Assembly: GCA_016841325.1 (NCBI GenBank)
Contig: JAENZJ010000010.1
Location: 30,371 to 94,370, forward strand
DNA: 64,000 nucleotides
Source: Thermincola carboxydiphila
GTDB lineage: Bacteria > Bacillota > Thermincolia > Thermincolales > UBA2595
Direction of reading: 5' to 3'
The notes under the pieces are model-generated. The model did not search any database and was not told the DNA's origin. It was given only the letters and a program-made list of their open reading frames with translations. The number at the start of each line of letters is the position of its first letter. Within the stretch, counting starts at the first letter, position 1. Below, piece by piece: positions 1 through 64,000 of this stretch. Position numbers and translations under genes: made by a program.

Positions 1-158
1 ACCCCGGGTATGGAGGCTATCCCGGGTATGGCGGCTACCCCGGGTATGGAGGCTACCCCGGATATGGAGGCTACCCCGGATATGGAGGCTACCCCGGTTA
101 TGGTGGTGGCGGCGGATTTGGTGGATTAGGAGACATCCTGGGCGGAATCTTTGAGTAA
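1..158 (+). CDS. Gly/Tyr/Pro repeat protein (C-terminal part)
   Basis: This is the 3' end of a gene cut by the window edge, readable in the frame starting at base 3. It consists of about six tandem copies of a PGYGGY hexapeptide, then a Gly-rich stretch and a short hydrophobic tail (GDILGGIFE) before TAA at 156-158. The DNA is correspondingly repetitive, with an 18-bp unit. No catalytic domain is visible. Gly-Tyr rich tails of this sort occur in spore coat and other structural or adhesive proteins, so a structural role is inference only. A second low-complexity gene follows 65 bp downstream, which suggests a small cluster of structural proteins. Confidence 0.6.
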   Translation, partial: PGYGGYPGYGGYPGYGGYPGYGGYPGYGGYPGYGGGGGFGGLGDILGGIFE

Positions 159-223
159 ACATGAATTCTCCAATGAATGGATTAATAAATAAGAAATCTA
201 TTGAAAGGGAGGTATAAATAATT

Positions 224-415
224 ATGTATTACCGCAACAGTTATTATTATCCATACAGCATCCCGGCGAGAATTGACGGCGGGTTTGGCGGCGGGTTTGG
301 CGGATTCAAAAAATTCCCCTTCTTCCCCTTTTTCCCGTTCTTCCCGTTCTTCCCCTTTTTCCCGTTCTTCCCCTTTGGAGGCTTTGGCGGGTTTGGCGGC
401 TTTGGCGGCTGGTAA
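224..415 (+). CDS. 63-residue Phe-Pro/Gly-Phe repeat protein
   Basis: A short gene with a clear Shine-Dalgarno (AAGGGAGGT) about ten bases before ATG. The product has a Tyr-rich head (residues 1-12), a GGFGGGFGGF segment, a core of about seven FPF/FFP repeats (residues 29-51) and a second GGF-repeat tail ending in Trp. There is no signal peptide and almost no charged residue after the head. The composition is typical of insoluble, self-associating structural proteins. I do not recognise a named family. The minus-strand open frame across it is a Pro/Lys-rich shadow without a ribosome site. Expansion or contraction of the 9-bp DNA repeat would change protein length without frameshift. Confidence 0.7.
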   Translation: MYYRNSYYYPYSIPARIDGGFGGGFGGFKKFPFFPFFPFFPFFPFFPFFPFGGFGGFGGFGGW

Positions 416-495
416 AAAAAACATATGTTATCTAGGTATAATAATAGTGTTCCCTGCCTATACTGGTAATGTAAACCAATAGCGGAGGAATCACT

Positions 496-606
496 ATGAA
501 AAAGACTTTGCTGAAACAGGTAAGTTCTGAACTGAAAATGTTTCAAAATTACCTTAAATCAATGCAAAACAAAAAATCCCCCACTAATAAGAAACAGGCA
601 AAATAG
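496..606 (+). CDS. 36-residue basic peptide
   Basis: ATG at 496 is preceded by GCGGAGGAA at a good distance, and the frame runs to TAG at 604-606. The peptide begins MKKTLLKQVSSELK and is predicted helical and amphipathic up to about residue 24. It then ends in a Lys/Asn-rich tail. No signal peptide or known domain is visible. The stop codon lies inside the stem of the terminator that follows, so the gene is the last of the three-gene plus-strand cluster. It could be a regulatory or accessory peptide for the two repeat proteins; that is a guess from position only. Confidence 0.55.
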   Translation: MKKTLLKQVSSELKMFQNYLKSMQNKKSPTNKKQAK

Positions 607-640
607 GGCGCCAATTTGGCGCTCTATTTTGCCTGTTTTT
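592..640. terminator. bidirectional intrinsic terminator
   Basis: A 20-bp stem (592-612 with 618-637, one mismatch, AATTT-type loop) is followed on the plus strand by TTTTT. It closes the small-gene cluster. It also lies just downstream of the minus-strand gene ending at 658, so it can serve both sides. Confidence 0.85.
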
Positions 641-657
641 GAGCCTTCTGCTGTTTA

Positions 658-1548
658 TCACACCCTTGCTTCAACCTGTCCCAGGACTTCCTGTTTAAAC
701 CTGTCCAATCCAACTCTGTCGATTAGTTCACCTATTCTTTCATTACGTTTCCCGTTATCCTTGTACCATGAAATAATCTTGTCTACCAAATCCATTACCT
801 GGTCCGGTTCAAGCTCTGATGCAACTTTATCACCAAGCCTCGGATTAAACCCGGCATTTCCGCCAACCATTAAGACATAGCCCTTGGGGGTACCCATAAT
901 CCCGATATCCCTGACAGCAGGTTCTGAGCATGAGTTCTGACAGCCGCTGACAGCAATCTTAAATTTGCTGGGCAGTTCCATGCCGTGGTATTTTTTGTCC
1001 AGTTCCAGGCCCAAACCGACCGCATCCTGTTGACCGCGTTTACAGAAAGTAGTTGCCGGGCAAATTTTAATACTCCTGACACAAAGCCCCACTGCATGAC
1101 CGGGGTCCATCTGCAGGTCTGCCCAGGCCTTTTCCACATCCCCGTGCTTTAATCCCACAATAGCTATTCTCTGGGCTGAGGTACATTTCAGTGCTGCTGC
1201 ATTATACCGTTCAGCAACATCAGCAATTTTACGCAAGGTCTCAGCACTGGTTATTCCCCCCGGCATATGGGGCACGATAGCAAATGTCTCCTTATCCCTT
1301 TGCAGGACAGCGCCTTTGGGCTGGGCCAGTGCTTTGGCAGTGTCAGACATATCTCCCTGTTCAATGGCATTAAGTTTCTGCAGAAGTTCTGCTTCGGAAA
1401 CCCCATGGGTCCTGGCAGCACCGGCAACAGTCTCCCCCGTGGCTGAAGGGCAGCCCAGGCACTGCATACCCAGGGATCTGAAAACATCGGCTGTTTTTGG
1501 ATTTGCCTTCAGGACATCCCCTACAGTCATGTCTCTGGTGATATTCAT
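658..1548 (-). CDS. DUF1858 / siroheme nitrite-sulfite reductase-like protein
   Basis: Residues 1-60 match the DUF1858 type of small helical domain with a CxxC (C30, C33). Residues about 80-296 form one nitrite/sulfite reductase half: a ferredoxin-like part, then the 4Fe-4S/siroheme ligand set CPATTFC (C163, C169) and CQNSC (C203, C207). Full-size assimilatory enzymes carry two such halves, so this is the compact single-half form, possibly working as an oligomer. Substrate (nitrite, sulfite or other) cannot be decided. ATG at 1548 has AGGAGGAATT just upstream. The CGGC-domain gene upstream (1636-2154) reads the same way with an 87-bp gap and may share a transcript. Confidence 0.85.
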   Translation of the reverse strand: MNITRDMTVGDVLKANPKTADVFRSLGMQCLGCPSATGETVAGAARTHGVSEAELLQKLNAIEQGDMSDTAKALAQPKGAVLQRDKETFAIVPHMPGGITSAETLRKIADVAERYNAAALKCTSAQRIAIVGLKHGDVEKAWADLQMDPGHAVGLCVRSIKICPATTFCKRGQQDAVGLGLELDKKYHGMELPSKFKIAVSGCQNSCSEPAVRDIGIMGTPKGYVLMVGGNAGFNPRLGDKVASELEPDQVMDLVDKIISWYKDNGKRNERIGELIDRVGLDRFKQEVLGQVEARV

Positions 1549-1635
1549 ATAATTCCTCCTTTTTCACTGAACCAAGATAACCGCCGACTATGACACTATT
1601 GTTTACCGGCCTCAAGAATAATATGCCACCCCTGA

Positions 1636-2154
1636 TCAGTGATGAGTACCTTCAACCACTTTAACCCCTTTGGCCTCAATAGCCTTCCTGATCTGGTTTT
1701 TAAAAGGGCACCTGGGATAATCATCATCATCCATACACATACATGAACTCAGATGAACGACATCAAGCCCATGGTCCAGGAGCTTTTCGACCAGCCTTGA
1801 TGCCCTCCTGCCGGAACATCCGCCACAGGTAAAGAAACCGATCATTTCCGTGTCCGGGCCATATTCACTGAAATTAAGCTTGCGGTGAGTGAATGCCTTC
1901 AGGCAGCCTACCCCTGGGCATACTTCAGCCACAGTATGGCACCTTACAACAGCGACCTTTGTGGTTTTCCTGCCGCTCTCCGCCTCCTTGCCTACCAGAG
2001 AAAAATATTTCTCCTTTGTTCTGAGGACAATTTCAGGAGTCACCCTGTCCATGCCTGTTTCCCTGGCTGCCTTTTCCACCGCCTTTTTAGCCATATGTCT
2101 GACAAAACGCGGCACTTGTTCAAGTTCTTTTAATGCCTCTTTGGTCCATTCCAT
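1636..2154 (-). CDS. PCP_red-like / CGGC domain protein
   Basis: The N-terminal 45 residues resemble the small helical domain found at the end of light-independent protochlorophyllide reductase subunits (PCP_red type), here with GMDRVTPEIV. From residue 66 on it is a CGGC-domain protein. The name-giving CGGC is at 110-113, with further cysteines at 72, 79, 84, 138, 140 and 149, suggesting a metal or Fe-S site. The function of CGGC proteins is not established. It starts at ATG 2154 behind GGGGGGAT. It precedes the siroheme reductase-like gene on the same strand, so a role in handling sulfur or nitrogen oxyanions or their cofactor is plausible but unproven. Confidence 0.8.
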   Translation of the reverse strand: MEWTKEALKELEQVPRFVRHMAKKAVEKAARETGMDRVTPEIVLRTKEKYFSLVGKEAESGRKTTKVAVVRCHTVAEVCPGVGCLKAFTHRKLNFSEYGPDTEMIGFFTCGGCSGRRASRLVEKLLDHGLDVVHLSSCMCMDDDDYPRCPFKNQIRKAIEAKGVKVVEGTHH

Positions 2155-2169
2155 ATTTATCCCCCCAAC

Positions 2170-2957
2170 TTAATTTCTGACTTTACCTGCTGTGATAACC
2201 AAATCCTGTGACTTCTCCGGGTCATAGAGTCCAAATGACATGTCACCATATACTCCGGTTACCTCCAGTCCGGCATTTTGGAGACCTGCCTCAATATCCC
2301 GGCACACCCAGGGCTTAAGTTTTTCAGATTCTACCCGGTAGTTCCAGTTCCCTGTTTCATCCCGGCTGAAAATAAGAATATTAAAGGTAACAAATTCCGG
2401 ATCAAGGTCGTTAATGCGAAGGTAAAGGTACTCCTTGCCTTCCTCCTGATAAGAATTAAGGGGCATAAACCGTTCATTGGCTGCATATATACGGTGATAA
2501 TTTCTTATCTGCAAAACATACCGCCCATCATCCTCCAGAAGGGCATTTACTGCCTGGAATGCCTCTGTAAGGTCTTCAGCGGTTTTCAGGTGAGGCAGTG
2601 AATTACCTATACATGTTATAAAATCAAATTTTCTGCTGGCAAATATCCTATGAATTTCAGTCAGACCGGCCACCCGAAAATCAATGCTGTTTCCTGCATG
2701 CAGGGCATTTGCCCTGGCCATGTCAATCATTTCAGGACTGGCATCAGATGCAGCAACCTGCAGGCCCAGGAATAAAACATTAAGGCATGGTGTCCCGTTG
2801 CACAGGCTGTATCCAAGAGCTTTCCCGGCTTCGTTTCCGCAAAAATTTTTTTAAAAAAAGGGGCTTCCCGGGCAAGCCTCTTTTCCCAGTCAATCATCCG
2901 GTCATAGTCCGTGACAAAACCGGAAAAAAGGTTTTCACTGTTATTGACATTCGTCAT
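2170..2957 (-). pseudogene. class I SAM methyltransferase, frameshifted
   Basis: Two open frames together make one methyltransferase. The upstream piece ends soon after SAM-binding motif I (LLDTACATGHHALMF). The downstream piece (2170-2730) continues with the next elements (VAASDASPEMIDMA) in another frame. Reading across about 2770-2785, loss of one base in the stretch after ATGTTTTAT explains the break; adding it back gives one protein of about 260 residues. The likely start is ATG 2957, nine bases after GGGGAG; in-frame ATGs at 2963 and 2966 are too close. It is similar in type to the intact methyltransferase at 11260-12030. It may be a true pseudogene or a sequencing error. Confidence 0.75.
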
Positions 2958-3036
2958 ATTCATCATCTCCCCTGGCTTGTTTAACTTAGGATTCCGCAGG
3001 GTATTTAACAATATTATGGCTTACCTAAATATTAAT

Positions 3037-3077
3037 ACAAAAACCGGGTTTCCACTGCGAAGCAGGTTCCACCCGGA
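3037..3077 (-). terminator. intrinsic terminator after the propeller lipoprotein
   Basis: On the minus strand CCGGGT pairs with ACCCGG around an inner CTGC-TTC-GCAG hairpin, followed by TTTTTG. It lies between the lipoprotein gene and the methyltransferase. Confidence 0.75.
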
Positions 3078-3139
3078 TGTGATTTCCCTCACATTTTCTT
3101 TTTGTTTATAAACAGAACAAAATGTGGTGCTGAATCATC

Positions 3140-4291
3140 CTATCCTTTGATCCACGAAATTGCTGAAATTCCCTTTAATGGATTAAATGCTCCCGACAGG
3201 TCATATACAAAACTGCCATCCTCTGCCTTCACCAGTCCGGGAACACTTTCCCCCGGTCCCGGAAAAGTAATCCACCGGCCGTCGGGGGAACACGCCGGAA
3301 GCATACCCGCATTTGTCCTGTCAGGTTCCTCTGGTACCGGTTGTCCGGAGAATACTGTTTTCCGGCCAGTAGCAATATCAAAGGCAAATCCCTTAAAAAT
3401 GACTTGGCTGCCATCACGTGACCAGGAGTATGGCAATGGTTCCCTGTCAGGACTCAGGAGGTCAGAAATCACAACTGAACCGGTTCCGTCAGCATTGGCT
3501 GCCCTTATCTCTCCGCCACGGTCAGTGGCAATGTTGTACAGTATCTTTGTCCTGTCAGGGGAAAGCAAAGGTTCCCGGCCCTGTGGGATAAGAACCTGTT
3601 TTGCCGAGCCGTCGTCCCTGACCTTCATAATATTGTAATAATAATCAGCCTGTCCGTCAAATTCCATGAAGAAATCCTGATAAACCAGTGTACTGTTATC
3701 AAGCCAGTCGGGGCAGACTATACCGTTGATCCGCGGCGCCAGTGCAGGTGAACCTTCAGAGACTGATATCCGGTCCGGAGTTCTCTTTGCCACCAGTCTG
3801 GCAGGTTCAGTATCATTAACATTTTTAACATACAGGTCCCCTCCATTGACAAATGCGATTCGCGTGCCGTCCGGAGACCAGGCCATAAGTTTGGCGATAA
3901 TCCGCTTCTGTTCTGAATTCAGGTCAAGCTTTGAAGTCATCCCGGTAATTTTCCTCTTGTCACTGCCATCAGTGCGGATAACAAAAATACCGTCATCTGC
4001 CGCATACGCAATGTCCTTCATATTCGGAGAAACTTCAAAAACATAGGCTTTGTCAATTTCCCTGATCTGCACCCTGTTCCCGTCCGCTGCCACGGTAACC
4101 AGCTGTTTCAACAATAACTCTCCGGTAATATGCCTTAAACCGACAATCATCGAATCTTCAAGGACTTCAGTGGTAAGTTTTTCATAGTCCTCATTCTGGC
4201 TGCCACAGCCATAAAGGAAAAATAAAAGTGCCAAGAAAACTGCCAGGCACATAGGGCCCTGTTTTTTGACCGTCTTCCGGAACATAACCAT
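3140..4291 (-). CDS. WD40/TolB-like beta-propeller lipoprotein
   Basis: A 383-residue exported protein with a basic start, a hydrophobic stretch and the lipobox LYGC (Cys29 region), so it is likely anchored in the outer leaflet of the cell membrane. The body carries repeated PD40/TolB-type blades (AWSPDGTRIAFVN, LLSPDRTKILYN, SWSRDGSQVIFKG, ACSPDGRWITFPG). This argues for a six- or seven-bladed propeller, a binding rather than catalytic fold. Start choice is between ATG 4291 and ATG 4285; the second is better spaced from the GGGGGG stretch. It follows the short unknown gene by 17 bp and is probably co-transcribed with it. The ligand is unknown. Confidence 0.8.
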   Translation of the reverse strand: MVMFRKTVKKQGPMCLAVFLALLFFLYGCGSQNEDYEKLTTEVLEDSMIVGLRHITGELLLKQLVTVAADGNRVQIREIDKAYVFEVSPNMKDIAYAADDGIFVIRTDGSDKRKITGMTSKLDLNSEQKRIIAKLMAWSPDGTRIAFVNGGDLYVKNVNDTEPARLVAKRTPDRISVSEGSPALAPRINGIVCPDWLDNSTLVYQDFFMEFDGQADYYYNIMKVRDDGSAKQVLIPQGREPLLSPDRTKILYNIATDRGGEIRAANADGTGSVVISDLLSPDREPLPYSWSRDGSQVIFKGFAFDIATGRKTVFSGQPVPEEPDRTNAGMLPACSPDGRWITFPGPGESVPGLVKAEDGSFVYDLSGAFNPLKGISAISWIKG

Positions 4292-4308
4292 CCCCCCAAG
4301 GTATTTAT

Positions 4309-4614
4309 TTAAGTCTTGTCCCCGCTCTCCGATTTCTTCCGTTCAGTAAGGCGGTCAGCCTTTTCCTTTAAGCCGTGGTTTAATCCCCTGATATATTCAT
4401 GGAGCAGTACATATTTGAATTCCCCTGACTTTTCCCATCGTTCATGAGCCAGCAGTCCAAAAGCAACCACTTCATTTCTTGCGCGTTCAATACTGCGTAC
4501 AGACCTGTAATCCAGCTCCAGGCCTGCCTGGAATCCTTTTTCATATGCCTCGGTTTCATTGAGACCCTCCAGTTCCATGATGTCAAAACACATTTTATAT
4601 TTCTTATTCTGCAC
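4309..4614 (-). CDS. conserved-looking small protein, unknown function
   Basis: I place the start at GTG 4614, because GGGGTGA lies five bases before it. A longer open frame upstream has no ribosome site. The product of 101 residues is soluble and helical, with many charged residues. It begins MQNKKYKMCFDIMELEGLNE and ends in a Lys/Glu-rich tail. No family is recognised. It heads a two-gene unit with the propeller lipoprotein. The 196 bp up to the divergent plus-strand gene would have to hold the promoters for both directions. Confidence 0.65.
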   Translation of the reverse strand: MQNKKYKMCFDIMELEGLNETEAYEKGFQAGLELDYRSVRSIERARNEVVAFGLLAHERWEKSGEFKYVLLHEYIRGLNHGLKEKADRLTERKKSESGDKT

Positions 4615-4713
4615 TGTTATCACCCCAATCAAAATGAGTTTGTACCAAATTTCTCTATCTATAAGATTTTTCCTGCTCATTTTCTAAAATTTTCTGAAAA
4701 GTGGCCTGTTTTG

Positions 4714-4722
4714 TGTTATAAT
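4714..4722 (+). promoter_or_regulatory. extended -10 promoter for the 4810 gene
   Basis: TGTTATAAT at 4714-4722 is an extended -10. A weak -35 (CTGAAA, 4694-4699) sits 17 bp upstream. The predicted transcript starts near 4730, some 80 bases before the proposed GTG. Confidence 0.5.
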
Positions 4723-4809
4723 TATCTAAAACAGTGGGTCCATCAGCATCGGACCCATCGGCATCATCAGTAGACGCAGCAGGTGAAGTTTACCGAGGTG
4801 GTGAATAAG

Positions 4810-5127
4810 GTGAATTTTTCTGATTCCCCCAACTACCCGGCAGATGCGTACTACTTTGTTTATGGCACACTCCTGAAAGATATCACCAGAACGGAATTCC
4901 TGAAAATCATTAACCAATTGGAAAATACCAATGAAAATGCAGAGTATCAGGTTAGTGTCATGGGACCCCGGCAGCAGTATCTGTGGGTAGGAGTACAGTC
5001 CCGTGTGCGGGATAACAGTTCCAGAAGAGAAATGGGCATAAGAATCCATATACGCCTGTTTGGTCATAATCTCACAAATAACTGGGTTGTATTTCAGAAA
5101 CCGCAGCTGTTTAAACATCTGAATTAA
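4810..5127 (+). CDS. unknown 105-residue protein
   Basis: The frame is open from GTG 4783, but GAGGTGG at 4795-4801 lies eight bases before another GTG at 4810, which I prefer as the start. The product is soluble and has alternating strands and a central helix (TLLKDITRTEFLKIINQLE), with a C-terminal part rich in Arg and Phe (IRIHIRLFGHNL). No known family is recognised. It has its own promoter and terminator and is convergent with leuS, so it is an isolated transcription unit. A hairpin repeat follows it. Confidence 0.6.
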   Translation: MNFSDSPNYPADAYYFVYGTLLKDITRTEFLKIINQLENTNENAEYQVSVMGPRQQYLWVGVQSRVRDNSSRREMGIRIHIRLFGHNLTNNWVVFQKPQLFKHLN

Positions 5128-5130
5128 TAC

Positions 5131-5160
5131 AGGGCCTTTGAAAAGGCCTTGTTTATTTTA
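5131..5160 (+). terminator. intrinsic terminator of the 4810 gene
   Basis: GGCCTT and AAGGCC pair around a short TGAA loop just after the stop codon, followed by the T-rich TTGTTTATTTT. Confidence 0.75.
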
Positions 5161-5175
5161 AAAACCTGAGCCTTC

Positions 5176-5372
5176 AATTGTTATTAAGATAGGGGTAGAT
5201 ATGTTCCGGAAGGCGGAGTCTGTCGTCCGTCCAGGACAGTCGAACGGGCTCTTTGCGCTTTAGCGCTTAGAGCCCGTTGTACCCTTTGGGTAGACCCGCG
5301 AAGCGGGAGCTGTTGCCGGCGGAGATGTTGCCCGCCGGAGGAATATATCTACCCCTATCTATGTTACAATTA
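5176..5372. repeat. palindromic dispersed repeat, long copy
   Basis: About 37 bp at each end form imperfect inverted repeats around a shared AGGGGTAGATAT core (left 5191-5202, right end as its complement at 5347-5358). Inside lie further hairpins: AACGGGCTCT...AGAGCCCGTT (5242-5278), TACCC-TTT-GGGTA (5280-5292) and CCCGC-GAA-GCGGG (5296-5308). A 62-bp relative occurs at 46611-46672. There is no open frame. It sits between convergent genes. It has the look of a MITE- or REP-like element, or of a structured RNA. Confidence 0.75.
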
Positions 5373-5378
5373 GATATC

Positions 5379-7853
5379 CTACTTTACCACAATATTAACC
5401 AGTTTTTTTGGCACTGCGATAACCTTAACCACCTGCTTGCCTGATATCATCTCCATAACCTTTTCCTGCTCCAGGACATATTTTTCCATTGCGGCTTTAT
5501 CCATATCAGCCGGCACCGTCATCCGGTTTTTAACCTTGCCATTAAGCTGGACAACTATCTCTACTTCGTCCTGAACAAGGGCTGCCGGGTCATAAGCCGG
5601 CCAGGGCTGTTTATGCACACTGTCGGTGTAACCCAGTTCATGCCACAGTTCTTCGGCAAAATGGGGTGCAAAAGGCGCCAGCAGTATTACCAGGGTATTT
5701 ATTGCCTCGGCCTCAATGGAACTGTTGCGGACAGCATTCTTCTCCCGGTACTGGTAGAGCCAGTTAACGAATTCCATTATGGCGCTGATGGCCGTATTGA
5801 AGTTAAATCTCTGGTTTACATCATCAGTTATTTTTTTGATGGTATAATGAGTCAGCCTCCTGGTCTCCTTATCAGCTTCAGAAATTTCTTCTGAGCCGGA
5901 AGCTTCATTTAGCTTGTCGATATATGAATAAACCAGGCGCCAGACCCTGTTGAGGAACCTGTAAGCGCCTTCAACCCCGGCATCACTCCACTCCAGGTCA
6001 CGCTCCGGGGGAGCTGCAAATAAAATAAACAGGCGCGCCGTATCTGCACCGTATTTGGCCACAGTCTCTTCAGGGCTTACGGTATTCCCCTTTGACTTGG
6101 ACATCTTGGCACCATCCTTGAGGACCATACCCTGAGTCAGCAGGTTGGTAAAAGGTTCATCAAAATTAACCAACCCCTGGTCCCTGAGCACCTTTGTGAA
6201 AAATCTGGAATACAGCAGGTGCAGGATAGCGTGTTCAACCCCGCCGATGTACTGTTCAACCGGCATCCAGTAAGCAACATTTTCTTTTGTAAAGGCATTC
6301 CGGTCATCATGGGGGCTGCAATACCTCAGGAAGTACCATGATGAACAGATAAATGTATCCATGGTATCTGTCTCCCGCCGGGCCGGTCCGCCGCATGCAG
6401 GACACACTGTATTTACAAAAGAGTCACACTCAGAAAGGGGTGACTGGCCTGTTGGCTTAAATTCCACGTCAGTGGGCAGGTGTACCGGAAGCTGTTCCTC
6501 AGGAACCGGGACCTCGCCACACTTATCACAGTATATGATGGGAATGGGGGCACCCCAGTACCGCTGCCGCGAAATGAGCCAGTCCCTGAGCCGGAAATTG
6601 ACCATTGCCCTGCCAATACCCTTTTCTTCCATATGTGCAGTAATATTCTTTATGGCCTCTTCATTATTCTGCCCGTCAAAGGGACCCGAATTGACCAGAA
6701 CTCCTTCAGCATCATAAGCCTGGGTCAGCTGTACATATTTGTCGGAAACCCCGTCCGGCAAAATAACAACCCTTATCTGCAGCCCATATTTAGTGGCAAA
6801 GTCAAAATCCCTCTGGTCATGTGCCGGGACCCCCATGACAGCACCGGTCCCGTAGTCCATCAACACATAATTGGCAATAAACAGGGGGATTTTTTCGCCA
6901 TTCATGGGATTTATTACATGGGCCCCGGTGAATAGTCCTTCTTTTTCAGCATCTGCCGAAGTCCTGTCAATTTCACTCAAATTCTGCATCCGGCGCACAA
7001 AATCACGGACACTGGCTTCATATGGGGTCCCTATGGTCAGTTTTTCCACCAGCGGATGTTCCGGAGCCAGGACCATGAAGGTTACCCCGTAAATGGTGTC
7101 AGGCCGGGTGGTATATACTGTAATTACTTCATCCGTACCGTCCACCGAGAACTTCACCTCTGCCCCCTCACTGCGTCCAATCCAGTTCTCCTGCATGATT
7201 TTAACCTTGTCTGGCCATCCTTTAAGCTTTTCAATATCGGCAAGGAGTCGGTCAGCATAGTCAGTAATCTTAAGGAACCACTGGGACAGGCCTTTTTTTT
7301 CAACACTAGTCCCACAGCGTTCACAGGCTCCGTTGACAACCTGTTCATTGGCCAGGACCGTAACACAGCCCGGGCACCAGTTTACGGCAGCGTGTTTCTT
7401 ATATGCCAGGCCGTTTTTATAAAACTGCAGGAAAAGCCATTGGGTCCATCTGTAATAGTCCGGAGTGCAGGTGGTTACCTCTCTGTCCCAGTCATAGCTG
7501 AAACCCAGCCGTGATAGTTGTTTTCTCATGTTTTCGATATTACTCATTGTCCACTGATATGGATGGATGCCATGCTTAATGGCTGCATTTTCTGCCGGAA
7601 GTCCGAAGGCATCCCAACCCATGGGATGCAGGACATTATATCCCTGCATGGTCTTTACCCTGGCTACCACATCACCAATGGAATAATTCCTCACATGTCC
7701 CATATGCAGGTTCCCAGACGGATAAGGAAACATCTCCAGGCAGTAATACTTTTCCCTTGAATCATCATTATCAACAACCTTGTACAAACCGGTTTCTTCC
7801 CATATTTTCTGCCATTTGGTTTCAATTGCCGAAAAATCGTAGCGTTCGTTCAC
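5379..7853 (-). CDS. leuS: leucyl-tRNA synthetase
   Basis: Class I synthetase charging tRNA-Leu in the cytoplasm. Signatures: the HIGH motif as HMGH within [16 protein letters not shown], the KMSKS loop in [10 protein letters not shown], an editing (CP1) domain between them and a Zn-type CPGC/CERC pair. GTG 7853 is the start because AGGAGAGGAGAT lies directly before it; eight codons upstream in the open frame are untranslated. This gives 824 residues, normal for bacterial LeuRS. The acyl-CoA ligase gene is 81 bp upstream with no terminator visible between. The leucine T-box in front of that gene probably regulates both. Confidence 0.97.
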
Positions 7854-7934
7854 GTTATCTCCTCTCCTAAGCAGCATAATTTCTCAGCAGCCGGTAAGCT
7901 GCTTTATACACCGGCCGCAGGCAACTGCATGCAG

Positions 7935-9647
7935 TTAAGCTGTTTCCACTGAGGCGGCATCCTGAAGACCGAGGCTTTCAATAGCCATTTCCCTCAGTTT
8001 GTATTTCTGGATTTTACCACTTGCTGTCATCGGGAACTCATCAATTATTTGCACATACCGGGGAATCTTATACCGGGCAATCTTACCCTGGCAGTATTCC
8101 TTCACTTCTTCCGGAGTCATCTCTTCAGCTTCCCGGAGGCGGATATATGCTATGACTTCCTCCCCATATTTGATATCCGGTACTCCCACAACCTGAACAT
8201 CAAGAATCTTCGGATGGGTATAGAGAAATTCCTCTATCTCCCTGGGATAAATATTCTCTCCGCCGCGAATAATCATATCCTTGACACGGCCTGTTATCTT
8301 GCAGTAGCCCTGTTCATCCATTGTGGCCAGGTCCCCGGTATGCAGCCATCCTTCATCGTCAATGGCAGCATGAGTGGCCTCAGGCAGCTTATAATAGCCT
8401 TTCATTACATTATATCCCCTGGCACAGAGTTCGCCCTGGACACCCCTGGGGACTTCCTCACCTGTCTCCGGGTCAACTATCTTCACTTCAACTCCGGGAA
8501 TGTTACGCCCCACAGTAGTAACCCTGAGCTCAATGGGGTCATTGGTCCGGGTCATGGTAATGGCCGGAGCAGCCTCGGTCTGGCCATAGGTAATGGTAAT
8601 CTCACTGGCACCCATTCTTTCCACCACCTGTTTCATGGTTTCAATAGGGCACGGTGAACCTGCCATGATGCCGGTCCTCAGAGATGACAGGTCATAATTG
8701 TCAAAATCGTCCAGGCTGAGTTCGGCAATAAACATGGTCGGGACTCCATGAACCGCTGTACAGCGTTCCTTTTCTATGGCTTCAAGTACCTGTACCGGAT
8801 TGTATGATACAATCGGAACCATGGCAGCCCCCGCTACAACACAGGTCAGGGTACCCAGCACACAGCCGAAACAGTGGAAAAAAGGAACCGGTATACAAAG
8901 CCTGTCCCTGTACGTAAAATCCATACAGTTTGCAATTGCAATAGCATTATTAACTATATTCTTATGTGTCAGCATTACCCCCTTGGGAAATCCGGTGGTC
9001 CCGGAGGTGTACTGCATATTGATAACATCATCTGCTTTAAGGGATCCCTGTCTCTCTTCAAGTTCTGCATTCGGGACAGAGGCACCCATTTCCATTAACT
9101 GAGCCCAGGAAAACATTCCCGGCGGGCAGTTATCCCCTATATAGATGATATTTTTCAGCATAGGCAGCCTGGCCGAATTCAGTTTTCCCGGCTCTGATTC
9201 CGCAAGCTCGGGGCATAACTCATTAATCATTCCGGTATAACTGGAATCCTTCCACCCATCAATCAAAATAAGGGTAGTGGCATCTGACTGTTTCAGGAGG
9301 TATTCCAGCTCAAAAACCTTGTAATTGGTATTGACAGTCACCATAACAGCGCCCATCTTCCCGGTAGCAAACTGGGTAATAACCCATTCAGGGACATTGG
9401 TTGCCCAGATGGCAACATGTTCACCCCTGCCGATGCCCATTTTCATTAAACCTTTAGCCGCGGTACGGCATACATCATTAAACTCGGTATAGGTATATCT
9501 CAATCCCCTGTCCACATACACCAGGGCATCATTATCGGGATGATGGCGTGCCTGGGTATCCAGCAATTCTCCAAGGGTAAGTTCCAGTACACCCTCCTGC
9601 CTGTTGACCTCCTGCGCTTCTTCCACTGTAGTTAACCTTTTGGTCAA
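7935..9647 (-). CDS. AMP-forming acyl-CoA ligase (FadD-like)
   Basis: A 570-residue member of the ANL adenylate-forming family. The P-loop YTSGTTGFPKGVMLTH lies near residue 213, the GWLHTGDLA motif near residue 420, the hinge IIRGGENIYPREIEEF near residue 450 and the catalytic lysine in TASGKIQKYKLRE near the C-terminus. These enzymes activate a carboxylic acid to acyl-AMP and then acyl-CoA. Chain length cannot be read from the sequence. It starts at ATG 9647 and is the first gene after a leucine-type T-box. That hints at a link to leucine-derived acids such as isovalerate (inference), or simply insertion between leader and leuS. Confidence 0.93.
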   Translation of the reverse strand: MTKRLTTVEEAQEVNRQEGVLELTLGELLDTQARHHPDNDALVYVDRGLRYTYTEFNDVCRTAAKGLMKMGIGRGEHVAIWATNVPEWVITQFATGKMGAVMVTVNTNYKVFELEYLLKQSDATTLILIDGWKDSSYTGMINELCPELAESEPGKLNSARLPMLKNIIYIGDNCPPGMFSWAQLMEMGASVPNAELEERQGSLKADDVINMQYTSGTTGFPKGVMLTHKNIVNNAIAIANCMDFTYRDRLCIPVPFFHCFGCVLGTLTCVVAGAAMVPIVSYNPVQVLEAIEKERCTAVHGVPTMFIAELSLDDFDNYDLSSLRTGIMAGSPCPIETMKQVVERMGASEITITYGQTEAAPAITMTRTNDPIELRVTTVGRNIPGVEVKIVDPETGEEVPRGVQGELCARGYNVMKGYYKLPEATHAAIDDEGWLHTGDLATMDEQGYCKITGRVKDMIIRGGENIYPREIEEFLYTHPKILDVQVVGVPDIKYGEEVIAYIRLREAEEMTPEEVKEYCQGKIARYKIPRYVQIIDEFPMTASGKIQKYKLREMAIESLGLQDAASVETA

Positions 9648-9705
9648 TGTTTATACCTCCTTGAAATATTGATGAATACTCTCCCAAACAAATACTCATA
9701 CAAAC

Positions 9706-9955
9706 ATAAAAAACCCTTCATCCCGTAGGGACGAAAGGCTGCTTCCGTGGTACCACCCAAATTGGCATCCGAATATCTCCGGTTCTGCCCACTCATTTTG
9801 CAGGATAACGGACTGCCCGGCGCAGACTACTGGGAAAATTAATTTCACCTGCGCATCTCAGGGATGAGTTCAAGGACCTTTCCCTACTGCCTTGCACCTT
9901 CCGGCAGCTCTCTAAAGAGGCACCGGCCCTCTAATAATTCCCGTCATTGATTTGC
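9706..9955 (-). promoter_or_regulatory. T-box leader, leucine specifier (CTC)
   Basis: Read on the minus strand this has the AGAGAG box of Stem I, a specifier region GAA-CTC-A (near 9865-9871) and the T-box GGGTGGTACCACGG (about 9744-9757). It ends in a terminator hairpin (CGTCCCTACGGGATGAAGGG type) with TTTTTT. CTC is a leucine codon. Uncharged tRNA-Leu should bind and allow read-through. The first gene downstream is the acyl-CoA ligase, with leuS second. Confidence 0.9.
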
Positions 9956-9981
9956 CAATATTTAAACATAATACGTATGTT

Positions 9982-10010
9982 ATTTTACTAAAAAGCCTCA
10001 AAAAAGTCAA
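9982..10010 (-). promoter_or_regulatory. sigma-A promoter of the leucine T-box unit
   Basis: TTGACT (10010-10005), 17 bp, then TAAAAT (9987-9982), placed just downstream of the HD-GYP stop codon and just upstream of Stem I. Confidence 0.75.
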
Positions 10011-10020
10011 CCTTCACCTG

Positions 10021-11097
10021 TTAACTCACACCTGAGACTTCCGAATACCCCTGGGTCTCTCTGACCTCCCTGCCCAATACTGCTACCAGGGTTTGCAGGA
10101 CCCTGGGGTCAAACTGTTTTCCGGCCTCCTGCTGCAGGGCTTCCACTGCCTGGCACATGCCGGTGGAACTGCTGTACGGCCTGCTTGAAGTCAGGGCATC
10201 ATAAGCATCAACTACACCGACAATTCGCGCCCCAATGGGTATTTCTTCCCCACGAAGCCCTGACGGATAGCCTGTTCCGTCAAAGCGCTCGTGATGATGG
10301 AGCACAACAGGAATAACCGGTTCCAGAACCTTTATGGAGGACAGGATACCGGCTCCTATTTGGGGATGTCTTTTCATCTGCCTGTATTCGTTTCTGCTCA
10401 GGGGTTCAGGTTTCCTGAGGATTTTTTCATCAATTCCGATTTTCCCGATATCATGCAGGATGGCGCCATACATGACATGATATATATCATCACCTGAAAG
10501 GCCCAGCTCCTTCGCCACTTTAACCGCATACTCGGTTACCCGCTCAGAATGTCCCTTGGTGTATGCGTCCTTGGCATCAATGGCTGCAGCCAGGGCCTTG
10601 ATGGTGCTGGTAAACATCTCTGTCATCTCTTCATTTGCTGTCTTAAGTTTGCCGGCCAGGAGCGCATAGTTACCCGCCAGTTTTCTGTACCTGCCCTGTA
10701 CTTCCCTTTCATCAACAAGCACTTTGCTGATAAACAGCATGCTCAGGAAATAGGCGGCAACAATAATGACCCCCTCAACCAACACTCCCGTATAAAGACC
10801 GGCAGTCCAATCCCTTGACAAATAACCGAAGGAAGACCACAGATGGATGCCAAATCCGGCAGCCGCCACAATAATACCGCGTCCAAAGCCCAGCACGAGT
10901 GAACTGTATATCACCAGAATCCCCGAAAGGAAAAAGACAAACTTTTGAAGCTCCCTGGGCATGGTAAAGGAGAGCAGGGTTACTGCCATGATAGCTGCAA
11001 TAATAATAAGTACGGAAAATCTGTTTTTCCGCATACCTGTCAAAACAGAATAATCCCGCATCCGGGACTGTCTCCTGGCTTTTTTAAGACGCTTCAT
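10021..11097 (-). CDS. membrane-bound HD-GYP phosphodiesterase
   Basis: A 358-residue protein. Residues about 25-125 hold four hydrophobic segments, followed by a coiled coil (about 130-165). The HD-GYP domain follows, with HDIGKIGI, HPQIGAGIL, HHHERFDGTGYP and DAYDALTSSRPY, the full metal-ligand and GYP signature. Such domains hydrolyse cyclic di-GMP, so the role is likely turnover of that messenger at the membrane. ATG 11097 follows AAGAGGTAG. It has its own promoter and stands alone between two other transcription units. Confidence 0.92.
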   Translation of the reverse strand: MKRLKKARRQSRMRDYSVLTGMRKNRFSVLIIIAAIMAVTLLSFTMPRELQKFVFFLSGILVIYSSLVLGFGRGIIVAAAGFGIHLWSSFGYLSRDWTAGLYTGVLVEGVIIVAAYFLSMLFISKVLVDEREVQGRYRKLAGNYALLAGKLKTANEEMTEMFTSTIKALAAAIDAKDAYTKGHSERVTEYAVKVAKELGLSGDDIYHVMYGAILHDIGKIGIDEKILRKPEPLSRNEYRQMKRHPQIGAGILSSIKVLEPVIPVVLHHHERFDGTGYPSGLRGEEIPIGARIVGVVDAYDALTSSRPYSSSTGMCQAVEALQQEAGKQFDPRVLQTLVAVLGREVRETQGYSEVSGVS

Positions 11098-11161
11098 TGT
11101 GTACTACCTCTTTAATAAAGTATCGATTGAAAATTTCAATAATTATATCAATTTATATTCT

Positions 11162-11190
11162 ATAGTAGTTAGTACTATTCCTTTTGTCAA
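11162..11190 (-). promoter_or_regulatory. promoter of the HD-GYP gene
   Basis: TTGACA (11190-11185), 17 bp, then TACTAT (11167-11162), about 65 bases upstream of the HD-GYP start codon. Confidence 0.65.
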
Positions 11191-11245
11191 GCACCGGTTT
11201 TTTCTATTTTTTCCGAAGTAGTCATTCCCGGTCCTGTGGAAACCA

Positions 11246-11273
11246 AAAAACAGCCCTGTTTAGAGGCTGTTTC
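11246..11273 (-). terminator. intrinsic terminator overlapping a methyltransferase stop
   Basis: AACAGCC pairs with GGGCTGTT, followed by TTTT. The left arm overlaps the last codons of the methyltransferase gene ending at 11260. Confidence 0.75.
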
Positions 11274-12030
11274 CCTTATCATCTGTTGTACTGCGGGCAG
11301 CAAAATATATTCTTTCCGTTGTTTCCCCCGGGGTATCAAAGGAGTTTTCGGCATAAACCGCTGCCACCTGAAATCCGGCCTTATTAAGAATTTTTTTCAC
11401 CTCAACGTCAGTATATCCAGTTTCCCGGTGCTGCTCAGAAAATCTCCGGTACCTGCCATCCTTCTCCCTGACAAAGAAAGTAAGATCCATGGTACAGGTA
11501 TGTTTTTCCGGGTCATATGAATTTTCCCATATATAAGCAATATCATCTTCCAGAAGGGTAAAAACATTATCCCCAAACACATTGCTTATCTTATAAAGTG
11601 AATTCAGGTCAAAAACAAACCATCCTCCCGGGTTGAGATACTGCCTTACGCTGCGGAAAACCTCACTGAGTTCATTTTCTCCTGATAAATAATTCAGGCT
11701 GTCAGTCATGGATATTACCAGGTCAAACCTGGCAGCACCAAGTTCCATCTTTCTCATATCCTGCAACAGCCACTGTATCGGGAGACCTTTGGCACGTGCC
11801 TTTTGTTCAGCAAGTGAAAGCATTTCCGATGATAAATCCAGACCAGTCATCTGGTATCCCTTTTCAGCAAGGGGTATGGTAACATTTCCGGTACCACATC
11901 CCAGGTCCAGGATGTGCCGCGGGTTAATCCCGAGTTTACCGAACAAAGTGTCCAGATACCTGACCCAGCCCTGGTACGGGATATCCTGCATCAACCGGTC
12001 ATATATCAAAGCAAAGCTTGCATAAATCAT
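11260..12030 (-). CDS. class I SAM-dependent methyltransferase
   Basis: A 256-residue Rossmann-fold methyltransferase. Motif I is ILDLGCGTGNVTIPLA (about residues 38-53), followed by an acidic TGLDLSSEML and the post-motif LVISMTDSLNYL. The substrate is unknown; the family includes many small-molecule and protein methylases. I start at ATG 12030, behind AAAGGGAGAG. It overlaps the TGA of the upstream gene in ATGA fashion, so translation is coupled to the S1/winged-helix protein. The frameshifted gene at 2170-2957 is a related paralogue. Confidence 0.85.
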   Translation of the reverse strand: MIYASFALIYDRLMQDIPYQGWVRYLDTLFGKLGINPRHILDLGCGTGNVTIPLAEKGYQMTGLDLSSEMLSLAEQKARAKGLPIQWLLQDMRKMELGAARFDLVISMTDSLNYLSGENELSEVFRSVRQYLNPGGWFVFDLNSLYKISNVFGDNVFTLLEDDIAYIWENSYDPEKHTCTMDLTFFVREKDGRYRRFSEQHRETGYTDVEVKKILNKAGFQVAAVYAENSFDTPGETTERIYFAARSTTDDKGNSL

Positions 12031-12545
12031 GGCCGGTTCTCTCCCTTTAGAACTATCCACCCCTCTTCTTCAGCCACCAGGCCGTCTTTGAGAAGTTTCC
12101 CCAGGGCCCTTTTAAAAGCTGATTTGCTGATACCAAACCTGTCCCTGATAACTTCAGGAGGCGAATTATCGGTAAAAGGCATGGCACCCTTCCTTTTTCT
12201 GAGGTACTCCAGTATTTTTTCCGCATCCGCTACCCGGGAATATTCTTTCAGGGGACGCAGGGACAGGTTCACCCTCCCGTCAGGCCTTACATAGGTGACC
12301 CTACCTTCAACAACCATGTCTTTTTTGAGCGGATGGGGCTGTTCGTGTTCATGGATAAACCCTATATACCCTTCATCAGTGATTACAAAGGCCCCGGACT
12401 CAATTATGTTATAAACCTTTCCCCTGAGGATGTCCCCTCGCCTGACATTCTCAGCAGGCCTGGAATTATGGAATAATTCTTTCATTTCAAGTCTTTCCCG
12501 GGTCCCCAGTCTCTTTCTCCCGTCCAATAGTTTCAATCCTTTCAA
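12027..12545 (-). CDS. S1 / winged-helix RNA-binding protein (CvfB-like)
   Basis: Residues about 35-105 form an S1-type OB fold (GDILRGKVYNIIESGAFVIT...VTYVRPDGRVNLSLRP). Residues about 110-165 match the winged-helix end of CvfB/YitL proteins (ILEYLRKRKGAMPFTDNSPPEVI..FGISKSAFKRALGKL). CvfB has several S1 repeats and about 280 residues; this form, with 172 or fewer, keeps only one S1 plus the winged helix. The start is uncertain: TTG 12545 or ATG 12485. It probably binds RNA or DNA. It lies in an ATGA overlap with the methyltransferase and follows rsfS by about 60 bp. Confidence 0.75.
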   Translation of the reverse strand: MKGLKLLDGRKRLGTRERLEMKELFHNSRPAENVRRGDILRGKVYNIIESGAFVITDEGYIGFIHEHEQPHPLKKDMVVEGRVTYVRPDGRVNLSLRPLKEYSRVADAEKILEYLRKRKGAMPFTDNSPPEVIRDRFGISKSAFKRALGKLLKDGLVAEEEGWIVLKGENRP

Positions 12546-12605
12546 CCTTAAATTTATGGATGCTTCCCGCCAGGAAGTTGTGAACCCCTCATTGAAAAAA
12601 GGTGG

Positions 12606-12950
12606 TTACAGATGAACCACCCTGGCGTCTCCCCATAAGCGCTCCAGGTTATAAAACTCCCGGTCACTTTCCTGAAATATGTGAACTACCACCGCACCGT
12701 AATCAATCAGAATCCAATGGGCATCCTTAAACCCTTCCATCCTTAGTTTGGTAATCCCGTGTTCCTTAAGCTTTTGCTCAGCATTCTCGGCTATTGCCTT
12801 AACCTGGGTTGAGGAAAGGCCCGTACAGATTACAAAATAATCACATACAACAGAAATTTCCTCAATATCAAGTATTACTACATCTTTTGCCTTTTTGTCT
12901 TTTACCGCATCAGCAGCAAGTAAGGCAATCTCTTTAGATGACAGGGTCAA
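12606..12950 (-). CDS. rsfS: ribosomal silencing factor RsfS
   Basis: RsfS binds L14 on the 50S subunit and blocks subunit joining in starvation. The hallmark segments are VVILDIEEISVVCDYFVICTG and MEGFKDAHWILIDYGAVVVHIF. A longer frame opens at TTG 12971, but GGGAGGG lies eight bases before TTG 12950. That start gives MTLSSKEIALLA, the normal family beginning, and 114 residues. Placement directly after yqeK and near nadD is the usual Firmicute order. Confidence 0.95.
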   Translation of the reverse strand: MTLSSKEIALLAADAVKDKKAKDVVILDIEEISVVCDYFVICTGLSSTQVKAIAENAEQKLKEHGITKLRMEGFKDAHWILIDYGAVVVHIFQESDREFYNLERLWGDARVVHL

Positions 12951-13017
12951 ATCAGCTTCCCTCCCGGCCAAAATCCTGTTTATTATTATATATTCGTCTT
13001 CTAATCCCTTTGTTCCT

Positions 13018-13599
13018 TCAAAGCATTCTTAATTCCATATTTTTCCTTATGAGGTCATTTCGGGCTTCAATGCTTGCCGGGTGGATTGCCATTCCCCTTT
13101 GGATAACATAAATAATAGTTGAGTTAAGGCCTTCCAGTACTGCCCGGTCAAGGTCCTTAAATGCAGCTTCCCGCAGTTCCGCAATACCGGGGAAATCCCT
13201 CCCGGGTTCAATCATATCAGCTATGAACAGGATTTTATCAGGTAATGTCATGTTTTTTCGTCCGGTAGTATGGTACCTGACAGGGTCCAGAATTTCACTA
13301 TCACTGATATGAAAACGCTCTGCGGCGATTTCCGCACCAACCCTGCCGTGCAGGAGAGCCGGTACCGCTATTTCCGGCTCGTCAGGTGCGATACCGTATT
13401 TGTGGCACATTTCCAGAAGCAGTGCATCATCAAAGTCCCTGGCTATATCGTGAAGCAGGGCTGCAACTTCAGCTTTGGCCCCGTCCACTCCGTAAACACC
13501 CGCAAGTGTTACTGCAGTTTGGGCCACTCCCAGTGTATGCCTGTAACGCAGGTCAGTTAAAGACCTTTTTATATAACCCTCTATCTGTTCTTTTAACAT
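13018..13599 (-). CDS. yqeK: HD-domain Ap4A hydrolase YqeK
   Basis: A 193-residue HD-fold protein with the metal motif ALLHDIAR (about residues 47-54), HGRVGAEIA and RYHTTGRKNMTLPDKILFIADMIEPGR, diagnostic for YqeK. YqeK proteins of this type hydrolyse diadenosine tetraphosphate symmetrically to ADP. ATG 13599 stands after GGGGGAG. Together with nadD and rsfS it forms a widely kept cluster, although here the RRM gene and two terminators separate it from nadD. Confidence 0.93.
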   Translation of the reverse strand: MLKEQIEGYIKRSLTDLRYRHTLGVAQTAVTLAGVYGVDGAKAEVAALLHDIARDFDDALLLEMCHKYGIAPDEPEIAVPALLHGRVGAEIAAERFHISDSEILDPVRYHTTGRKNMTLPDKILFIADMIEPGRDFPGIAELREAAFKDLDRAVLEGLNSTIIYVIQRGMAIHPASIEARNDLIRKNMELRML

Positions 13600-13609
13600 T
13601 TTACTCCCC

Positions 13610-13644
13610 CAAAAAACAAACCTCCCTGTACTTTACAGAGGAGG
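13610..13644 (-). terminator. intrinsic terminator after the RRM gene
   Basis: CCTCCTCTGTA pairs with TACAGGGAGG around AAG on the minus strand, then TTTGTTTTTT. It separates the RRM gene from yqeK. Confidence 0.8.
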
Positions 13645-13655
13645 CTTCCGGTAAT

Positions 13656-13919
13656 TTATTCATTGGCTCTGGGCTTTGCCTCATTTACAGTCAGGACTCT
13701 GCCCTGGAAGTCGGCACCGTTTAGTGTTTCAATCATTTTATCTGCATCTTCGTCAGTTACTTCTACAAAACCGAAACCTCTCGACCGGCCTGTTTCCCGG
13801 TCAGTGATAATTCTGCTGCCAACGACTTCTCCGTGTTCCCTGAAAAACTCCTCCAACTCCTCAGGTTTGGTTGTCCATGGCAGATTGCCGACATAAAGTG
13901 TACGGACCACCTTCACCAT
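13656..13919 (-). CDS. RRM-type RNA-binding protein
   Basis: An 87-residue single RNA-recognition motif: RNP2 LYVGNLPW near the start and RNP1 RGFGFVEV around residue 48, with normal spacing. Bacterial RRM proteins of this size bind single-stranded RNA and are often abundant and cold-responsive; no target is known here. The start is ATG 13919 (GTGs at 13922, 13916 and 13910 are possible) behind AGAGAGG. It is bracketed by terminators on both sides, so it is expressed alone or by partial read-through from the nadD unit. Confidence 0.9.
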   Translation of the reverse strand: MVKVVRTLYVGNLPWTTKPEELEEFFREHGEVVGSRIITDRETGRSRGFGFVEVTDEDADKMIETLNGADFQGRVLTVNEAKPRANE

Positions 13920-13935
13920 CACCTCTCTTTCTTAA

Positions 13936-14008
13936 TAAGAAAACTGTCTGGATGTAAACAGCACCCGAGGTTCCGAGAAACCCAGGGTGCCGTTTGAAAC
14001 AGACAGCT
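13936..14008 (-). terminator. large hairpin, terminator or attenuator before the RRM gene
   Basis: CTGTCTG (14006-14000) pairs with CAGACAG (13950-13944) around an inner GGCACCC...GGGTGC stem, followed by TTTTCTT. A second CCAGACAG upstream can pair with the same CTGTCTG, giving a mutually exclusive fold. Confidence 0.6.
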
Positions 14009-14130
14009 GTCTGGAATGAATTCTGGAATGCGGGAACCTGATTACCTGAAACTATTTTGTTGGGTCGAATCTAGTAAGTATTATGTTCAATTGAATCCTT
14101 TCTATTCAACATTGGCTTTGGGAATAATTA

Positions 14131-14796
14131 TCACTTTGCTCCATCCCGGTCCGGGCCAGCAAGAAGATAAAGCCCGTATTCTTTAATGTATTCTTCCACT
14201 TGTTCCGGGACAAGATATTTAATAGGTTCACCACAACGGACCCGATGGCGGATATCAGTTGAAGAAATCAGAATACCACCGGTCTGGTGAAAGTGAATCC
14301 TGTTTCTCTGGACATTAGTAAGCCTGCTTAAAACCTTATCTATTTCCCTGAAAGAGTATCCCGGCCTGGTAATGGCAATAAATTCACATAATTCGAACAC
14401 CCGGGTTACATCCTTCCATGTCAGTATTTCGAGGATAGCATCAGCCCCTGTGATAAAGAAAATCTTCTCCCCGGTACCCTCCTGGTGCAGTTCTTCAAGG
14501 GTATCAACCGTATATGTGGGCCCGGAGCGCTGTACCTCAATTGCAGAGATGTCAAAATAAGGATTGGAGCGGATAGCCAGAGCCGTCATCTCCATACGCC
14601 TGGAAGGACTGGTAATCCCTCTCCGGCGCTTGTGTACCGGATTACCGGTAGGAATAAAAATTACTTTCTGCAGGCCAAACCTGTGTCTGGAACACTCGGC
14701 AATATACAAATGGCCATAATGTATCGGATCAAAGGTTCCGCCCATAATACCGATTTTTTGTCTGTTGGCAGTATCAGGAGCAACCATCCCAAACAT
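14131..14796 (-). CDS. nadD: nicotinate-nucleotide adenylyltransferase
   Basis: Makes deamido-NAD from nicotinate mononucleotide and ATP in NAD synthesis. The nucleotidyltransferase signature GGTFDPIHYGHL is near residue 19, and the second motif is ISSTDIRHRV near residue 177. At 221 residues it is slightly longer than the usual 190-215, due to a short N-terminal extension. ATG 14796 follows AAAAGGA; ATG 14787 is an alternative. proA lies 30 bp upstream on the same strand. Confidence 0.96.
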   Translation of the reverse strand: MFGMVAPDTANRQKIGIMGGTFDPIHYGHLYIAECSRHRFGLQKVIFIPTGNPVHKRRRGITSPSRRMEMTALAIRSNPYFDISAIEVQRSGPTYTVDTLEELHQEGTGEKIFFITGADAILEILTWKDVTRVFELCEFIAITRPGYSFREIDKVLSRLTNVQRNRIHFHQTGGILISSTDIRHRVRCGEPIKYLVPEQVEEYIKEYGLYLLAGPDRDGAK

Positions 14797-14826
14797 ATCC
14801 TTTTCTTTAGATTTTTAGTATTCCGG

Positions 14827-16083
14827 TTATTTCCTTATGTGACCGTCTCCAAAAACGACAAATTTGGTAGTAGTCAGCTCGTTCAATCCCATTGGCCCCC
14901 TGGCATGGAGCTTCTGGGTACTGATCCCGATCTCAGCCCCAAAGCCATACTGGAATCCGTCGGTGAACCTGGTAGAAGCATTGACATTAACTGCAGCTGC
15001 ATCAACCTCCTGGACAAACCGGCGGGCATTGTTATAATTGGTGGTAACTATGGCCTCAGTGTGTTTGGTACCATACTTATAGATGTGGTCCATGGCAGCA
15101 TCAATGTGATCCACAACCTTCACAGCCAGTATCAGGTCAAGATACTCAGCGTAAAAATCCTCTTCAACAGCTTCATTAACCCAATTTACCAACTCCCTGA
15201 CAGCGGGACATCCCCTAATTTCCACTCCGTACTCCTGTTTCAGGGTCTCCAGCAGATCAGGAAGCAATGTTTCGGCCACATCCCGGTGCACCAGTAATGT
15301 CTCCATGGCATTGCATACTCCGGGGCGCTGAGTCTTGGAATTAATCACAATCTTTTTGGCCATCTCGAGGTCTGCCTCATTATCAACATAAACATGACAG
15401 TTCCCTACCCCTGTCTCAATAACCGGTACTGTGGCGTTTTTCACAACTGTCTGAATAAGTCCGGGCCCGCCCCGCGGAATCAGGATATCTATATATTCGT
15501 TAAGTTTCAGGAGGACTTCAACTGCCTCCCTGTCAGTTGTCTCAATCAACCCGACAGCTCCTTCGGGAATTCCGGCCCTTACGGCAGCCTCAGAGATAAT
15601 CCCTGCAATCGCCTTATTGGAGTAAATAGCTTCAGAGCCTCCCCTCAGGAGAACGGCATTCCCGGTCTTCAGGCAGAGTCCCGCGGCATCTACGGTAACA
15701 TTTGGTCTAGCCTCGTAAATAATCCCAATCACCCCGACGGGGACCCTCATCTTACCAACCTGCAGGCCGTTGGGCCGCTTCCACATGGAGATAATCTCAC
15801 CTACAGGGTCAGGCAGCATGGCGATTTCCCTTAAACCTGATGCCATTTCGTTGATCCTGCTTTCTGTCAGCAGCAGACGGTCCAGCAGGGCAGCCGACAG
15901 TCCCTTCTCCCTGCCTTTGGCCATATCAGTTTTGTTAGCTGTAATTATCTCATCAGTCCGGTCCAGCAGTTCTTCAGCCATCACCAGGAGGGCCTGGTTT
16001 TTGACAGCGGTTGACACTGAACCAAGCAGCCTGGCTGCCCGTTTTGCCCGGGCCGCTTTACTGACCACTTCATCCCTTACCAT
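14827..16083 (-). CDS. proA: gamma-glutamyl phosphate reductase
   Basis: Second step of proline synthesis: NADPH reduction of gamma-glutamyl phosphate to the semialdehyde. It has 418 residues, the family norm. An aldehyde-dehydrogenase fold is shown by GVIGIIYEARPNVTVDAAGLCLKTGN, the catalytic-cysteine region NSKTQRPGVCNAMETLLV and the C-terminal RGPMGLNELTTTKFVV. ATG 16083 follows AGGGGGAG. It is 11 bp from proB, so a proBA operon. Confidence 0.97.
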   Translation of the reverse strand: MVRDEVVSKAARAKRAARLLGSVSTAVKNQALLVMAEELLDRTDEIITANKTDMAKGREKGLSAALLDRLLLTESRINEMASGLREIAMLPDPVGEIISMWKRPNGLQVGKMRVPVGVIGIIYEARPNVTVDAAGLCLKTGNAVLLRGGSEAIYSNKAIAGIISEAAVRAGIPEGAVGLIETTDREAVEVLLKLNEYIDILIPRGGPGLIQTVVKNATVPVIETGVGNCHVYVDNEADLEMAKKIVINSKTQRPGVCNAMETLLVHRDVAETLLPDLLETLKQEYGVEIRGCPAVRELVNWVNEAVEEDFYAEYLDLILAVKVVDHIDAAMDHIYKYGTKHTEAIVTTNYNNARRFVQEVDAAAVNVNASTRFTDGFQYGFGAEIGISTQKLHARGPMGLNELTTTKFVVFGDGHIRK

Positions 16084-16094
16084 TTGATCTCCCC

Positions 16095-17231
16095 CTAAAT
16101 ATTTAATGCAAAATTGTCCCTGTGGATTACCTCATCAAAGTCTTTGTACCCAAGCATCCTGGCAATCTCCCTGGTCTTTTTCCCCTTGATGATGTCTATT
16201 TCCAGGGACGAATAATTGACAATCCCCCTGCCGATTTCCTTCCCTTCATGAAAAACACTTACCGTATTGCCTATTTCAAAATTTCCCTCAATACTGAGAA
16301 TACCCGATGGGAGCAGGCTTTTCCCCTCTTCTGTGATTGCCTTCATGGCCCCACTGTCAATGACGAGTTTGCCCTGGATACTGGAACCAAATGCAATCCA
16401 GCGCTTTTTGGAGTGGAGTCTGTTTTCCCTGGGCAGAAAGAGGGTCCCTAACTGTTCCCCGTCAATTATTCTCCTGATAATCCTTTTCTCGCCTCCACGG
16501 GCAATAATCATGGGAAAACCTGAATTCATCGCTACCTTTGCAGCCTGAAGCTTGGTAACCATCCCCCCGGTCCCCAGCCTGGAACCACTGCCCCCGGCGG
16601 TGTTTTCAATATCCTCATTTATTTCAGTAACAAGGGGAATCAGGGTGGCATCTTTATCTGTTGCAGGATTGCCCGTGTACAGGCCGGCAATATCAGACAG
16701 GATGATCAGGAGTTCTGCTTCTATCAGGCTGGCTACCAGAGCTGAAAGGGCATCATTGTCACCAAACCTGATTTCCTCAACTGCGATGGTATCATTTTCA
16801 TTAATAATCGGGATAGTATCCATCTTCAGGAGTGCATTAAGTGCATTTCGGGCATTCAGGAACCGTTTCCGGTCCATAATATCCTCCCGGGTAAGCAACA
16901 CCTGAGCAACTGTTATCCCGTATTCAGAAAAGAGTTTTTCATACATGTGCATCAGAAGGCCCTGCCCAATGGCAGCAGCAGCCTGTTTTTCAGGTATTGT
17001 CTTTGGCCTCCGGGATAAACCCATTTTACCGATACCGGCTCCCTGAGCTCCTGATGAAACCAGGATCACTTCCATACCCCTGTTCTGCAAGTCAGCCAGT
17101 TCCCTGACCAACCGCTCCATCTGAGTGATGTTGAGCCTTCCGTGGGGATAACTAAGGGTACTGGAGCCAACCTTAACCACTATACGCTTTATGTTTTTAA
17201 AATTCCGTAAGTCATTTATATCCAGCGCCAT
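16095..17231 (-). CDS. proB: glutamate 5-kinase
   Basis: First step of proline synthesis, phosphorylating glutamate. The amino-acid kinase domain spans about residues 14-265 (VVKVGSSTL, VSSGAQGAG, ENDTIAVEE, GTGGMVTKLQAA). A PUA domain (about 285-365) completes the protein, as in other full-length ProB proteins of about 370 residues. The kinase is normally feedback-inhibited by proline. ATG 17231 follows GGGGGGAGG. yhbY is 12 bp upstream. Confidence 0.97.
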   Translation of the reverse strand: MALDINDLRNFKNIKRIVVKVGSSTLSYPHGRLNITQMERLVRELADLQNRGMEVILVSSGAQGAGIGKMGLSRRPKTIPEKQAAAAIGQGLLMHMYEKLFSEYGITVAQVLLTREDIMDRKRFLNARNALNALLKMDTIPIINENDTIAVEEIRFGDNDALSALVASLIEAELLIILSDIAGLYTGNPATDKDATLIPLVTEINEDIENTAGGSGSRLGTGGMVTKLQAAKVAMNSGFPMIIARGGEKRIIRRIIDGEQLGTLFLPRENRLHSKKRWIAFGSSIQGKLVIDSGAMKAITEEGKSLLPSGILSIEGNFEIGNTVSVFHEGKEIGRGIVNYSSLEIDIIKGKKTREIARMLGYKDFDEVIHRDNFALNI

Positions 17232-17243
17232 TTCCTCCCCCCG

Positions 17244-17552
17244 TTACGGCAATTCTATCCGGGGGTTTTCGGATGAGGGTCTGTACATCAGGAAGGTATG
17301 CCCGATAACCTGCACAAGGGCTGCTCCTGTTTCCCGTGACAGTATCCCCGCCACCTCTTTAGTATCCTGGAGACAGTTATTGAGTACCCTCGCCTTGACC
17401 AATTCATGGGCTTCCAGGGCATCATCGGTCTGTTTTATAACTCCGGGAACAATTCCGGCCTTACCAATCTGGATTACAGGGTTGATAGTGCTCCCCAGCC
17501 CGCGAAGGTATCGTTTTTGTTTTCCGGTTAAATCCGTTTCCTGTTGAACCAA
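17244..17552 (-). CDS. yhbY: YhbY-type RNA-binding protein (CRM domain)
   Basis: A single CRM domain protein with LTGKQKRYLRGLGS, IGKAGI and VIGHTFLMYR, associated with 50S assembly. I choose TTG 17552, nine bases after GAGGGGG, which gives 102 residues. The open frame extends six codons further to TTG 17570, but those overlap the ribosome site. Placed between obg and proB, it probably begins the yhbY-proB-proA-nadD transcript. Confidence 0.92.
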   Translation of the reverse strand: MVQQETDLTGKQKRYLRGLGSTINPVIQIGKAGIVPGVIKQTDDALEAHELVKARVLNNCLQDTKEVAGILSRETGAALVQVIGHTFLMYRPSSENPRIELP

Positions 17553-17619
17553 AATCGGGAACCCCCTCAATATAATTTCAGTAATGCATCAACCATACCT
17601 GTGACAACTGTTAAGCCAT

Positions 17620-17628
17620 ATTATATCA
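17620..17628 (-). promoter_or_regulatory. extended -10 promoter before yhbY
   Basis: TGATATAAT on the minus strand (17628-17620) is an extended -10 about 70 bases upstream of the yhbY start. No convincing -35 is present. Confidence 0.4.
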
Positions 17629-17669
17629 CGTTTATCCTTAGGTTGCCAGATACCATCCGGCCACAGGAC

Positions 17670-18944
17670 CTAATCCATAAATTCAAACTCCAGGTTGCCT
17701 ATCCTGATGGTATCACCATCCCTGGCCCCAAGCTTTCTCAATTCGTCATCTACACCCATGGCCCTCAGTATGCGCAGGAAACGCTTTACAGCTTCCTCAT
17801 TACCAAAATCGGTCATGGCATAATGTCTTTCGACCTCCGGTCCGGTGACAACAAATATGTCATTTTCCCTGGCAGCGGTAAACCGGGGTTCTGCTGATAC
17901 ACGGGTCACCTTTTCCGGCTCGGTTGTGTCATCCACAGCGGGAACTGCCTCTGCCAGGACCTCAGCCACCCTAAAGAGGAGAGGTTCTATTCCCTCACCG
18001 GTCACAGCGGAAACAGGGAAAATTTCAAATTCTTCGCCCAGTTCAGATTTAAATATCTCGAAATTATCGGCAGCTCCGGGAAGGTCCATTTTATTGGCCG
18101 CAACAACCTGAGGCCGCTTGGCCAAACGGGGGTTGTAGGCCTCCAGTTCACGGTTAATGGCCCTGAAGCCTGCTATGGGGTCCCGGCCTTCCACCCCAGC
18201 CATGTCGACAAGGTGGACCAGTACCCTGGTCCGTTCCACATGGCGCAAAAATTCGTGTCCCAGTCCCGCACCCTGGTGGGCACCTTCAATGAGACCTGGA
18301 ATGTCTGCAACCACAAAGCTCTGACCATCAGGCATTCTGACCACACCCAGGTTGGGAACCAGGGTTGTAAAAGGATAATCCGCGATTTTGGGCCTGGCAG
18401 CAGAAATCCTTGATATAAATGTTGATTTTCCAGCATTTGGGAAGCCGACCAGTCCGACATCGGCAAGCAGCTTCAGTTCCAGTTCCAGCCACCGTTCCTG
18501 GCCCGGCTCCCCCTTTTCGGCAATCCGCGGCGCCTTGTTGGCAGCGCTGGCAAACCTGGCATTACCCCGGCCGCCCCGGCCGCCGGCGGCAACCACAACC
18601 TGCTGTCCGTGTACAGTCAGGTCAGCAAGCTGGTCTCCGGTTTCGGCTTCCCTGATAACTGTCCCCACCGGGACCCTGACAATCATGTCCGGGGCGCCGC
18701 GGCCGTGCATACCCTTACCCTGGCCGTGTTCCCCACGTTCCGCCTTATAATGCCTCTGGTAACGAAAATCCACCAGTGTCCTTAAACCCTCATCTGCAGT
18801 AAAGATCACACTGCCCCCGTTACCACCGTCACCACCGCTGGGGCCACCCAGGGGGACATACTTTTCGCGGCGGAAGGCAACAACTCCGTTTCCTCCGTCT
18901 CCGCCCTTGACATAAACTTTTGCTTTATCATAAAACAATGCCAT
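17670..18944 (-). CDS. obg: GTPase Obg
   Basis: Essential ribosome- and stress-associated GTPase. The Gly-rich Obg fold spans residues 1-158 ([20 protein letters not shown]). The G domain carries [19 protein letters not shown] and NKMD. A C-terminal OCT domain ends EFEFMD. ATG 18944 is used here; TTG 18938 would give the more typical [13 protein letters not shown] and is equally close to AGGTGAT. An upstream TTG at 18968 lacks a ribosome site. It follows spo0B as in Bacillus, where Obg is tied to sporulation onset. Confidence 0.96.
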
Positions 18945-18991
18945 CACCTGAATTCTGGTTTTTTTCAAAAGAATTACGGTATTCCGGCAGG

Positions 18992-19585
18992 CTAAGCAGC
19001 CGGTACCGTAAGAGTGACTACCGTGATCCCGTCTGCCGACACAACTGCCTCAATATGTCCGTTTACCTTTTTGGCCGCTTCTTTCATAAATATATTTTCA
19101 GAAGCCAGGGCCAGTCTGTCTGCTTCTGCTCCGGCACGGAAACCAACCTTAAATACATATTGCCCGTTTTTTTCGCTAATTTCAAAATCAACGCTGCCGC
19201 CGGAACCTGGTTCCCCCTGGCCCAGGCGGACCGCCAGGGCCAGCATTTCCCTGATTATTTCAGCAACAGTCATTTCATTCTGCAGGCCTCTCTCAAATCC
19301 TGTCCCGATACTCTTTTCAATACTGATACCCTGCTTCCCGGCGGCCAGTTCGGCTGACAGTACCGCTGTTACCACATCCGGTGCCCCGAGCCGAACCAAA
19401 GCACCGGCCCGCTCCATATCTGCAGCTACCTTTTTTATATATTCACCTGCACGGTCATATTTTTTCAATTGCAGCAGGCCCAGGATAACCTGCAGGTGAT
19501 TCATAAAATCATGTCTCTGAACTCTTAAAACCTCAATCATCTCATTCAATTCAGGAAACCTCCGCATCCAGGTTAATCTCTCCAA
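18992..19585 (-). CDS. spo0B: Spo0B-like sporulation phosphotransferase
   Basis: The helical dimerisation/phosphotransfer region carries [20 protein letters not shown], with the expected phospho-His at residue 25. The C-terminal half is a degenerate ATPase-like fold. At 197 residues it matches Spo0B size, with no sensor domain. In Bacillus Spo0B relays phosphate from Spo0F to Spo0A; in many clostridia the relay differs, so the partner here is uncertain. The position directly before obg supports the assignment. Confidence 0.8.
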
Positions 19586-19676
19586 AAGCCGTATACCAGC
19601 CAGGCCTTTCCAATATTCTCCCCAATGTCTGTTTTTTCCTGCCCGGGACTAAAAATACAACACTATAATTCCTGTT

Positions 19677-19907
19677 TTAGCTAAGTATGTTTTTTATCAT
19701 ATCAGCCACAGGGCTGAAAATCATCTCAATCCCGCTGGTGGGATTGGGAAGCGGAAGCCCCAGGACCTGGGCAAAAGTCAGCACCATTGCGCCCAGCATT
19801 AAAACTCCGAAAGCGGCCAGTTCCCGCCACTGCCGGTTTTTTAGCATTACAGGTGTTTCCAATGCAATTATCCCTATAAATACTATAATCAATACCAAGA
19901 TAATCAT
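19677..19907 (-). CDS. small two-helix membrane protein
   Basis: A 76-residue protein with two hydrophobic segments (about residues 1-20 and 31-52) joined by a short basic loop (MLKNRQWREL), then a Pro-containing tail. ATG 19907 follows GAGGGGTGG. It lies at the end of the ger operon, 73 bp after the GerC-type gene and before spo0B. No family is recognised. Position suggests a sporulation or germination membrane accessory, which is inference. Confidence 0.7.
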   Translation of the reverse strand: MIILVLIIVFIGIIALETPVMLKNRQWRELAAFGVLMLGAMVLTFAQVLGLPLPNPTSGIEMIFSPVADMIKNILS

Positions 19908-19980
19908 ATAAGACCACCCCTCATTTAATTAGAAATCGGCATAACACCTCACCATATGCAGTCACGTCATTTCCGGGAGC

Positions 19981-21189
19981 CTATCGAATCTGGAACGGGT
20001 CCGCAATAACCGATGTCCTCCTTATTTTGGCATCAACTTTAACAGTAACAGGCACCTCAGGGTATATCTCACTCCACTCCTGCTCTATCTCTCTCCAGTA
20101 ATCCGGATATTTTTGATGGACTGTTTTACCGAACCCGAAGATATCTGTTTTATACTTTTTCTGAGCAGTGTCCAGGGATTTTTCGGCAATTGACTTTACC
20201 TTTTGACTGAATTCCCTGTTCAGATCCCTGATGACATCCGGACTGCCCACAGCCGCATCTCCCTGGACCTCCACCACATCAGCCTCGGCATCAATCTTTA
20301 TTTCCATCTCCAGGCTGCCTTCTCTGAAGACAGGTTTAATTTCACCCGAAGCCCGTGACATAAGTACAGTAATCCGGGAAATACTGCCGGATTCGGTCTT
20401 ATGTTCCAGGACAACAGTTCCACTCTGGGTCTTTCCAATAATATACAGAAAGCCCGTTACTTCCTCAGGCGGCATAAGTCCTGCCAGCCTGTTATTGTGA
20501 AATAAGGCCAGGCCATCAAGCATGATTGTCTGTCCGGCCTCTTTCTCTCCCCTTTTGGTTCCTTTGGGTTCACGCGGTTCAATTGTCCTGATAACAGGCA
20601 GTACCGCATCCCAGCCCGGGGTTACCAGGGCCTCACTAAACCTCCTCAGGTCTACGGCAAGGGTTTCTGAAGTACCGGGCATTGACTTCACCAGTATTTC
20701 AGATATCTCCTGTGAAAGCATGTTTTCAAGTTCCGGCATTACCTTCATGGTTTCACTGGCATCCCCGCGGCTCACAAACATCCAGGTGCGCAGCCTGATA
20801 TCCTTGTGGCGCTGCAGGAAATCAAACACATCCTGAACCCCGTTACGGGCAGAATCCTCACCAATGATTACCATTTCGTTGTGATAAATTCTTAGAATCC
20901 TGGGACTCCTGCGGTAAAGTTTGCGCTCAGCGTCATATAAGGTGTCCCCCACCTCACTGACCAGCCAGTCGGCATTGGTCTCGGCAGATGTATTGGCCTG
21001 CTGGCCTCCCAGTTGGGACGGCCGGGCAACCAGGACAGTTAGTTTAGGCTTTTCCTGCCCGCCAAGGACCATCCGGTCAATCCCAATGGCTGTAACGATA
21101 GCCAGATCCTCCACTTCCCTCCTGCTCCAGCAGCCGGGGAAAAGAAGTACACTCAGGACCAAAATAACGGCAATTATCTCTTTCTTCAC
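19981..21189 (-). CDS. gerAC: spore germination lipoprotein, Ger(x)C type
   Basis: A 402-residue lipoprotein with lipobox LFPGC (Cys20), followed by WSRREVEDLAIVTAIGID, the standard start of mature GerC proteins. The C-terminal half carries the family end (IFGFGKTVHQKYPDYWREIEQEW). It is the C subunit of an A-B-C germinant receptor in the spore inner membrane. It overlaps the B gene by ATGA, showing coupled translation. Confidence 0.93.
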   Translation of the reverse strand: MKKEIIAVILVLSVLLFPGCWSRREVEDLAIVTAIGIDRMVLGGQEKPKLTVLVARPSQLGGQQANTSAETNADWLVSEVGDTLYDAERKLYRRSPRILRIYHNEMVIIGEDSARNGVQDVFDFLQRHKDIRLRTWMFVSRGDASETMKVMPELENMLSQEISEILVKSMPGTSETLAVDLRRFSEALVTPGWDAVLPVIRTIEPREPKGTKRGEKEAGQTIMLDGLALFHNNRLAGLMPPEEVTGFLYIIGKTQSGTVVLEHKTESGSISRITVLMSRASGEIKPVFREGSLEMEIKIDAEADVVEVQGDAAVGSPDVIRDLNREFSQKVKSIAEKSLDTAQKKYKTDIFGFGKTVHQKYPDYWREIEQEWSEIYPEVPVTVKVDAKIRRTSVIADPFQIR

Positions 21190-22286
21190 TGCTTTCGCCC
21201 TCCTCTGTACCGGACCAGCGCCACGGCCAGTAAACCCATAGGAATACCCAATTCGAAAAGATAGGCATAAGGTACAAAAACTGTCGCCAGGAAATCTACC
21301 AGTTCGCGGGAATTCTCAAATAATGCCATCGAATATACCAGGATAATTAAACCAACAGGATAAACCAGCGGCCGGTAGTCTTTAATATTAAGCCACTGGG
21401 CAGTACCCAGCACTGCAGCCAGGTAGAATGCCGCCACCTTAACTGTAACTCCGGCTACCCAGACAATAATGACCACCGCCTCCAGCCGCTCCAGAAAACG
21501 TCCCAGGCTGACATAACGGGCCAGTTCCAGTATCGGGAAGACCATGTTTTGGGTCAGCAGCGGGCCAAATACAGCTATACTGGTAGCTGTTGTCAGGGTC
21601 AGAAAAAATCCGATGAGGAGGACAGCACCTACCAGAGTTTTTCCTGCTTCCCGGGGTTGGTTCATAAAAGGCAGAAACATCAGGATCAGCACGATCTCCC
21701 CTCTCCAGGCGCCGGGTACCAGTGAGCCCCTGATTACCGGCTTAATCCCGTTTTCCATAAGGGGTAGAAAATTTCCAAAATTTACATCTTCAGTCAGCAA
21801 AAAAACTATAAAAACAAAAGCTGCCACAAACAGCGGGAAAAGAAACTGGTTCATCCTGCAGAGGACTTCCATCCCGTTAGACACCACAAAGGCTGCCAGT
21901 AATACAACTACAGTGTTAAACACAGGGAGCGGGGTTTCCGGGAGAAAGGCGGTTACCAGAAAGTCCCCGAATTCCCTGACTATGATTGCATTTATGTGTA
22001 TAAAAAAGAATATATACAGGAGACCTATTAACCTGCCCCCAAATTTGCCAATTATTTCCGGAGCATATTCCACTACAGATTTTTCCGGGAAATATAAACC
22101 CAGCCGTGTATATACCAGGGCAACCAATATCCCAAAAAGAGTGGCTGCCAGGCCCACAGAAATCCAGCCATCCCGGGACGCATACTGGGCAGTGATGGAA
22201 GGCACAAACAGGAAACCTGTTACTGTGATTGTAGTCACCAGGAGAAATATCATCTGGGTACTGGATACTTTCTCATCTTTTTTCAT
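21186..22286 (-). CDS. gerAB: spore germination permease, GerAB type
   Basis: A 366-residue integral membrane protein of the APC transporter superfamily with about ten hydrophobic segments. It begins MKKDEKVSSTQMIFLLVTTI as GerAB proteins do and includes LPLMENGIKPVIRGSLVPGAWRGEI in the middle. It is the B subunit, the likely germinant-binding part of the receptor. ATG 22286 overlaps the A-gene stop, and its own end overlaps the C gene. Confidence 0.93.
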   Translation of the reverse strand: MKKDEKVSSTQMIFLLVTTITVTGFLFVPSITAQYASRDGWISVGLAATLFGILVALVYTRLGLYFPEKSVVEYAPEIIGKFGGRLIGLLYIFFFIHINAIIVREFGDFLVTAFLPETPLPVFNTVVVLLAAFVVSNGMEVLCRMNQFLFPLFVAAFVFIVFLLTEDVNFGNFLPLMENGIKPVIRGSLVPGAWRGEIVLILMFLPFMNQPREAGKTLVGAVLLIGFFLTLTTATSIAVFGPLLTQNMVFPILELARYVSLGRFLERLEAVVIIVWVAGVTVKVAAFYLAAVLGTAQWLNIKDYRPLVYPVGLIILVYSMALFENSRELVDFLATVFVPYAYLFELGIPMGLLAVALVRYRGGRKQ

Positions 22287-23896
22287 TGGCCGCTCTTACC
22301 TCCGGGACGCCGCCGCGGCGGCCTGGGTTTCTGCATATAATCCTGCCGGGCCGGTTCCTTATGGCCGGTCATCCTGGGGCGGGTGAACATGCTCCACCAG
22401 GGCATACGAAAAAACATGTCTTTCAGGTCCCGCCACGATGTGGGGGCCAGCGGTGCTATGTAAGGGACCCCGAACGACCTCAGGGAACACAGGTGTATCA
22501 GCAGGGCCAGCAGTCCTGCCATAACGCCGAAAAGCCCCAGGGCAGCAGCCAGCGCCATCAGCGGAAACCTGAGAATGCGCAGGGAAAAAGCCCCGAAATA
22601 CGACGGCAGGCTGAATGAAGATATGGCCGTAAGGGCCACAACAATAACCATAGCAGGTGAGACCAGCCCTGCCGAAACAGCTGCATCTCCGATCACCAGG
22701 GCTCCCACAATACTCACCGCCTGGCCAACAGCCTTGGGCAGGCGCACTCCTGCCTCCCGGAGCACTTCAAAGGTTGTCTCCATAAGGAGGGCCTCCACAA
22801 ATGCGGGAAACGGCACCCCTTCCCTGGCGGCTGCAATGGATATCAGGAGAGGTGTCGGGAGCATCTCCTGGTGATAGGTGGTGATTGCTATATACAGGGG
22901 CGGTGCCAGCAAAGCAATATTCAGGGTAACAAACCTGATAAACCTGATAAAACTGGCAAAAGGCCACCTCAGGTAGTAATCCTCACTGGCCTGGAGGAGC
23001 TGGGGAAAAGTAACCGGCACCAGCAGCACAAACGGTGTCGTATCAACCAGGATGGCAACCTGTCCTTCCAGGAGCCCTCCGGCAACCTTGTCAGGCCGCT
23101 CAGTTGCCTGCACAGTGGGAAATACGGTCATTGGCGCATCCTCGATGTATTCCTCAATATACCCGCTTTCGAGGATACCGTCGGTATCAATTCTCTGCAG
23201 CCGGCTTTTCACCTCATCCACTATTTTGTTATTAACTATGCCTTCAATATACCCGACACTGACTGCAGTTTTGGTAACAGCCCCTATTTTCATTGTTTCA
23301 AACTTCAGGCGTGATGACTTGATGCGCCTCCTTATCAAGGTATAATTTGTCTGCAGGTTCTCGGTAAAACCCTCCCTGGGGCCGCGGACAACATTTTCTG
23401 TTGCCGGCTCAGTCACCGCACGCTGTACCCAGTCCTGGGTAGAAAGGGTAAAGGCCTTGCTGACTCCGTCAACAAATAGGACCGTCTCCCCGCTTAATAA
23501 TGAGTGCACCACATCCATCATGTTATCGTGGACCTTAACCTCAGTAAAGGCTATTATACTGCGGCTCAGGTAGCCGGCTGGGTCACTTACGGGAGCTGAG
23601 GAGTTAATGCCTGAGACATCATACATAAGTGCTTTCACCAGGTCGTCTGTAAGCATTTCCTTGTTGACCAGGCCGTCAATATATATCATTGCAGTTTTGA
23701 CCCCGCCGCCGATGGCTGCCTCAAACTCCCGGAAAATGACATCTGTACACCTGTCAAATACGGCTTTCAGGTGTTTGATGTTGCTCTCCAGGCTGACAGC
23801 AACCGGCTCTTTGGATTCACCACCGCCAATTGCCTGGGACTCATTGCGCGGTTTGGCAAAAACCTTTTTGATGATGTTTTTCCATTTCTTAAGCAT
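22283..23896 (-). CDS. gerAA: spore germination protein, GerAA type
   Basis: A 537-residue A subunit. A soluble N-terminal half contains GGVKTAMIYIDGLVNKEML and GYIEGIVNNKIVDEV. The membrane half carries the conserved PFPAFVEALLMETTFEVLREAGVRLPKAVGQAVSIVGALVIGDAAV region, and a Pro/Arg-rich tail ends the protein. ATG 23896 is five bases after AAGGGTGG; the GTG at 23905 is inside the ribosome site. It is the first intact gene of the ger operon. Confidence 0.94.
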   Translation of the reverse strand: MLKKWKNIIKKVFAKPRNESQAIGGGESKEPVAVSLESNIKHLKAVFDRCTDVIFREFEAAIGGGVKTAMIYIDGLVNKEMLTDDLVKALMYDVSGINSSAPVSDPAGYLSRSIIAFTEVKVHDNMMDVVHSLLSGETVLFVDGVSKAFTLSTQDWVQRAVTEPATENVVRGPREGFTENLQTNYTLIRRRIKSSRLKFETMKIGAVTKTAVSVGYIEGIVNNKIVDEVKSRLQRIDTDGILESGYIEEYIEDAPMTVFPTVQATERPDKVAGGLLEGQVAILVDTTPFVLLVPVTFPQLLQASEDYYLRWPFASFIRFIRFVTLNIALLAPPLYIAITTYHQEMLPTPLLISIAAAREGVPFPAFVEALLMETTFEVLREAGVRLPKAVGQAVSIVGALVIGDAAVSAGLVSPAMVIVVALTAISSFSLPSYFGAFSLRILRFPLMALAAALGLFGVMAGLLALLIHLCSLRSFGVPYIAPLAPTSWRDLKDMFFRMPWWSMFTRPRMTGHKEPARQDYMQKPRPPRRRPGGKSGQ

Positions 23897-23941
23897 GTGG
23901 ACCACCCTTGTTCTCTATTTTCAGACTTTAACCACCTGTTG

Positions 23942-25042
23942 TCATTCGGCCATTCCCGGCGTCCGCCTTTTGCGAACCAACCACAGGACTGCAATATATG
24001 CCGGTATGGCCAGCTGGATTATTGACATATAAACCGCATATACCTCAGGCCTCAAAAAATATCTCAGCTGCAGATAATTGTCAAACAGGATCACAGCCAG
24101 GTTTACTGCAAGTATTGTCAGGGGCAGCAGTACAGCCCTGCGGTCACCCAGCCTGAAAAGGTGACCGGTACTAACAGAAGCCGCATACAGGAACAGTGTA
24201 ATTTTAAGAAAATTGGAGGCAACCCAGATTAGCAGGAAAAAGCCCTCAACCCGTTCAATAAATTCAACCACGGAAATTTCCTCTACAAGGCTCAGGTAGG
24301 GATATATCCTCATTACTGCTACCCTGTTTCCGATTCCCCAGATAATGCTGAAAACAGTGAACACCAGCAGAAGACCGGCAGCCAGCACACTCAGGGGTAA
24401 AAAGGTATATTTCTTCACACTGCTGTTGAGATGCGGCAGCAGCAAAAACCAGATTACCACATCACCAAAAAACGCCCATTGGGTAACTCCGCCGCGGATA
24501 ATCGGGGCTGCCCCTTTCTCAATAAGAGGGAAAATATTGTTGGGGTCGCCAAAATTAAGAGACGCCAGGTTAATCAGGATAATCCCGCCGATAATAAGGG
24601 GAAACACAAACTGGGCCACCCTGACGATAACCTCTATCCCCATATATGCCAGCCAGTATGCCAGTAAAGCCGTAACAATAATAAAAACTATCAGCGGGGT
24701 CTCTTCATAAAAGTAGGTTACCATCAGTTCAGCAAAATCCCTCAGAGTGATACTGGCTACATGGACCCCAAACACAGTAAAAACAACACCCACAACCTTA
24801 GCCGAGATTCCTGCCCCCAGTTCCTCCAAAAAGCCGAGAACTGTCTGCCCCCGATACAGTCCGGCCATTATGGCAAGAAGGAAAGAATTAATACCGCCCA
24901 TTGCCGCAGCCAGGGCAGCAGCTATCCAGACATCCTGGTACCTGTCACCGACAGTAAGAACCGGCACACTTCAAATCATTGGGGGAATTAACACCAGTAA
25001 CGTCAGGATAAAGGCCTGCTGGCCGCTGATTTTTTCCTCCAC
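23942..25042 (-). pseudogene. second GerAB-type permease with an in-frame stop
   Basis: GTG 25042 has an excellent ribosome site (GGGAGGTGA) and begins VEEKISGQQAFILTLLVL, a normal GerAB start. Codon 24 is TGA (24973-24971), after which the same frame continues for 341 residues with full GerAB features (FPLIEKGAAPIIRGGVTQWAFFGDV). The downstream part has no ribosome site of its own. A point change to TGA is the simplest cause, real or a sequencing error. It leads the ger operon, so the organism would have two B subunits for one A and one C if the gene were intact. Confidence 0.8.
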
Positions 25043-25089
25043 TGCCCTCACCTCCCGGCCCTCATAAACCATTTAAGACCTCAGCCATT

Positions 25090-25317
25090 TTACCCGTACC
25101 GGTGCAAAACCCCCTCACCTGCAGGAGGGTAATCAAAGGTAATATTGTCACAGACCAGGCGGCAGGCACCGCACTCGAGGCAGGGGCCTTCCTGATGAAA
25201 GATAATTCCGCTTCCGGAAAGGGTAAACAGCCCCACAGGACAGATATATATACAGTTTTTGCCGGAACAGGGTTCATTACACCTGTTTGCGTCAATTATC
25301 CTGATAATTGATGCCAT
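25090..25317 (-). CDS. fixX: FixX-type ferredoxin
   Basis: A 75-residue ferredoxin-like protein with cysteines in CNEPCSGKNCIYICP and CLECGACRLVC, the FixX layout. In Fix/Etf systems it passes electrons to or from the FixC quinone oxidoreductase. ATG 25317 follows GAGGTGAC. It is 31 bp after fixC. The partner flavoproteins FixA and FixB are not in the window. Confidence 0.85.
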   Translation of the reverse strand: MASIIRIIDANRCNEPCSGKNCIYICPVGLFTLSGSGIIFHQEGPCLECGACRLVCDNITFDYPPAGEGVLHRYG

Positions 25318-25348
25318 AACAGTCACCTCGGCCTCAATTCAGATTGTA

Positions 25349-26665
25349 CTACCTGATAACCCGTACTGCTTTAAGGGCATCGGTCAGGAGTTTCCCCAGG
25401 GGCTGCTTATTTAATACAACACGCCTGATGAACCGGCGCTTCACTCCCCTTGATACCGGGTATACCATAGATACATGTGCAGATACAGAGTTAACCAGTC
25501 CAATGTAATCAACAAAAAGGGTCGGATTTTTCCGGAACCAGCCGGGCACTTCACGGTTTGCCCTCATGTCTTTAAAGACAAAACTGTTTTCCAGATTCTT
25601 ATGATAGCCTTTCAGGACTTTTCGTGAATAATCCCCTTTCCTGATGGCTTCAATAGCGGCTTCAGCCGCAAATTTACCTGAATACATGGCCAGGTTTATC
25701 CCATGGTCCCCATTTACCAGTCCTCCGGAGTCACCTGCTATCACCATCCCGTCAAAAACCAGCGGCGGTACGGCATTAAAGCCGCCCTCGGGTATCATAT
25801 GGGCCAGGTACTCCACTGTGGTCCCTCCCCGAAGCAGGGGTTCCACAACCGGGTGAGCCTTCAGGGCTGCCATCAGCTCATTTATTTTTACTTTTTTGGA
25901 GGTCAGGGTTTGCACACCCACACCGACATTAATTCCCAAATGTTCTTTAAAAGTATAGATAGATCCGGTGCCCGGCAGCCCTGCTGTGGCTTCTCCCAGG
26001 AGTCCGATAACAGCCCCCCGGTCTCCGCTGAGATTGAACCTTTCATTTATTACTTCCTCAGGAAGGGATATAATCTCTTTAACATATAATGACATACTGG
26101 AGGCACGGGGTTTTTTAACGAGCCCTGCCCGCTCCGCCAGCAACGGGTTAACTCCCTGGGCCAGGATTACCATTCCGGCCCGGACAGCGCCCTGAACGGA
26201 ACCACTGACCCTGACCCCGCAGACCCGGCAATTTTCAAGTATCAGGTCCTCCGCTTTACAGGATGTCCACAGTTCGGCACCTGCCAATACGGCCTTTTTT
26301 GCATACCACCTGTCAAATACAGCCCGCATTATTGACAACCTGTTGTAGGGCTCTCTGTCCATCTCCATGCTGGTAAAACCCAGTTTAACTGCCGACCTTT
26401 CTGCCATCAGCCAGTATTGATGATCTACCAGGACACGCTCCACAGGCGCTTCTTCCCAGAAATCAGGCAGTAGTTCCCTGGTGGGCAGTGAATAAACTGC
26501 ACCCCCGCTGATAGTTTTGGAACCCGGATACGGACCGCGCTCCAAAAGAAGTACCTCAACACCTGCCCTGGCCAGTGAATATGCTGCCGTAATCCCGGCG
26601 ATCCCGGCCCCGACCACTATTACCTGATATTGCTTTTTTCCTGTTTCACTGAAAATTTTAGCCAT
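25349..26665 (-). CDS. fixC: FixC-type FAD-dependent oxidoreductase
   Basis: A 438-residue flavoprotein of the electron-transfer-flavoprotein:quinone oxidoreductase family. The FAD-binding VGAGIAGITAAYSLARAG lies near the N-terminus, with GDSGGLVNGDHGINLAMYSG and the basic C-terminal region RGVKRRFIRRVV later. With fixX it forms a two-gene set. It starts at ATG 26665 but shows no clear Shine-Dalgarno. The preceding terminator means it needs its own promoter within 50 bp, which I could not identify with confidence. Confidence 0.88.
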   Translation of the reverse strand: MAKIFSETGKKQYQVIVVGAGIAGITAAYSLARAGVEVLLLERGPYPGSKTISGGAVYSLPTRELLPDFWEEAPVERVLVDHQYWLMAERSAVKLGFTSMEMDREPYNRLSIMRAVFDRWYAKKAVLAGAELWTSCKAEDLILENCRVCGVRVSGSVQGAVRAGMVILAQGVNPLLAERAGLVKKPRASSMSLYVKEIISLPEEVINERFNLSGDRGAVIGLLGEATAGLPGTGSIYTFKEHLGINVGVGVQTLTSKKVKINELMAALKAHPVVEPLLRGGTTVEYLAHMIPEGGFNAVPPLVFDGMVIAGDSGGLVNGDHGINLAMYSGKFAAEAAIEAIRKGDYSRKVLKGYHKNLENSFVFKDMRANREVPGWFRKNPTLFVDYIGLVNSVSAHVSMVYPVSRGVKRRFIRRVVLNKQPLGKLLTDALKAVRVIR

Positions 26666-26710
26666 ACAGTTATTATTTCACTGAATATGTTCCTTATCCC
26701 AAAAGCCAAG

Positions 26711-26749
26711 AAAAAAAGGACTAACCCATATATTATGAGTTAGTCCTTT
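26711..26749 (-). terminator. intrinsic terminator after rpmA
   Basis: AAGGACTAACT pairs with AGTTAGTCCTT on the minus strand, followed by seven Ts. It ends the rplU-prp-rpmA transcript. Confidence 0.9.
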
Positions 26750-26761
26750 ATGCAGACATTA

Positions 26762-27058
26762 TCAGGATACAACAGCTTCTGACCCGCTGTACACACTTAC
26801 CTGTTTCTTGTCTTTGCCTTTTCTTTCAAATTTGACCACACCGTCAATTAAAGCAAACAGTGTATCATCTTTTCCGATTCCCACATTGTTGCCCGGGTGA
26901 ATCTTGGTGCCGCGCTGGCGGACAAGAATGTTCCCGGCAGTAACCACAGTCCCTTCGCCGCGTTTCACCCCTAGGTATTTTGGGTTGGAATCACGGCCGT
27001 TCCGGGAACTGCCCACCCCTTTTTTATGGGCAAATAATTGGAGATTGATATTAATCAC
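26762..27058 (-). CDS. rpmA: 50S ribosomal protein L27, with cleaved leader
   Basis: L27 sits near the peptidyl-transferase centre. GTG 27058 is chosen because the long AGGAGGAGGTGG lies just before it and because this start gives a nine-residue leader ending INLQLFA in front of [14 protein letters not shown]. That matches the Firmicute pattern in which the protease Prp removes the leader after FA. The start overlaps the prp stop (GTGA), fitting coupled expression. Confidence 0.97.
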
Positions 27059-27393
27059 GAGGTCCACCTCCTCCTAAAAACTCTTATATAACCGCGATAG
27101 TTTTCCTGTAGGTTCTTTAGTCCCATCACCATTGTCTCCACTATGGCCTGGGTCTGTAACTGTTCTTTTTTGCTCATTTCATCAGGCAGCCTGCAGGTTA
27201 AAGTACCGGAATCGTCAACATCATAGACCAGGCCTTCCCTGATAAAGCGCGCCAGTCCCAGCAGGGTTGTCTGGGCAAGCATGGAGACAGCGGCACACAC
27301 GATATCCTCCCCGGGAGGACGGTATCCGGCATGCCCCCTGACAGAATACCCTTTTATGGTTCCATTGGAACGGTTAACAGAAACAATTATCAT
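27055..27393 (-). CDS. prp: ribosomal processing cysteine protease Prp
   Basis: Cleaves the N-terminal leader of L27. The catalytic pair is visible: His in SVRGHAGY and Cys in [10 protein letters not shown], spaced as in the YsxB/Prp family. ATG 27393 gives 112 residues. TTG 27402 is a poorer choice, lying almost against the rplU stop. It is located between rplU and rpmA as is usual in Firmicutes. Confidence 0.93.
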
Positions 27394-27404
27394 AGCCTTC
27401 AACC

Positions 27405-27716
27405 CTAGGCCTGAATTTTTTCTACAGTTACCTTTGTATATGGCTGACGATGACCGGTTTTGCGGCGGTAGTTTTTCTTGGGCTTATACTTAAAGACAAC
27501 AATTTTCTTACCTTTGCCATGGCCCAGAACCTTCAACACGGCTTTTGCCCCGTCAACAAAAGGAGTGCCTACCCTCAGGTCTTCTCCTTCACCTACGGCC
27601 AGCACATCGGTGATCTCAACGGTTTCGCCCTCTCCGGCTGCCAATTTCTCAACAAAGAGGACATCACCTTCCTTCACACGGTACTGCTTGCCTCCTGTAG
27701 CAATAACGGCGTACAT
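27405..27716 (-). CDS. rplU: 50S ribosomal protein L21
   Basis: Starts [18 protein letters not shown], the standard L21 beginning, and ends with [21 protein letters not shown]. It has 103 residues. ATG 27716 has GAGGGAGGTG just upstream; the 13 codons before it in the open frame belong to the leader. It is the first gene of rplU-prp-rpmA. Confidence 0.97.
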
Positions 27717-27842
27717 ACATACACCTCCCTCATCAATACTCGCCAGGCCGGGCACGATTTCCCGTTTGTGGACGGCCCGCAGCCGTCCGCCCTTGCTGTG
27801 CGGTTTCGGCGGAGTCAGAAATGCCGCAGACTCTGCCTACAT
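27717..27842 (-). promoter_or_regulatory. 5' leader of rplU (possible L21 leader RNA)
   Basis: The leader of about 125 bases folds into at least two hairpins, GGCAGAGTC...GACTCCGCC and the strong GGACGG...CCGTCC. Firmicutes often carry an L21 leader here. I match it by position and structure, not by a full consensus. Confidence 0.5.
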
Positions 27843-27848
27843 TAATTT

Positions 27849-27877
27849 ATTTTATAGTACCATTACGCCTTTGTCAA
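27849..27877 (-). promoter_or_regulatory. sigma-A promoter of rplU-prp-rpmA
   Basis: Consensus TTGACA (27877-27872), 17 bp, TAAAAT (27854-27849). Confidence 0.85.
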
Positions 27878-27913
27878 GAAAGGTTTTACCCTAACCCCTT
27901 TTGAAGGGCCTGG

Positions 27914-27941
27914 TTCACACTATTGCATCACTTTACATAAT
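27914..27941 (+). promoter_or_regulatory. possible promoter of the DUF2935 gene
   Basis: TTCACA (27914-27919), 16 bp, CATAAT (27936-27941), 33 bases before the start codon. Confidence 0.4.
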
Positions 27942-27973
27942 ATGTTTACTACAGCCTGAAAGGAGAAATAGTC

Positions 27974-28789
27974 ATGAACATTTCATATGTTTCGGAGAGC
28001 GCCTTTGAACACCGTTTCTGGCTCCAGATACTTGGTGACCACTCCAGATTTATCTTCAATAGCCTTGCTCCCACAGAAAATGAGCTCCTGGCAATAGCCG
28101 GAAACTTCATCAATATCTTTGACGGCTTGCTGCAATATGCCCGGACCAATATGAGCGCAGACAGCTGGGCAGCCTTTGCTGCCAGGGTAATGCCGGCTGC
28201 CACATCCCTGAGGCAATTTAAGCTGGAAATAATCAGACGGCACCTGCAGAAAAAAGTCAGCATTTCACTTACCCCGACTTTTCTGAACCACATGGTCAAT
28301 GAGCTGGATGAATACCTGCAAAACCTAAATTATCTTGCACAGAGACAGTGTATCCCGGTAAAGTCTCCGGTTCACCACCACCTGCTGTGGCTTCCCGATG
28401 CCACAGGGCATGCAGAATTCCTCTGCTGCGGCCTTGATGCTTCCCAGACACAGTTCCGTCAGAAGGCAAAAGAATACCGGGACCTCTGGAGTAAAAAACA
28501 CAGCGAGGCCCTGGAATATGCCGGTTTCCTGAGGACCGGAATTCCCCTGTTTCCCAGCCTGAATATGTTTGACAGAGATACTGCCTGCGAAATGGAGAGA
28601 TTCAGAAAATACCTGGAACTGCTGGAGACAAAAACTCTGGAAGCCGCGGTTACCGGGACCTTTGATGCCCTGATTCCCGACCATATGGCCCGGGAAGAAT
28701 GTTATTACTTATACAGGCTCCACCGTAGTGACCCTGCAGTTGTCCCCCGTCCCTGCTGTGACCCGGGACACCCACGGGTTAAGCCTTAG
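27974..28789 (+). CDS. DUF2935 protein
   Basis: A 271-residue helical protein. The N-terminal copy starts EHRFWLQILGDHSRFIF and the C-terminal half has EYRDLWSKKHSEALEY, the two-repeat layout of DUF2935. Conserved His/Glu positions suggest a metal-binding four-helix bundle, but no function is established. A ribosome site GAAAGGAG precedes ATG 27974. The tail is Cys/Pro-rich (PRPCCDPGHP). It is divergent from rplU and convergent with the next lipoprotein gene, with 4 bp shared at the ends. Confidence 0.85.
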   Translation: MNISYVSESAFEHRFWLQILGDHSRFIFNSLAPTENELLAIAGNFINIFDGLLQYARTNMSADSWAAFAARVMPAATSLRQFKLEIIRRHLQKKVSISLTPTFLNHMVNELDEYLQNLNYLAQRQCIPVKSPVHHHLLWLPDATGHAEFLCCGLDASQTQFRQKAKEYRDLWSKKHSEALEYAGFLRTGIPLFPSLNMFDRDTACEMERFRKYLELLETKTLEAAVTGTFDALIPDHMAREECYYLYRLHRSDPAVVPRPCCDPGHPRVKP

Positions 28790-29367
28790 GGAAGGGTTTC
28801 CTCCATCAGCACTTTATTGGTGTCACCTTCAAAAACCCTGACCCTGGCCTTTTTGTCTGAATTCTTTGCAATGACTTTATAAGGATAGGTAATTACTTCA
28901 GCAACTATCATACCCTGGGCCGGTTTTCTGAATACCAGGTCACATATCCAGAGGTCCCCTGACTCTCTGGTTTCTTTTAATTCAAGAGAATAACCTGCAG
29001 TAGGCTGCATCCCCATAAAAACAGCAATATAGGTCCTGCCTTCAGCCTCAATTGACTTAATACCTGCACTTTCCCTGCTGCTTTCCACCACTTCAATAAC
29101 TTCCTGCGGCAGACCGGATTCCTTCTGAGATATATCACCAGAGGATACCGGATTGTCCGGGTCTTCACCAGTGACCGCTCCCGCATTATCCTCACTGCCA
29201 CGGCTGTCATCACGGCTGCCAGCATCCTGCTCGCTCCCATTCAGTCCTGTGTTCCCTGCTGCCGCCTGCTCTGTTGCAGCCTTCTGTTCTGAACATCCTG
29301 ACATCCCAACTGCTACAATTGATATGGCCAATAAAAGCCATAAAAACATTTTCACAGTTTTCATCAT
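28786..29367 (-). CDS. lipoprotein with PrcB-like protease-inhibitor domain
   Basis: ATG 29367 follows AAGGGGGG; the next codon is also ATG. A hydrophobic signal ends in the lipobox VGMSGC. Then comes a long Gly/Ser/Asp/Glu-rich linker (to about residue 85) and a compact domain with TYIAVFMGMQPTAGYSLEL and VITYPYKVIAK, the PrcB_C pattern known from a Treponema protease regulator. It is likely an extracytoplasmic binding protein. The target is unknown. Confidence 0.8.
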   Translation of the reverse strand: MMKTVKMFLWLLLAISIVAVGMSGCSEQKAATEQAAAGNTGLNGSEQDAGSRDDSRGSEDNAGAVTGEDPDNPVSSGDISQKESGLPQEVIEVVESSRESAGIKSIEAEGRTYIAVFMGMQPTAGYSLELKETRESGDLWICDLVFRKPAQGMIVAEVITYPYKVIAKNSDKKARVRVFEGDTNKVLMEETLP

Positions 29368-29535
29368 AATTCCCCCCTTCAATTAATTCAGACGAATTAT
29401 CAGGCTAAAAGTTCCCCGGGACAGGGGTATTATTATGTATAAAGAGGCTTCTCCCGGGTAGACGCAGGAACTTTATTGATGTAGAATAGGTAACAGAAGA
29501 AATAATTTCCATATATAAAGGAGTGCAAACCTGTT

Positions 29536-30201
29536 ATGAATACAGGGGAACTAAAGATACCGACAGGCGGCATGCCTATTGAAGCATTTTTCATGTGCCG
29601 GGAGGAAAAACCGGAAAGGGCCTTTTTAATTCTTCCGGGGAAAGGCTATACAATTAACCACTTTGTTCTGGATTTCCTGTGGCGGATGGCTGCAGAATGC
29701 GGGTTTTATTCCTTAAAGGCTGAATACAGGGGTTATACTTACAGACACCTGAACGAGCCCTATGACCACCACCATGCCGCCATTGATGCCGGCTTTGTAC
29801 TGGATTATCTTAATGAGCTTGGCTACCCGCCCGGTAAAATAACTGTATGCGGCAAGTCCCTGGGTACCATTGCCCTGGGAAGTCTTGTGGCAGACAAGGG
29901 TCCCGTATTTGAAAGAGCCGTCCTGTTGACTCCTGTGCTGTATATGAAAAAAGAAAAGGGAGTGTTCCCGCAGTGGGCAGAATTCAACCGGAGGATAAGC
30001 AAACCCTGCCTTATCTTTGGCAGCAGTGACCCGTTCTGTGACCGGGAAACCGCCCGCCAGGTGTTCCCCGGGGGACTGATTGAGTGCTACCCGGGAGCTG
30101 ACCATGGCCTGAGTATTGAGGATGATTACCTCCGCACCATAGAAATACAGCGGGAAATAATTGAAAAGGTAAAGCAGTTCATCACTGAACTGCTTTGGTG
30201 A
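29536..30201 (+). CDS. alpha/beta hydrolase
   Basis: A 221-residue alpha/beta-hydrolase. The oxyanion strand is AFLILPGKGYTINH, the nucleophile elbow VCGKSLGTIALGS has Ser in GKSLG, an acid position lies in FGSSDPFCD and the catalytic His in YPGADHGLS. The substrate is unknown. ATG 29536 is preceded by AAAGGAG. It is a single-gene unit with a terminator directly after the stop. Confidence 0.88.
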   Translation: MNTGELKIPTGGMPIEAFFMCREEKPERAFLILPGKGYTINHFVLDFLWRMAAECGFYSLKAEYRGYTYRHLNEPYDHHHAAIDAGFVLDYLNELGYPPGKITVCGKSLGTIALGSLVADKGPVFERAVLLTPVLYMKKEKGVFPQWAEFNRRISKPCLIFGSSDPFCDRETARQVFPGGLIECYPGADHGLSIEDDYLRTIEIQREIIEKVKQFITELLW

Positions 30202-30226
30202 AAGGTTCGCTAAGGCGGACCTTTTT
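30201..30226 (+). terminator. intrinsic terminator after the hydrolase
   Basis: AAAGGTTCGC pairs with GGCGGACCTTT around TAA, followed by Ts, immediately after the stop codon. Confidence 0.8.
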
Positions 30227-30316
30227 CAGCTTTCCGGGGAATATTGTGGACCTGTTTAACTAACAATATCCCTGAATAGTAAATAATCCAACAATAATGT
30301 TGAAGTGGGGCCAATA

Positions 30317-30757
30317 ATGAAAGACAAATTCTTTCTCGGAATATCAGCCGGCCTGGCAGGTTCTTTGGTCATGGTTTTACTATTATGGCTGCTGAACCTG
30401 ATACCGGGTGTAAGTATAAACATGCTGGATGAAGTATCGACCTTATTTAACGAAAGAGCAGTCGGAAATCTCCAGAGAGGAATCACCGGAACCACCGTCC
30501 ATTTTATCTGTGGTTCAGTTATCGGTCTGGCAATGATTTTACTGTTCCAGACAACCGGGTATGGTATGCCATTGCTAAAAGGCGCCGGGTTCGGGGCCGT
30601 TACCTGGTTTTTGCTCTGTGGTATCATGGCCAGGCTGTTAAACCTTCAGATGCAAGATACCTTTGTTGACAGTTTTCTGCTCCTGCTGGTGCATATTGCC
30701 TTTGGACTAACCGCAGGCTGGTTCCTGGCCAGATACCGGTACAGAGATAAGGTTTAA
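30317..30757 (+). CDS. four-helix membrane protein, unknown function
   Basis: A 146-residue protein with hydrophobic segments near residues 5-28, 59-80, 86-106 and 114-135. ATG 30317 follows GTGGGG at good spacing; GTG 30305 lies within that region. No charged motif or known family is recognised. It converges on rng with a 6-bp gap, and no terminator was seen between the two. Confidence 0.7.
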   Translation: MKDKFFLGISAGLAGSLVMVLLLWLLNLIPGVSINMLDEVSTLFNERAVGNLQRGITGTTVHFICGSVIGLAMILLFQTTGYGMPLLKGAGFGAVTWFLLCGIMARLLNLQMQDTFVDSFLLLLVHIAFGLTAGWFLARYRYRDKV

Positions 30758-30763
30758 AGGGCT

Positions 30764-32455
30764 TCACTTACCCACATCAACCATTTTGGCCTTACAGTAA
30801 GTGCGAAATACTTTGGTTATCTCCACAGGGACCGTTTCCCCAATCAGGGAACTGGCCCCTTCTATGTCCACGATAAACCCGTTGACCCTGCCGATACCGT
30901 CATAGATATTTGAGGTGTGGGGTTCCTCAACCTTGACCTCAAGAATCTGCCCCGGTCTTACCGGAACCCCGATGGCTTCAATTTCGGACTGGGAATGGAG
31001 GGCCCGGATATTGATCACTTCCTGGTGATAGTGTTCACAGCCCCTGACAATAATGTGTTTCCGTGTCTTGGCCTCCATCTCCCTGAGGTTAGCCCCGCTC
31101 CCGCCGATGAGGAGAGAAGCCACCGAAGGGTGTACCTCTACCAGTACGGCTTCGGCGCTGGTATGCTGAGCCAGTTTGACTATCTCATTCTTGGCCCTGA
31201 TACTGATGGTCTCCTCAGACAGCACCTTTCCTTTCCCCTCACAATATGGGCACTGTTTCAGAAGCACATTTTCCAGCCCCTGGCGGACTTTTTTCCTGGT
31301 TATTTCAACAAGTCCCAACTGGGTCAGGCCAAGGACATTGGTCTTGGTCTTGTCTTTCCTGATCTCCTCCTCCAGTTTACGGAGAATCTGGTTCTGGTGC
31401 TCCTGACTGAGCATATCAATAAAATCTATTATAATAATACCTCCGATATTCCTCAGCCTGAGCTGCCTGGCAATTTCGGTACATGCCTCGAGGTTTGTCT
31501 TCAGGACAGTATCTGCCAGGTCTGTGCTACCCACATATTTGCCTGTATTAACATCAATAGCCGTCAGGGCCTCGGTACGGTCAATCACTATATACCCTCC
31601 ACTTTTCAACCAAACCCTGGGCTTAAGGACTTTCTCAATTTCTTCTTCAATACCGTATCGTTCAAAAAGATTTTCCTGTTCATACAGGGTGACCCTGTTT
31701 TTAAGTTCAGGAGAAGTAAGCTCCATAAGTTCCAGTACCTTTTCATATTCATAACGTGAATCAATAATCAGGTTATCTATATCCTCATTAAAGAGGTCCC
31801 TCAGTATCCTCTGGATAAGTTCCAGGTCTTTGTGTATCAGGTTTGGAACAGGCCCGTGATAAGCCCTGTTCTGAATCTTTTTCCAGAGCCTGGTCAGCAG
31901 GGAAATATCCTGCCGGAAATCATCCTCCGAGAAGCCCTCGGCAATTGTCCTTACGATCAGTCCCATTCCCGGTGGTTTGACTCTTTCCGCCACAGAACGG
32001 AGGCGGTCCCTCTCAGCTTCATCTTCAATACGCCGCGAAATACCCACATAATCAACAGTGGGCATAAGTACCAGGAACCTGCCCGGAAGGGTTATGTGGG
32101 TGGTTACCCGCGCCCCCTTGGTACCGATTGGCTCCTTGGCTATCTGAACAAGGACTTCCTGCCCTTCTTTGAGGACATCGACTATATTCAGTTTACCCCC
32201 GGGCTCCGCCTCATGCCCCGAAATTCCCGACGCCAGGGCATCTTCAACAAATAAAAAGGCATTTTTCTCCAGCCCGATATCGACAAAAGCTGCCTGCATC
32301 CCGGGCAGGACATTTTCAACCTTCCCTTTATAAATATTGCCCACCAGCCTCTGGTTAAGAGAACGCTCAATATATATTTCAACTACCACCTTATCTTCCA
32401 TTACGGCTACCCGTGTTTCTTCCTCCCGGACATTTACCAGTATCTCCTTAAGCAA
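30764..32455 (-). CDS. rng: ribonuclease G/E family endoribonuclease
   Basis: A 563-residue Rne/Rng protein: an S1 domain near residues 38-118 (GNIYKGKVENVLPGMQAAFVDIG), the DNase-I-like catalytic part with IDRTEALTAIDVNTGKY and IIDFIDM (the Mg-binding aspartates), and the Zn-link CPYCEGKG. A C-terminal TRAM-like segment is absent from the shortest RNase G forms. It processes rRNA and mRNA. TTG 32455 is chosen because AAGGAGGTGAT lies before it, giving MLKEILVNV. Confidence 0.95.
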   Translation of the reverse strand: MLKEILVNVREEETRVAVMEDKVVVEIYIERSLNQRLVGNIYKGKVENVLPGMQAAFVDIGLEKNAFLFVEDALASGISGHEAEPGGKLNIVDVLKEGQEVLVQIAKEPIGTKGARVTTHITLPGRFLVLMPTVDYVGISRRIEDEAERDRLRSVAERVKPPGMGLIVRTIAEGFSEDDFRQDISLLTRLWKKIQNRAYHGPVPNLIHKDLELIQRILRDLFNEDIDNLIIDSRYEYEKVLELMELTSPELKNRVTLYEQENLFERYGIEEEIEKVLKPRVWLKSGGYIVIDRTEALTAIDVNTGKYVGSTDLADTVLKTNLEACTEIARQLRLRNIGGIIIIDFIDMLSQEHQNQILRKLEEEIRKDKTKTNVLGLTQLGLVEITRKKVRQGLENVLLKQCPYCEGKGKVLSEETISIRAKNEIVKLAQHTSAEAVLVEVHPSVASLLIGGSGANLREMEAKTRKHIIVRGCEHYHQEVINIRALHSQSEIEAIGVPVRPGQILEVKVEEPHTSNIYDGIGRVNGFIVDIEGASSLIGETVPVEITKVFRTYCKAKMVDVGK

Positions 32456-33182
32456 AGTTATCACCTCCTTCCTGATTCGTTTTGTCCATCTCCATGGGAG
32501 TCAGCAGCCTGTCACCATGTGCAGCGGTATAGAGGCCTATCCGGTTAATCTGCGCCAGTCCAGCATCAATTTCCTGCCCCAGGCAGCCGGCAAAAGCATT
32601 GACCACCTCTTCGGGACGGACATTACCTGCACTTCCGGTAACAGTCAGAATCGAAAATTCAATGGTATTGCCATTAACACTTCCGGCAAATTTAATTATT
32701 CCCGGCCTGATGTTCCGGGGCTGTATTCCTTTCTTAGTCCTTTTCATTATCATCACTTCAGAAGAATCCATAAAACGGGCTATTGCCCCTGTAAGAGAAC
32801 CTATATCAGGAGAACCGACCGCCGGGACTTTAACCCTGTATTCGGCCCTGTTTACCACAGCCATCAGGGCAGGAGAGTTATCAGGCACAGCCATTGCCCC
32901 CGACAGGCGGATTCCTGCCGGAAGCGCTGCACAAAGTCTTGCCATGACTTCACCTGCAGCCATACTCTCTCTTAATTCGATATCAATATATTCCCTGTCA
33001 CTGGTTACCCCCACCGCCAGTGCAGAAGCAAAGTTCATTTTGGGGTGGGGATTGAAGCCTTCTGAAAAGGCAATGGGGATAGCCGCCCGGCGGATTGCCC
33101 TCTCAAAAGCCTTAACCAGGTCAAGGTGTGACAAGAACCTGACCTCTTCTCCTTTGGAAAACTCCATTCTAACACGGGGCAT
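32448..33182 (-). CDS. radical-SAM-associated protein (TIGR03936/DUF2344)
   Basis: A 244-residue protein with the family signature KGEEVRFLSHLDLVKAFERAIRRA and FSEGFNPHPKMNFA. These proteins always accompany a TIGR03960 radical SAM gene, which is the neighbour here with a 14-bp overlap. They may act as the partner in an RNA- or ribosome-related modification, but this is unproven. The C-terminus overlaps the rng start. Confidence 0.9.
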   Translation of the reverse strand: MPRVRMEFSKGEEVRFLSHLDLVKAFERAIRRAAIPIAFSEGFNPHPKMNFASALAVGVTSDREYIDIELRESMAAGEVMARLCAALPAGIRLSGAMAVPDNSPALMAVVNRAEYRVKVPAVGSPDIGSLTGAIARFMDSSEVMIMKRTKKGIQPRNIRPGIIKFAGSVNGNTIEFSILTVTGSAGNVRPEEVVNAFAGCLGQEIDAGLAQINRIGLYTAAHGDRLLTPMEMDKTNQEGGDNFA

Positions 33183-35043
33183 TGTTCTTCGCCCCCTTTA
33201 AGTCAACAGATGCCGGAAGATTCTGGCAGACCCCGCAGACAGTACACTTTTCGTGTCTGCAGTCTGCCGTTGTCTCCTCACTGAATGCCCTTTTATACTC
33301 GGTGAGCAGAAATTCTTTGGTCACACCTGTATTGATATGGTCCCAAGGCAGGACTTCATCCAGGCTGAATTCCCTGTTGTTAAAAAATTCCGGATCCACC
33401 CCGGTTTCCCGGAATGCTTCCTGCCAGGTGCTATACCTAAAGTGCTCATTCCAGCTGTCAAACTTGCAGCCAAGGGCCCATGCTCTCTCCAGAGCGGCTG
33501 CCACTTTTCGGCTGCCCCTGGAAAAAACAGCTTCTATGGTGCTCAGGCGGGCATCGTGCCAGTTAAATACAATCCTGCGGTGTTTTAACTTCCCGGCCAG
33601 GTAATGCTGTTTTTCCTGCAGGACCTCCATACTGTCCTGGGCTGCCCACTGGAAAGGAGTATGGGGTTTGGGCACAAAGGAAGAGGCACTCACGGTGACC
33701 CTGAGTCTTCCGGCCCGGCTTCCCAGGATATCCCTGCCGCGTTCCACAACCTTAAAGGCCAGGCCGGCAATGCCATCGAGGTCTTCATAGGTCTCTGTAG
33801 GCAAACCAATCATAAAATACAGTTTAACTGAGGTCCAGCCTGCCTGGAACGCCCCAGTAACAGCCTCCATAAGATTCTCCTCGGTTACCCCTTTATTAAT
33901 CACATCCCGCAGTCGCTGGGTGCCTGCTTCGGGTGCAAATGTAAGGGTCGTCTTCCTGACCCGCTGGACCTCTTTGGCCAGGTCAACGGAAAATGAGTCT
34001 GCCCTTAATGAGGGCAGGGACACCCCTACCCCCTCGGAGCCATACCTGTCCATCAGTAAGGCCAGGACACCCTGTACACAGCTGTAGTCACTGGTACTCA
34101 GGGAAGTCAGGGATATCTCATCATAGCCTGTGTTTTTAACCAGGTTCTCCCCCTGAGCAATAATTGTCTCCGGTCTCTTCTCCCTGACGGGACGGTAAAT
34201 CATTCCCGCCTGGCAGAAACGGCAGCCTCTGCTGCAACCCCTAAGCACTTCAAGCATAATCCGGTCATGGACAATCTCCATAAAAGGTACAATAGGCCTG
34301 GTAGGAAAATCCACCCTGTCCAGGTCCCTGACTACCCTCTTGGTCACTCTTGAGGGTGCGAAAGAAACTTTAGGGACCACCTTTTTGATGGTCCCGTCAT
34401 TATGATAACTAACTTCATAAAACTCAGGGACATATACTCCTGATATCCCGGCCAACTCCTGAAGAAGGTCTCTCCTTTTATGCGGTGTGGGACCCTGCTT
34501 CCATTTTTTGATGGTCCCGATAATGTCATGGACGGCTTCCTCGCCTTCCCCCAAAAGGAAGGCATCAACAAATGGCGCCAGGGGCTCCGGATTATATGCA
34601 GTAGGGCCTCCCGCCAAAACCAGGGGCCACCTGTCATCCCGCTGCGCTGCCCTCAGGGGGATCCCTGCCAGGTCCAGCATGTTCAGTAAGTTGGTGTAAC
34701 TCATTTCATACTGAAGGGTAAAAGCCACTGCATCGAAATCTGCCAGGGGCCTTACAGATTCAAGGGAAAACAGCGGTAGACCGTGTTGTCTCAACTGGTC
34801 CTCCATGTCGACCCATGGTGCAAAAACCCGTTCCATAAGGGTATCTTCCCTGTCATTGACGATGTGGTACAATATACGCAGCCCCAGGTGAGACATCCCT
34901 ACTTCGTAAACATCGGGAAAAGCAAACACCATCCTGACAGGCGTATTATCCCAGTCCTTGTGGACAGAATTCCATTCATTCCCCTGGTACCGGGCCGGTT
35001 TCTGTACTTTGGGCAAAACCCTGTTTTCAATAAATTGTTTCAT
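33169..35043 (-). CDS. TIGR03960 family radical SAM protein
   Basis: A 624-residue protein. An N-terminal cobalamin-binding-like Rossmann part (VRMVFAFPDVYEVGMSHLGLRILYHIV) is followed by a radical SAM core with CSRGCRFC, the three cysteines binding the 4Fe-4S cluster. The C-terminus has a Cys cluster (CRHEKCTVCGVC). ATG 35043 follows GGGAGG. It is paired with the DUF2344 gene. The reaction is unknown; its fixed place by rng and rplU in clostridia suggests a translation link. Confidence 0.92.
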   Translation of the reverse strand: MKQFIENRVLPKVQKPARYQGNEWNSVHKDWDNTPVRMVFAFPDVYEVGMSHLGLRILYHIVNDREDTLMERVFAPWVDMEDQLRQHGLPLFSLESVRPLADFDAVAFTLQYEMSYTNLLNMLDLAGIPLRAAQRDDRWPLVLAGGPTAYNPEPLAPFVDAFLLGEGEEAVHDIIGTIKKWKQGPTPHKRRDLLQELAGISGVYVPEFYEVSYHNDGTIKKVVPKVSFAPSRVTKRVVRDLDRVDFPTRPIVPFMEIVHDRIMLEVLRGCSRGCRFCQAGMIYRPVREKRPETIIAQGENLVKNTGYDEISLTSLSTSDYSCVQGVLALLMDRYGSEGVGVSLPSLRADSFSVDLAKEVQRVRKTTLTFAPEAGTQRLRDVINKGVTEENLMEAVTGAFQAGWTSVKLYFMIGLPTETYEDLDGIAGLAFKVVERGRDILGSRAGRLRVTVSASSFVPKPHTPFQWAAQDSMEVLQEKQHYLAGKLKHRRIVFNWHDARLSTIEAVFSRGSRKVAAALERAWALGCKFDSWNEHFRYSTWQEAFRETGVDPEFFNNREFSLDEVLPWDHINTGVTKEFLLTEYKRAFSEETTADCRHEKCTVCGVCQNLPASVDLKGAKNNAPC

Positions 35044-35132
35044 CTGCCGGTATCCTCCCAGTTTTTCTATTACATTAGGTATTATACCCAAAGGATGGTA
35101 TTATTCAATTCTACAACCACAAACAAATTCCT

Positions 35133-36017
35133 TTATTTTTTCTTCAGTGTCAATAACCCGAGAGGTGTCTCCGGCCCCCTTCGCACCATTTCATCTATTA
35201 TTTCCCCTTCGGTAAAAGTCCCCTTAACCAGGTGGTCTTTTCCGATTACAACAACCAAGTGATATTTCCTGGGGACAAAATTTTTGACAACATCTTTAAG
35301 ACGGGAGGATTCCAGGGCAGCCACCTGACGTACCAGGAGTATCCCTTCCCGGAACAGCTCCTCCTTTTTGCGGGTAAGGAATTTCATGAAAACAAACATA
35401 ACTGACCCCTTTTCTTTTGCTGCTGCATAAATCAGGAAAAGCGCCACCACAAAGCAGTTGATATCCTGTCCACCACTGCTGAACCAAAAATAGGCCCCTG
35501 CCACTGCCATGGCTGCACCCAGCGCCTGAGACAGGGCTGCAGCATCTTCGGTGGCCCTTTTTACCCCGCGGTTCAGTGAAAGAAATGCCCTCAGGACCCG
35601 CCCTCCGTCCAGCGGAAAAGCCGGCAGCAGGTTAAAGGCCCCCAGCATTATGTTCCACTGAATAAAAAACCCCAACCAATACCGGTTTCCTATCCCCAGC
35701 CTGTACAACAGGTATCCCAGCAATGCCAGGAAGGCATTGGTCAACGGTCCGGCAGCAGCCACATAAGTTTCCGTCACAGGAGCCGATGCGATATCTCCCT
35801 CTATCCTGGCAACCCCCCCAAAGGGAAGGAGCTCTATTTCCTGAACCCTTAAGCCATAACCGGCAGCTGCTACCACATGGCCCATCTCGTGCAGAAATAC
35901 AATACTGAAAATCATCAGGGCCTGGCCGAGAATACCAAAATACCAATAGACAATAAATAGCAGTATAAAAAAAATGTTCAGCCGGAAATCCACTCCAAAA
36001 ACAGTTAATAATCTCAT
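35133..36017 (-). CDS. spoIVFB: site-2-type sporulation protease SpoIVFB
   Basis: A 294-residue membrane metalloprotease: FLHEMGH (Zn ligands) near residue 42 and the second motif LLPAFPLDGGR near residue 134, in a multi-helix membrane domain. A cytosolic CBS-like end (DVVKNFVPRKYHLVVVIGKD) follows. In sporulation it activates pro-sigma-K from the mother cell side. ATG 36017 lies 14 bp after the spoIVFA stop with a weak ribosome site, so it may depend on coupling. Confidence 0.9.
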   Translation of the reverse strand: MRLLTVFGVDFRLNIFFILLFIVYWYFGILGQALMIFSIVFLHEMGHVVAAAGYGLRVQEIELLPFGGVARIEGDIASAPVTETYVAAAGPLTNAFLALLGYLLYRLGIGNRYWLGFFIQWNIMLGAFNLLPAFPLDGGRVLRAFLSLNRGVKRATEDAAALSQALGAAMAVAGAYFWFSSGGQDINCFVVALFLIYAAAKEKGSVMFVFMKFLTRKKEELFREGILLVRQVAALESSRLKDVVKNFVPRKYHLVVVIGKDHLVKGTFTEGEIIDEMVRRGPETPLGLLTLKKK

Positions 36018-36030
36018 ACATGCCCGGTTA

Positions 36031-36792
36031 TTACCGGCTCCGGCTGCTGCCGGTTTCCAGTACGCTAAGGGGGTCAACGGGCCGGCCGTCAATTATTACT
36101 TCAAAATGGAGATGAGGCTCTCCCTCACCCGGTGTCCCTGTTTTTGCAATGATGTCACCGGCATTAACAACCTGCCCTGCACTTACTGATATTTCTGAGA
36201 GATTGGCATATCGGACCAATTCTCCGGTATTATTTTTCACCAGGATATATTTCCCCAGCCCGGCGCTTTCCGATATTTTCTCAACCGTACCCCCGGCAGC
36301 AGCCTTTACGTCCGTCCCCGAAGGAACCCCGATATCTATTCCCTCATGGAACACCTGGGCATTTTCCTCACCCTCACTTACCCAGCCATATTCCCGGATA
36401 ACATTTCCCGATACGGGCAGTAGTAAGTGTTTATCGGTATTTTTAGTTACTGCCCGGGTAGGGGCCGCAATATCGTCAATAACAGGCCATTCCAGATTCC
36501 CTACATGTGAGGCCAGCTGAATCACCCTGTAGAAAACCGGCTGCACATCAGTTTCATATGTAAGCAGGTACCGGACACCGTTTTTGACTGCACCGGTAAA
36601 GGGTATATCAATTTTGAAAAGCCCCAGGAGTAAAAGACAGACGGCTCCTGAAACGAAGAGCTGCAGTACCCATTTCTGCATCCGGAATTTCTTCCTTCCA
36701 AAAGCCCCTCCCGAAACAGGCTTATAATCCCGGTAAATATATTCGAGGTCCGGCTGTTCCTCGGGACGTTTGCTACCGATATTAATTTTCAT
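36031..36792 (-). CDS. spoIVFA: SpoIVFA-like M23 peptidase-domain protein
   Basis: A 253-residue protein with one membrane segment (about residues 44-62) and a C-terminal LytM/M23 domain. The domain shows FHEGIDIGVPSGTDV and HLHFEV, so the Zn-ligand pattern (H, D, HxH) is present, and an active enzyme cannot be excluded. In Bacillus SpoIVFA holds SpoIVFB inactive until signalled. The order A then B and the sporulation-type promoter upstream support the call. Confidence 0.87.
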   Translation of the reverse strand: MKINIGSKRPEEQPDLEYIYRDYKPVSGGAFGRKKFRMQKWVLQLFVSGAVCLLLLGLFKIDIPFTGAVKNGVRYLLTYETDVQPVFYRVIQLASHVGNLEWPVIDDIAAPTRAVTKNTDKHLLLPVSGNVIREYGWVSEGEENAQVFHEGIDIGVPSGTDVKAAAGGTVEKISESAGLGKYILVKNNTGELVRYANLSEISVSAGQVVNAGDIIAKTGTPGEGEPHLHFEVIIDGRPVDPLSVLETGSSRSR

Positions 36793-36825
36793 AGACTTCC
36801 CCTCCGGCTGGCTTGTTCTTACACT

Positions 36826-36854
36826 AATGTATATTTAAAGCCTTACAAAAGTAT
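36826..36854 (-). promoter_or_regulatory. possible sigma-E promoter of spoIVFA-spoIVFB
   Basis: On the minus strand ATA (36854-36852), 18 bp, TATACATT (36833-36826) fits the sigma-E pattern ATA-N16-18-CATACAnT with one -10 mismatch. It is 34 bases before the start codon, after the rodA terminator. Confidence 0.45.
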
Positions 36855-36870
36855 GACAAGCAGTGTGCTG

Positions 36871-36904
36871 AAAAAATAAGGAAGAGCCCCCTGATGGGAC
36901 TCTC
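36871..36904 (-). terminator. intrinsic terminator after rodA
   Basis: AGAGTCCC pairs with GGGGCTCT (one G-T) on the minus strand, followed by TCCTTATTTTTT. Confidence 0.7.
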
Positions 36905-36943
36905 CCGCTTGCCAGGCACCGGCCAGGCCCGGAAGGACAAATT

Positions 36944-38080
36944 TTAAAATGTGAGTACTTGCCGTCTGAGGTAAACATCAAGAAGTATCCCGACACCCAG
37001 CATATTAGCCAGCATGGAACTGCCCCCGTAACTGAAAAAAGGCAGAGGTATACCCGTAATGGGCATAATCCCGGCCGCCATGCCCACATTAACCAACAGG
37101 TGAAATACAATCATGGAGACAATTCCCGTCGCCAGCAGGGTCCCCAGCATATCCTTGGATTTCATGGCGATCCTGATGCCCCGGAAAACGAATACATAGA
37201 ACAGGGCCAGAAGCAGGATAATTCCTGCAAAGCCGAGTTCCTCCCCCACGACGGAAAAAATAAAATCATTTTTTTGTTCCGGAAGGAAGTTAAGCCGTGT
37301 CTGGGTCCCCTGGTAAAGGCCTTTACCCCATAACCCTCCGGAGCCAAGGGAAACCATTGACTGAATAACGTGATATCCATTACCCCTGGGATCTTTGTAC
37401 GGGTCCACAAATATGGTCAGGCGGTCAAGCTGATATGGTTTCAGGGGTTTATCAAAACCAAACACCAGTTGTGCCGTCAGAATGCCGCCAACCAGCAGGG
37501 CCCCGATAAGTATCAGAATAATCAGGTGTGAAGGTTTGGCTCCGGCCACAAACATCATTCCAAAATAGATCCCGATAAAAACCAGGCCGGTTCCCAGGTC
37601 AGGCTGCATTATAATCAGCAACATGGGAATGCCGAAGAAAACAAATGTGGGGACCAGATCCCGGAACCTGGTCAGTTTTCCCTCTTTACCTGCCAGGTAA
37701 ACCGCAAAGGTAACAATCATGGCTATTTTGGCAAATTCTGAAGGCTGCAGGTTAAAAGACCCTATAGATATCCAGGACTGGGCGCCCTTTTGTTCCTCCC
37801 CGAAAAACTTTACAAATACGAGGAGTAAAACATTCAGGACATAAATAAACTTGGCATACTTGGCAAAACGGGTGTAGTCAATTTTTAGAATAACACCAAT
37901 TCCCACCAGCCCCAGTAAAAAAGAAAGGGCCTGTTTCTTGACATATATATTGGCATCCCCGCCCCTGGTCATAGTGGCATGAGTGGCGCTGCTGAGTATA
38001 ATCAGCCCATAGACAACAATCAATATTATTGTAATGAGGAGAGTGAAATCAAAATTTCTTATGGCTCTGCGGTCAATCAA
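36944..38080 (-). CDS. rodA: rod shape glycosyltransferase RodA
   Basis: A 378-residue SEDS protein with about ten membrane segments. It includes GAQSWISIGSFNLQPSEFAKIAMI, the core PDLGTGLVF and the end LPFFSYGGSSMLANMLGVGILL. It polymerises glycan with PBP2 in the elongasome. TTG 38080 stands behind GAAGGAGGGG. It is separated from minE by a terminator, so it likely has its own promoter. Confidence 0.95.
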   Translation of the reverse strand: MIDRRAIRNFDFTLLITIILIVVYGLIILSSATHATMTRGGDANIYVKKQALSFLLGLVGIGVILKIDYTRFAKYAKFIYVLNVLLLVFVKFFGEEQKGAQSWISIGSFNLQPSEFAKIAMIVTFAVYLAGKEGKLTRFRDLVPTFVFFGIPMLLIIMQPDLGTGLVFIGIYFGMMFVAGAKPSHLIILILIGALLVGGILTAQLVFGFDKPLKPYQLDRLTIFVDPYKDPRGNGYHVIQSMVSLGSGGLWGKGLYQGTQTRLNFLPEQKNDFIFSVVGEELGFAGIILLLALFYVFVFRGIRIAMKSKDMLGTLLATGIVSMIVFHLLVNVGMAAGIMPITGIPLPFFSYGGSSMLANMLGVGILLDVYLRRQVLTF

Positions 38081-38192
38081 TTAAGGTTCCCCTCCTTCGT
38101 GAAGTCCTGTTTTTCTTATACCAACTATCATTATATATCATTTGCCCGGCTTAAATCCACCCCCCGCGTTGACACTTTCCTCCCTATGGCGC

Positions 38193-38222
38193 AAAAAAAA
38201 TTGGGCCTGGGCCCAATTTTAT
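38193..38222 (-). terminator. intrinsic terminator after minE
   Basis: AAATTGGGCC pairs with GGCCCAATTT around CA, then eight Ts, on the minus strand. Confidence 0.9.
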
Positions 38223-38227
38223 ATCTG

Positions 38228-38515
38228 TCAACCGATTTTTTCCTTTCTCTTGGATGTCCTCTTCATCCTCAGGACAGGTATGTTGGCAACCAGTGCCACA
38301 GTATTGTTGGAACTGTCCAGATTAACCTCAAGAGCGTTTTCATCAATCTCCATATAATTGGAAATAACCTTTATCAGATCTTCCTTCAAATCTTCAATAA
38401 GCTGCGGAGACATATCTGCCCGATCGTGAACCAGTACCAGGCGCAGCCTTTCCTTGGCAACATTTTTGCTCGAACTGTTATCTTTACCGAATACCCGTAA
38501 TAAAAAATCCAGCAA
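38228..38515 (-). CDS. minE: cell division topological factor MinE
   Basis: A 95-residue protein. The N-terminal MinD-stimulating helix is LRLVLVHDRADMSP and the topological domain follows. It stimulates MinD ATPase so that the Min system is excluded from midcell. The start is TTG 38515, with the Gly-rich AGAGGGGG before it. The presence of MinE (not only DivIVA) suggests an oscillating system. Confidence 0.95.
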   Translation of the reverse strand: MLDFLLRVFGKDNSSSKNVAKERLRLVLVHDRADMSPQLIEDLKEDLIKVISNYMEIDENALEVNLDSSNNTVALVANIPVLRMKRTSKRKEKIG

Positions 38516-38543
38516 TTCCCGTTCCCCCTCTCTACTATTCGGA

Positions 38544-39338
38544 TTACTTAAATCCGATAAGCTTTTTGAGCTTGTTCATAAATCCGGTTTCGGCTTCCAG
38601 GTCCATTAAGGGTACATCTTCACCGGTTATTCTTCTTGCCATATTGCGATAAGCCTGTCCGGCACGGGAGTTGTTATCGAGAACAGCCGGTTCACCTTTA
38701 TTAGTGGTAATTACAATCATTTCATCTTCCGGAACTACCCCCAGGAGGTCTATCGCCAGGATGTCAATTATATCATCAATGCTCATCATATCCCCTCTTT
38801 TTACCATGAGAGGCCTGAGGCGGTTAACAATGAGTTTCGGACTGTGTAATTCAGCCGCTTCCAATAATCCGATAATCCTGTCGGCATCACGGACAGCCGA
38901 TACTTCCGGTGTAGTCACCACAATAGCCTTCTCGGCACCGGCAATGGCATTCTTGAAGCCCTGTTCTATTCCGGCAGGACAGTCAATAACCACATAATCA
39001 AATTCCTTTTTCAGCTGAGCACACAGTTCGCGAATCTGGTCCGGGGTCACTGCAGTTTTATCCTTTGTCTGCGCGGCAGGCAAAAGGTGCAGTCCTTCAA
39101 AACGCTTATCCTTGATCAGGGCCTGTTTTAATCTGCAGTTTCCGTGGGTTACATCAACAATATCGTATACTATCCTGTTTTCAAGCCCTAAAACAACATC
39201 CAGATTCCGCAGACCTATATCTGTATCTACCAGGACTACCTTATAACCCAAAGCGGCCAGTCCGGTTCCAATATTAGCCGTAGTGGTGGTCTTGCCAACC
39301 CCTCCTTTTCCAGAGGTTATTACAATGACTTCTCCCAT
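38544..39338 (-). CDS. minD: septum site-determining ATPase MinD
   Basis: A 264-residue ParA-type ATPase: deviant Walker A GKGGVGKTTTTANIG, VLVDTDIGLRNLDVVLG and DCPAGIEQG. The C-terminal FMNKLKKLIGFK is the amphipathic membrane-binding helix. It recruits MinC to the membrane. 28 bp upstream of minE. Confidence 0.97.
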   Translation of the reverse strand: MGEVIVITSGKGGVGKTTTTANIGTGLAALGYKVVLVDTDIGLRNLDVVLGLENRIVYDIVDVTHGNCRLKQALIKDKRFEGLHLLPAAQTKDKTAVTPDQIRELCAQLKKEFDYVVIDCPAGIEQGFKNAIAGAEKAIVVTTPEVSAVRDADRIIGLLEAAELHSPKLIVNRLRPLMVKRGDMMSIDDIIDILAIDLLGVVPEDEMIVITTNKGEPAVLDNNSRAGQAYRNMARRITGEDVPLMDLEAETGFMNKLKKLIGFK

Positions 39339-39362
39339 GTTTTGTCCTCCTCTTCCTAATCT

Positions 39363-40040
39363 TTATCCAATTTTTGTTTGCCTGTCCTGTCCCATCTGAT
39401 ATACTTCAATCACCACAACACCTTCTTTGATCCTGGCTATTTCCGGATACTCCGGCGTCAGGTAATCACCGTCAGGCGCTCTGGTAATATGATTTGCTAT
39501 CCGCAGCTGAGTAGGCTGAAGCTTAAATGCCGCCACAGTCGCCCTTTCATCTCCCAATGCTCCGGCGTGAACCACACCCCTTAATGCGCCCATTACTACA
39601 ATATTTCCCGAAGCAACTATTTCTGAACCCGGGTTAACATCACCCATGACAACTACATTGCCGTCAAACCGGATACTCTGTCCTGACCTTACAGTCCTTT
39701 GTATCAGGATTGTGTTCTCATCAGCAAAAGTCTCCTGCCAGGGGCCCCTGTTTTCCAGAACCTTGGTATCTGTTTTCCTCTGCATTTCAGGCCCGGTTTC
39801 TCCAGCCTTATTATCATCTTCCCGGGGAACCGGCTTTCCTGAGAGAAATTCTTCACTTTCGCCAGCAGTGGGTTGCTCATTGGACTTTTTGGATTTTTGC
39901 TTCACCTTTTTGGTTTCCTCTACCACACCGGTCTCCTGTTCTGTCTCCACAAATTCGGGATTGGTATCCGGGTCCATAGCTCCATTTACGTCCTTTTTAA
40001 TAAATAATTTCTTACCTTTAGAACTTTTGGTCTTCTTCAA
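39363..40040 (-). CDS. minC: septum site-determining protein MinC, atypical N-terminus
   Basis: A 225-residue protein. Residues about 105-215 form the MinC C-terminal beta-helix (SGQSIRFDGNVVVMGDVNPGSEIVASGNIVVMGALRGVVHAG), which dimerises and binds MinD. The first 100 residues are Lys/Glu/Ser-rich low complexity (KKTKSSKGKKLFIKK, VKQKSKKSNEQ) and do not show the folded MinC_N FtsZ-inhibitory domain. TTG 40040 follows AGGAGGAG. Lacking that domain, its way of blocking FtsZ is unclear. Confidence 0.9.
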   Translation of the reverse strand: MKKTKSSKGKKLFIKKDVNGAMDPDTNPEFVETEQETGVVEETKKVKQKSKKSNEQPTAGESEEFLSGKPVPREDDNKAGETGPEMQRKTDTKVLENRGPWQETFADENTILIQRTVRSGQSIRFDGNVVVMGDVNPGSEIVASGNIVVMGALRGVVHAGALGDERATVAAFKLQPTQLRIANHITRAPDGDYLTPEYPEIARIKEGVVVIEVYQMGQDRQTKIG

Positions 40041-40131
40041 ATCGGTTCTCCTCCTGAGCCAAAAAAGCTCAAAATATCCTGAATCACTGGATTTAAATTC
40101 TACAAAAGGTAGTCAAATCCTTCTGAATCAA

Positions 40132-40159
40132 CAAAAAAAACGAGGTCTTTTTACCTCGC
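40132..40159 (-). terminator. intrinsic terminator after mrdA
   Basis: GCGAGGT pairs with ACCTCG around AAAAAG, then eight Ts, on the minus strand, 32 bp after the PBP2 gene. Confidence 0.9.
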
Positions 40160-40190
40160 TTTTCTCGAATATTTAGACAAAAACAGCCCA

Positions 40191-42221
40191 TTATTCCTCG
40201 GAAACCCCCCCTTGCGGCACCTGACTCTTGTCGATTTTAAAATACTCTGCCAGGAGGTCCCTGGCAACCAAACCTGCCGAACTGCCGCCATGTCCGGCAT
40301 ATTCGATAATGCCGGCTACGGCAACCTCAGGTTTGTCATAAGGAGCATAAGCGACAAAAAGTCCGTGAGTGGGTTTGTCATTTCCGTTTTTGTCTTTTCC
40401 GGTTTGAGCAGACCCGGTTTTTCCGGCAACTTCGACGGGAAATTCTCTGAAAATACCGTAAGCAGTACCTCCGGGTTCAGTAACGGCCCTCATACCGCGC
40501 CTGATAGCAGCCAGTGTCTCAGGACTTACATTAACTTTGCCAACTTCCTTTTTGTCAAATTTTTTGACAACATTACCCTGGTAGTCGACAACCCGGTCTA
40601 CCAGATAAGGCTGGTACCTGATCCCGCCGTTGGCTATTGCAGCAACGTAATTGGCAAGCTGAAGGGGTGTATACAGGTTATAGCCCTGACCAATAGACAT
40701 GATTATGGTCTCATATTCACGCCATTCAACTGACCAGTATGCCTCATTATTATATTCCCTCTTCTTCCACTTAAGCTCATTTTCCTTTTGTCTGAGCAGC
40801 CGTTTCTTTTCACTTTCGGACTTGGCATTTCTGATTTTCCCGGCGTACTCATCCTCAATCTCCTGGTACATCTTCTCATATTTCTTCTTTAATGACGGTT
40901 CATTTAGTTCCCTTTTCCATTCCGGGGATGGCACCAGTCCTGAAGCTTCATTGGGCAGGTCAATTCCCGTCTTCTCCCCCAAGCCGAATTCACGGATATA
41001 TTTGACCAGGTTATCAACCCCTGCTTTCAGCCCCATTTGGTAGAAGTAAACATTACATGAGGTCTGGATAGCCTTGACCAGGTTGACGGTACCGTGTCCG
41101 GATGGCTTCCAGCAGCCGTACGAGCGGCCATAAAGGTAAACCGAACCCGGGTCATAAAAAGTATCATGGATTGTCGCCTTACCCGACTCCAGGACCGCTG
41201 CCGCTGTTATCATTTTAAACGTAGAGCCGGGAGGATATGCCATCATTGCCCTGTTGTTGAAGGCCGGAAACGGGTTGGTTTCTTTGCCCCCAAAAAGCGC
41301 CTCACTCTGCTCAGGAGTGATTTTCCCATTAAATATGTTGGGGTCAAAGCCCGGCTTGCTGGCCATTGCCAATACCTTCCCCGAATTAACATCAAGCATG
41401 ACAACAGCGCCGGCCCTGGCGTTGGGAAACTCCCCCTGCTGTAGTGAGGTCATCACCCGGTCCAGTGATTCTTCAGCAGCCTTCTGCAGCCGGTAATCGA
41501 TATTTAAAATAAGGTTATTGCCCGGTACAGGTTCTTCTTTGGCCAATTCCCTGACAGGATGCTGGGACTTGTCAACTTCAACCAGAAGGTTACCATCCTG
41601 TCCCCGCAGGAACTCCTCATACATGTTCTCAAGCCCGGCCTGGCCATACCTGTCCCCCATGCTGTAACCGTCATCCTTATGCCGTTCCAGCTGCTTCTGG
41701 GTAATTTCCCTGACATACCCGAGGATATGGGGCATAAAATCCTTGTATACATATTCACGCATCGGCTGTACGGCAATTTCCACACCAGGGAGTTCCGCCC
41801 TGTTTTCCTCAATCTTCGTAACCACCTCAAGGGGTACGTCTTTGGCAATTTTAATGGGCTCAAACTTACGGATACCCGGGTCTTTGATCTTTTCCAGGAT
41901 CTCCTTTTCATCTATGCCCAGTATCGGGCCCAGACTGGCCGCAACATGGTCAAGGTCCTGGTCCTGAATTCCCAGCCAGCTGACAGATACACTGTATACG
42001 GGACGGTCTTTGGCGAGAATGACTTTTCCGGTGCTGTCAAGGATTTCTCCTCTCTTTGCCGGAATGGTAACCGGCCTGATCCTGTTCTGCTCTGAAAGGG
42101 TGGTAAACCGTTCTGTCTGTACCAGCTGAATATAAGCAATCCTGGAGATCAGGATGGCAAATATAATCGTAACAAGGGCCATAAATACCTTTAGTTTTTT
42201 AGTCAGGACTTTTTCAGTCAT
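40191..42221 (-). CDS. mrdA: penicillin-binding protein 2 (elongasome transpeptidase)
   Basis: A 676-residue class B PBP: membrane anchor near residues 12-30, dimerisation domain, then the transpeptidase with STFK (Ser333), SCN (388-390) and KTG (601-603). It cross-links glycan made by RodA. Residues about 438-500 form a highly charged Lys/Glu insert (KKKYEKMYQEIEDEYAGK...) between the GLVPSPEW segment and GQGYNLYTPLQLA, which are close together in typical PBP2. It may be a coiled-coil arm. Last gene of radC-mreBCD-mrdA. Confidence 0.95.
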   Translation of the reverse strand: MTEKVLTKKLKVFMALVTIIFAILISRIAYIQLVQTERFTTLSEQNRIRPVTIPAKRGEILDSTGKVILAKDRPVYSVSVSWLGIQDQDLDHVAASLGPILGIDEKEILEKIKDPGIRKFEPIKIAKDVPLEVVTKIEENRAELPGVEIAVQPMREYVYKDFMPHILGYVREITQKQLERHKDDGYSMGDRYGQAGLENMYEEFLRGQDGNLLVEVDKSQHPVRELAKEEPVPGNNLILNIDYRLQKAAEESLDRVMTSLQQGEFPNARAGAVVMLDVNSGKVLAMASKPGFDPNIFNGKITPEQSEALFGGKETNPFPAFNNRAMMAYPPGSTFKMITAAAVLESGKATIHDTFYDPGSVYLYGRSYGCWKPSGHGTVNLVKAIQTSCNVYFYQMGLKAGVDNLVKYIREFGLGEKTGIDLPNEASGLVPSPEWKRELNEPSLKKKYEKMYQEIEDEYAGKIRNAKSESEKKRLLRQKENELKWKKREYNNEAYWSVEWREYETIIMSIGQGYNLYTPLQLANYVAAIANGGIRYQPYLVDRVVDYQGNVVKKFDKKEVGKVNVSPETLAAIRRGMRAVTEPGGTAYGIFREFPVEVAGKTGSAQTGKDKNGNDKPTHGLFVAYAPYDKPEVAVAGIIEYAGHGGSSAGLVARDLLAEYFKIDKSQVPQGGVSEE

Positions 42222-42246
42222 TAAGAGCCCCCCGATTAGTATATGA

Positions 42247-42750
42247 TTACCTTTCTGTCAGTCTAAGCAGCCCCTTAGTTGACGATTTATAGAACTTACC
42301 ATAAATAAAGGGTGTCAGGCAGCTGTTATAGATGGCAGCCGATATCATGACACTCCTCAGGGTGCTGAAATAGCCGGCTGACAACCCCTGATACTGCCTT
42401 AACATGTACAGAACTGTTTCATGCATCAATGTAGCCACAAAAATTATTGCCATTGGAATCAAGAGGTTTTCCTTATAAATTTTCTTTTCAAGCATTCCAA
42501 AAACATACCCTGCAATTACCTTGGCAAGGGTATTCATCCCCAGGTACTGACCAAACAGTAAATCCTGCAGCAAACCCCCGATGGCTCCGGCCAAAGCGCC
42601 CTCACGTGAACCGTGCAGCAGGGCATAAAATACCGTCATTATCAATACCAAATCAGGTTTAACACCGGCAACAGTAAGATGGGAAAAAATCGTGGATTGG
42701 AGAATTAAACCCAAGAGAAACAAAACTATTATTAACAGATATCTCAGCAT
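42247..42750 (-). CDS. mreD: rod shape protein MreD
   Basis: A 167-residue membrane protein with about five hydrophobic segments and the family pattern VKPDLVLIMTVFYALLHGSREGALAGAIGGLLQDLLFGQYLGMNTL. ATG 42750 overlaps the mreC stop by one base (TAATG). It works with MreC to link MreB to the wall synthesis machinery. Confidence 0.95.
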   Translation of the reverse strand: MLRYLLIIVLFLLGLILQSTIFSHLTVAGVKPDLVLIMTVFYALLHGSREGALAGAIGGLLQDLLFGQYLGMNTLAKVIAGYVFGMLEKKIYKENLLIPMAIIFVATLMHETVLYMLRQYQGLSAGYFSTLRSVMISAAIYNSCLTPFIYGKFYKSSTKGLLRLTER

Positions 42751-43619
42751 TACGCTCCCCCCCTGTCATCAGGAGCAGTTTCATCCACTGCAGGAACGTT
42801 TCTGATAACCAGCACCTCTTCAAGTTCATTAAAGTCTGCAAAAGGCCTGACAGTCGCATATTTAACCAAACCGTTCGACTCCAGCTCGATCCCGGTTACT
42901 GTTCCAATAGGCAGCCCCTTGGGGAATATCCCTCCCAGACCTGATGAAACAACAGTCTGTTTGGTTTTAACAGGGGCTTCCTTGGAGAGATGTATCATTT
43001 TCAGCATTCCGGAATCATCGGCCGTTCCCTCAATAACTCCCGGTACCCGGTTAATCTGGATCAGGCTGCCTACAGCGCTGCTGCTGTCTATAATCAGCAG
43101 TACCTCAGCAGAATTGGCAGACACATTAATGACACGTCCCACCAACCCTTTACTGGTTACCACAGCCATATTTTTGCCCACACCGTCACTTTCTCCCCTG
43201 TTGATAGTAATAGTGCGGAACCAATTTGACGGGTTCCGGGCCACAACCGAAGCCGACACCGTGTTATAGTCACGGGCAATAGTGTCCTTAAACTGCAGCA
43301 ACTCCCGGAGCCGCAGGTTCTGGTACTCATATTCCCTGAGGAGGTTGTTTTCAGCTTCCAGGCTTGACACCCGTTCCCGGAGTTCCTTGTTTTCATTTTT
43401 AATGCTCCCAATAGCAAAAACGGACCCTACCGTATCCGATATCCCGTTAACAATACCGGTAACCCCGTGTTCAACCGGGGTTACCACATCCCTGACCACT
43501 TTCTCAACAGGGCTCAGGCTCGTCCTGTCCTGACCGGTATAAGTTATCAGTATAAGGGCCAGTACCACCAGGCAGAGAAAACCAAGGACATACCTGTTTA
43601 AAATGTACCGGAACAACAC
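42750..43619 (-). CDS. mreC: rod shape protein MreC
   Basis: A 289-residue protein: one membrane segment (about residues 10-28), a coiled coil (KNENKELRERVSSLEAENNLLREYEYQ) and a periplasmic-type beta domain with NPSNWFRTITINRGESDGV and GLVGRVINVS. GTG 43619 follows AAAGGCGGGG. It is an elongasome scaffold. Confidence 0.96.
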   Translation of the reverse strand: MLFRYILNRYVLGFLCLVVLALILITYTGQDRTSLSPVEKVVRDVVTPVEHGVTGIVNGISDTVGSVFAIGSIKNENKELRERVSSLEAENNLLREYEYQNLRLRELLQFKDTIARDYNTVSASVVARNPSNWFRTITINRGESDGVGKNMAVVTSKGLVGRVINVSANSAEVLLIIDSSSAVGSLIQINRVPGVIEGTADDSGMLKMIHLSKEAPVKTKQTVVSSGLGGIFPKGLPIGTVTGIELESNGLVKYATVRPFADFNELEEVLVIRNVPAVDETAPDDRGGA

Positions 43620-43631
43620 AACCCCGCCTTT

Positions 43632-44669
43632 CTAGCTGATTTTTTTCGGGGTAATTAACACTCTCTTCAGGACATCCAAGTTTTCCAGAACCTTTCCCGT
43701 CCCGACAGCCACACAAAACAGAGGTTCCTCGGCGACATATACCGGCATTCCGGTTTCTTCACTTACCAGTTGGTCGAGACCCCTCAGCAGGGAACCACCT
43801 CCGGCCATAACAATCCCTCTGTCCATAACGTCAGCTGCCAGCTCAGGCGGGGTTTTTTCCAGAGTGACCTTAATGGCCTCAAGAATGTTGCTTACCGGTT
43901 CAGACAAGGCTTTATGAACTTCCTCTGATGTAATCTCCACAGTTTTGGGCAGCCCTGTAAGCAGGTCCCGTCCACGAACTTCATAAACCTCTTTTTCAGG
44001 GAAACGGTATGCTGTGCCGATCTTTATCTTAATCTCTTCAGATGTTCGTTCTCCCACCATCAAATTATATGTTCTTTTAATATGCTGCATGATAGCTTCA
44101 TCCATTTCGTCCCCGGCAACACGTACCGAACGGCTGGTCACAATTCCCCCCAGGGATATGACAGCAACCTCACTGGTACCGCCTCCGATATCCACAATCA
44201 TGTTTCCGGTGGGCTCATGGACCGGCAGCCCGGCCCCAATGGCAGCAGCCATCGGTTCTTCTATCAGATATGCCTCCCTGGCCCCGGCCTGTATGGTAGC
44301 CTCCCTGACAGCACGTTCCTCAACTGCAGTAACCCCGGAAGGCACACAGACGACTACCCTTGGCCTGATCAGGTGCGGCCTTTTTTTCAGGGCTTTGGTT
44401 ATAAAATAGCGGAGCATACTCTGTGTAGTGTCAAAATCGGCGATAACCCCATCTTTCATTGGCCTGATAGCAACTATATTGCCAGGAGTACGGCCAATCA
44501 TCTGCTTGGCCTCTTCACCGACAGCAAGGACATGTCCTGTATCCCTCTGAATAGCCACAACAGACGGTTCGTTAACAACAATCCCCCTGCCCTTAATATA
44601 TACCGACGAATTGGCGGTACCTAAATCTATTCCCATATCCTTGGTAAATACCCCAAACATTCCCAACAT
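43632..44669 (-). CDS. mreB: actin-like rod shape protein MreB
   Basis: A 345-residue actin homologue with phosphate-binding [43 protein letters not shown] and [15 protein letters not shown]. It forms membrane filaments guiding lateral wall synthesis. ATG 44669 follows AAAGGAG. First of the mreBCD genes, 36 bp after radC. Confidence 0.97.
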
Positions 44670-44705
44670 TTACTATGCTCCTTTCAGCTTCATTTGCTGC
44701 CCCAA

Positions 44706-45401
44706 CTAAATTACACCCTGCTCTTTAAGGCTTGTAAAACCAATTTCTCCGATAATTATATGGTCAATGACTTCAATACCGATTAACTTTCCTGCTTCTA
44801 CAAGCCTGCGGGTTATTTGAATATCCTCAGCACTGGGGCTCGGGTCCCCGCTGGGGTGATTGTGAGCCAATACCAGTGCAGCGGCACTTCTTTTTATAGA
44901 ATTCTTGAACAGTTCCCGGGGATGAACCAGGGATGAGTTGAGATTTCCCACAGAAACCGTTTCTATTGTAATTACCTGGTGCTTGGTGTTTAAGAATACT
45001 GCTATAAAATGTTCCCTGTCAAGGTAACGCATTCTCTCCTTAAGAAGATCAAATACATCATGTGGTGACCTGATTATCTTCCTGGGGCCGGAAATCTCCA
45101 GAGCCAGCCTTTTCCCAAGCTCAATTGATGCCTTAAGCTGGGCTGCCTTGGCAGGCCCTATCCCTTTTATGGAATACAGTTCCTCAGGAGCGCTTTCGAC
45201 TAGGCCCAGCAGGCCTCCTGTTTTTGAGAGCAGCATGGCAGCAAGGTCCAGGGCATTCATAGAATCAGAACCAGTCCTTAAAAGCACAGCCAGGAGTTCC
45301 ACAGTACTCAGGGCTTCGGCGCCGTCCCTAAACAATCGTTCCCTTGGTCTTAAGTCTTCAGGAATTTCCTTTATTCTAACCCGGTATTCCAATGATTCCA
45401 T
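44706..45401 (-). CDS. radC: RadC family JAB-domain protein
   Basis: A 231-residue protein: N-terminal helix-hairpin-helix region (LYSIKGIGPAKAAQLKASIELG) and a C-terminal MPN/JAB metal site (HNHPSGDPSPSAED) after FLNTKHQVI. Despite the name, a direct DNA-repair role is not established. Usual position between maf and mreB. Confidence 0.95.
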   Translation of the reverse strand: MESLEYRVRIKEIPEDLRPRERLFRDGAEALSTVELLAVLLRTGSDSMNALDLAAMLLSKTGGLLGLVESAPEELYSIKGIGPAKAAQLKASIELGKRLALEISGPRKIIRSPHDVFDLLKERMRYLDREHFIAVFLNTKHQVITIETVSVGNLNSSLVHPRELFKNSIKRSAAALVLAHNHPSGDPSPSAEDIQITRRLVEAGKLIGIEVIDHIIIGEIGFTSLKEQGVI

Positions 45402-45449
45402 TTTTTGGGTCCTCTCATCAACAAAGTTCTTATGCCAGGTAGAGTCAGG

Positions 45450-46040
45450 TTACTGCAGCACCTCAACCCCATACTGCCTAAGCACCTCTGCAAGACTGGA
45501 CAGGGGAAGGCCGACAACATTAAAATAGCATCCCTCTATCCTGTCCACCAGTACTGCGCCCAGTCCCTGGATACCGTATGAGCCTGCCTTGTCCATTGGC
45601 TCACCGGACCTGACGTAGGCTTCTATCTGAGCCTCCGATAACCGGCGAAAAAAAACCCGGGTCGTCTCACTGGCTTTTGACAGTCTTCCCGTGGCACAAT
45701 CAATAACAGAAAAGCCTGTGATAACCAGGTGGTCCGTTCCGCTCAAACTCCTCAGGGTAACTATGGCATCGCCGGTGTCTGAAGGCTTACCCAGAATTTG
45801 GCCACGGTAAACCACCACCGTATCTGCCCCGATGACAATTCCCTCATCAAGCCGGGCAGCAACGGCCATAGCCTTCCTGTATGCCAATTCAGCAACTGCT
45901 TCTGTAGGTGCCGTCCCCGGCAAAACAGTTTCATCCACCTGGCTGACTATCACCTTAAACCGGAGGCCCATCTGTCTGAGCAACTCCTGCCTTCTGGGCG
46001 ACCCTGAAGCCAAAATAATCTTTTTCAAGTTTGGTCCCAT
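45450..46040 (-). CDS. maf: Maf-type nucleotide pyrophosphatase
   Basis: A 197-residue house-cleaning pyrophosphatase acting on (methylated) dTTP/UTP-type nucleotides and linked to septum control. Motifs: ILASGSPRRQELLRQMG, VIGADTVVVYRGQILGKP and DKAGSYGIQGLGAVLVDRIEGCYFNVVGLPL. I use ATG 46040; GTG 46052 is also possible. Clustered with radC and mreB as is usual. Confidence 0.95.
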   Translation of the reverse strand: MGPNLKKIILASGSPRRQELLRQMGLRFKVIVSQVDETVLPGTAPTEAVAELAYRKAMAVAARLDEGIVIGADTVVVYRGQILGKPSDTGDAIVTLRSLSGTDHLVITGFSVIDCATGRLSKASETTRVFFRRLSEAQIEAYVRSGEPMDKAGSYGIQGLGAVLVDRIEGCYFNVVGLPLSSLAEVLRQYGVEVLQ

Positions 46041-46143
46041 TTCTCCACTCACTTATGCTGAGCTTTTTCTGTAGCTTTCCCCTACTCTGACAAAAAATTC
46101 GTATCTTTTCGGGCTTCAAAACCATATGTGCAAATCATATCAT

Positions 46144-46476
46144 TTACCTTTTCAGTTTATCATTTTTGACATATGATGACAAGCTCCTTCTAGCCTTTTC
46201 GGGGGTCATATTAAAATAGGTCACTGTCGGTTTGCCGGGAACAGCCACCTGTACCAGCGGTTCACGGGAACACATTCCCAGGCAGCCCGTATAGCTGACC
46301 ACGACATCCCGGCTCTCTTCAAACTGCTTTTTCAGTTCATTCAGGACATCCCCGGCCCCTGCTTTAATCCCACAGGTACCCATACCCACAGTGATACGCA
46401 CCTTCTTCCTAGCTCCCGTCATGGCATGTTCTGACAAAATATCCACCTTTAATTGCTCCAGATCCTGTAGTGTCAT
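46144..46476 (-). CDS. hndB: HndB-like thioredoxin-fold 2Fe-2S ferredoxin
   Basis: A 110-residue thioredoxin-like ferredoxin with cysteines in VGMGTCGIKAG and YTGCLGMCSREP, the 2Fe-2S ligand pattern. ATG 46476 follows GGGGAGGG. In electron-bifurcating hydrogenases and related complexes it works with HndA and HndC. Here it is separated from hndC by 246 bp that contain a palindromic repeat. The catalytic HndD is not downstream; maf follows. Confidence 0.85.
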   Translation of the reverse strand: MTLQDLEQLKVDILSEHAMTGARKKVRITVGMGTCGIKAGAGDVLNELKKQFEESRDVVVSYTGCLGMCSREPLVQVAVPGKPTVTYFNMTPEKARRSLSSYVKNDKLKR

Positions 46477-46596
46477 TATTAATTTCCCTCCCCGGTTAAT
46501 AGTACGAATTCGACAGTATCTCATAACGTGTTCGACAAATCTGCCGGAACTCCTCTAAGAATCCCACTGCCTAATAGTGGCAACTAAAACTCACTC

Positions 46597-46682
46597 TAAA
46601 TAAGTAAAGGGGTAGAAATGTCCTCCGGCGGGCAACATCTCAACCGGCATCCGGAACATTCCTACCCCTGTCTTATTTATAG
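46597..46682. repeat. palindromic dispersed repeat, short copy
   Basis: Core 46611-46672. In minus orientation it matches both ends of the long copy at 5191-5358: AGGGGTAGGAATGTTCCGGA corresponds to the left end, and GAGATGTTGCCCGCCGGAGG to the right end. The internal hairpin section is missing. Flanks add an outer inverted repeat (TAAATAAG...CTTATTTA). It lies between hndC and hndB. Confidence 0.75.
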
Positions 46683-46722
46683 TTTTGGATTTTAATTGCT
46701 GCCTTTGTCAGCAGCCCTTAAT

Positions 46723-48510
46723 TCACCTCTTAATGGCTTTAAAACAGCATTTCTCTATACACTGTCCGCATTTGATACATTTGTCCGGGTCAATCTCATG
46801 GACTTCCTTAGGACTTCCTTTGATGGCATCAACAGGACATACCCTGGCACAGGCCCCGCATTTTTTACATTCTTCGGGGACAATCCTGATACGGCTGAGC
46901 TTTTTGCAGACCCCTGCAGGGCATACCTTATCCCTGACATGGGCTATGTATTCATCCTCAAAATACTTCAAAGTACTCAGCACCGGATTGGGCGCTGATT
47001 GCCCCAATCCGCACAGGGACGCTTCTTTTATCCCGTGCCCCAGTTCCTTCAGGAGGTCGATATCCTCAACTGTCCCCCTCCCTTCAGTAATACGTTCCAG
47101 AATTTCCAGCATCCTTTTGGTCCCCACCCGGCAGGGAGTACACTTGCCGCATGACTCATCACAGGTGAATTCAAGATAGAATTTGGCAATGTCAACCATG
47201 CAGTCGCTGTCATCCATAACGATAAGTCCTCCGGACCCCATCATGGAACCGGCTTCCAGAAGAGTATCATACTCAATTGAAATGTCCAGCAGGTCGGCAG
47301 GAATGCATCCCCCTGACGGACCTCCTGTCTGGGCCGCCTTAAACTTGCGCCCCTCAGGTATGCCGCCACCGATATCATAGATAATCTCCCTCAGGGTTAT
47401 TCCCATGGGGACCTCAATCAGGCCGGTATTGCCAATTTTGCCGGCAATGGCAAAAACCTTTGTGCCCTTGCTTTTTTCGGTGCCAAATCCCGCATACCAT
47501 TCGGCGCCGTTCAATATTATTGCCGGAATGTTGGCAAGTGTTTCCACGTTGTTGATAAGGGTTGGCCTGCCCCACAGGCCAGCCTGGGCAGGAAAAGGGG
47601 GTTTGGGCCTGGGTTCTCCCCTGTTCCCTTCTATTGAGGTAATTAAAGCAGTCTCTTCACCACAGACAAAGGCCCCTGCCCCCAGGCGGAGTTCAATGTC
47701 AAATTCAAAATCTGTTTCAAAGAGGCCCTTTCCCAGGAGTCCCATTTCTCTTGCCTGGCTGATGGCTGTAGTCAGGCGTTCCACGGCGATGGCATACTCA
47801 GCCCTTACATACACGAAGCCCCTGTCAGCGCCTATGGCATAACCGGCTATAGCCATTGCTTCCAGGACCGAATGTGGGTCCCCCTCCAGAATGCTTCTGT
47901 CCATAAAAGCTCCGGGATCGCCTTCATCCGCATTACAGATTACATATTTAACTTCTCCCGGGGATTTCCTGGTCAGCTCCCATTTGAGTCCGGTAGGAAA
48001 ACCGCCCCCGCCCCTGCCCCTAAGCCCGGACTTTTTAAGAATGTTGATTACTTCTTCCGGAGAATGTTTGGCAAGGACTGTGCCCAGGGCTTTATATCCA
48101 TCCCTGGCAATGTATTCGCGGATATCATCCGGATTTATGTGTCCACAGTTCCTGAGGGCGATCCGTACCTGTTTTTTAAAGAAATCAATATCATCTATTT
48201 TCTCGGTAACCTCCTGAGTTACCGGGTCTTTGAAGAGCAGCCTCTCAACAGTCTGACCACCTAAAATCTGTTTCTCAATAATTTCCCCCACATCTTCAAC
48301 CCTGACTTCGCAATACATGGTACCCTGGGGCAGGATCACCATGACCGGCCCGCGGGCACAAAAACCGAAACACCCGGTATGGACAACCCTTACCTGCTCC
48401 CCCAGACCTCTCTCCTGGAGCTGCTTTTCAAACTCAGCCTGGACCTCGCGGCTTTCACCGGATACACACGCTGTACCCCGGCAGACTAGAATATGTGAAC
48501 TATGGGACAC
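46723..48510 (-). CDS. hndC: HndC/NuoF-like flavin Fe-S subunit
   Basis: 595 residues from GTG 48510, which has AAGGAGG six bases before it. In order: a thioredoxin-like 2Fe-2S part (CRGTACVSGES, HTGCFGFC), the FMN/NADH module (GRGGGGFPTG, CNADEGDPGAFMDRS), SLBB domain, 4Fe-4S site CGKCTPCRVGT, and two C-terminal 4Fe-4S ferredoxin motifs (CKKCGACARVCP, CIKCGQCIEKC). It is the NAD(H)- or NADP(H)-reacting flavoprotein of a soluble bifurcating enzyme. Paired with hndA 28 bp upstream. Confidence 0.93.
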   Translation of the reverse strand: MSHSSHILVCRGTACVSGESREVQAEFEKQLQERGLGEQVRVVHTGCFGFCARGPVMVILPQGTMYCEVRVEDVGEIIEKQILGGQTVERLLFKDPVTQEVTEKIDDIDFFKKQVRIALRNCGHINPDDIREYIARDGYKALGTVLAKHSPEEVINILKKSGLRGRGGGGFPTGLKWELTRKSPGEVKYVICNADEGDPGAFMDRSILEGDPHSVLEAMAIAGYAIGADRGFVYVRAEYAIAVERLTTAISQAREMGLLGKGLFETDFEFDIELRLGAGAFVCGEETALITSIEGNRGEPRPKPPFPAQAGLWGRPTLINNVETLANIPAIILNGAEWYAGFGTEKSKGTKVFAIAGKIGNTGLIEVPMGITLREIIYDIGGGIPEGRKFKAAQTGGPSGGCIPADLLDISIEYDTLLEAGSMMGSGGLIVMDDSDCMVDIAKFYLEFTCDESCGKCTPCRVGTKRMLEILERITEGRGTVEDIDLLKELGHGIKEASLCGLGQSAPNPVLSTLKYFEDEYIAHVRDKVCPAGVCKKLSRIRIVPEECKKCGACARVCPVDAIKGSPKEVHEIDPDKCIKCGQCIEKCCFKAIKR

Positions 48511-48538
48511 TTGGCTTCCTCCTTGTACTAGTAATGCT

Positions 48539-49033
48539 CTAGTGCGTATTTTTATATTTCTCCAATAGTTCTCCCATTTGGTCGGCATTAAGCCTTCCGT
48601 GGACCTCTTCATTTACCGTGAGGACAGGCGCCATCCCGCAGGCGCCGATACACCTGGTAGCTTCAAGGCCAAATCTGCGGTCTTCACTGATTTCACCAAA
48701 TTTAAGACCAAGTTCCCCGCCAATTTTCTCTACCAGCTGCCCTGCACCCTTAACATAGCAGGCTGTGCCCATACAGACGGCAATATTATGTTCAGCCCTG
48801 GGAGTCATGGTAAACAGTGCATAAAAGGTCACTACTCCGTAGACATCAGCCAGAGGTACGCCAAGCCCCTGGGATATATGGTACTGAACCTCTTCAGGAA
48901 GATACCCGTATATCTTCTGGGCCTCATGCAAGACAGGGATCAGGGCGCCGGGTTTGCCGGCATACTGTTCCAGGACCCGGTTGAGTTTGGTAAGCTTTTC
49001 GTCGTGTTCGGACATCGTTTGTTCCAATGACAT
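48539..49033 (-). CDS. hndA: HndA/NuoE-like 2Fe-2S subunit
   Basis: A 164-residue NuoE-type subunit: a helical start, PLADVYGVVTFYALFTM, then 2Fe-2S cysteines in VCMGTACYVKG and RCIGACGMAPV. ATG 49033 follows AGGGGG. It supports electron transfer with HndC. The first gene of the hnd set, 175 bp downstream of rex. Confidence 0.93.
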   Translation of the reverse strand: MSLEQTMSEHDEKLTKLNRVLEQYAGKPGALIPVLHEAQKIYGYLPEEVQYHISQGLGVPLADVYGVVTFYALFTMTPRAEHNIAVCMGTACYVKGAGQLVEKIGGELGLKFGEISEDRRFGLEATRCIGACGMAPVLTVNEEVHGRLNADQMGELLEKYKNTH

Positions 49034-49090
49034 TTCCCCCTGTCATTAATTTGGAGTCTAAATTCTAGTTTGCCTTGACAATTTCCGTTC

Positions 49091-49111
49091 TATGCGCCAT
49101 ACTGGCACATA
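49091..49111. promoter_or_regulatory. 21-bp palindrome upstream of hndA
   Basis: TATGCGCCA-TAC-TGGCACATA: nine-base arms with one mismatch, 58 bp before the hndA start and just after the rex terminator. It looks like an operator. It does not resemble the Rex site. Confidence 0.45.
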
Positions 49112-49129
49112 CTCTGTCGCCAGATGGGT

Positions 49130-49163
49130 AAAAAAAAGAGTCCCATTCGATTTATGGGACTCC
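49130..49163 (-). terminator. intrinsic terminator after rex
   Basis: GAGTCCCAT pairs with ATGGGACTC around AAATCGA, then eight or more Ts, on the minus strand. Confidence 0.92.
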
Positions 49164-49208
49164 CTGTGGTTTGTTTATATCCTCACATTCACTTTTAAAT
49201 TAAGATTT

Positions 49209-49841
49209 TTACATATCCTTAAGGCAGAGCTGAAATGTCAGTATTTCCAACCTGGTTGATAAGTCGATATCCCTTACCTCAACATCTTCAGGAACTGACA
49301 GTACAGTCGGGGCAAAATTAAGGATTGCCTTAACCCCTGCGTTTATCATCTGGTTTGCAGCCTGCTGGGCAGCTGATGCCGGAACAGTAAGGATGCCAAT
49401 TCTGACCTTGTTTTCCCTGATTACCTGATCAAGCTTCTCGGTCCCCAGTACCTCAAGATCCATAAGTCTCTTACCAATTTTTGACAAGTCATTGTCAAAT
49501 ACACCGACTATATCAAAGCCACGTTCACGAAAACCGCGGTATGAAACAAGTGCAGACCCCAGATTACCGGCTCCTAATACTACAACTGACCACTTGGCAT
49601 TCAGCCCGAGAATTTTCAGGGTATGTTTCAGCAGGTCCTTGACATTATAGCCCACACCCCTGGTTCCGAATTCCCCGAAATATGCCAGGTCTTTTCTGAC
49701 CTGTGCCGGGCTGACACCGACACCTTCTGCAATTTCTCCGGATGAAATAGTAATAATACCTTTTTTATCGGCCTGTTCAAGAAAACGTGAATAAACTGAT
49801 AATCTTGTTATAGTGGCCTCAGGGATCTTCAAATTCTTCAA
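49209..49841 (-). CDS. rex: redox-sensing transcriptional repressor Rex
   Basis: A 210-residue repressor sensing NADH/NAD. Winged helix at the N-terminus ([42 protein letters not shown]) and Rossmann domain with [17 protein letters not shown] 49841 follows AAGGAGGG. It typically represses fermentation and hydrogenase genes when NADH is low. Its neighbour hnd genes are natural candidates, although no Rex operator was seen before hndA. Confidence 0.96.
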
Positions 49842-49876
49842 TTCATTCCCTCCTTTATGCCCCCTCCTAAGAGTAA

Positions 49877-49905
49877 ATTATATCATGTGCATCAAGGTTG
49901 GACAA
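49877..49905 (-). promoter_or_regulatory. sigma-A promoter of rex
   Basis: TTGTCC (49905-49900), 17 bp, TATAAT (49882-49877), 35 bases before the start codon. Confidence 0.65.
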
Positions 49906-49907
49906 TG

Positions 49908-50738
49908 CTAAGTTTTACTGATATTATTAATTTCCTGCCATAAAAGCAAATAATTGTCTATAAACTCCAGGAGTTTATACTGTAATGATACAATCTTCCC
50001 GGGATCATTCAGTTCCTTAAATTCATTTAGCTGGCTATGAAAATTCTCTATCGACGCATTGACATCCCTAAACCTTGTGTTCATCAGTTCACTGTTAGAT
50101 TTTGCCTCACTTGCAAGCAACTTTGTTCTCTCATAAGCTTCTTCCAACACTGTCAGCCTGGAGCTCTCTAATCCGGCTACCTCAATAGACCCGGCCGGAA
50201 GTATGGCCAGGCTCTCCTTTAGCCATTGAGTATAAGCTTCCAATATAGGACTGATTTCATTTATAAATAGTTCCCTTCCTTTTCCATACCGCAGGTTTTC
50301 ACCATTAATTACAACTGCACCGGTATAACTTCCATACCCCTGTTCCCTGAGGGCCTGTTTGAGCTGTTCAGTATCCTTGCGTTCCCGGAAAACACCAACC
50401 CATATCCGGTAAGGTGGATTTTCAGTTATATACGGGTTATACCCAAGGTCCCGGAGCGGTTTAGCTGCTTCTTCAGCCCCTGCCCGGTCTGAATAAACCC
50501 CGACCTGAAGGTAATACAGCGGGACTGGCTCAAGAAGGATACTGCTTTTTTTCTCAGAGACTGTGACCGGTCTGGAGTCATTTGCGGTTACCTTTGTACT
50601 TTCGGAAGGTTTGCCCTCACTGATGATCCTGATAAATGTTTCCCCCAACAAATATGCGCCGGCAACCGATACTGCAGTCACAGCAAGAAAGCAGAGCAGG
50701 ATTCCGATTCCCGGCCGGAATCTTATCATTCGCCGCAT
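49908..50738 (-). CDS. SPOR-domain membrane protein
   Basis: A 276-residue protein: one membrane segment (about residues 10-31), a variable linker, a SPOR domain (YYLQVGVYSDRAGAEEAAKPL...YRIWVGVFRERKDTEQL) that binds denuded glycan, and a helical C-terminal part (about 140-276). ATG 50738 follows GGAGGTGG. Often seen beside folC in clostridia. Role in wall remodelling or sporulation is inference. Confidence 0.88.
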   Translation of the reverse strand: MRRMIRFRPGIGILLCFLAVTAVSVAGAYLLGETFIRIISEGKPSESTKVTANDSRPVTVSEKKSSILLEPVPLYYLQVGVYSDRAGAEEAAKPLRDLGYNPYITENPPYRIWVGVFRERKDTEQLKQALREQGYGSYTGAVVINGENLRYGKGRELFINEISPILEAYTQWLKESLAILPAGSIEVAGLESSRLTVLEEAYERTKLLASEAKSNSELMNTRFRDVNASIENFHSQLNEFKELNDPGKIVSLQYKLLEFIDNYLLLWQEINNISKT

Positions 50739-50811
50739 ATATCCACCTCCATCAAAAGGGATTCCTAAAGCCCTTTAAATATTTTATGGACAGGTTCGTA
50801 AAAATAGACCA

Positions 50812-50856
50812 AAAAAGAAGTCCCCCAACCAGCAGAATGCCTGCCACGCCGGGGGA
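50812..50856 (-). terminator. intrinsic terminator after the propeller protein
   Basis: TCCCCC pairs with GGGGGA around an inner CAG-GCATT-CTG hairpin, then TTCTTTTTT, on the minus strand. Confidence 0.75.
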
Positions 50857-50897
50857 AAAGAACAAAAAACCTTTGCAGAATATAAAACTTATTGACT

Positions 50898-53800
50898 TTA
50901 TTTGAAGAAAATCAAACCTCCACTGTGGTCCGCAGCGTAGAGGCGGCCATTGGAAATGGCAACATCTGTGCATTCTCCGACAGTTCCCGCTACCTCCCTG
51001 AGTACCGGGTTGGCCGGATCAGTCCAGTCAATTTTCACTACTCCGGCCTCAGCAAAGGCCACGTAAAAGAAAAGCCTGCCATTTACCAGGGTATAATCCA
51101 TTTTGAAAGCCCCGCCTGCCCAATCTTCATAACCTGATACTTCCTGCAGTTTAAAACGGCTTACGGCAACCGGCCTGTAGTCATACTGGAGCTGGCCGGT
51201 AAGACTTTTCTTCCACACTTCGGTGGGAGACACTCCGTCGGGAAGGGCTTCAGTAAGGTCTGCCATGCTGTAACAGACTACCCCAAAGCTGTCATAACTG
51301 AAATATGCCTGGTCACCGACAACCTTAACGTCAGTGGCCTGTCCGTCGGCAGCACCCACTTTGTCATCTTCATATTTGATCGGTTCAAACACCTTCACAA
51401 TTTCCATATTGTTTACATCGGTAATATCAACAACACCGACTCCCCGTGGGCCACAGGCAATCACAGCATAGGACCTGCCCGAATCCGGGTCATCCCAGAG
51501 GTCGATTCCAGAAGCTGTGCCCAGCGGCGGTTTTTGGCTGCCGGCGCCAATATTGGCTGTCATAAAACCACTTTCAGGGTCAGTGGAATCCCTGGTAATA
51601 TCATAAACCGTCAGACCGTTACTGCCATCAGCCACAAAGGCATAATTGCCCCGAATAGCCACATCATAGGCATGGTCCTGATATTGCAGCTCTTTTACAG
51701 TACCCCATTCGGCATTATGCTCAAAACAATCAGTCAAGGCCAGCGGCAACAGCAGTGGGTTCCCCACCTGACCGGCTCCGTTTTCCACTCCGGAAACATC
51801 GACACGCCTCAGTCCCAGGCTGGCACTTCCAGACCAGGCCGCGTTATTAACCGGGTCAAAGACCACATTGGTTGCATGTGAAGCAGGGTATATCTTGATA
51901 CCATCCACTATTTCAGGATATTCATCCTGAAGGGTATTTGCCACGAGGTGTACATCATCTGTGGCATAACCGCTATTGTCTGTCAGCTTCCATGCCGATA
52001 TGCCATGCGGCCCGTCAGCTACGTAAAGGTACTCACCGGAAGCTGCAATTCCCTGGCTGTGTCCGATAGAAATTGTCTGCCCTGAGGTCCCATCTGCAAA
52101 AGCCCCAATTTCATCTGTTGGCGGGAAGTACACCGGTACTGCATATCTTTCTTCCATTGTGGGTGCATTCAGATCCACGATATCTATGAAATTAAACCCA
52201 CCTGCACCGGCACACTCAAGGATGTCAACCTCGCCGGCAGTATCGATAGACATATTATCCATCAGCAGCAGCCTGTTTCCATGGCCATTGATTTCAGCAG
52301 TCACCAGTTTACAGGGAGCTTCATACATCCACTTGGGCATGGACTCATTGTCCAGCGGGTCATATGGAGACATATCAAATGAAGTGACAAACTCACTGTC
52401 AGGCCAGTGATCTCCCATGATACCATTAGAATCATTGTTATACGGAGCATTGGCCCCCTTCCAGCTGAGGTCGGGACTTCCGGCATCACCGATGATCATC
52501 AGCCCGGCAAAGTGATCAGTCAGGAACACATAATCTCCCCTGACCTGTACATCTACCACACCTGACTCTTTGAGCATCCCGGCGCCAAAGTACGGCAGCA
52601 AGCTCTCTGACTGTTCCCCGGTGGGCTCCTTGGGACCATTGGCAGGAACTGCGGGAATATAACCCAGGTATGTTGCATTAAACATGCTATCGGCACCTGC
52701 TCCGGCAGATGGCGCTGTATTCTGGTAACCGGTGATGTCTACTGCTATCAGACCACCCAGGGAATAGGCCAGGTAAGCAATGGTCCTGCCGTTAAATTCA
52801 GCAATATCTATGCCCTGGCACTTGTAATAATACTTTCCGTAGCGGTCAAAATCAGCCCACGGTGTGGGTGCATCCACATCGTTTTTCATTACCTGAAGGA
52901 TCTCAAAACTGGTCTGGCGGTAATCAGGCATTCCGGTTAACTCATCAATATAGGTTTCACCGGTAACTGTGTCGGTATGTACTGCCTGTTTCACATCCAT
53001 ATTAACAAACCAGTCTTCGGAGACAGCCGTATCAGTATACAGGTTATACCTGCCCACCTGTTCCAGGGTTGCCGGATCAAAGATTCCCATTCCCAGTGAA
53101 CCTAGACAGGCAAAGAGTCTGCCTCCGTACAATTTCAGGTCCACCGGGCCTCCCCATGGGTTCTCCCCGGCATACTGCAGCGTGAATTGCTCGTCTTCAA
53201 TTAAAAGGGTCCCTCCGGGTTCCAGCACCGGCCCGTTGTCCCCCAGGAGATTCTCCAGGGCTGTCCGGTGGATTCCATATTCGGGGTCAGCAATAAAAAG
53301 GTCTGTCCCGTCTGTGTCCAATGCGGCAACCGGAGCATTTTCACTGGAAATCTCATTATCATACAGGATGGCCCCGCCGCCTTCGGCAAAAGTAAGGCCG
53401 CTCATATAATAATTAATTCCAACTGTAAACTTCTGCACCATGTTCTCCGGGTCAGTCATGTCTATAACGGCTATACCCTCACTGCCCATGGAAACAAGGG
53501 CATACCTGACACCATTATAATCTATAATGTCAATATCATTCACAAATCCCGGAACATGGAGGTAATCTGCCACACCTGCAGAAGTCCCTACCGGAGCCGT
53601 ACAGAGTTTGCTTCCGATATTGAAAACAGACCATTCTGTACCATTATCGCTGAGCCTGGCAACTGCAGTTGTAGCCCCGCCTACCTGGACATTTTCTCCC
53701 AGGAAGGGGTACATATCAACAGGTTCCACAAAAACAGAAACCTTCCGTGAGCCCCGGTTTCCATCACTTCCGGTAACTGTCAGCCTGAATGTAAGCTCAG

Positions 53801-54632
53801 TGTCAACCGCCACCGCCAGGGAACTCACATCCACTACAGCTTTAGTAATATCAACAGGAGTGATATTGACCTTAGGGCCCCCGGCCTGAGTCCAGTTATA
53901 TACACTGCCTTCTACATTCCCTTCAAGCGCCGCGGTCAGGGTCACGGCAGCTGCTGTACCCTCATTGAACTCTGTGATGTCAGCAGACAGGGATACGATA
54001 TTTACTGAGGCCGATACCGGGTTAAGGGCAAAATCAAGTATTTCCGTCATCCCGGGATTAACAGTTACTGAACCGGAAGCAGCATTGTAACCGGCCGCTT
54101 CAGCAGTCACAGTATAGGTCCCCTGGGTTATTTCAAGAATATACTCCCCGGCAGCCCCGGTGGTAACCGACTGTCCGCTGTCTGTCACCACCGTCACCCC
54201 TTCAATGGGCTGACCGGTACTGCTGTCAGTTACAATTCCGGTTATTATCCCTGTAAAAGGGGCAGCCTCAGTAAGTGAAATATCCAGAACAGTTATCTGT
54301 GAATTTTTTATGTTGGCAGTTGCTGAAAATTTATTATATCCTTCCGCCTGGCAGGATACCGTATATTTTCCGGCCGGCAGTTCAGATATGGAATAGGTTC
54401 CGGTATCATCTGCAGCAGTGGTAAATGTCCCTGAACTTCCGGAAACGCCGACAACTGCTCCGGAAACAGCTACTCCGGAAACGGAATCTGTCACCATACC
54501 GCTGAGTGTTCCAGCCGTTGGGCTTGTCCCCTCTTTTGCGCCTTTACCGGCATATACCGGGCCGGCGAAAAGAGACATCATTAAAACAAGGCACACCAGC
54601 AGGGATATATATTTTCTCGCCTTGGTAGTCAT
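50898..54632 (-). CDS. secreted LVIVD-type beta-propeller protein with carboxypeptidase-regulatory-like domains
   Basis: A 1244-residue exported protein. The signal peptide ends around AGPVYAGKG (residue 29). Two carboxypeptidase-regulatory-like domains follow (about 41-122 and 127-206: SGMVTDSVSGVAVSGAVV, TGIVTDSSTGQPIEGVTVV), then a PKD/Ig-like domain (about 208-308, YNWTQAGGPKVNI). From about residue 315 there are many LVIVD-type blades (ALVSMGSEGIAVIDMTDPENM, VFLTDHFAGLMIIGDAG, FVADGSNGLTVYDITRD, YAVIACGPRGVGVVDITDV). No catalytic motif or wall anchor is seen. It is probably an extracellular binding or adhesion protein. ATG 54632 follows GAGGGAGG. A single-gene unit. Confidence 0.88.
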   Translation of the reverse strand: MTTKARKYISLLVCLVLMMSLFAGPVYAGKGAKEGTSPTAGTLSGMVTDSVSGVAVSGAVVGVSGSSGTFTTAADDTGTYSISELPAGKYTVSCQAEGYNKFSATANIKNSQITVLDISLTEAAPFTGIITGIVTDSSTGQPIEGVTVVTDSGQSVTTGAAGEYILEITQGTYTVTAEAAGYNAASGSVTVNPGMTEILDFALNPVSASVNIVSLSADITEFNEGTAAAVTLTAALEGNVEGSVYNWTQAGGPKVNITPVDITKAVVDVSSLAVAVDTELTFRLTVTGSDGNRGSRKVSVFVEPVDMYPFLGENVQVGGATTAVARLSDNGTEWSVFNIGSKLCTAPVGTSAGVADYLHVPGFVNDIDIIDYNGVRYALVSMGSEGIAVIDMTDPENMVQKFTVGINYYMSGLTFAEGGGAILYDNEISSENAPVAALDTDGTDLFIADPEYGIHRTALENLLGDNGPVLEPGGTLLIEDEQFTLQYAGENPWGGPVDLKLYGGRLFACLGSLGMGIFDPATLEQVGRYNLYTDTAVSEDWFVNMDVKQAVHTDTVTGETYIDELTGMPDYRQTSFEILQVMKNDVDAPTPWADFDRYGKYYYKCQGIDIAEFNGRTIAYLAYSLGGLIAVDITGYQNTAPSAGAGADSMFNATYLGYIPAVPANGPKEPTGEQSESLLPYFGAGMLKESGVVDVQVRGDYVFLTDHFAGLMIIGDAGSPDLSWKGANAPYNNDSNGIMGDHWPDSEFVTSFDMSPYDPLDNESMPKWMYEAPCKLVTAEINGHGNRLLLMDNMSIDTAGEVDILECAGAGGFNFIDIVDLNAPTMEERYAVPVYFPPTDEIGAFADGTSGQTISIGHSQGIAASGEYLYVADGPHGISAWKLTDNSGYATDDVHLVANTLQDEYPEIVDGIKIYPASHATNVVFDPVNNAAWSGSASLGLRRVDVSGVENGAGQVGNPLLLPLALTDCFEHNAEWGTVKELQYQDHAYDVAIRGNYAFVADGSNGLTVYDITRDSTDPESGFMTANIGAGSQKPPLGTASGIDLWDDPDSGRSYAVIACGPRGVGVVDITDVNNMEIVKVFEPIKYEDDKVGAADGQATDVKVVGDQAYFSYDSFGVVCYSMADLTEALPDGVSPTEVWKKSLTGQLQYDYRPVAVSRFKLQEVSGYEDWAGGAFKMDYTLVNGRLFFYVAFAEAGVVKIDWTDPANPVLREVAGTVGECTDVAISNGRLYAADHSGGLIFFK

Positions 54633-54832
54633 TAAAAAGCCTCCCTCATTAATCTCAAAATCGGTTTATTTTTTACTTAGTCTTTTTTGTTTTTTTCTTT
54701 TTTTATTTTTACCTTTTTGTTTTGTCTCTCTGTCAAAAAAAGCCCCAACGTCACCTCCACAGATAATTTCCTATCCTGGCTGAATATTCTACAAAAATCC
54801 CTGTTGTCAAAAAATTCTGTAAATACTGCTCC

Positions 54833-54856
54833 TTAAAAAAACCGACATATGTCGGT
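54833..54856 (-). terminator. terminator-like palindrome in the leader region
   Basis: ACCGACATATGTCGGT followed by six Ts on the minus strand, about 200 bp before the propeller-protein start and well past the folC terminator. Confidence 0.6.
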
Positions 54857-55144
54857 GACTCACAAAATCACTCACTTATTTATAGGTTATTTACTAATAA
54901 AATAAGTATTAGTATTAATTATAAAGCTGGAATTCGCTATTTTCAACCATTTTTTTCTTTTTTATTTACCACATTATGTAATACTACAAATTTAAATGTC
55001 TTGAACCTGTAGGTATCTTCAGTAAATTATTTTTTCAAGAACAAAAGGTTCTATTGAAACTTTAAGGAAACTTTTTTTGATATCCGGAAGTTATGCTTTG
55101 AGGTTATCCACAATTATACCTCAAAGTATAATTTCCTGAATATT
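54857..55144. other. AT-rich gene-free stretch
   Basis: No open frame with a ribosome site. It holds one clear inverted repeat (ACTTTGAGGT...ACCTCAAAG near 55097-55126) and long A/T runs. Because a terminator-like hairpin closes it on the minus strand, it may encode a short untranslated RNA. I recognise no riboswitch class. Confidence 0.4.
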
Positions 55145-55171
55145 AAAAAAGAGACCGGTTTTCCGGCCTCT
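55145..55171 (-). terminator. intrinsic terminator after folC
   Basis: GAGGCCGG pairs with CCGGTCTC around AAAA, then TTTTTT, on the minus strand. Confidence 0.9.
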
Positions 55172-55198
55172 CCCGTTTGCTCTTGTGAAGCGGAATAT

Positions 55199-56494
55199 TT
55201 ATGGCTGCCCGGCAAACAATGCCCGTGCTTCAGCAACCATGTACAGTGAACCGGTAATACATACCAGGTCTTCAGTCTCAGCCATTTCCATCCCTTTTTG
55301 CACAGCCAGGCGGATATCTTCGATCAGGTAAACCTCATCAATATATTTCCTCACTTCATCAGCTATCTTTTCCCAGTCCCCTGCTCTCGGTGAATTGGGT
55401 TTAGTCACCACCACCGCCTTGGCCAGGGGTGCCAGCATAGCGACAACCTTTTCTCTTTCCTTGTCACCGAGCATTCCGAATACCAGGATAAGATTCCTGT
55501 AGGAAAACACCTCGGTCAGGGCTTTCTTCAGGGTTGCCGAACCATGGAGGTTGTGGGCGCCGTCAAGCACCACCCGGGGATTCTCCCTGACTGTCTCCAG
55601 GCGAGCCGGCCACCTGGCCCCGGCAAGGCCGCGGGCAACTGTCTCTGCATCAAAGACATATCCATTACCCGCCAGCTGTTCAACTGCCGCAACAGCGGTT
55701 GCTGCATTTATCACCTGGTGATGTCCTGCCAGACTTATGAAGAGGTTTTTATAAACCCTCTCCGGGGTGTGGATATCAAATTCCTGGCCTTCAGGGGTGC
55801 TGTTTTTCAATTGCCAGGTAACATCCCGGCCTATTTGCACGAGGATACAACCCTTTTCCCCGGCTGCTTTCCGGATCACCTCAAGGGCATCGGGGTCATC
55901 AGCAGCAGTTACCACCGGTATCCCTTGCTTGATTATCCCTGACTTCACCCCGGCTATCTCCCTTACCGAATTACCCAGGTAATCCATGTGGTCCATGGCC
56001 ACATTCGTGATTACCGATACCAGGGGAATCACCACATTGGTAGAATCAATAGCTCCCCCCAGGCCCACCTCCAGGACCAGGAAATCCACGTTTTCCCGGT
56101 AAAAGTACAGGAAACCAAGTGCCGTACTGACTTCAAATTCAGTGGGATGCTCAAAGCCTTCAGCAACCATTTCCTCCAGGTGAGGCCTGAGGACAGTCAT
56201 CATTTCAGCGATACGGTCCCTGCTGATGTCCATACCGTCGATCTTGTACCTTTCACAATAGGAGTGAATGTGAGGTGAGGTAAACATACCGGTTCTGTAA
56301 CCCGCGGCCTGCAAAATACCGGCTATCATCGTGGCTGTGGAACCCTTGCCGTTGGTCCCTCCTACATGGATAACCCTGAGTTCCCGGTGGGGATTGCCAA
56401 GTCTCCTTAACAGTTCCTCAATCCGGTTTAATCCAAAGTTAAACCCGAATTTAGTAAGGTTGCGCAAAAACTCAATTGATTCATCAAAGTTCAT
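55199..56494 (-). CDS. folC: folylpolyglutamate synthase / dihydrofolate synthase
   Basis: 431 residues of the Mur-ligase-type family: P-loop HVGGTNGKGSTATMIAGIL, FTSPHIHSYCERYKIDG, VLEVGLGGAIDSTNV, AMDHMDYLG and, in the C-domain, LDGAHNLHGSATLKKAL. It adds glutamates to folates. ATG 56494 follows AAAGGAACGGG. It is downstream of valS with a 60-bp gap and probably in the same transcript. Confidence 0.96.
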   Translation of the reverse strand: MNFDESIEFLRNLTKFGFNFGLNRIEELLRRLGNPHRELRVIHVGGTNGKGSTATMIAGILQAAGYRTGMFTSPHIHSYCERYKIDGMDISRDRIAEMMTVLRPHLEEMVAEGFEHPTEFEVSTALGFLYFYRENVDFLVLEVGLGGAIDSTNVVIPLVSVITNVAMDHMDYLGNSVREIAGVKSGIIKQGIPVVTAADDPDALEVIRKAAGEKGCILVQIGRDVTWQLKNSTPEGQEFDIHTPERVYKNLFISLAGHHQVINAATAVAAVEQLAGNGYVFDAETVARGLAGARWPARLETVRENPRVVLDGAHNLHGSATLKKALTEVFSYRNLILVFGMLGDKEREKVVAMLAPLAKAVVVTKPNSPRAGDWEKIADEVRKYIDEVYLIEDIRLAVQKGMEMAETEDLVCITGSLYMVAEARALFAGQP

Positions 56495-56554
56495 TTTTCC
56501 CGTTCCTTTCAACAAGACGCTGTTTCTTCGGGCCTCCGCAGGTTCAGATTCCCG

Positions 56555-59197
56555 TTATCTGAGGCTGTTCAGCCTCTCCTCCAAAGCTCCTTTCTTTTCG
56601 ATGAACCCGGCCTGTTTGGCCTTTTCTTTTTCAATAACATCAGCCGGGGCCTTATCCAGGAACCCCTTGTTGGACAGTTTGCCATTTACCCGGGCAAGTT
56701 CCTTCTCCAAGGCGCCCAGTTCTTTTTGCAGCCTGGCAATTTCTTTGTCAATGTCTATCAGGCCTTTAAGGGGCATAAATATTTCCAGGCCACCGGTCAT
56801 TGCTGTCATTGCCTGTTCAGGCTTGGTGTCAAGGGAACGGGCAACCGTCATTTCCGATGCCGCTCCCAACTGTTCCACATACTCCCTGCCATCATTCAAG
56901 GCAGCATAGCTGATATCATTATTTGCCGCAATAATGATCTCCGCTTTCCGTGAAGGCGGGACATTCATTTCACCCCTGATATTTCTGATGGCCTTTACAG
57001 TTTCCATGACAACAGTCATTTTTTTCACTGCTTCATCATCGCTTAATGATTCACTGTATGCGGGCCACTCCTGTGTCATAATGGTTTGTCCCTCATGGGG
57101 GAGATGCTGCCAGAGTTCCTCGGTAATAAACGGCATCATTGGGTGCAGCAGCTTGAGAGTGTTTGAAAGTACATACCAAAGTACGTACTGGGCCGTCTTT
57201 TTGCTGGTTTCATCCTTTTTCCCGTACAAAGCCGGTTTAACCAGTTCAATGTACCAGTCACAGAATTCGTTCCAGATGAATTCGTACAGGATCCTGGCCG
57301 CTTCACCCAGGTCGTATCTTTCCATGTTCCTGGTAACTTCCCTGGCAGTTTCATTATAACGTGACAATATCCACCGGTCTGCCAGGGAATAGTCCTGACC
57401 GACTTCTTCCGGGCTGAACCCTTCCAGGTTCATCATCACAAACCGGGAAGCATTCCATATCTTGTTGGCAAAATTCCGCGTATTTTCCAGGCGCTCAAAA
57501 TGGAATCTGACATCATTCCCCGGAGTATTTCCGGTAATCAGCATAAACCTAAGGGTGTCAGCGCCGAATTTATCAATTACTTCTATGGGATCAACACCGT
57601 TGTTCAGGGACTTGCTCATCTTCCGGCCCTGTGAATCCAATATCAGCCCATGGATGAAAACTTCCGTGAAGGGAACTTCACCCATAAATTCCAGGGCCAT
57701 AAATATCATCCTGGCAACCCAGAAAAATATAATATCCCTGCCGGTAACCAGTACCGATGTCGGATAAAAATGTTCCAGTTCAGGGGTTTTTTCCGGCCAG
57801 CCCAGAGTGGAAAAAGGCCAGAGTCCCGAACTGAACCAGGTATCCAGCACATCAGGGTCCTGTTCCAGATGTTGACTGTTACATTTGGTACAGTTTGCCG
57901 GCGGCTCGGTGTCACAGATAATCTCACCACAATCACGGCAGTACCATACAGGTATCCGGTGTCCCCACCATAACTGGCGCGATATGCACCAGTCACGGAT
58001 GTTTTCCATCCAGTTAAGGTAGACCTTGGTAAACCTCTCAGGGACAAACCTGACCCTGCCCTCTTTGGCTGCCCTGATAGCCGGTTCAGCCAGGGGCTTC
58101 ATTTTTACAAACCACTGCTTGGAGATCATCGGCTCAACAGTTGTCGCACACCGGTAGCACTGCCCTACTGCATGAGTGTGATCCTCGACCTTGAGGAGAA
58201 AACCACCTTCCTTCAGGTCCTTCAGGATCTCACTGCGGCATTCGTACCTGTCCATGCCCTGATATTTGCCGGCTGCTTCATTCATGGTGCCATCCAGGTT
58301 CATGACATTGATTTCAGGAAGATTGTGCCTTTTACCAACCTCAAAGTCATTGGGGTCATGGGCCGGGGTTATTTTGACCACCCCTGTCCCAAACTCAGGG
58401 TCAACATAGGTGTCGGCAACTACCGGAATCTCCCTGCCTACAATGGGAAGGATTACGGTTTTGCCTACCAGGTGACGGTAGCGCTCATCATCAGGGTGGA
58501 CGGCCACGGCAGTGTCACCAAGCATGGTCTCCGGACGTGTTGTGGCCAGGTATATATATTCATCACTGTGTTTTACCGGATATCTAAGGTGATAGAAATG
58601 GCCTCCCTGTTCCTCATGCTCTACCTCAATATCTGAAATGGTGGTCCGGCACTTGGGGCACCAGTTAATGATGTAATTGTCCTGATAAATGAGCCCCTTG
58701 CGATACAGGTCCACAAATACCTTCTGGACTGCCCTGGAACATCCTTCATCCATGGTAAACCTTTCCCGCTCCCAGTCACAGGATGAACCAAGCACCCGGA
58801 GCTGGCCTGCTATTCTGTCATGGTAGAGCTCTTTCCATTCCCAGACCCTTTCCAGGAATTTTTCCCGGCCCAGGTCATATTTGGACAGACCTTCTTTGGC
58901 AATCTGCTCCTCAACCTTGGCCTGGGTAGCAATCCCCGCATGGTCGGTCCCCGGCATCCACAGGGCATTGTACCCCTGCATCCGGCGCCACCTAATCAGG
59001 ATGTCCTGAAGTGTGTTGTCCATGGCATGTCCCATGTGCAGGGCCCCGGTGACATTAGGCGGGGGCATCACAATAGTAAACGGTTTTTTGTCCTTTTCCA
59101 CCTCAGCATGAAAAAAACAATTGGTTTCCCAGAACTCATAAAGTCTCTTTTCGACCTGCTGCGGGTCATAAATTGTCGGTATGTTTTTCTGTTCCAT
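56555..59197 (-). CDS. valS: valyl-tRNA synthetase
   Basis: 880 residues, class I. HIGH motif in [16 protein letters not shown] near residue 47, KMSKS in [12 protein letters not shown] near residue 525, an editing domain between, a Zn-type CRDCGE/CTKC set and the C-terminal coiled-coil arm ([30 protein letters not shown]). ATG 59197 has an AGGAGGAAG site. It is controlled by the valine T-box upstream. Confidence 0.97.
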
Positions 59198-59307
59198 TCT
59201 TCTTCCTCCTGCACTTTTCGTTTTCTCTCTGCTGTTAGCTTTAAAAATGACAGTCCCTCACATATGCACCCCCGGTCATTTCCGAGAGCTAACAATACGA
59301 GTAAAAA

Positions 59308-59555
59308 TAAAAAACTCCCTCATCCCGTAAGGACGAAAGAATCTTCCGCGGTACCACCTTAATTCCGGACACCTTTTTAAAGGCGCCGGCTCTCTGCTTC
59401 GCTGTAACGGGCTGCCCGGAACCACCTACTTAGGAATGTTCGGCGACACAACTCCGGAGCGACTTCGAATTCTGCAGCCATCAGGGGGACTCTCAGCCAG
59501 GGGCCCCCCCTCTCTGTGAGGTCATGAATCCTACTACTCTCCTTCAACGTCTCTA
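59308..59555 (-). promoter_or_regulatory. T-box leader, valine specifier (GTC)
   Basis: Minus-strand reading gives an AGAGAG box, specifier GAA-GTC-G near 59463-59469, T-box GGTGGTACCGCGG (about 59346-59358) and a terminator hairpin (CGTCCTTACGGGATGAGGGA type) with TTTTTT. GTC is a valine codon, as expected in front of valS. Confidence 0.93.
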
Positions 59556-59581
59556 ATAGATTGCATTTGTCTGAATTATAT

Positions 59582-59609
59582 ATTATATCAAACAGGGCCG
59601 TGTTGTCAA
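59582..59609 (-). promoter_or_regulatory. sigma-A promoter of valS T-box unit
   Basis: TTGACA (59609-59604), 16 bp, TATAAT (59587-59582): both hexamers match the consensus exactly. Confidence 0.88.
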
Positions 59610-59657
59610 ATGTTGTATGTCAATAAACAGCTAACAGACTTTCTTTGCGATTTACTG

Positions 59658-59685
59658 TAAAGTTTATTGCCAATTATTACGATTG
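59658..59685 (+). promoter_or_regulatory. possible sigma-D (flagellar/chemotaxis) promoter
   Basis: TAAAGTTT (59658-59665), 12 bp, TACGATTG (59678-59685). The -35 is perfect for the flagellar sigma factor, while the -10 keeps only the central CGAT of GCCGATAT. It precedes a chemoreceptor gene. Confidence 0.45.
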
Positions 59686-59694
59686 TAGTATTAG

Positions 59695-59808
59695 TGTGGG
59701 TTTTAGACTACCCACGGACAAAGTCGGTTTAGATAAGGGGGGATAACAGCACCCGGTCTTAATCTACGTGGCAACGTAGTACTGCACATATTTTCAAGAG
59801 TATGGGAA
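59695..59808 (+). promoter_or_regulatory. structured 5' leader of the chemoreceptor gene
   Basis: Two clear hairpins, GTGGGT...ACCCAC (59697-59714) and CTACG-TGGCAA-CGTAG (59764-59779), flank a purine-rich centre with GGGGGG. No known cyclic di-GMP riboswitch consensus is recognised. Confidence 0.35.
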
Positions 59809-59819
59809 GGTGAGAAACT

Positions 59820-61643
59820 ATGGTCGGAAAGCTCAGCCGGAGCATTCAGTGGAAGGTAAATTTTACGGCAGTGCTGATAATATGTATTGCACTTATTGTG
59901 TCAACATTTATTGGTTACCGTAAGGAAACCGGTATTCTACACAGCGAACTGGAAGACAAGGGTATGATGGTACTGGCTCCCTATGTAAGTATCGCCCAGG
60001 ATTCTGTCAACAGCGGGAACTATGACCTCTTAAGAAATGCTTACAAAGAACTGATGGAATTTGATGATGAGGTAAGGTATCTGGTACTGGTTGATAAAAC
60101 AGGTAAAGCCTTCGTGCACAGCAGCCTCGACAGGGAAGGCCGCATTTTCGACGACCCGGTGGGTATCAGGGCAGCCACAGCCGTCGAGCCCCTGGCACAG
60201 TTATATAACCGTGATACCGGTGAACTGATTTACGACATTTCATATCCTGTCAAGATTGACAGACAGCACTGGGGAGCCATGAGGATGGGAATCCCGGTTG
60301 ATATCCTGAAAACAGCTCAAGCCGATGCCCTGAAATCTGCCATATTTACAGCAATTATAGTTATTACTGCCTCTGTTTTGGTGATGGCCTTCGTTGTAAG
60401 GCGTATCCTGGCCCCGGTTAATCATGTGGTTGATAAGACCAGGCTTGTGTCCCAGGGAGACTTCACCCAAACCGTGGAAGTAAATTCAAATGATGAAATC
60501 GGTTTAATGGCAAAAGCTTTCAATGAAATGACCTCAAATATCCGTTCCCTGATCACTCAGGTTAAAGAAACTGCTTCACAGGTGGCAGAAACGAGCACAC
60601 AGTTGTCCAGGAACTCAGATGAATCCTCCCAGGTAATATCGCGCGGTGCTGCCGCCGTTCAGGAAGTTGCAGACGGAAATGCCAGCCTTGCAGAAAATAT
60701 CTCGGAAATAGATAAGGTAGTAAACCAGTTGGGAGAAACCATCCGGCATATCGCCGGCGGTGCCCAGGAGCAGGCTTCATCGGTCAACAGGGTCTCTACC
60801 TCTGTTGGGGAAATGGCGACAGCCATAGAAGAGGTGGCTGCAAATGCCGGCCGCGTTTCTGAAAGCGCTATAAAAACAACAGCTGTGGCCAAAAACGGCA
60901 GCCAGGCGGTTTTGGCCACTGTTAATGGAATGGGCCGGATAAAAGATAAAGTATATGAAACCGCCGAAAAAATCAAGGAACTTGGCCAGCGTTCCCAACA
61001 AATCGGTGAAATTATTGAAGTCATTGATGAAATTGCTGAACAGACAAACCTGCTGGCCTTAAATGCCGCCATCGAGGCTGCAAGGGCCGGGGAACACGGC
61101 AAAGGATTCGCTGTCGTGGCTGATGAGGTTAGAAAACTCGCAGAAAGGTCTGGCTCTGCTACCAAAGAAATAGCCGTCCTGGTAACAGATATCCGGAGAG
61201 GGATTGACCGGGCAGTAAGCGCTATGGAAGAAGGAACCGGTGAAGTTGAGGAAGGAGTCAACCTGGCGACTGCTGCAGGCAAGGCCCTTGATGAAATTAC
61301 AGCAACCGTCGGAGAGGTCCTGGACCAGGTAAACGCAATTTCAGCCGGAGCCCAGCAGGCAGCAGCAGGCAGCACTGAAGTTGTGCAGAGTATGGAGACT
61401 GTAGCCGCTGTTACCCAGGAGAATACGGCAGCAACAGAACAGATGGCTGCCGGCAGTGACCAGGTTGTATCATCCATGGGCCATATTTCTGCAATCTCAG
61501 AAAAGAGTACTTCAGCTGCCAATGAAATTTCGGCATCCACTCAGGAAATGGCAGCCTCTATTGAGGAGATTGCCGCCTCATCCAGGCATCTATCAGAGAT
61601 GTCCGGAAAACTTAATTTACTTGTAGGGAAATTCAAGGCATAA
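59820..61643 (+). CDS. methyl-accepting chemotaxis protein
   Basis: 607 residues: TM1 (about 14-32), an extracellular Cache-like sensor (33-165), TM2 (about 175-195), HAMP (about 195-248) and a cytoplasmic signalling domain. The domain's hairpin tip reads [43 protein letters not shown], as needed for CheA/CheW binding. Ligand unknown. ATG 59820 follows GGAAGGTG. It stands alone, divergent from valS. Confidence 0.95.
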
Positions 61644-61663
61644 TTGGTCCGGGGCTGATATTT

Positions 61664-62077
61664 TCAGCCCCGGAGATACCTTTTTCTGATCCGTTGTCTC
61701 TGTAACGGCCGCAGGTTAATTCCGACCACTCCTCCCACTGCCCCGGCAAACAGCATCCCGGCGGAGGAAATCAGGGTACTCACCCCAAATTCAGCGTTTG
61801 GAAACATCAATGCTTTCACGACCCAAATGACGGTAAGGTAAAACAGAGCTACAATTCCACCGTGAAGCCAGCCAAGAGTACCATCTGCCATTGCCCCGTT
61901 TAACCCCCCCAGGAAAACGCTTATAAATGCCACTGTCATTAACCCTGTACGCAGGTAAATGACTTCTGACTCCGTGACTGCCCCATAGGCTGCCAAAGCT
62001 GCAAACCCCAGGGCAGCGGTCAGAAATGCCGTCTTCCCCCCGGCTCTCAGTGCCTCCAGTACTGACCTCGGATTCAT
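61664..62077 (-). CDS. TIGR04086-type membrane protein
   Basis: A 137-residue protein with four hydrophobic segments and a basic C-terminus (RPLQRQRIRKRYLRG), resembling the TIGR04086/YrzE family. Function unknown. It is convergent with the chemoreceptor gene and lies 15 bp downstream of the antiporter gene, so the two may be co-transcribed. Confidence 0.75.
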   Translation of the reverse strand: MNPRSVLEALRAGGKTAFLTAALGFAALAAYGAVTESEVIYLRTGLMTVAFISVFLGGLNGAMADGTLGWLHGGIVALFYLTVIWVVKALMFPNAEFGVSTLISSAGMLFAGAVGGVVGINLRPLQRQRIRKRYLRG

Positions 62078-62092
62078 TCTCCCACCTCCGTG

Positions 62093-63091
62093 CTAAATCC
62101 TGTGGCCTATAATAAGAAACAGAAACAGGCTGTAAAATACCCCTCCGGATAAAAGGGTGTACGCCCTCAGGTAACCCTTAACAGACAGAAAAACATAAAT
62201 CATCGCCGCTGACGCCAGGGCAACCAGGGCACAGGTGAATGCCGCGGTGTTCAAAACCCATGGTGTCATCACAATACCAATTGCCGGGATAATGGAACTC
62301 TGGAATACCATAGCCCCTGTGATATTGCCCAGCGCCAGGGTATCTTTACCCCTGCTGACCCAGATAATACTGTTAAACTTCTCCGGCAGTTCTGTGGCCA
62401 CAGGAGTAATGACAACCGAAAGGATAAAAGGCGAAATATTCATTACGGCTGCTATCTTCTCCATCGAGTGTACAAACAGTTCCGCCCCTCCTATAATTCC
62501 ACCAACTGCCGCCAGGACCTGTAACAGGATAAAACGAAACCTGGGTACGGCTGAAGCCCGGTTCAGCAATAGGGGTTTTAGTTCTTCCCCGGTTACACAT
62601 TCCCCGCCGGTAATGGTCTTATAGGCATATACACCGTAGGCAGCTACCAATCCGACTGCCAGGATCAGCTTATATGAATGGTTACTTAATAAGGCTGCCA
62701 GAATTGCGGTTGAATAAATAATCAGAAAAAACCGCAGGTCCCGTTTCATCACACTGTTATCAATCATCATGGTGGCCCTCCTTTTACCCAGGAGCGCACA
62801 GACCAGTGCCGCAGTCCCGGTGACAAAAAGGGCCAGGGTGCCCAGCATAAACGGGGCCCCAAGAATAGCGCCGATACCTATGTCCGTCGCTGCCTGACTG
62901 GCGCCCAGGCCGATAGCAATTACCGGGACCAGGGTTTCTGGCAGCGCTGTACCTACTGCTGCAAGGATGCTACCCACAGCTCCTTCTGAAAGCTTCAACC
63001 GGCGGCCCAGCCATTCTATCCCATTGGTAAAAAGTTCAGCACTGATCAGAATTATTCCCAGACCTATCAATAGTGTCCCGACATTAACCAT
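62093..63091 (-). CDS. CaCA-family sodium/calcium antiporter
   Basis: A 332-residue transporter with two alpha-repeats: VGSILAAVGTALPETLVPVIAIGLG and VVITPVATELPEKFNSIIWVS, each rich in conserved acidic and small residues, in about ten membrane segments. It exchanges cations, probably calcium for sodium or protons. Start ATG 63091 follows AAGAGGTGG. Confidence 0.88.
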   Translation of the reverse strand: MVNVGTLLIGLGIILISAELFTNGIEWLGRRLKLSEGAVGSILAAVGTALPETLVPVIAIGLGASQAATDIGIGAILGAPFMLGTLALFVTGTAALVCALLGKRRATMMIDNSVMKRDLRFFLIIYSTAILAALLSNHSYKLILAVGLVAAYGVYAYKTITGGECVTGEELKPLLLNRASAVPRFRFILLQVLAAVGGIIGGAELFVHSMEKIAAVMNISPFILSVVITPVATELPEKFNSIIWVSRGKDTLALGNITGAMVFQSSIIPAIGIVMTPWVLNTAAFTCALVALASAAMIYVFLSVKGYLRAYTLLSGGVFYSLFLFLIIGHRI

Positions 63092-63190
63092 TTCTCCACC
63101 TCTTTCTGCATACATTAAAATATGCAGAAATGATGGAATTAATGACCTTAAAAAAGTGTTAGAAGGGAGCCATCTTCTTCACAACAAGAA

Positions 63191-63235
63191 AGTGGCAGAC
63201 ATATTCCTTCATCCTTCCGGAACATGTCTGCCACT
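63191..63235. terminator. intrinsic terminator after ysxC
   Basis: AGTGGCAGACAT (63191-63202) pairs with ATGTCTGCCACT (63224-63235). T-rich sequence follows on both strands, and the minus-strand use ends ysxC. Confidence 0.8.
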
Positions 63236-63283
63236 CTTTAATTTTAAGCAAATTTTCTCCCAAATTCAGTAATCTTCTCAGTA

Positions 63284-63877
63284 TTAATTATCACAATTCA
63301 TTTTTTCACCAATTAAGTTCCATAACTCATCCTTGCCCTGGCCGGTTTCTGCAGAAAAGATAATAACCGGTGTACCGGGCAACGGAATAAGGGTTTCCCT
63401 AATAAGCCGGATATGCTTCTGCCACTTTCCCCGTGCGATTTTATCTGCCTTTGTGGTTACCAGAATTGTGGGAATACCGAAATGCTTCAGCCATTCATGC
63501 ATCTGGGCATCCTCTTTGCTAGGGGCATGCCTGATATCGACCAGGTGAATCACTGCCCTGAGGCTATCCCTGTTAAGGAGGTATTCCTCAATCATTTTAC
63601 CCCACCCGGCCTTTTCCATCCGGGAGACTTTGGCAAACCCATAACCCGGCAGGTCCACAAAATAAAAACTGTCATTTATGTGATAAAAATTCAGGTGCCT
63701 GGTCTTTCCCGGACTGCCGCTGGTCCGGGCCAGTGCCTTGCGGTTAACCAGCCTGTTAATCAGGGATGATTTACCCACATTGGACCGGCCCACAAAGGCT
63801 ATTTCGGGTTGTCCCCCCTCCGGGTACTGCTTTGGCCCTACAGCACTAATTACATATTCAGCGGAAACAATGCGCAT
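63284..63877 (-). CDS. ysxC: ribosome-assembly GTPase YsxC/EngB
   Basis: A 197-residue TrmE-Era-type GTPase: IAFVGRSNVGKSSLIN (P-loop), GKTRHLNFY, DLPGYGFAKVS and TTKADKIARG. It is needed for 50S assembly. ATG 63877 is one base after the lon stop, so expression is coupled to lon, the common Firmicute order. Confidence 0.97.
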   Translation of the reverse strand: MRIVSAEYVISAVGPKQYPEGGQPEIAFVGRSNVGKSSLINRLVNRKALARTSGSPGKTRHLNFYHINDSFYFVDLPGYGFAKVSRMEKAGWGKMIEEYLLNRDSLRAVIHLVDIRHAPSKEDAQMHEWLKHFGIPTILVTTKADKIARGKWQKHIRLIRETLIPLPGTPVIIFSAETGQGKDELWNLIGEKMNCDN

Positions 63878-63878
63878 A

Positions 63879-64000
63879 CTAGGCCTTCCTCAGTGCCCGC
63901 GCCAGAACCTGATCCATATGTTCCACCAGGACAAATTCAAGCTTGTTCTTAACCTTTTGCGGAATATCTTCCAGGTCCTTCCGGTTTTCTGCTGGCAGGA
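63879..64000 (-). CDS. lon: Lon protease (C-terminal fragment)
   Basis: Only the last 39 or so residues are in the window, ending ALRKA at the TAG (63881-63879). PAENRKDLEDIPQKVKNK followed by VEHMDQVLARAL is the conserved tail of the Lon proteolytic domain. The gene continues beyond the right edge. Confidence 0.88.
   Translation of the reverse strand, partial: LPAENRKDLEDIPQKVKNKLEFVLVEHMDQVLARALRKA

Follow-up and report, generated by a model that had tools for sequence, protein, structure and literature searches.

A gene-less mobile element of the Thermincola-centred class inserts at terminator-like hairpins and copies the entire target

Introduction

The IS1182-family elements IS1272 and TnSha1 select stem-loops, mostly terminators, by structure and not by sequence, and the target hairpin is deleted or replaced (PMC4923244, PMC5678879). 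This stem-loop targeting is a property of only some members of the family (PMC4923244). The outcome that we describe below was drawn by Wan et al. (2017, PMC5678879), as a theoretical pathway only. Transposons that read the shape of their target are thus far known from a few IS1182-type cases, all of which destroy that target.

Dispersed elements with a conserved structure are also known: bcr1 of the Bacillus cereus group is a non-autonomous element of ~155 bp, reported to keep its secondary structure. The MITEs of prokaryotes carry short direct repeats, such as the 7–9 bp repeats of QMITE2 (PMC10969869).

Here we analyse a palindrome with nested hairpins that lies beside leuS in Thermincola carboxydiphila, within a window of 64,000 nucleotides. 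A first-pass annotation of the window had proposed that the palindrome belongs to a dispersed family, and that it may be a non-autonomous element or a structured RNA.

Results

The element beside leuS

The palindrome occupies positions 5176–5372 (197 bp) between two convergent genes, a small ORF on the + strand (4783–5127) and leuS on the − strand (5379–7877), whose 3′ end abuts it. Its interior contains no gene, as annotated. The + strand is the conserved folding strand. The RNA fold of this region has a predicted energy of −111.4 kcal/mol, as compared to −65.3 ± 4.6 kcal/mol for shuffled sequences (z = −10.1), and none of the 200 shuffles equalled it. The annotation had described terminal inverted repeats of about 37 bp. 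Arms of this kind do exist (5176–5207 and 5340–5371, 32 nt each, 84% complementary), but they represent the inner closing stem of the element, whose true outer ends are no longer preserved in this copy.

In the predicted fold, the closing stem P1 is a 21-bp helix between 5187–5207 and 5340–5360, corresponding to helix 1 of the covariation alignment. It encloses an irregular core and three further hairpins, in line with the annotation of at least three. The 5′ half of the conserved core (5208–5242) contains a GGAA loop, P2 and GAGTCTGTCGTCC, the apical hairpin CCCGC-GAA-GCGGG is located at 5295–5307, and the 3′ half (5308–5339) contains GCCGGCGGAGATGTTGCCCGCCGGA; these parts were assigned from both the fold and the covariation. 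The fold and the comparison of copies further delineate an additional domain of ~50–60 nt, composed of an extra hairpin (5243–5278), which includes a 17-nt inner inverted repeat, and the small hairpin TACCC-TTT-GGGTA (5280–5292). This domain is also present in L002, L211, L213 and one copy of genome G007, and is absent from the leuS copies of the two congeners, G001 and G002. Another hairpin domain, CTGGGGGTCCCCCCGATCCGTCG...GGATTGGGGGCCCC, is found at one fixed place of the core in many copies (L204, L205, L208–L211 and L213), as well as in L007 and L021 of the window genome (G000); L211 and L213 possess both domains.

Family size and distribution

A blastn search of the window genome with the element returned 61 matches, many of which are fragments of the same copies. 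With a covariance model derived from 11 full copies, 36 distinct places were identified in this genome at E ≤ 0.01, including 19 strong ones, after the matches of the two strands were merged by hand. The proposed dispersed family is thereby established, and the alternative that the genome holds only two copies is refuted. Within the window, the family is represented by the short form that had been noticed earlier (46608–46675, − strand; C43:76974–77043) and by a second one (63183–63242, − strand; C43:93557–93609). The element is therefore short, gene-less and present in many dispersed copies, like a MITE.

All 10 of the class genomes carry the element, with 14–100 matches each when both strands are counted. 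Among the 388 genomes of the phylum outside the class, to which stricter filters were applied, one had a match, and this was weak, with a score also attainable by an unrelated hairpin. The family thus spans the Thermincola-centred class. The genomes are mostly drafts, and orthology was judged by the flanks for some loci. No Rfam covariance model, including HEARO, matched the window element at gathering level, and relaxed thresholds at related loci gave only chance-level matches. In the same window, two T-box leaders (RF00230) scored above the gathering score, at 9724–9956 (−) and 59326–59556 (−). No gene recurs beside the elements in ~57 loci, inspected mostly with 1.5-kb flanks, except for frames within the element and a few protein families common to 2–4 loci.

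Insertion duplicates the target hairpin

The younger copies in G001 and G002, which belong to the genus of the window genome, extend outward into imperfect terminal repeats of ~45 bp, ending in ...TTTGTCAA...CTG. The outer ends of this type 1 read 5′-CAG.YT..TGACAAA..., and a second subtype, type 2, is characterised by ...TGTCCCATAAG.... Terminal inverted repeats, as in MITEs, are thus present in the type-1 and type-2 copies of the relatives, whereas the window copy, which is of type 1, has lost them.

Immediately outside both outer ends of the younger copies, the same hairpin is found in direct orientation. Examples of these duplicated hairpins are ACCGGATGCCTGAAACATCCGGT (L109), CAAGGAGAATACTTCTCCTTG (L099) and CAGAGGCGGCCTGATGACAGGCCGCCTCTG (L287), and L290 is flanked by a duplicated hairpin of 38 bp. 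With mismatched flank pairs as the control, 28 of the 58 copies tested have a direct repeat above the 98th percentile, a count that includes two type-2 terminal repeats (L111 and L126), some orthologues and some places fetched twice. About 23 independent sites have direct hairpin copies, 15–38 bp in length, so that a check of the flanks for target duplications, which the annotation had suggested, gave a positive answer. Most of the duplicated flanks fold far better than their shuffles; those of L205, L210 and L283 do so weakly. We had also considered the outer arms as the loops of hairpins hosting an inserted element, and replaced this interpretation by outer terminal repeats with direct duplication of the hairpin.

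For five insertions, the empty orthologous sites hold a single hairpin. The empty counterparts of L133 are L187 in G002 and L195 in G000, with the hairpin GATTAGGGCAGCCTAAGGCTGCCCTAATC and a compensatory change in G000. Those of L099, L098, L114 and L113 are L188 in G000, L186 in G001, L189 in G002 and L192 in G000, respectively. L109 was rejected as a pair of this kind, since the relative has a larger change there. The filled and empty sites, together with the hairpin duplications, demonstrate that the element is mobile, that it inserts at terminator-like stem-loops and that it copies the entire stem-loop. Target duplications and empty sites are both properties of MITEs, and the targeting of stem-loops is a trait of IS1182-family derivatives. 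The IS1272-like outcome, in which the target hairpin is deleted or replaced and not duplicated, does not apply to these sites. The copies in the window genome look old, consistent with the loss of the mobiliser.

Positions of the copies and transcription termination

The copies almost always lie downstream of a gene. Gaps between convergent ends account for 17 of the 44 copies, as compared to 4 of the 39 other gaps, and gaps between divergent ends for 1 of the 44; this classification relies on crude gene calls, which misassigned the window copy itself. Directly 3′ of leuS, the element is present in G000, G001 and G002 (loci L082, L083 and L084), in the same orientation in the first two and inverted in G002, probably by a flip between the arms of the element. 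The outermost repeats are missing from all three. In the window, the element entered the space between leuS and the convergent gene long ago, and its outer ends have decayed away. In G002, the element alone separates leuS from the convergent gene, and therefore one or both of the transcripts may terminate there.

Could the family be primarily a bidirectional terminator, with the copies kept for ending convergent transcripts and mobility serving only as the means of spread? The enrichment in convergent gaps, the arrangement in G002 and the retention of the stems after insertion all argue for this explanation. However, a consensus terminator scan called no U-run terminator within the window copy, and the only one called there belongs to the upstream + strand gene (5129–5152) and is separate from the element. 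Moreover, the complex conserved core far exceeds what a terminator needs, and many insertions lie next to a terminator that was already there and have even copied it. We therefore regard this explanation as doubtful, although it retains appreciable weight. A more limited role, in which the window copy now helps to end leuS transcription, as had been annotated, is plausible and may apply.

Some target hairpins (AGTGGCAGATATCTGCCACT-like; the flanks of L211, L213 and L220, and window positions 63183–63242) look like collapsed closing stems of the element, as if decayed copies became terminators and fresh targets.

The fold is conserved on one strand

We examined the fold in 93 distinct copies, in an alignment that was fitted to the model and hence leans toward structure, and in which the kinship of the copies inflates the cell counts. 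Standard pairs occupy 97.6% of the core cells, versus 79.8% after shuffling. Both sides have changed in 36 of the 44 pairs, with 761 double-change cells versus 203 in the shuffled control, and the covariation score is 0.550 versus 0.207. Sliding the partners by 1–3 columns abolishes the signal. The covariation thus exceeds the controls, as expected for a structured RNA, and the compensatory stem changes that the annotation had proposed to look for are present. On the given strand, G·U cells outnumber A·C cells by 358 to 19, two inner pair positions are nearly always wobble pairs, and the core loops hold conserved unpaired positions. Because of the excess of G·U over A·C, selection seems to act on one strand, the + strand in the window, as RNA or single-stranded DNA (ssDNA). 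The two annotated alternatives, a structured RNA and a non-autonomous element, therefore hold together.

Compensatory changes can also arise by quasi-palindrome correction, in which DNA template switching between the arms restores complementarity and the structure matters only as a cruciform in transposition. In line with this, the complementarity of the arms reaches well past the core, G002 has its leuS copy in the opposite orientation, and the arms of some copies seem to reach into the 3′ ends of genes. Such correction should produce perfect palindromes, whereas here conservation extends to wobble pairs and to unpaired positions of the core, and a cruciform shows both strands equally, whereas G·U cells exceed A·C cells by 358 to 19. 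As a full explanation, palindrome correction is unlikely. Part of the covariation could nevertheless derive from it: the double changes that keep pairing between copies at orthologous sites (L032/L067 and L038/L131) fit selection and palindrome correction alike. At L107, L112/L115 and L130, the copy-specific arms seem to run as inverted copies into the 3′ ends of the adjoining genes, possibly by template switching at the palindrome.

A putative transposase partner

Pattern and BLAST scans of G001 and G002 for an autonomous IS with type-1 ends recovered short elements only. For four single-ended matches (L271–L274), an automatic search up to 480 bp away yielded no convincing second end. In G007, three elements sit between an IS end with a type-2 terminal repeat and decayed transposase genes of the IS1182 family (NF033551), and the + strand of the element is antisense to the transposase. 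The best transposase pieces are 42–57% identical to the intact transposase of G004; the genes in G007 are fragments. Three of the four such transposase loci lie within ~250 bp of an element, with an estimated chance of ~2% each (~42 elements in 2.2 Mb), which is unlikely to be a coincidence, although two of the three G007 loci resemble each other as copies. The type-2 ends are common to the element and to decayed IS1182-family ISs in G007 and G005; the G007 loci tie the IS1182 family to type-2 ends, and not directly to type 1.

L319 (G002:C2:12500–16000) was rejected as an autonomous copy, as it contains another IS lying inside an element. This IS remnant (~1100–1750) has the ends GTGTGAAAACC and an N-terminal fragment of an IS1182-type transposase, and the palindromic target CTGACGTCAGACT is found on both sides. 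The hairpin element is itself, in this instance, the target of a related IS.

A SINE-like retrotransposition, in which the folded RNA is reverse-transcribed into nicked terminator hairpins in a target-primed manner and leaves duplications of variable length, would account for the RNA-like covariation of one strand, the varying duplication lengths and the choice of terminators as targets. The machinery of group IIC introns likewise prefers terminators. The terminal inverted repeats and the adjacent IS1182-type transposase remnants argue against this route. In addition, G000 and G006 carry elements and have no RVT_1 (reverse transcriptase) match, and G001, despite its recent insertions, has only one interrupted reverse transcriptase fragment. 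Retrotransposition is accordingly very unlikely. Still less credible, to the point of being nearly negligible, is a REP/BIME-type element mobilised by a transposase of the Y1 (RAYT) kind: the palindromes are dispersed and extragenic, and G001 and G002 do have Y1_Tnp genes, but G000, G004 and G006 carry elements and have no Y1_Tnp (PF01797) match, and duplications are the rule for this element, while Y1 movement is not known to make any. A reverse transcriptase and a Y1 transposase were both rejected as the partner, since each is absent from G000, which has elements.

Discussion

The dispersed family, with its strand-specific fold, its filled and empty sites and its duplicated hairpins, probably represents a MITE-like, non-autonomous mobile relative of the IS1182-family insertion sequences, and the window copy would be an old insertion without its ends. 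We propose the following mechanism. A full copy would consist of ~45-bp outer terminal repeats around a long irregular hairpin with the conserved core. A transposase provided in trans, which we infer to be a DDE enzyme of the IS1182 type, would recognise the target stem-loop by its structure, presumably as a cruciform and usually at the terminator after a gene. The 3′ ends of the element would then be joined to the stem-loop at its 5′ feet, and repair of the gaps would leave a copy of the whole hairpin on both sides. This cruciform-foot model is directly testable, as it predicts that the duplication length tracks the hairpin length.

The core may function as RNA or ssDNA, either in mobility or in the control of the transposase. 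One specific version, a long shot at present, is that the core is an RNA or ssDNA cofactor of DDE-type transposition, which helps to find the stem-loop or to pair the ends. If this were true, the element would represent a transposon that is guided by structure, assisted by a nucleic acid and able to duplicate entire terminators. In any case, a gene-less element that couples mobility to a fold conserved throughout a class needs explaining. Because some copies are now reduced to simple hairpins, the element may also supply its hosts with spare terminators.

How does the element compare with the known systems? Like bcr1, it is a dispersed non-autonomous element that keeps its structure; bcr1 differs in sequence and host group and is not known to have the same target. 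Group IIC introns share the preference for intrinsic terminators, whereas the element has neither an intron core nor a reverse transcriptase inside and possesses terminal inverted repeats and target duplications. With REP/BIME sequences and their RAYTs, it shares dispersed extragenic palindromes; unlike them, it is much longer and multi-domain, makes target duplications, and occurs in a window genome that lacks the Y1 transposase. Like the prokaryotic MITEs (PMC10969869), it is short and gene-less, with terminal inverted repeats, direct repeats at its ends and many intergenic copies, and its transcripts would fold into stem-loops. In contrast to ordinary MITEs, it duplicates the very hairpin that it targets, and its core displays deep strand-specific covariation.

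The closest resemblance in the mode of jumping is to the IS1182-type elements. As with IS1272 and TnSha1, insertion occurs at a stem-loop, in most cases the terminator that follows a gene, and related transposase remnants adjoin the elements in G007. However, IS1272 deletes or replaces the hairpin without duplication, whereas the Thermincola element duplicates all of it, is gene-less and has a conserved folded core. The element thereby shows, in nature, the outcome that Wan et al. (PMC5678879) drew theoretically, with the transposase assigned by inference. Its jumping resembles that of the known IS1182-type elements, while the copying of the hairpin and the conservation of the fold seem to be novel features.
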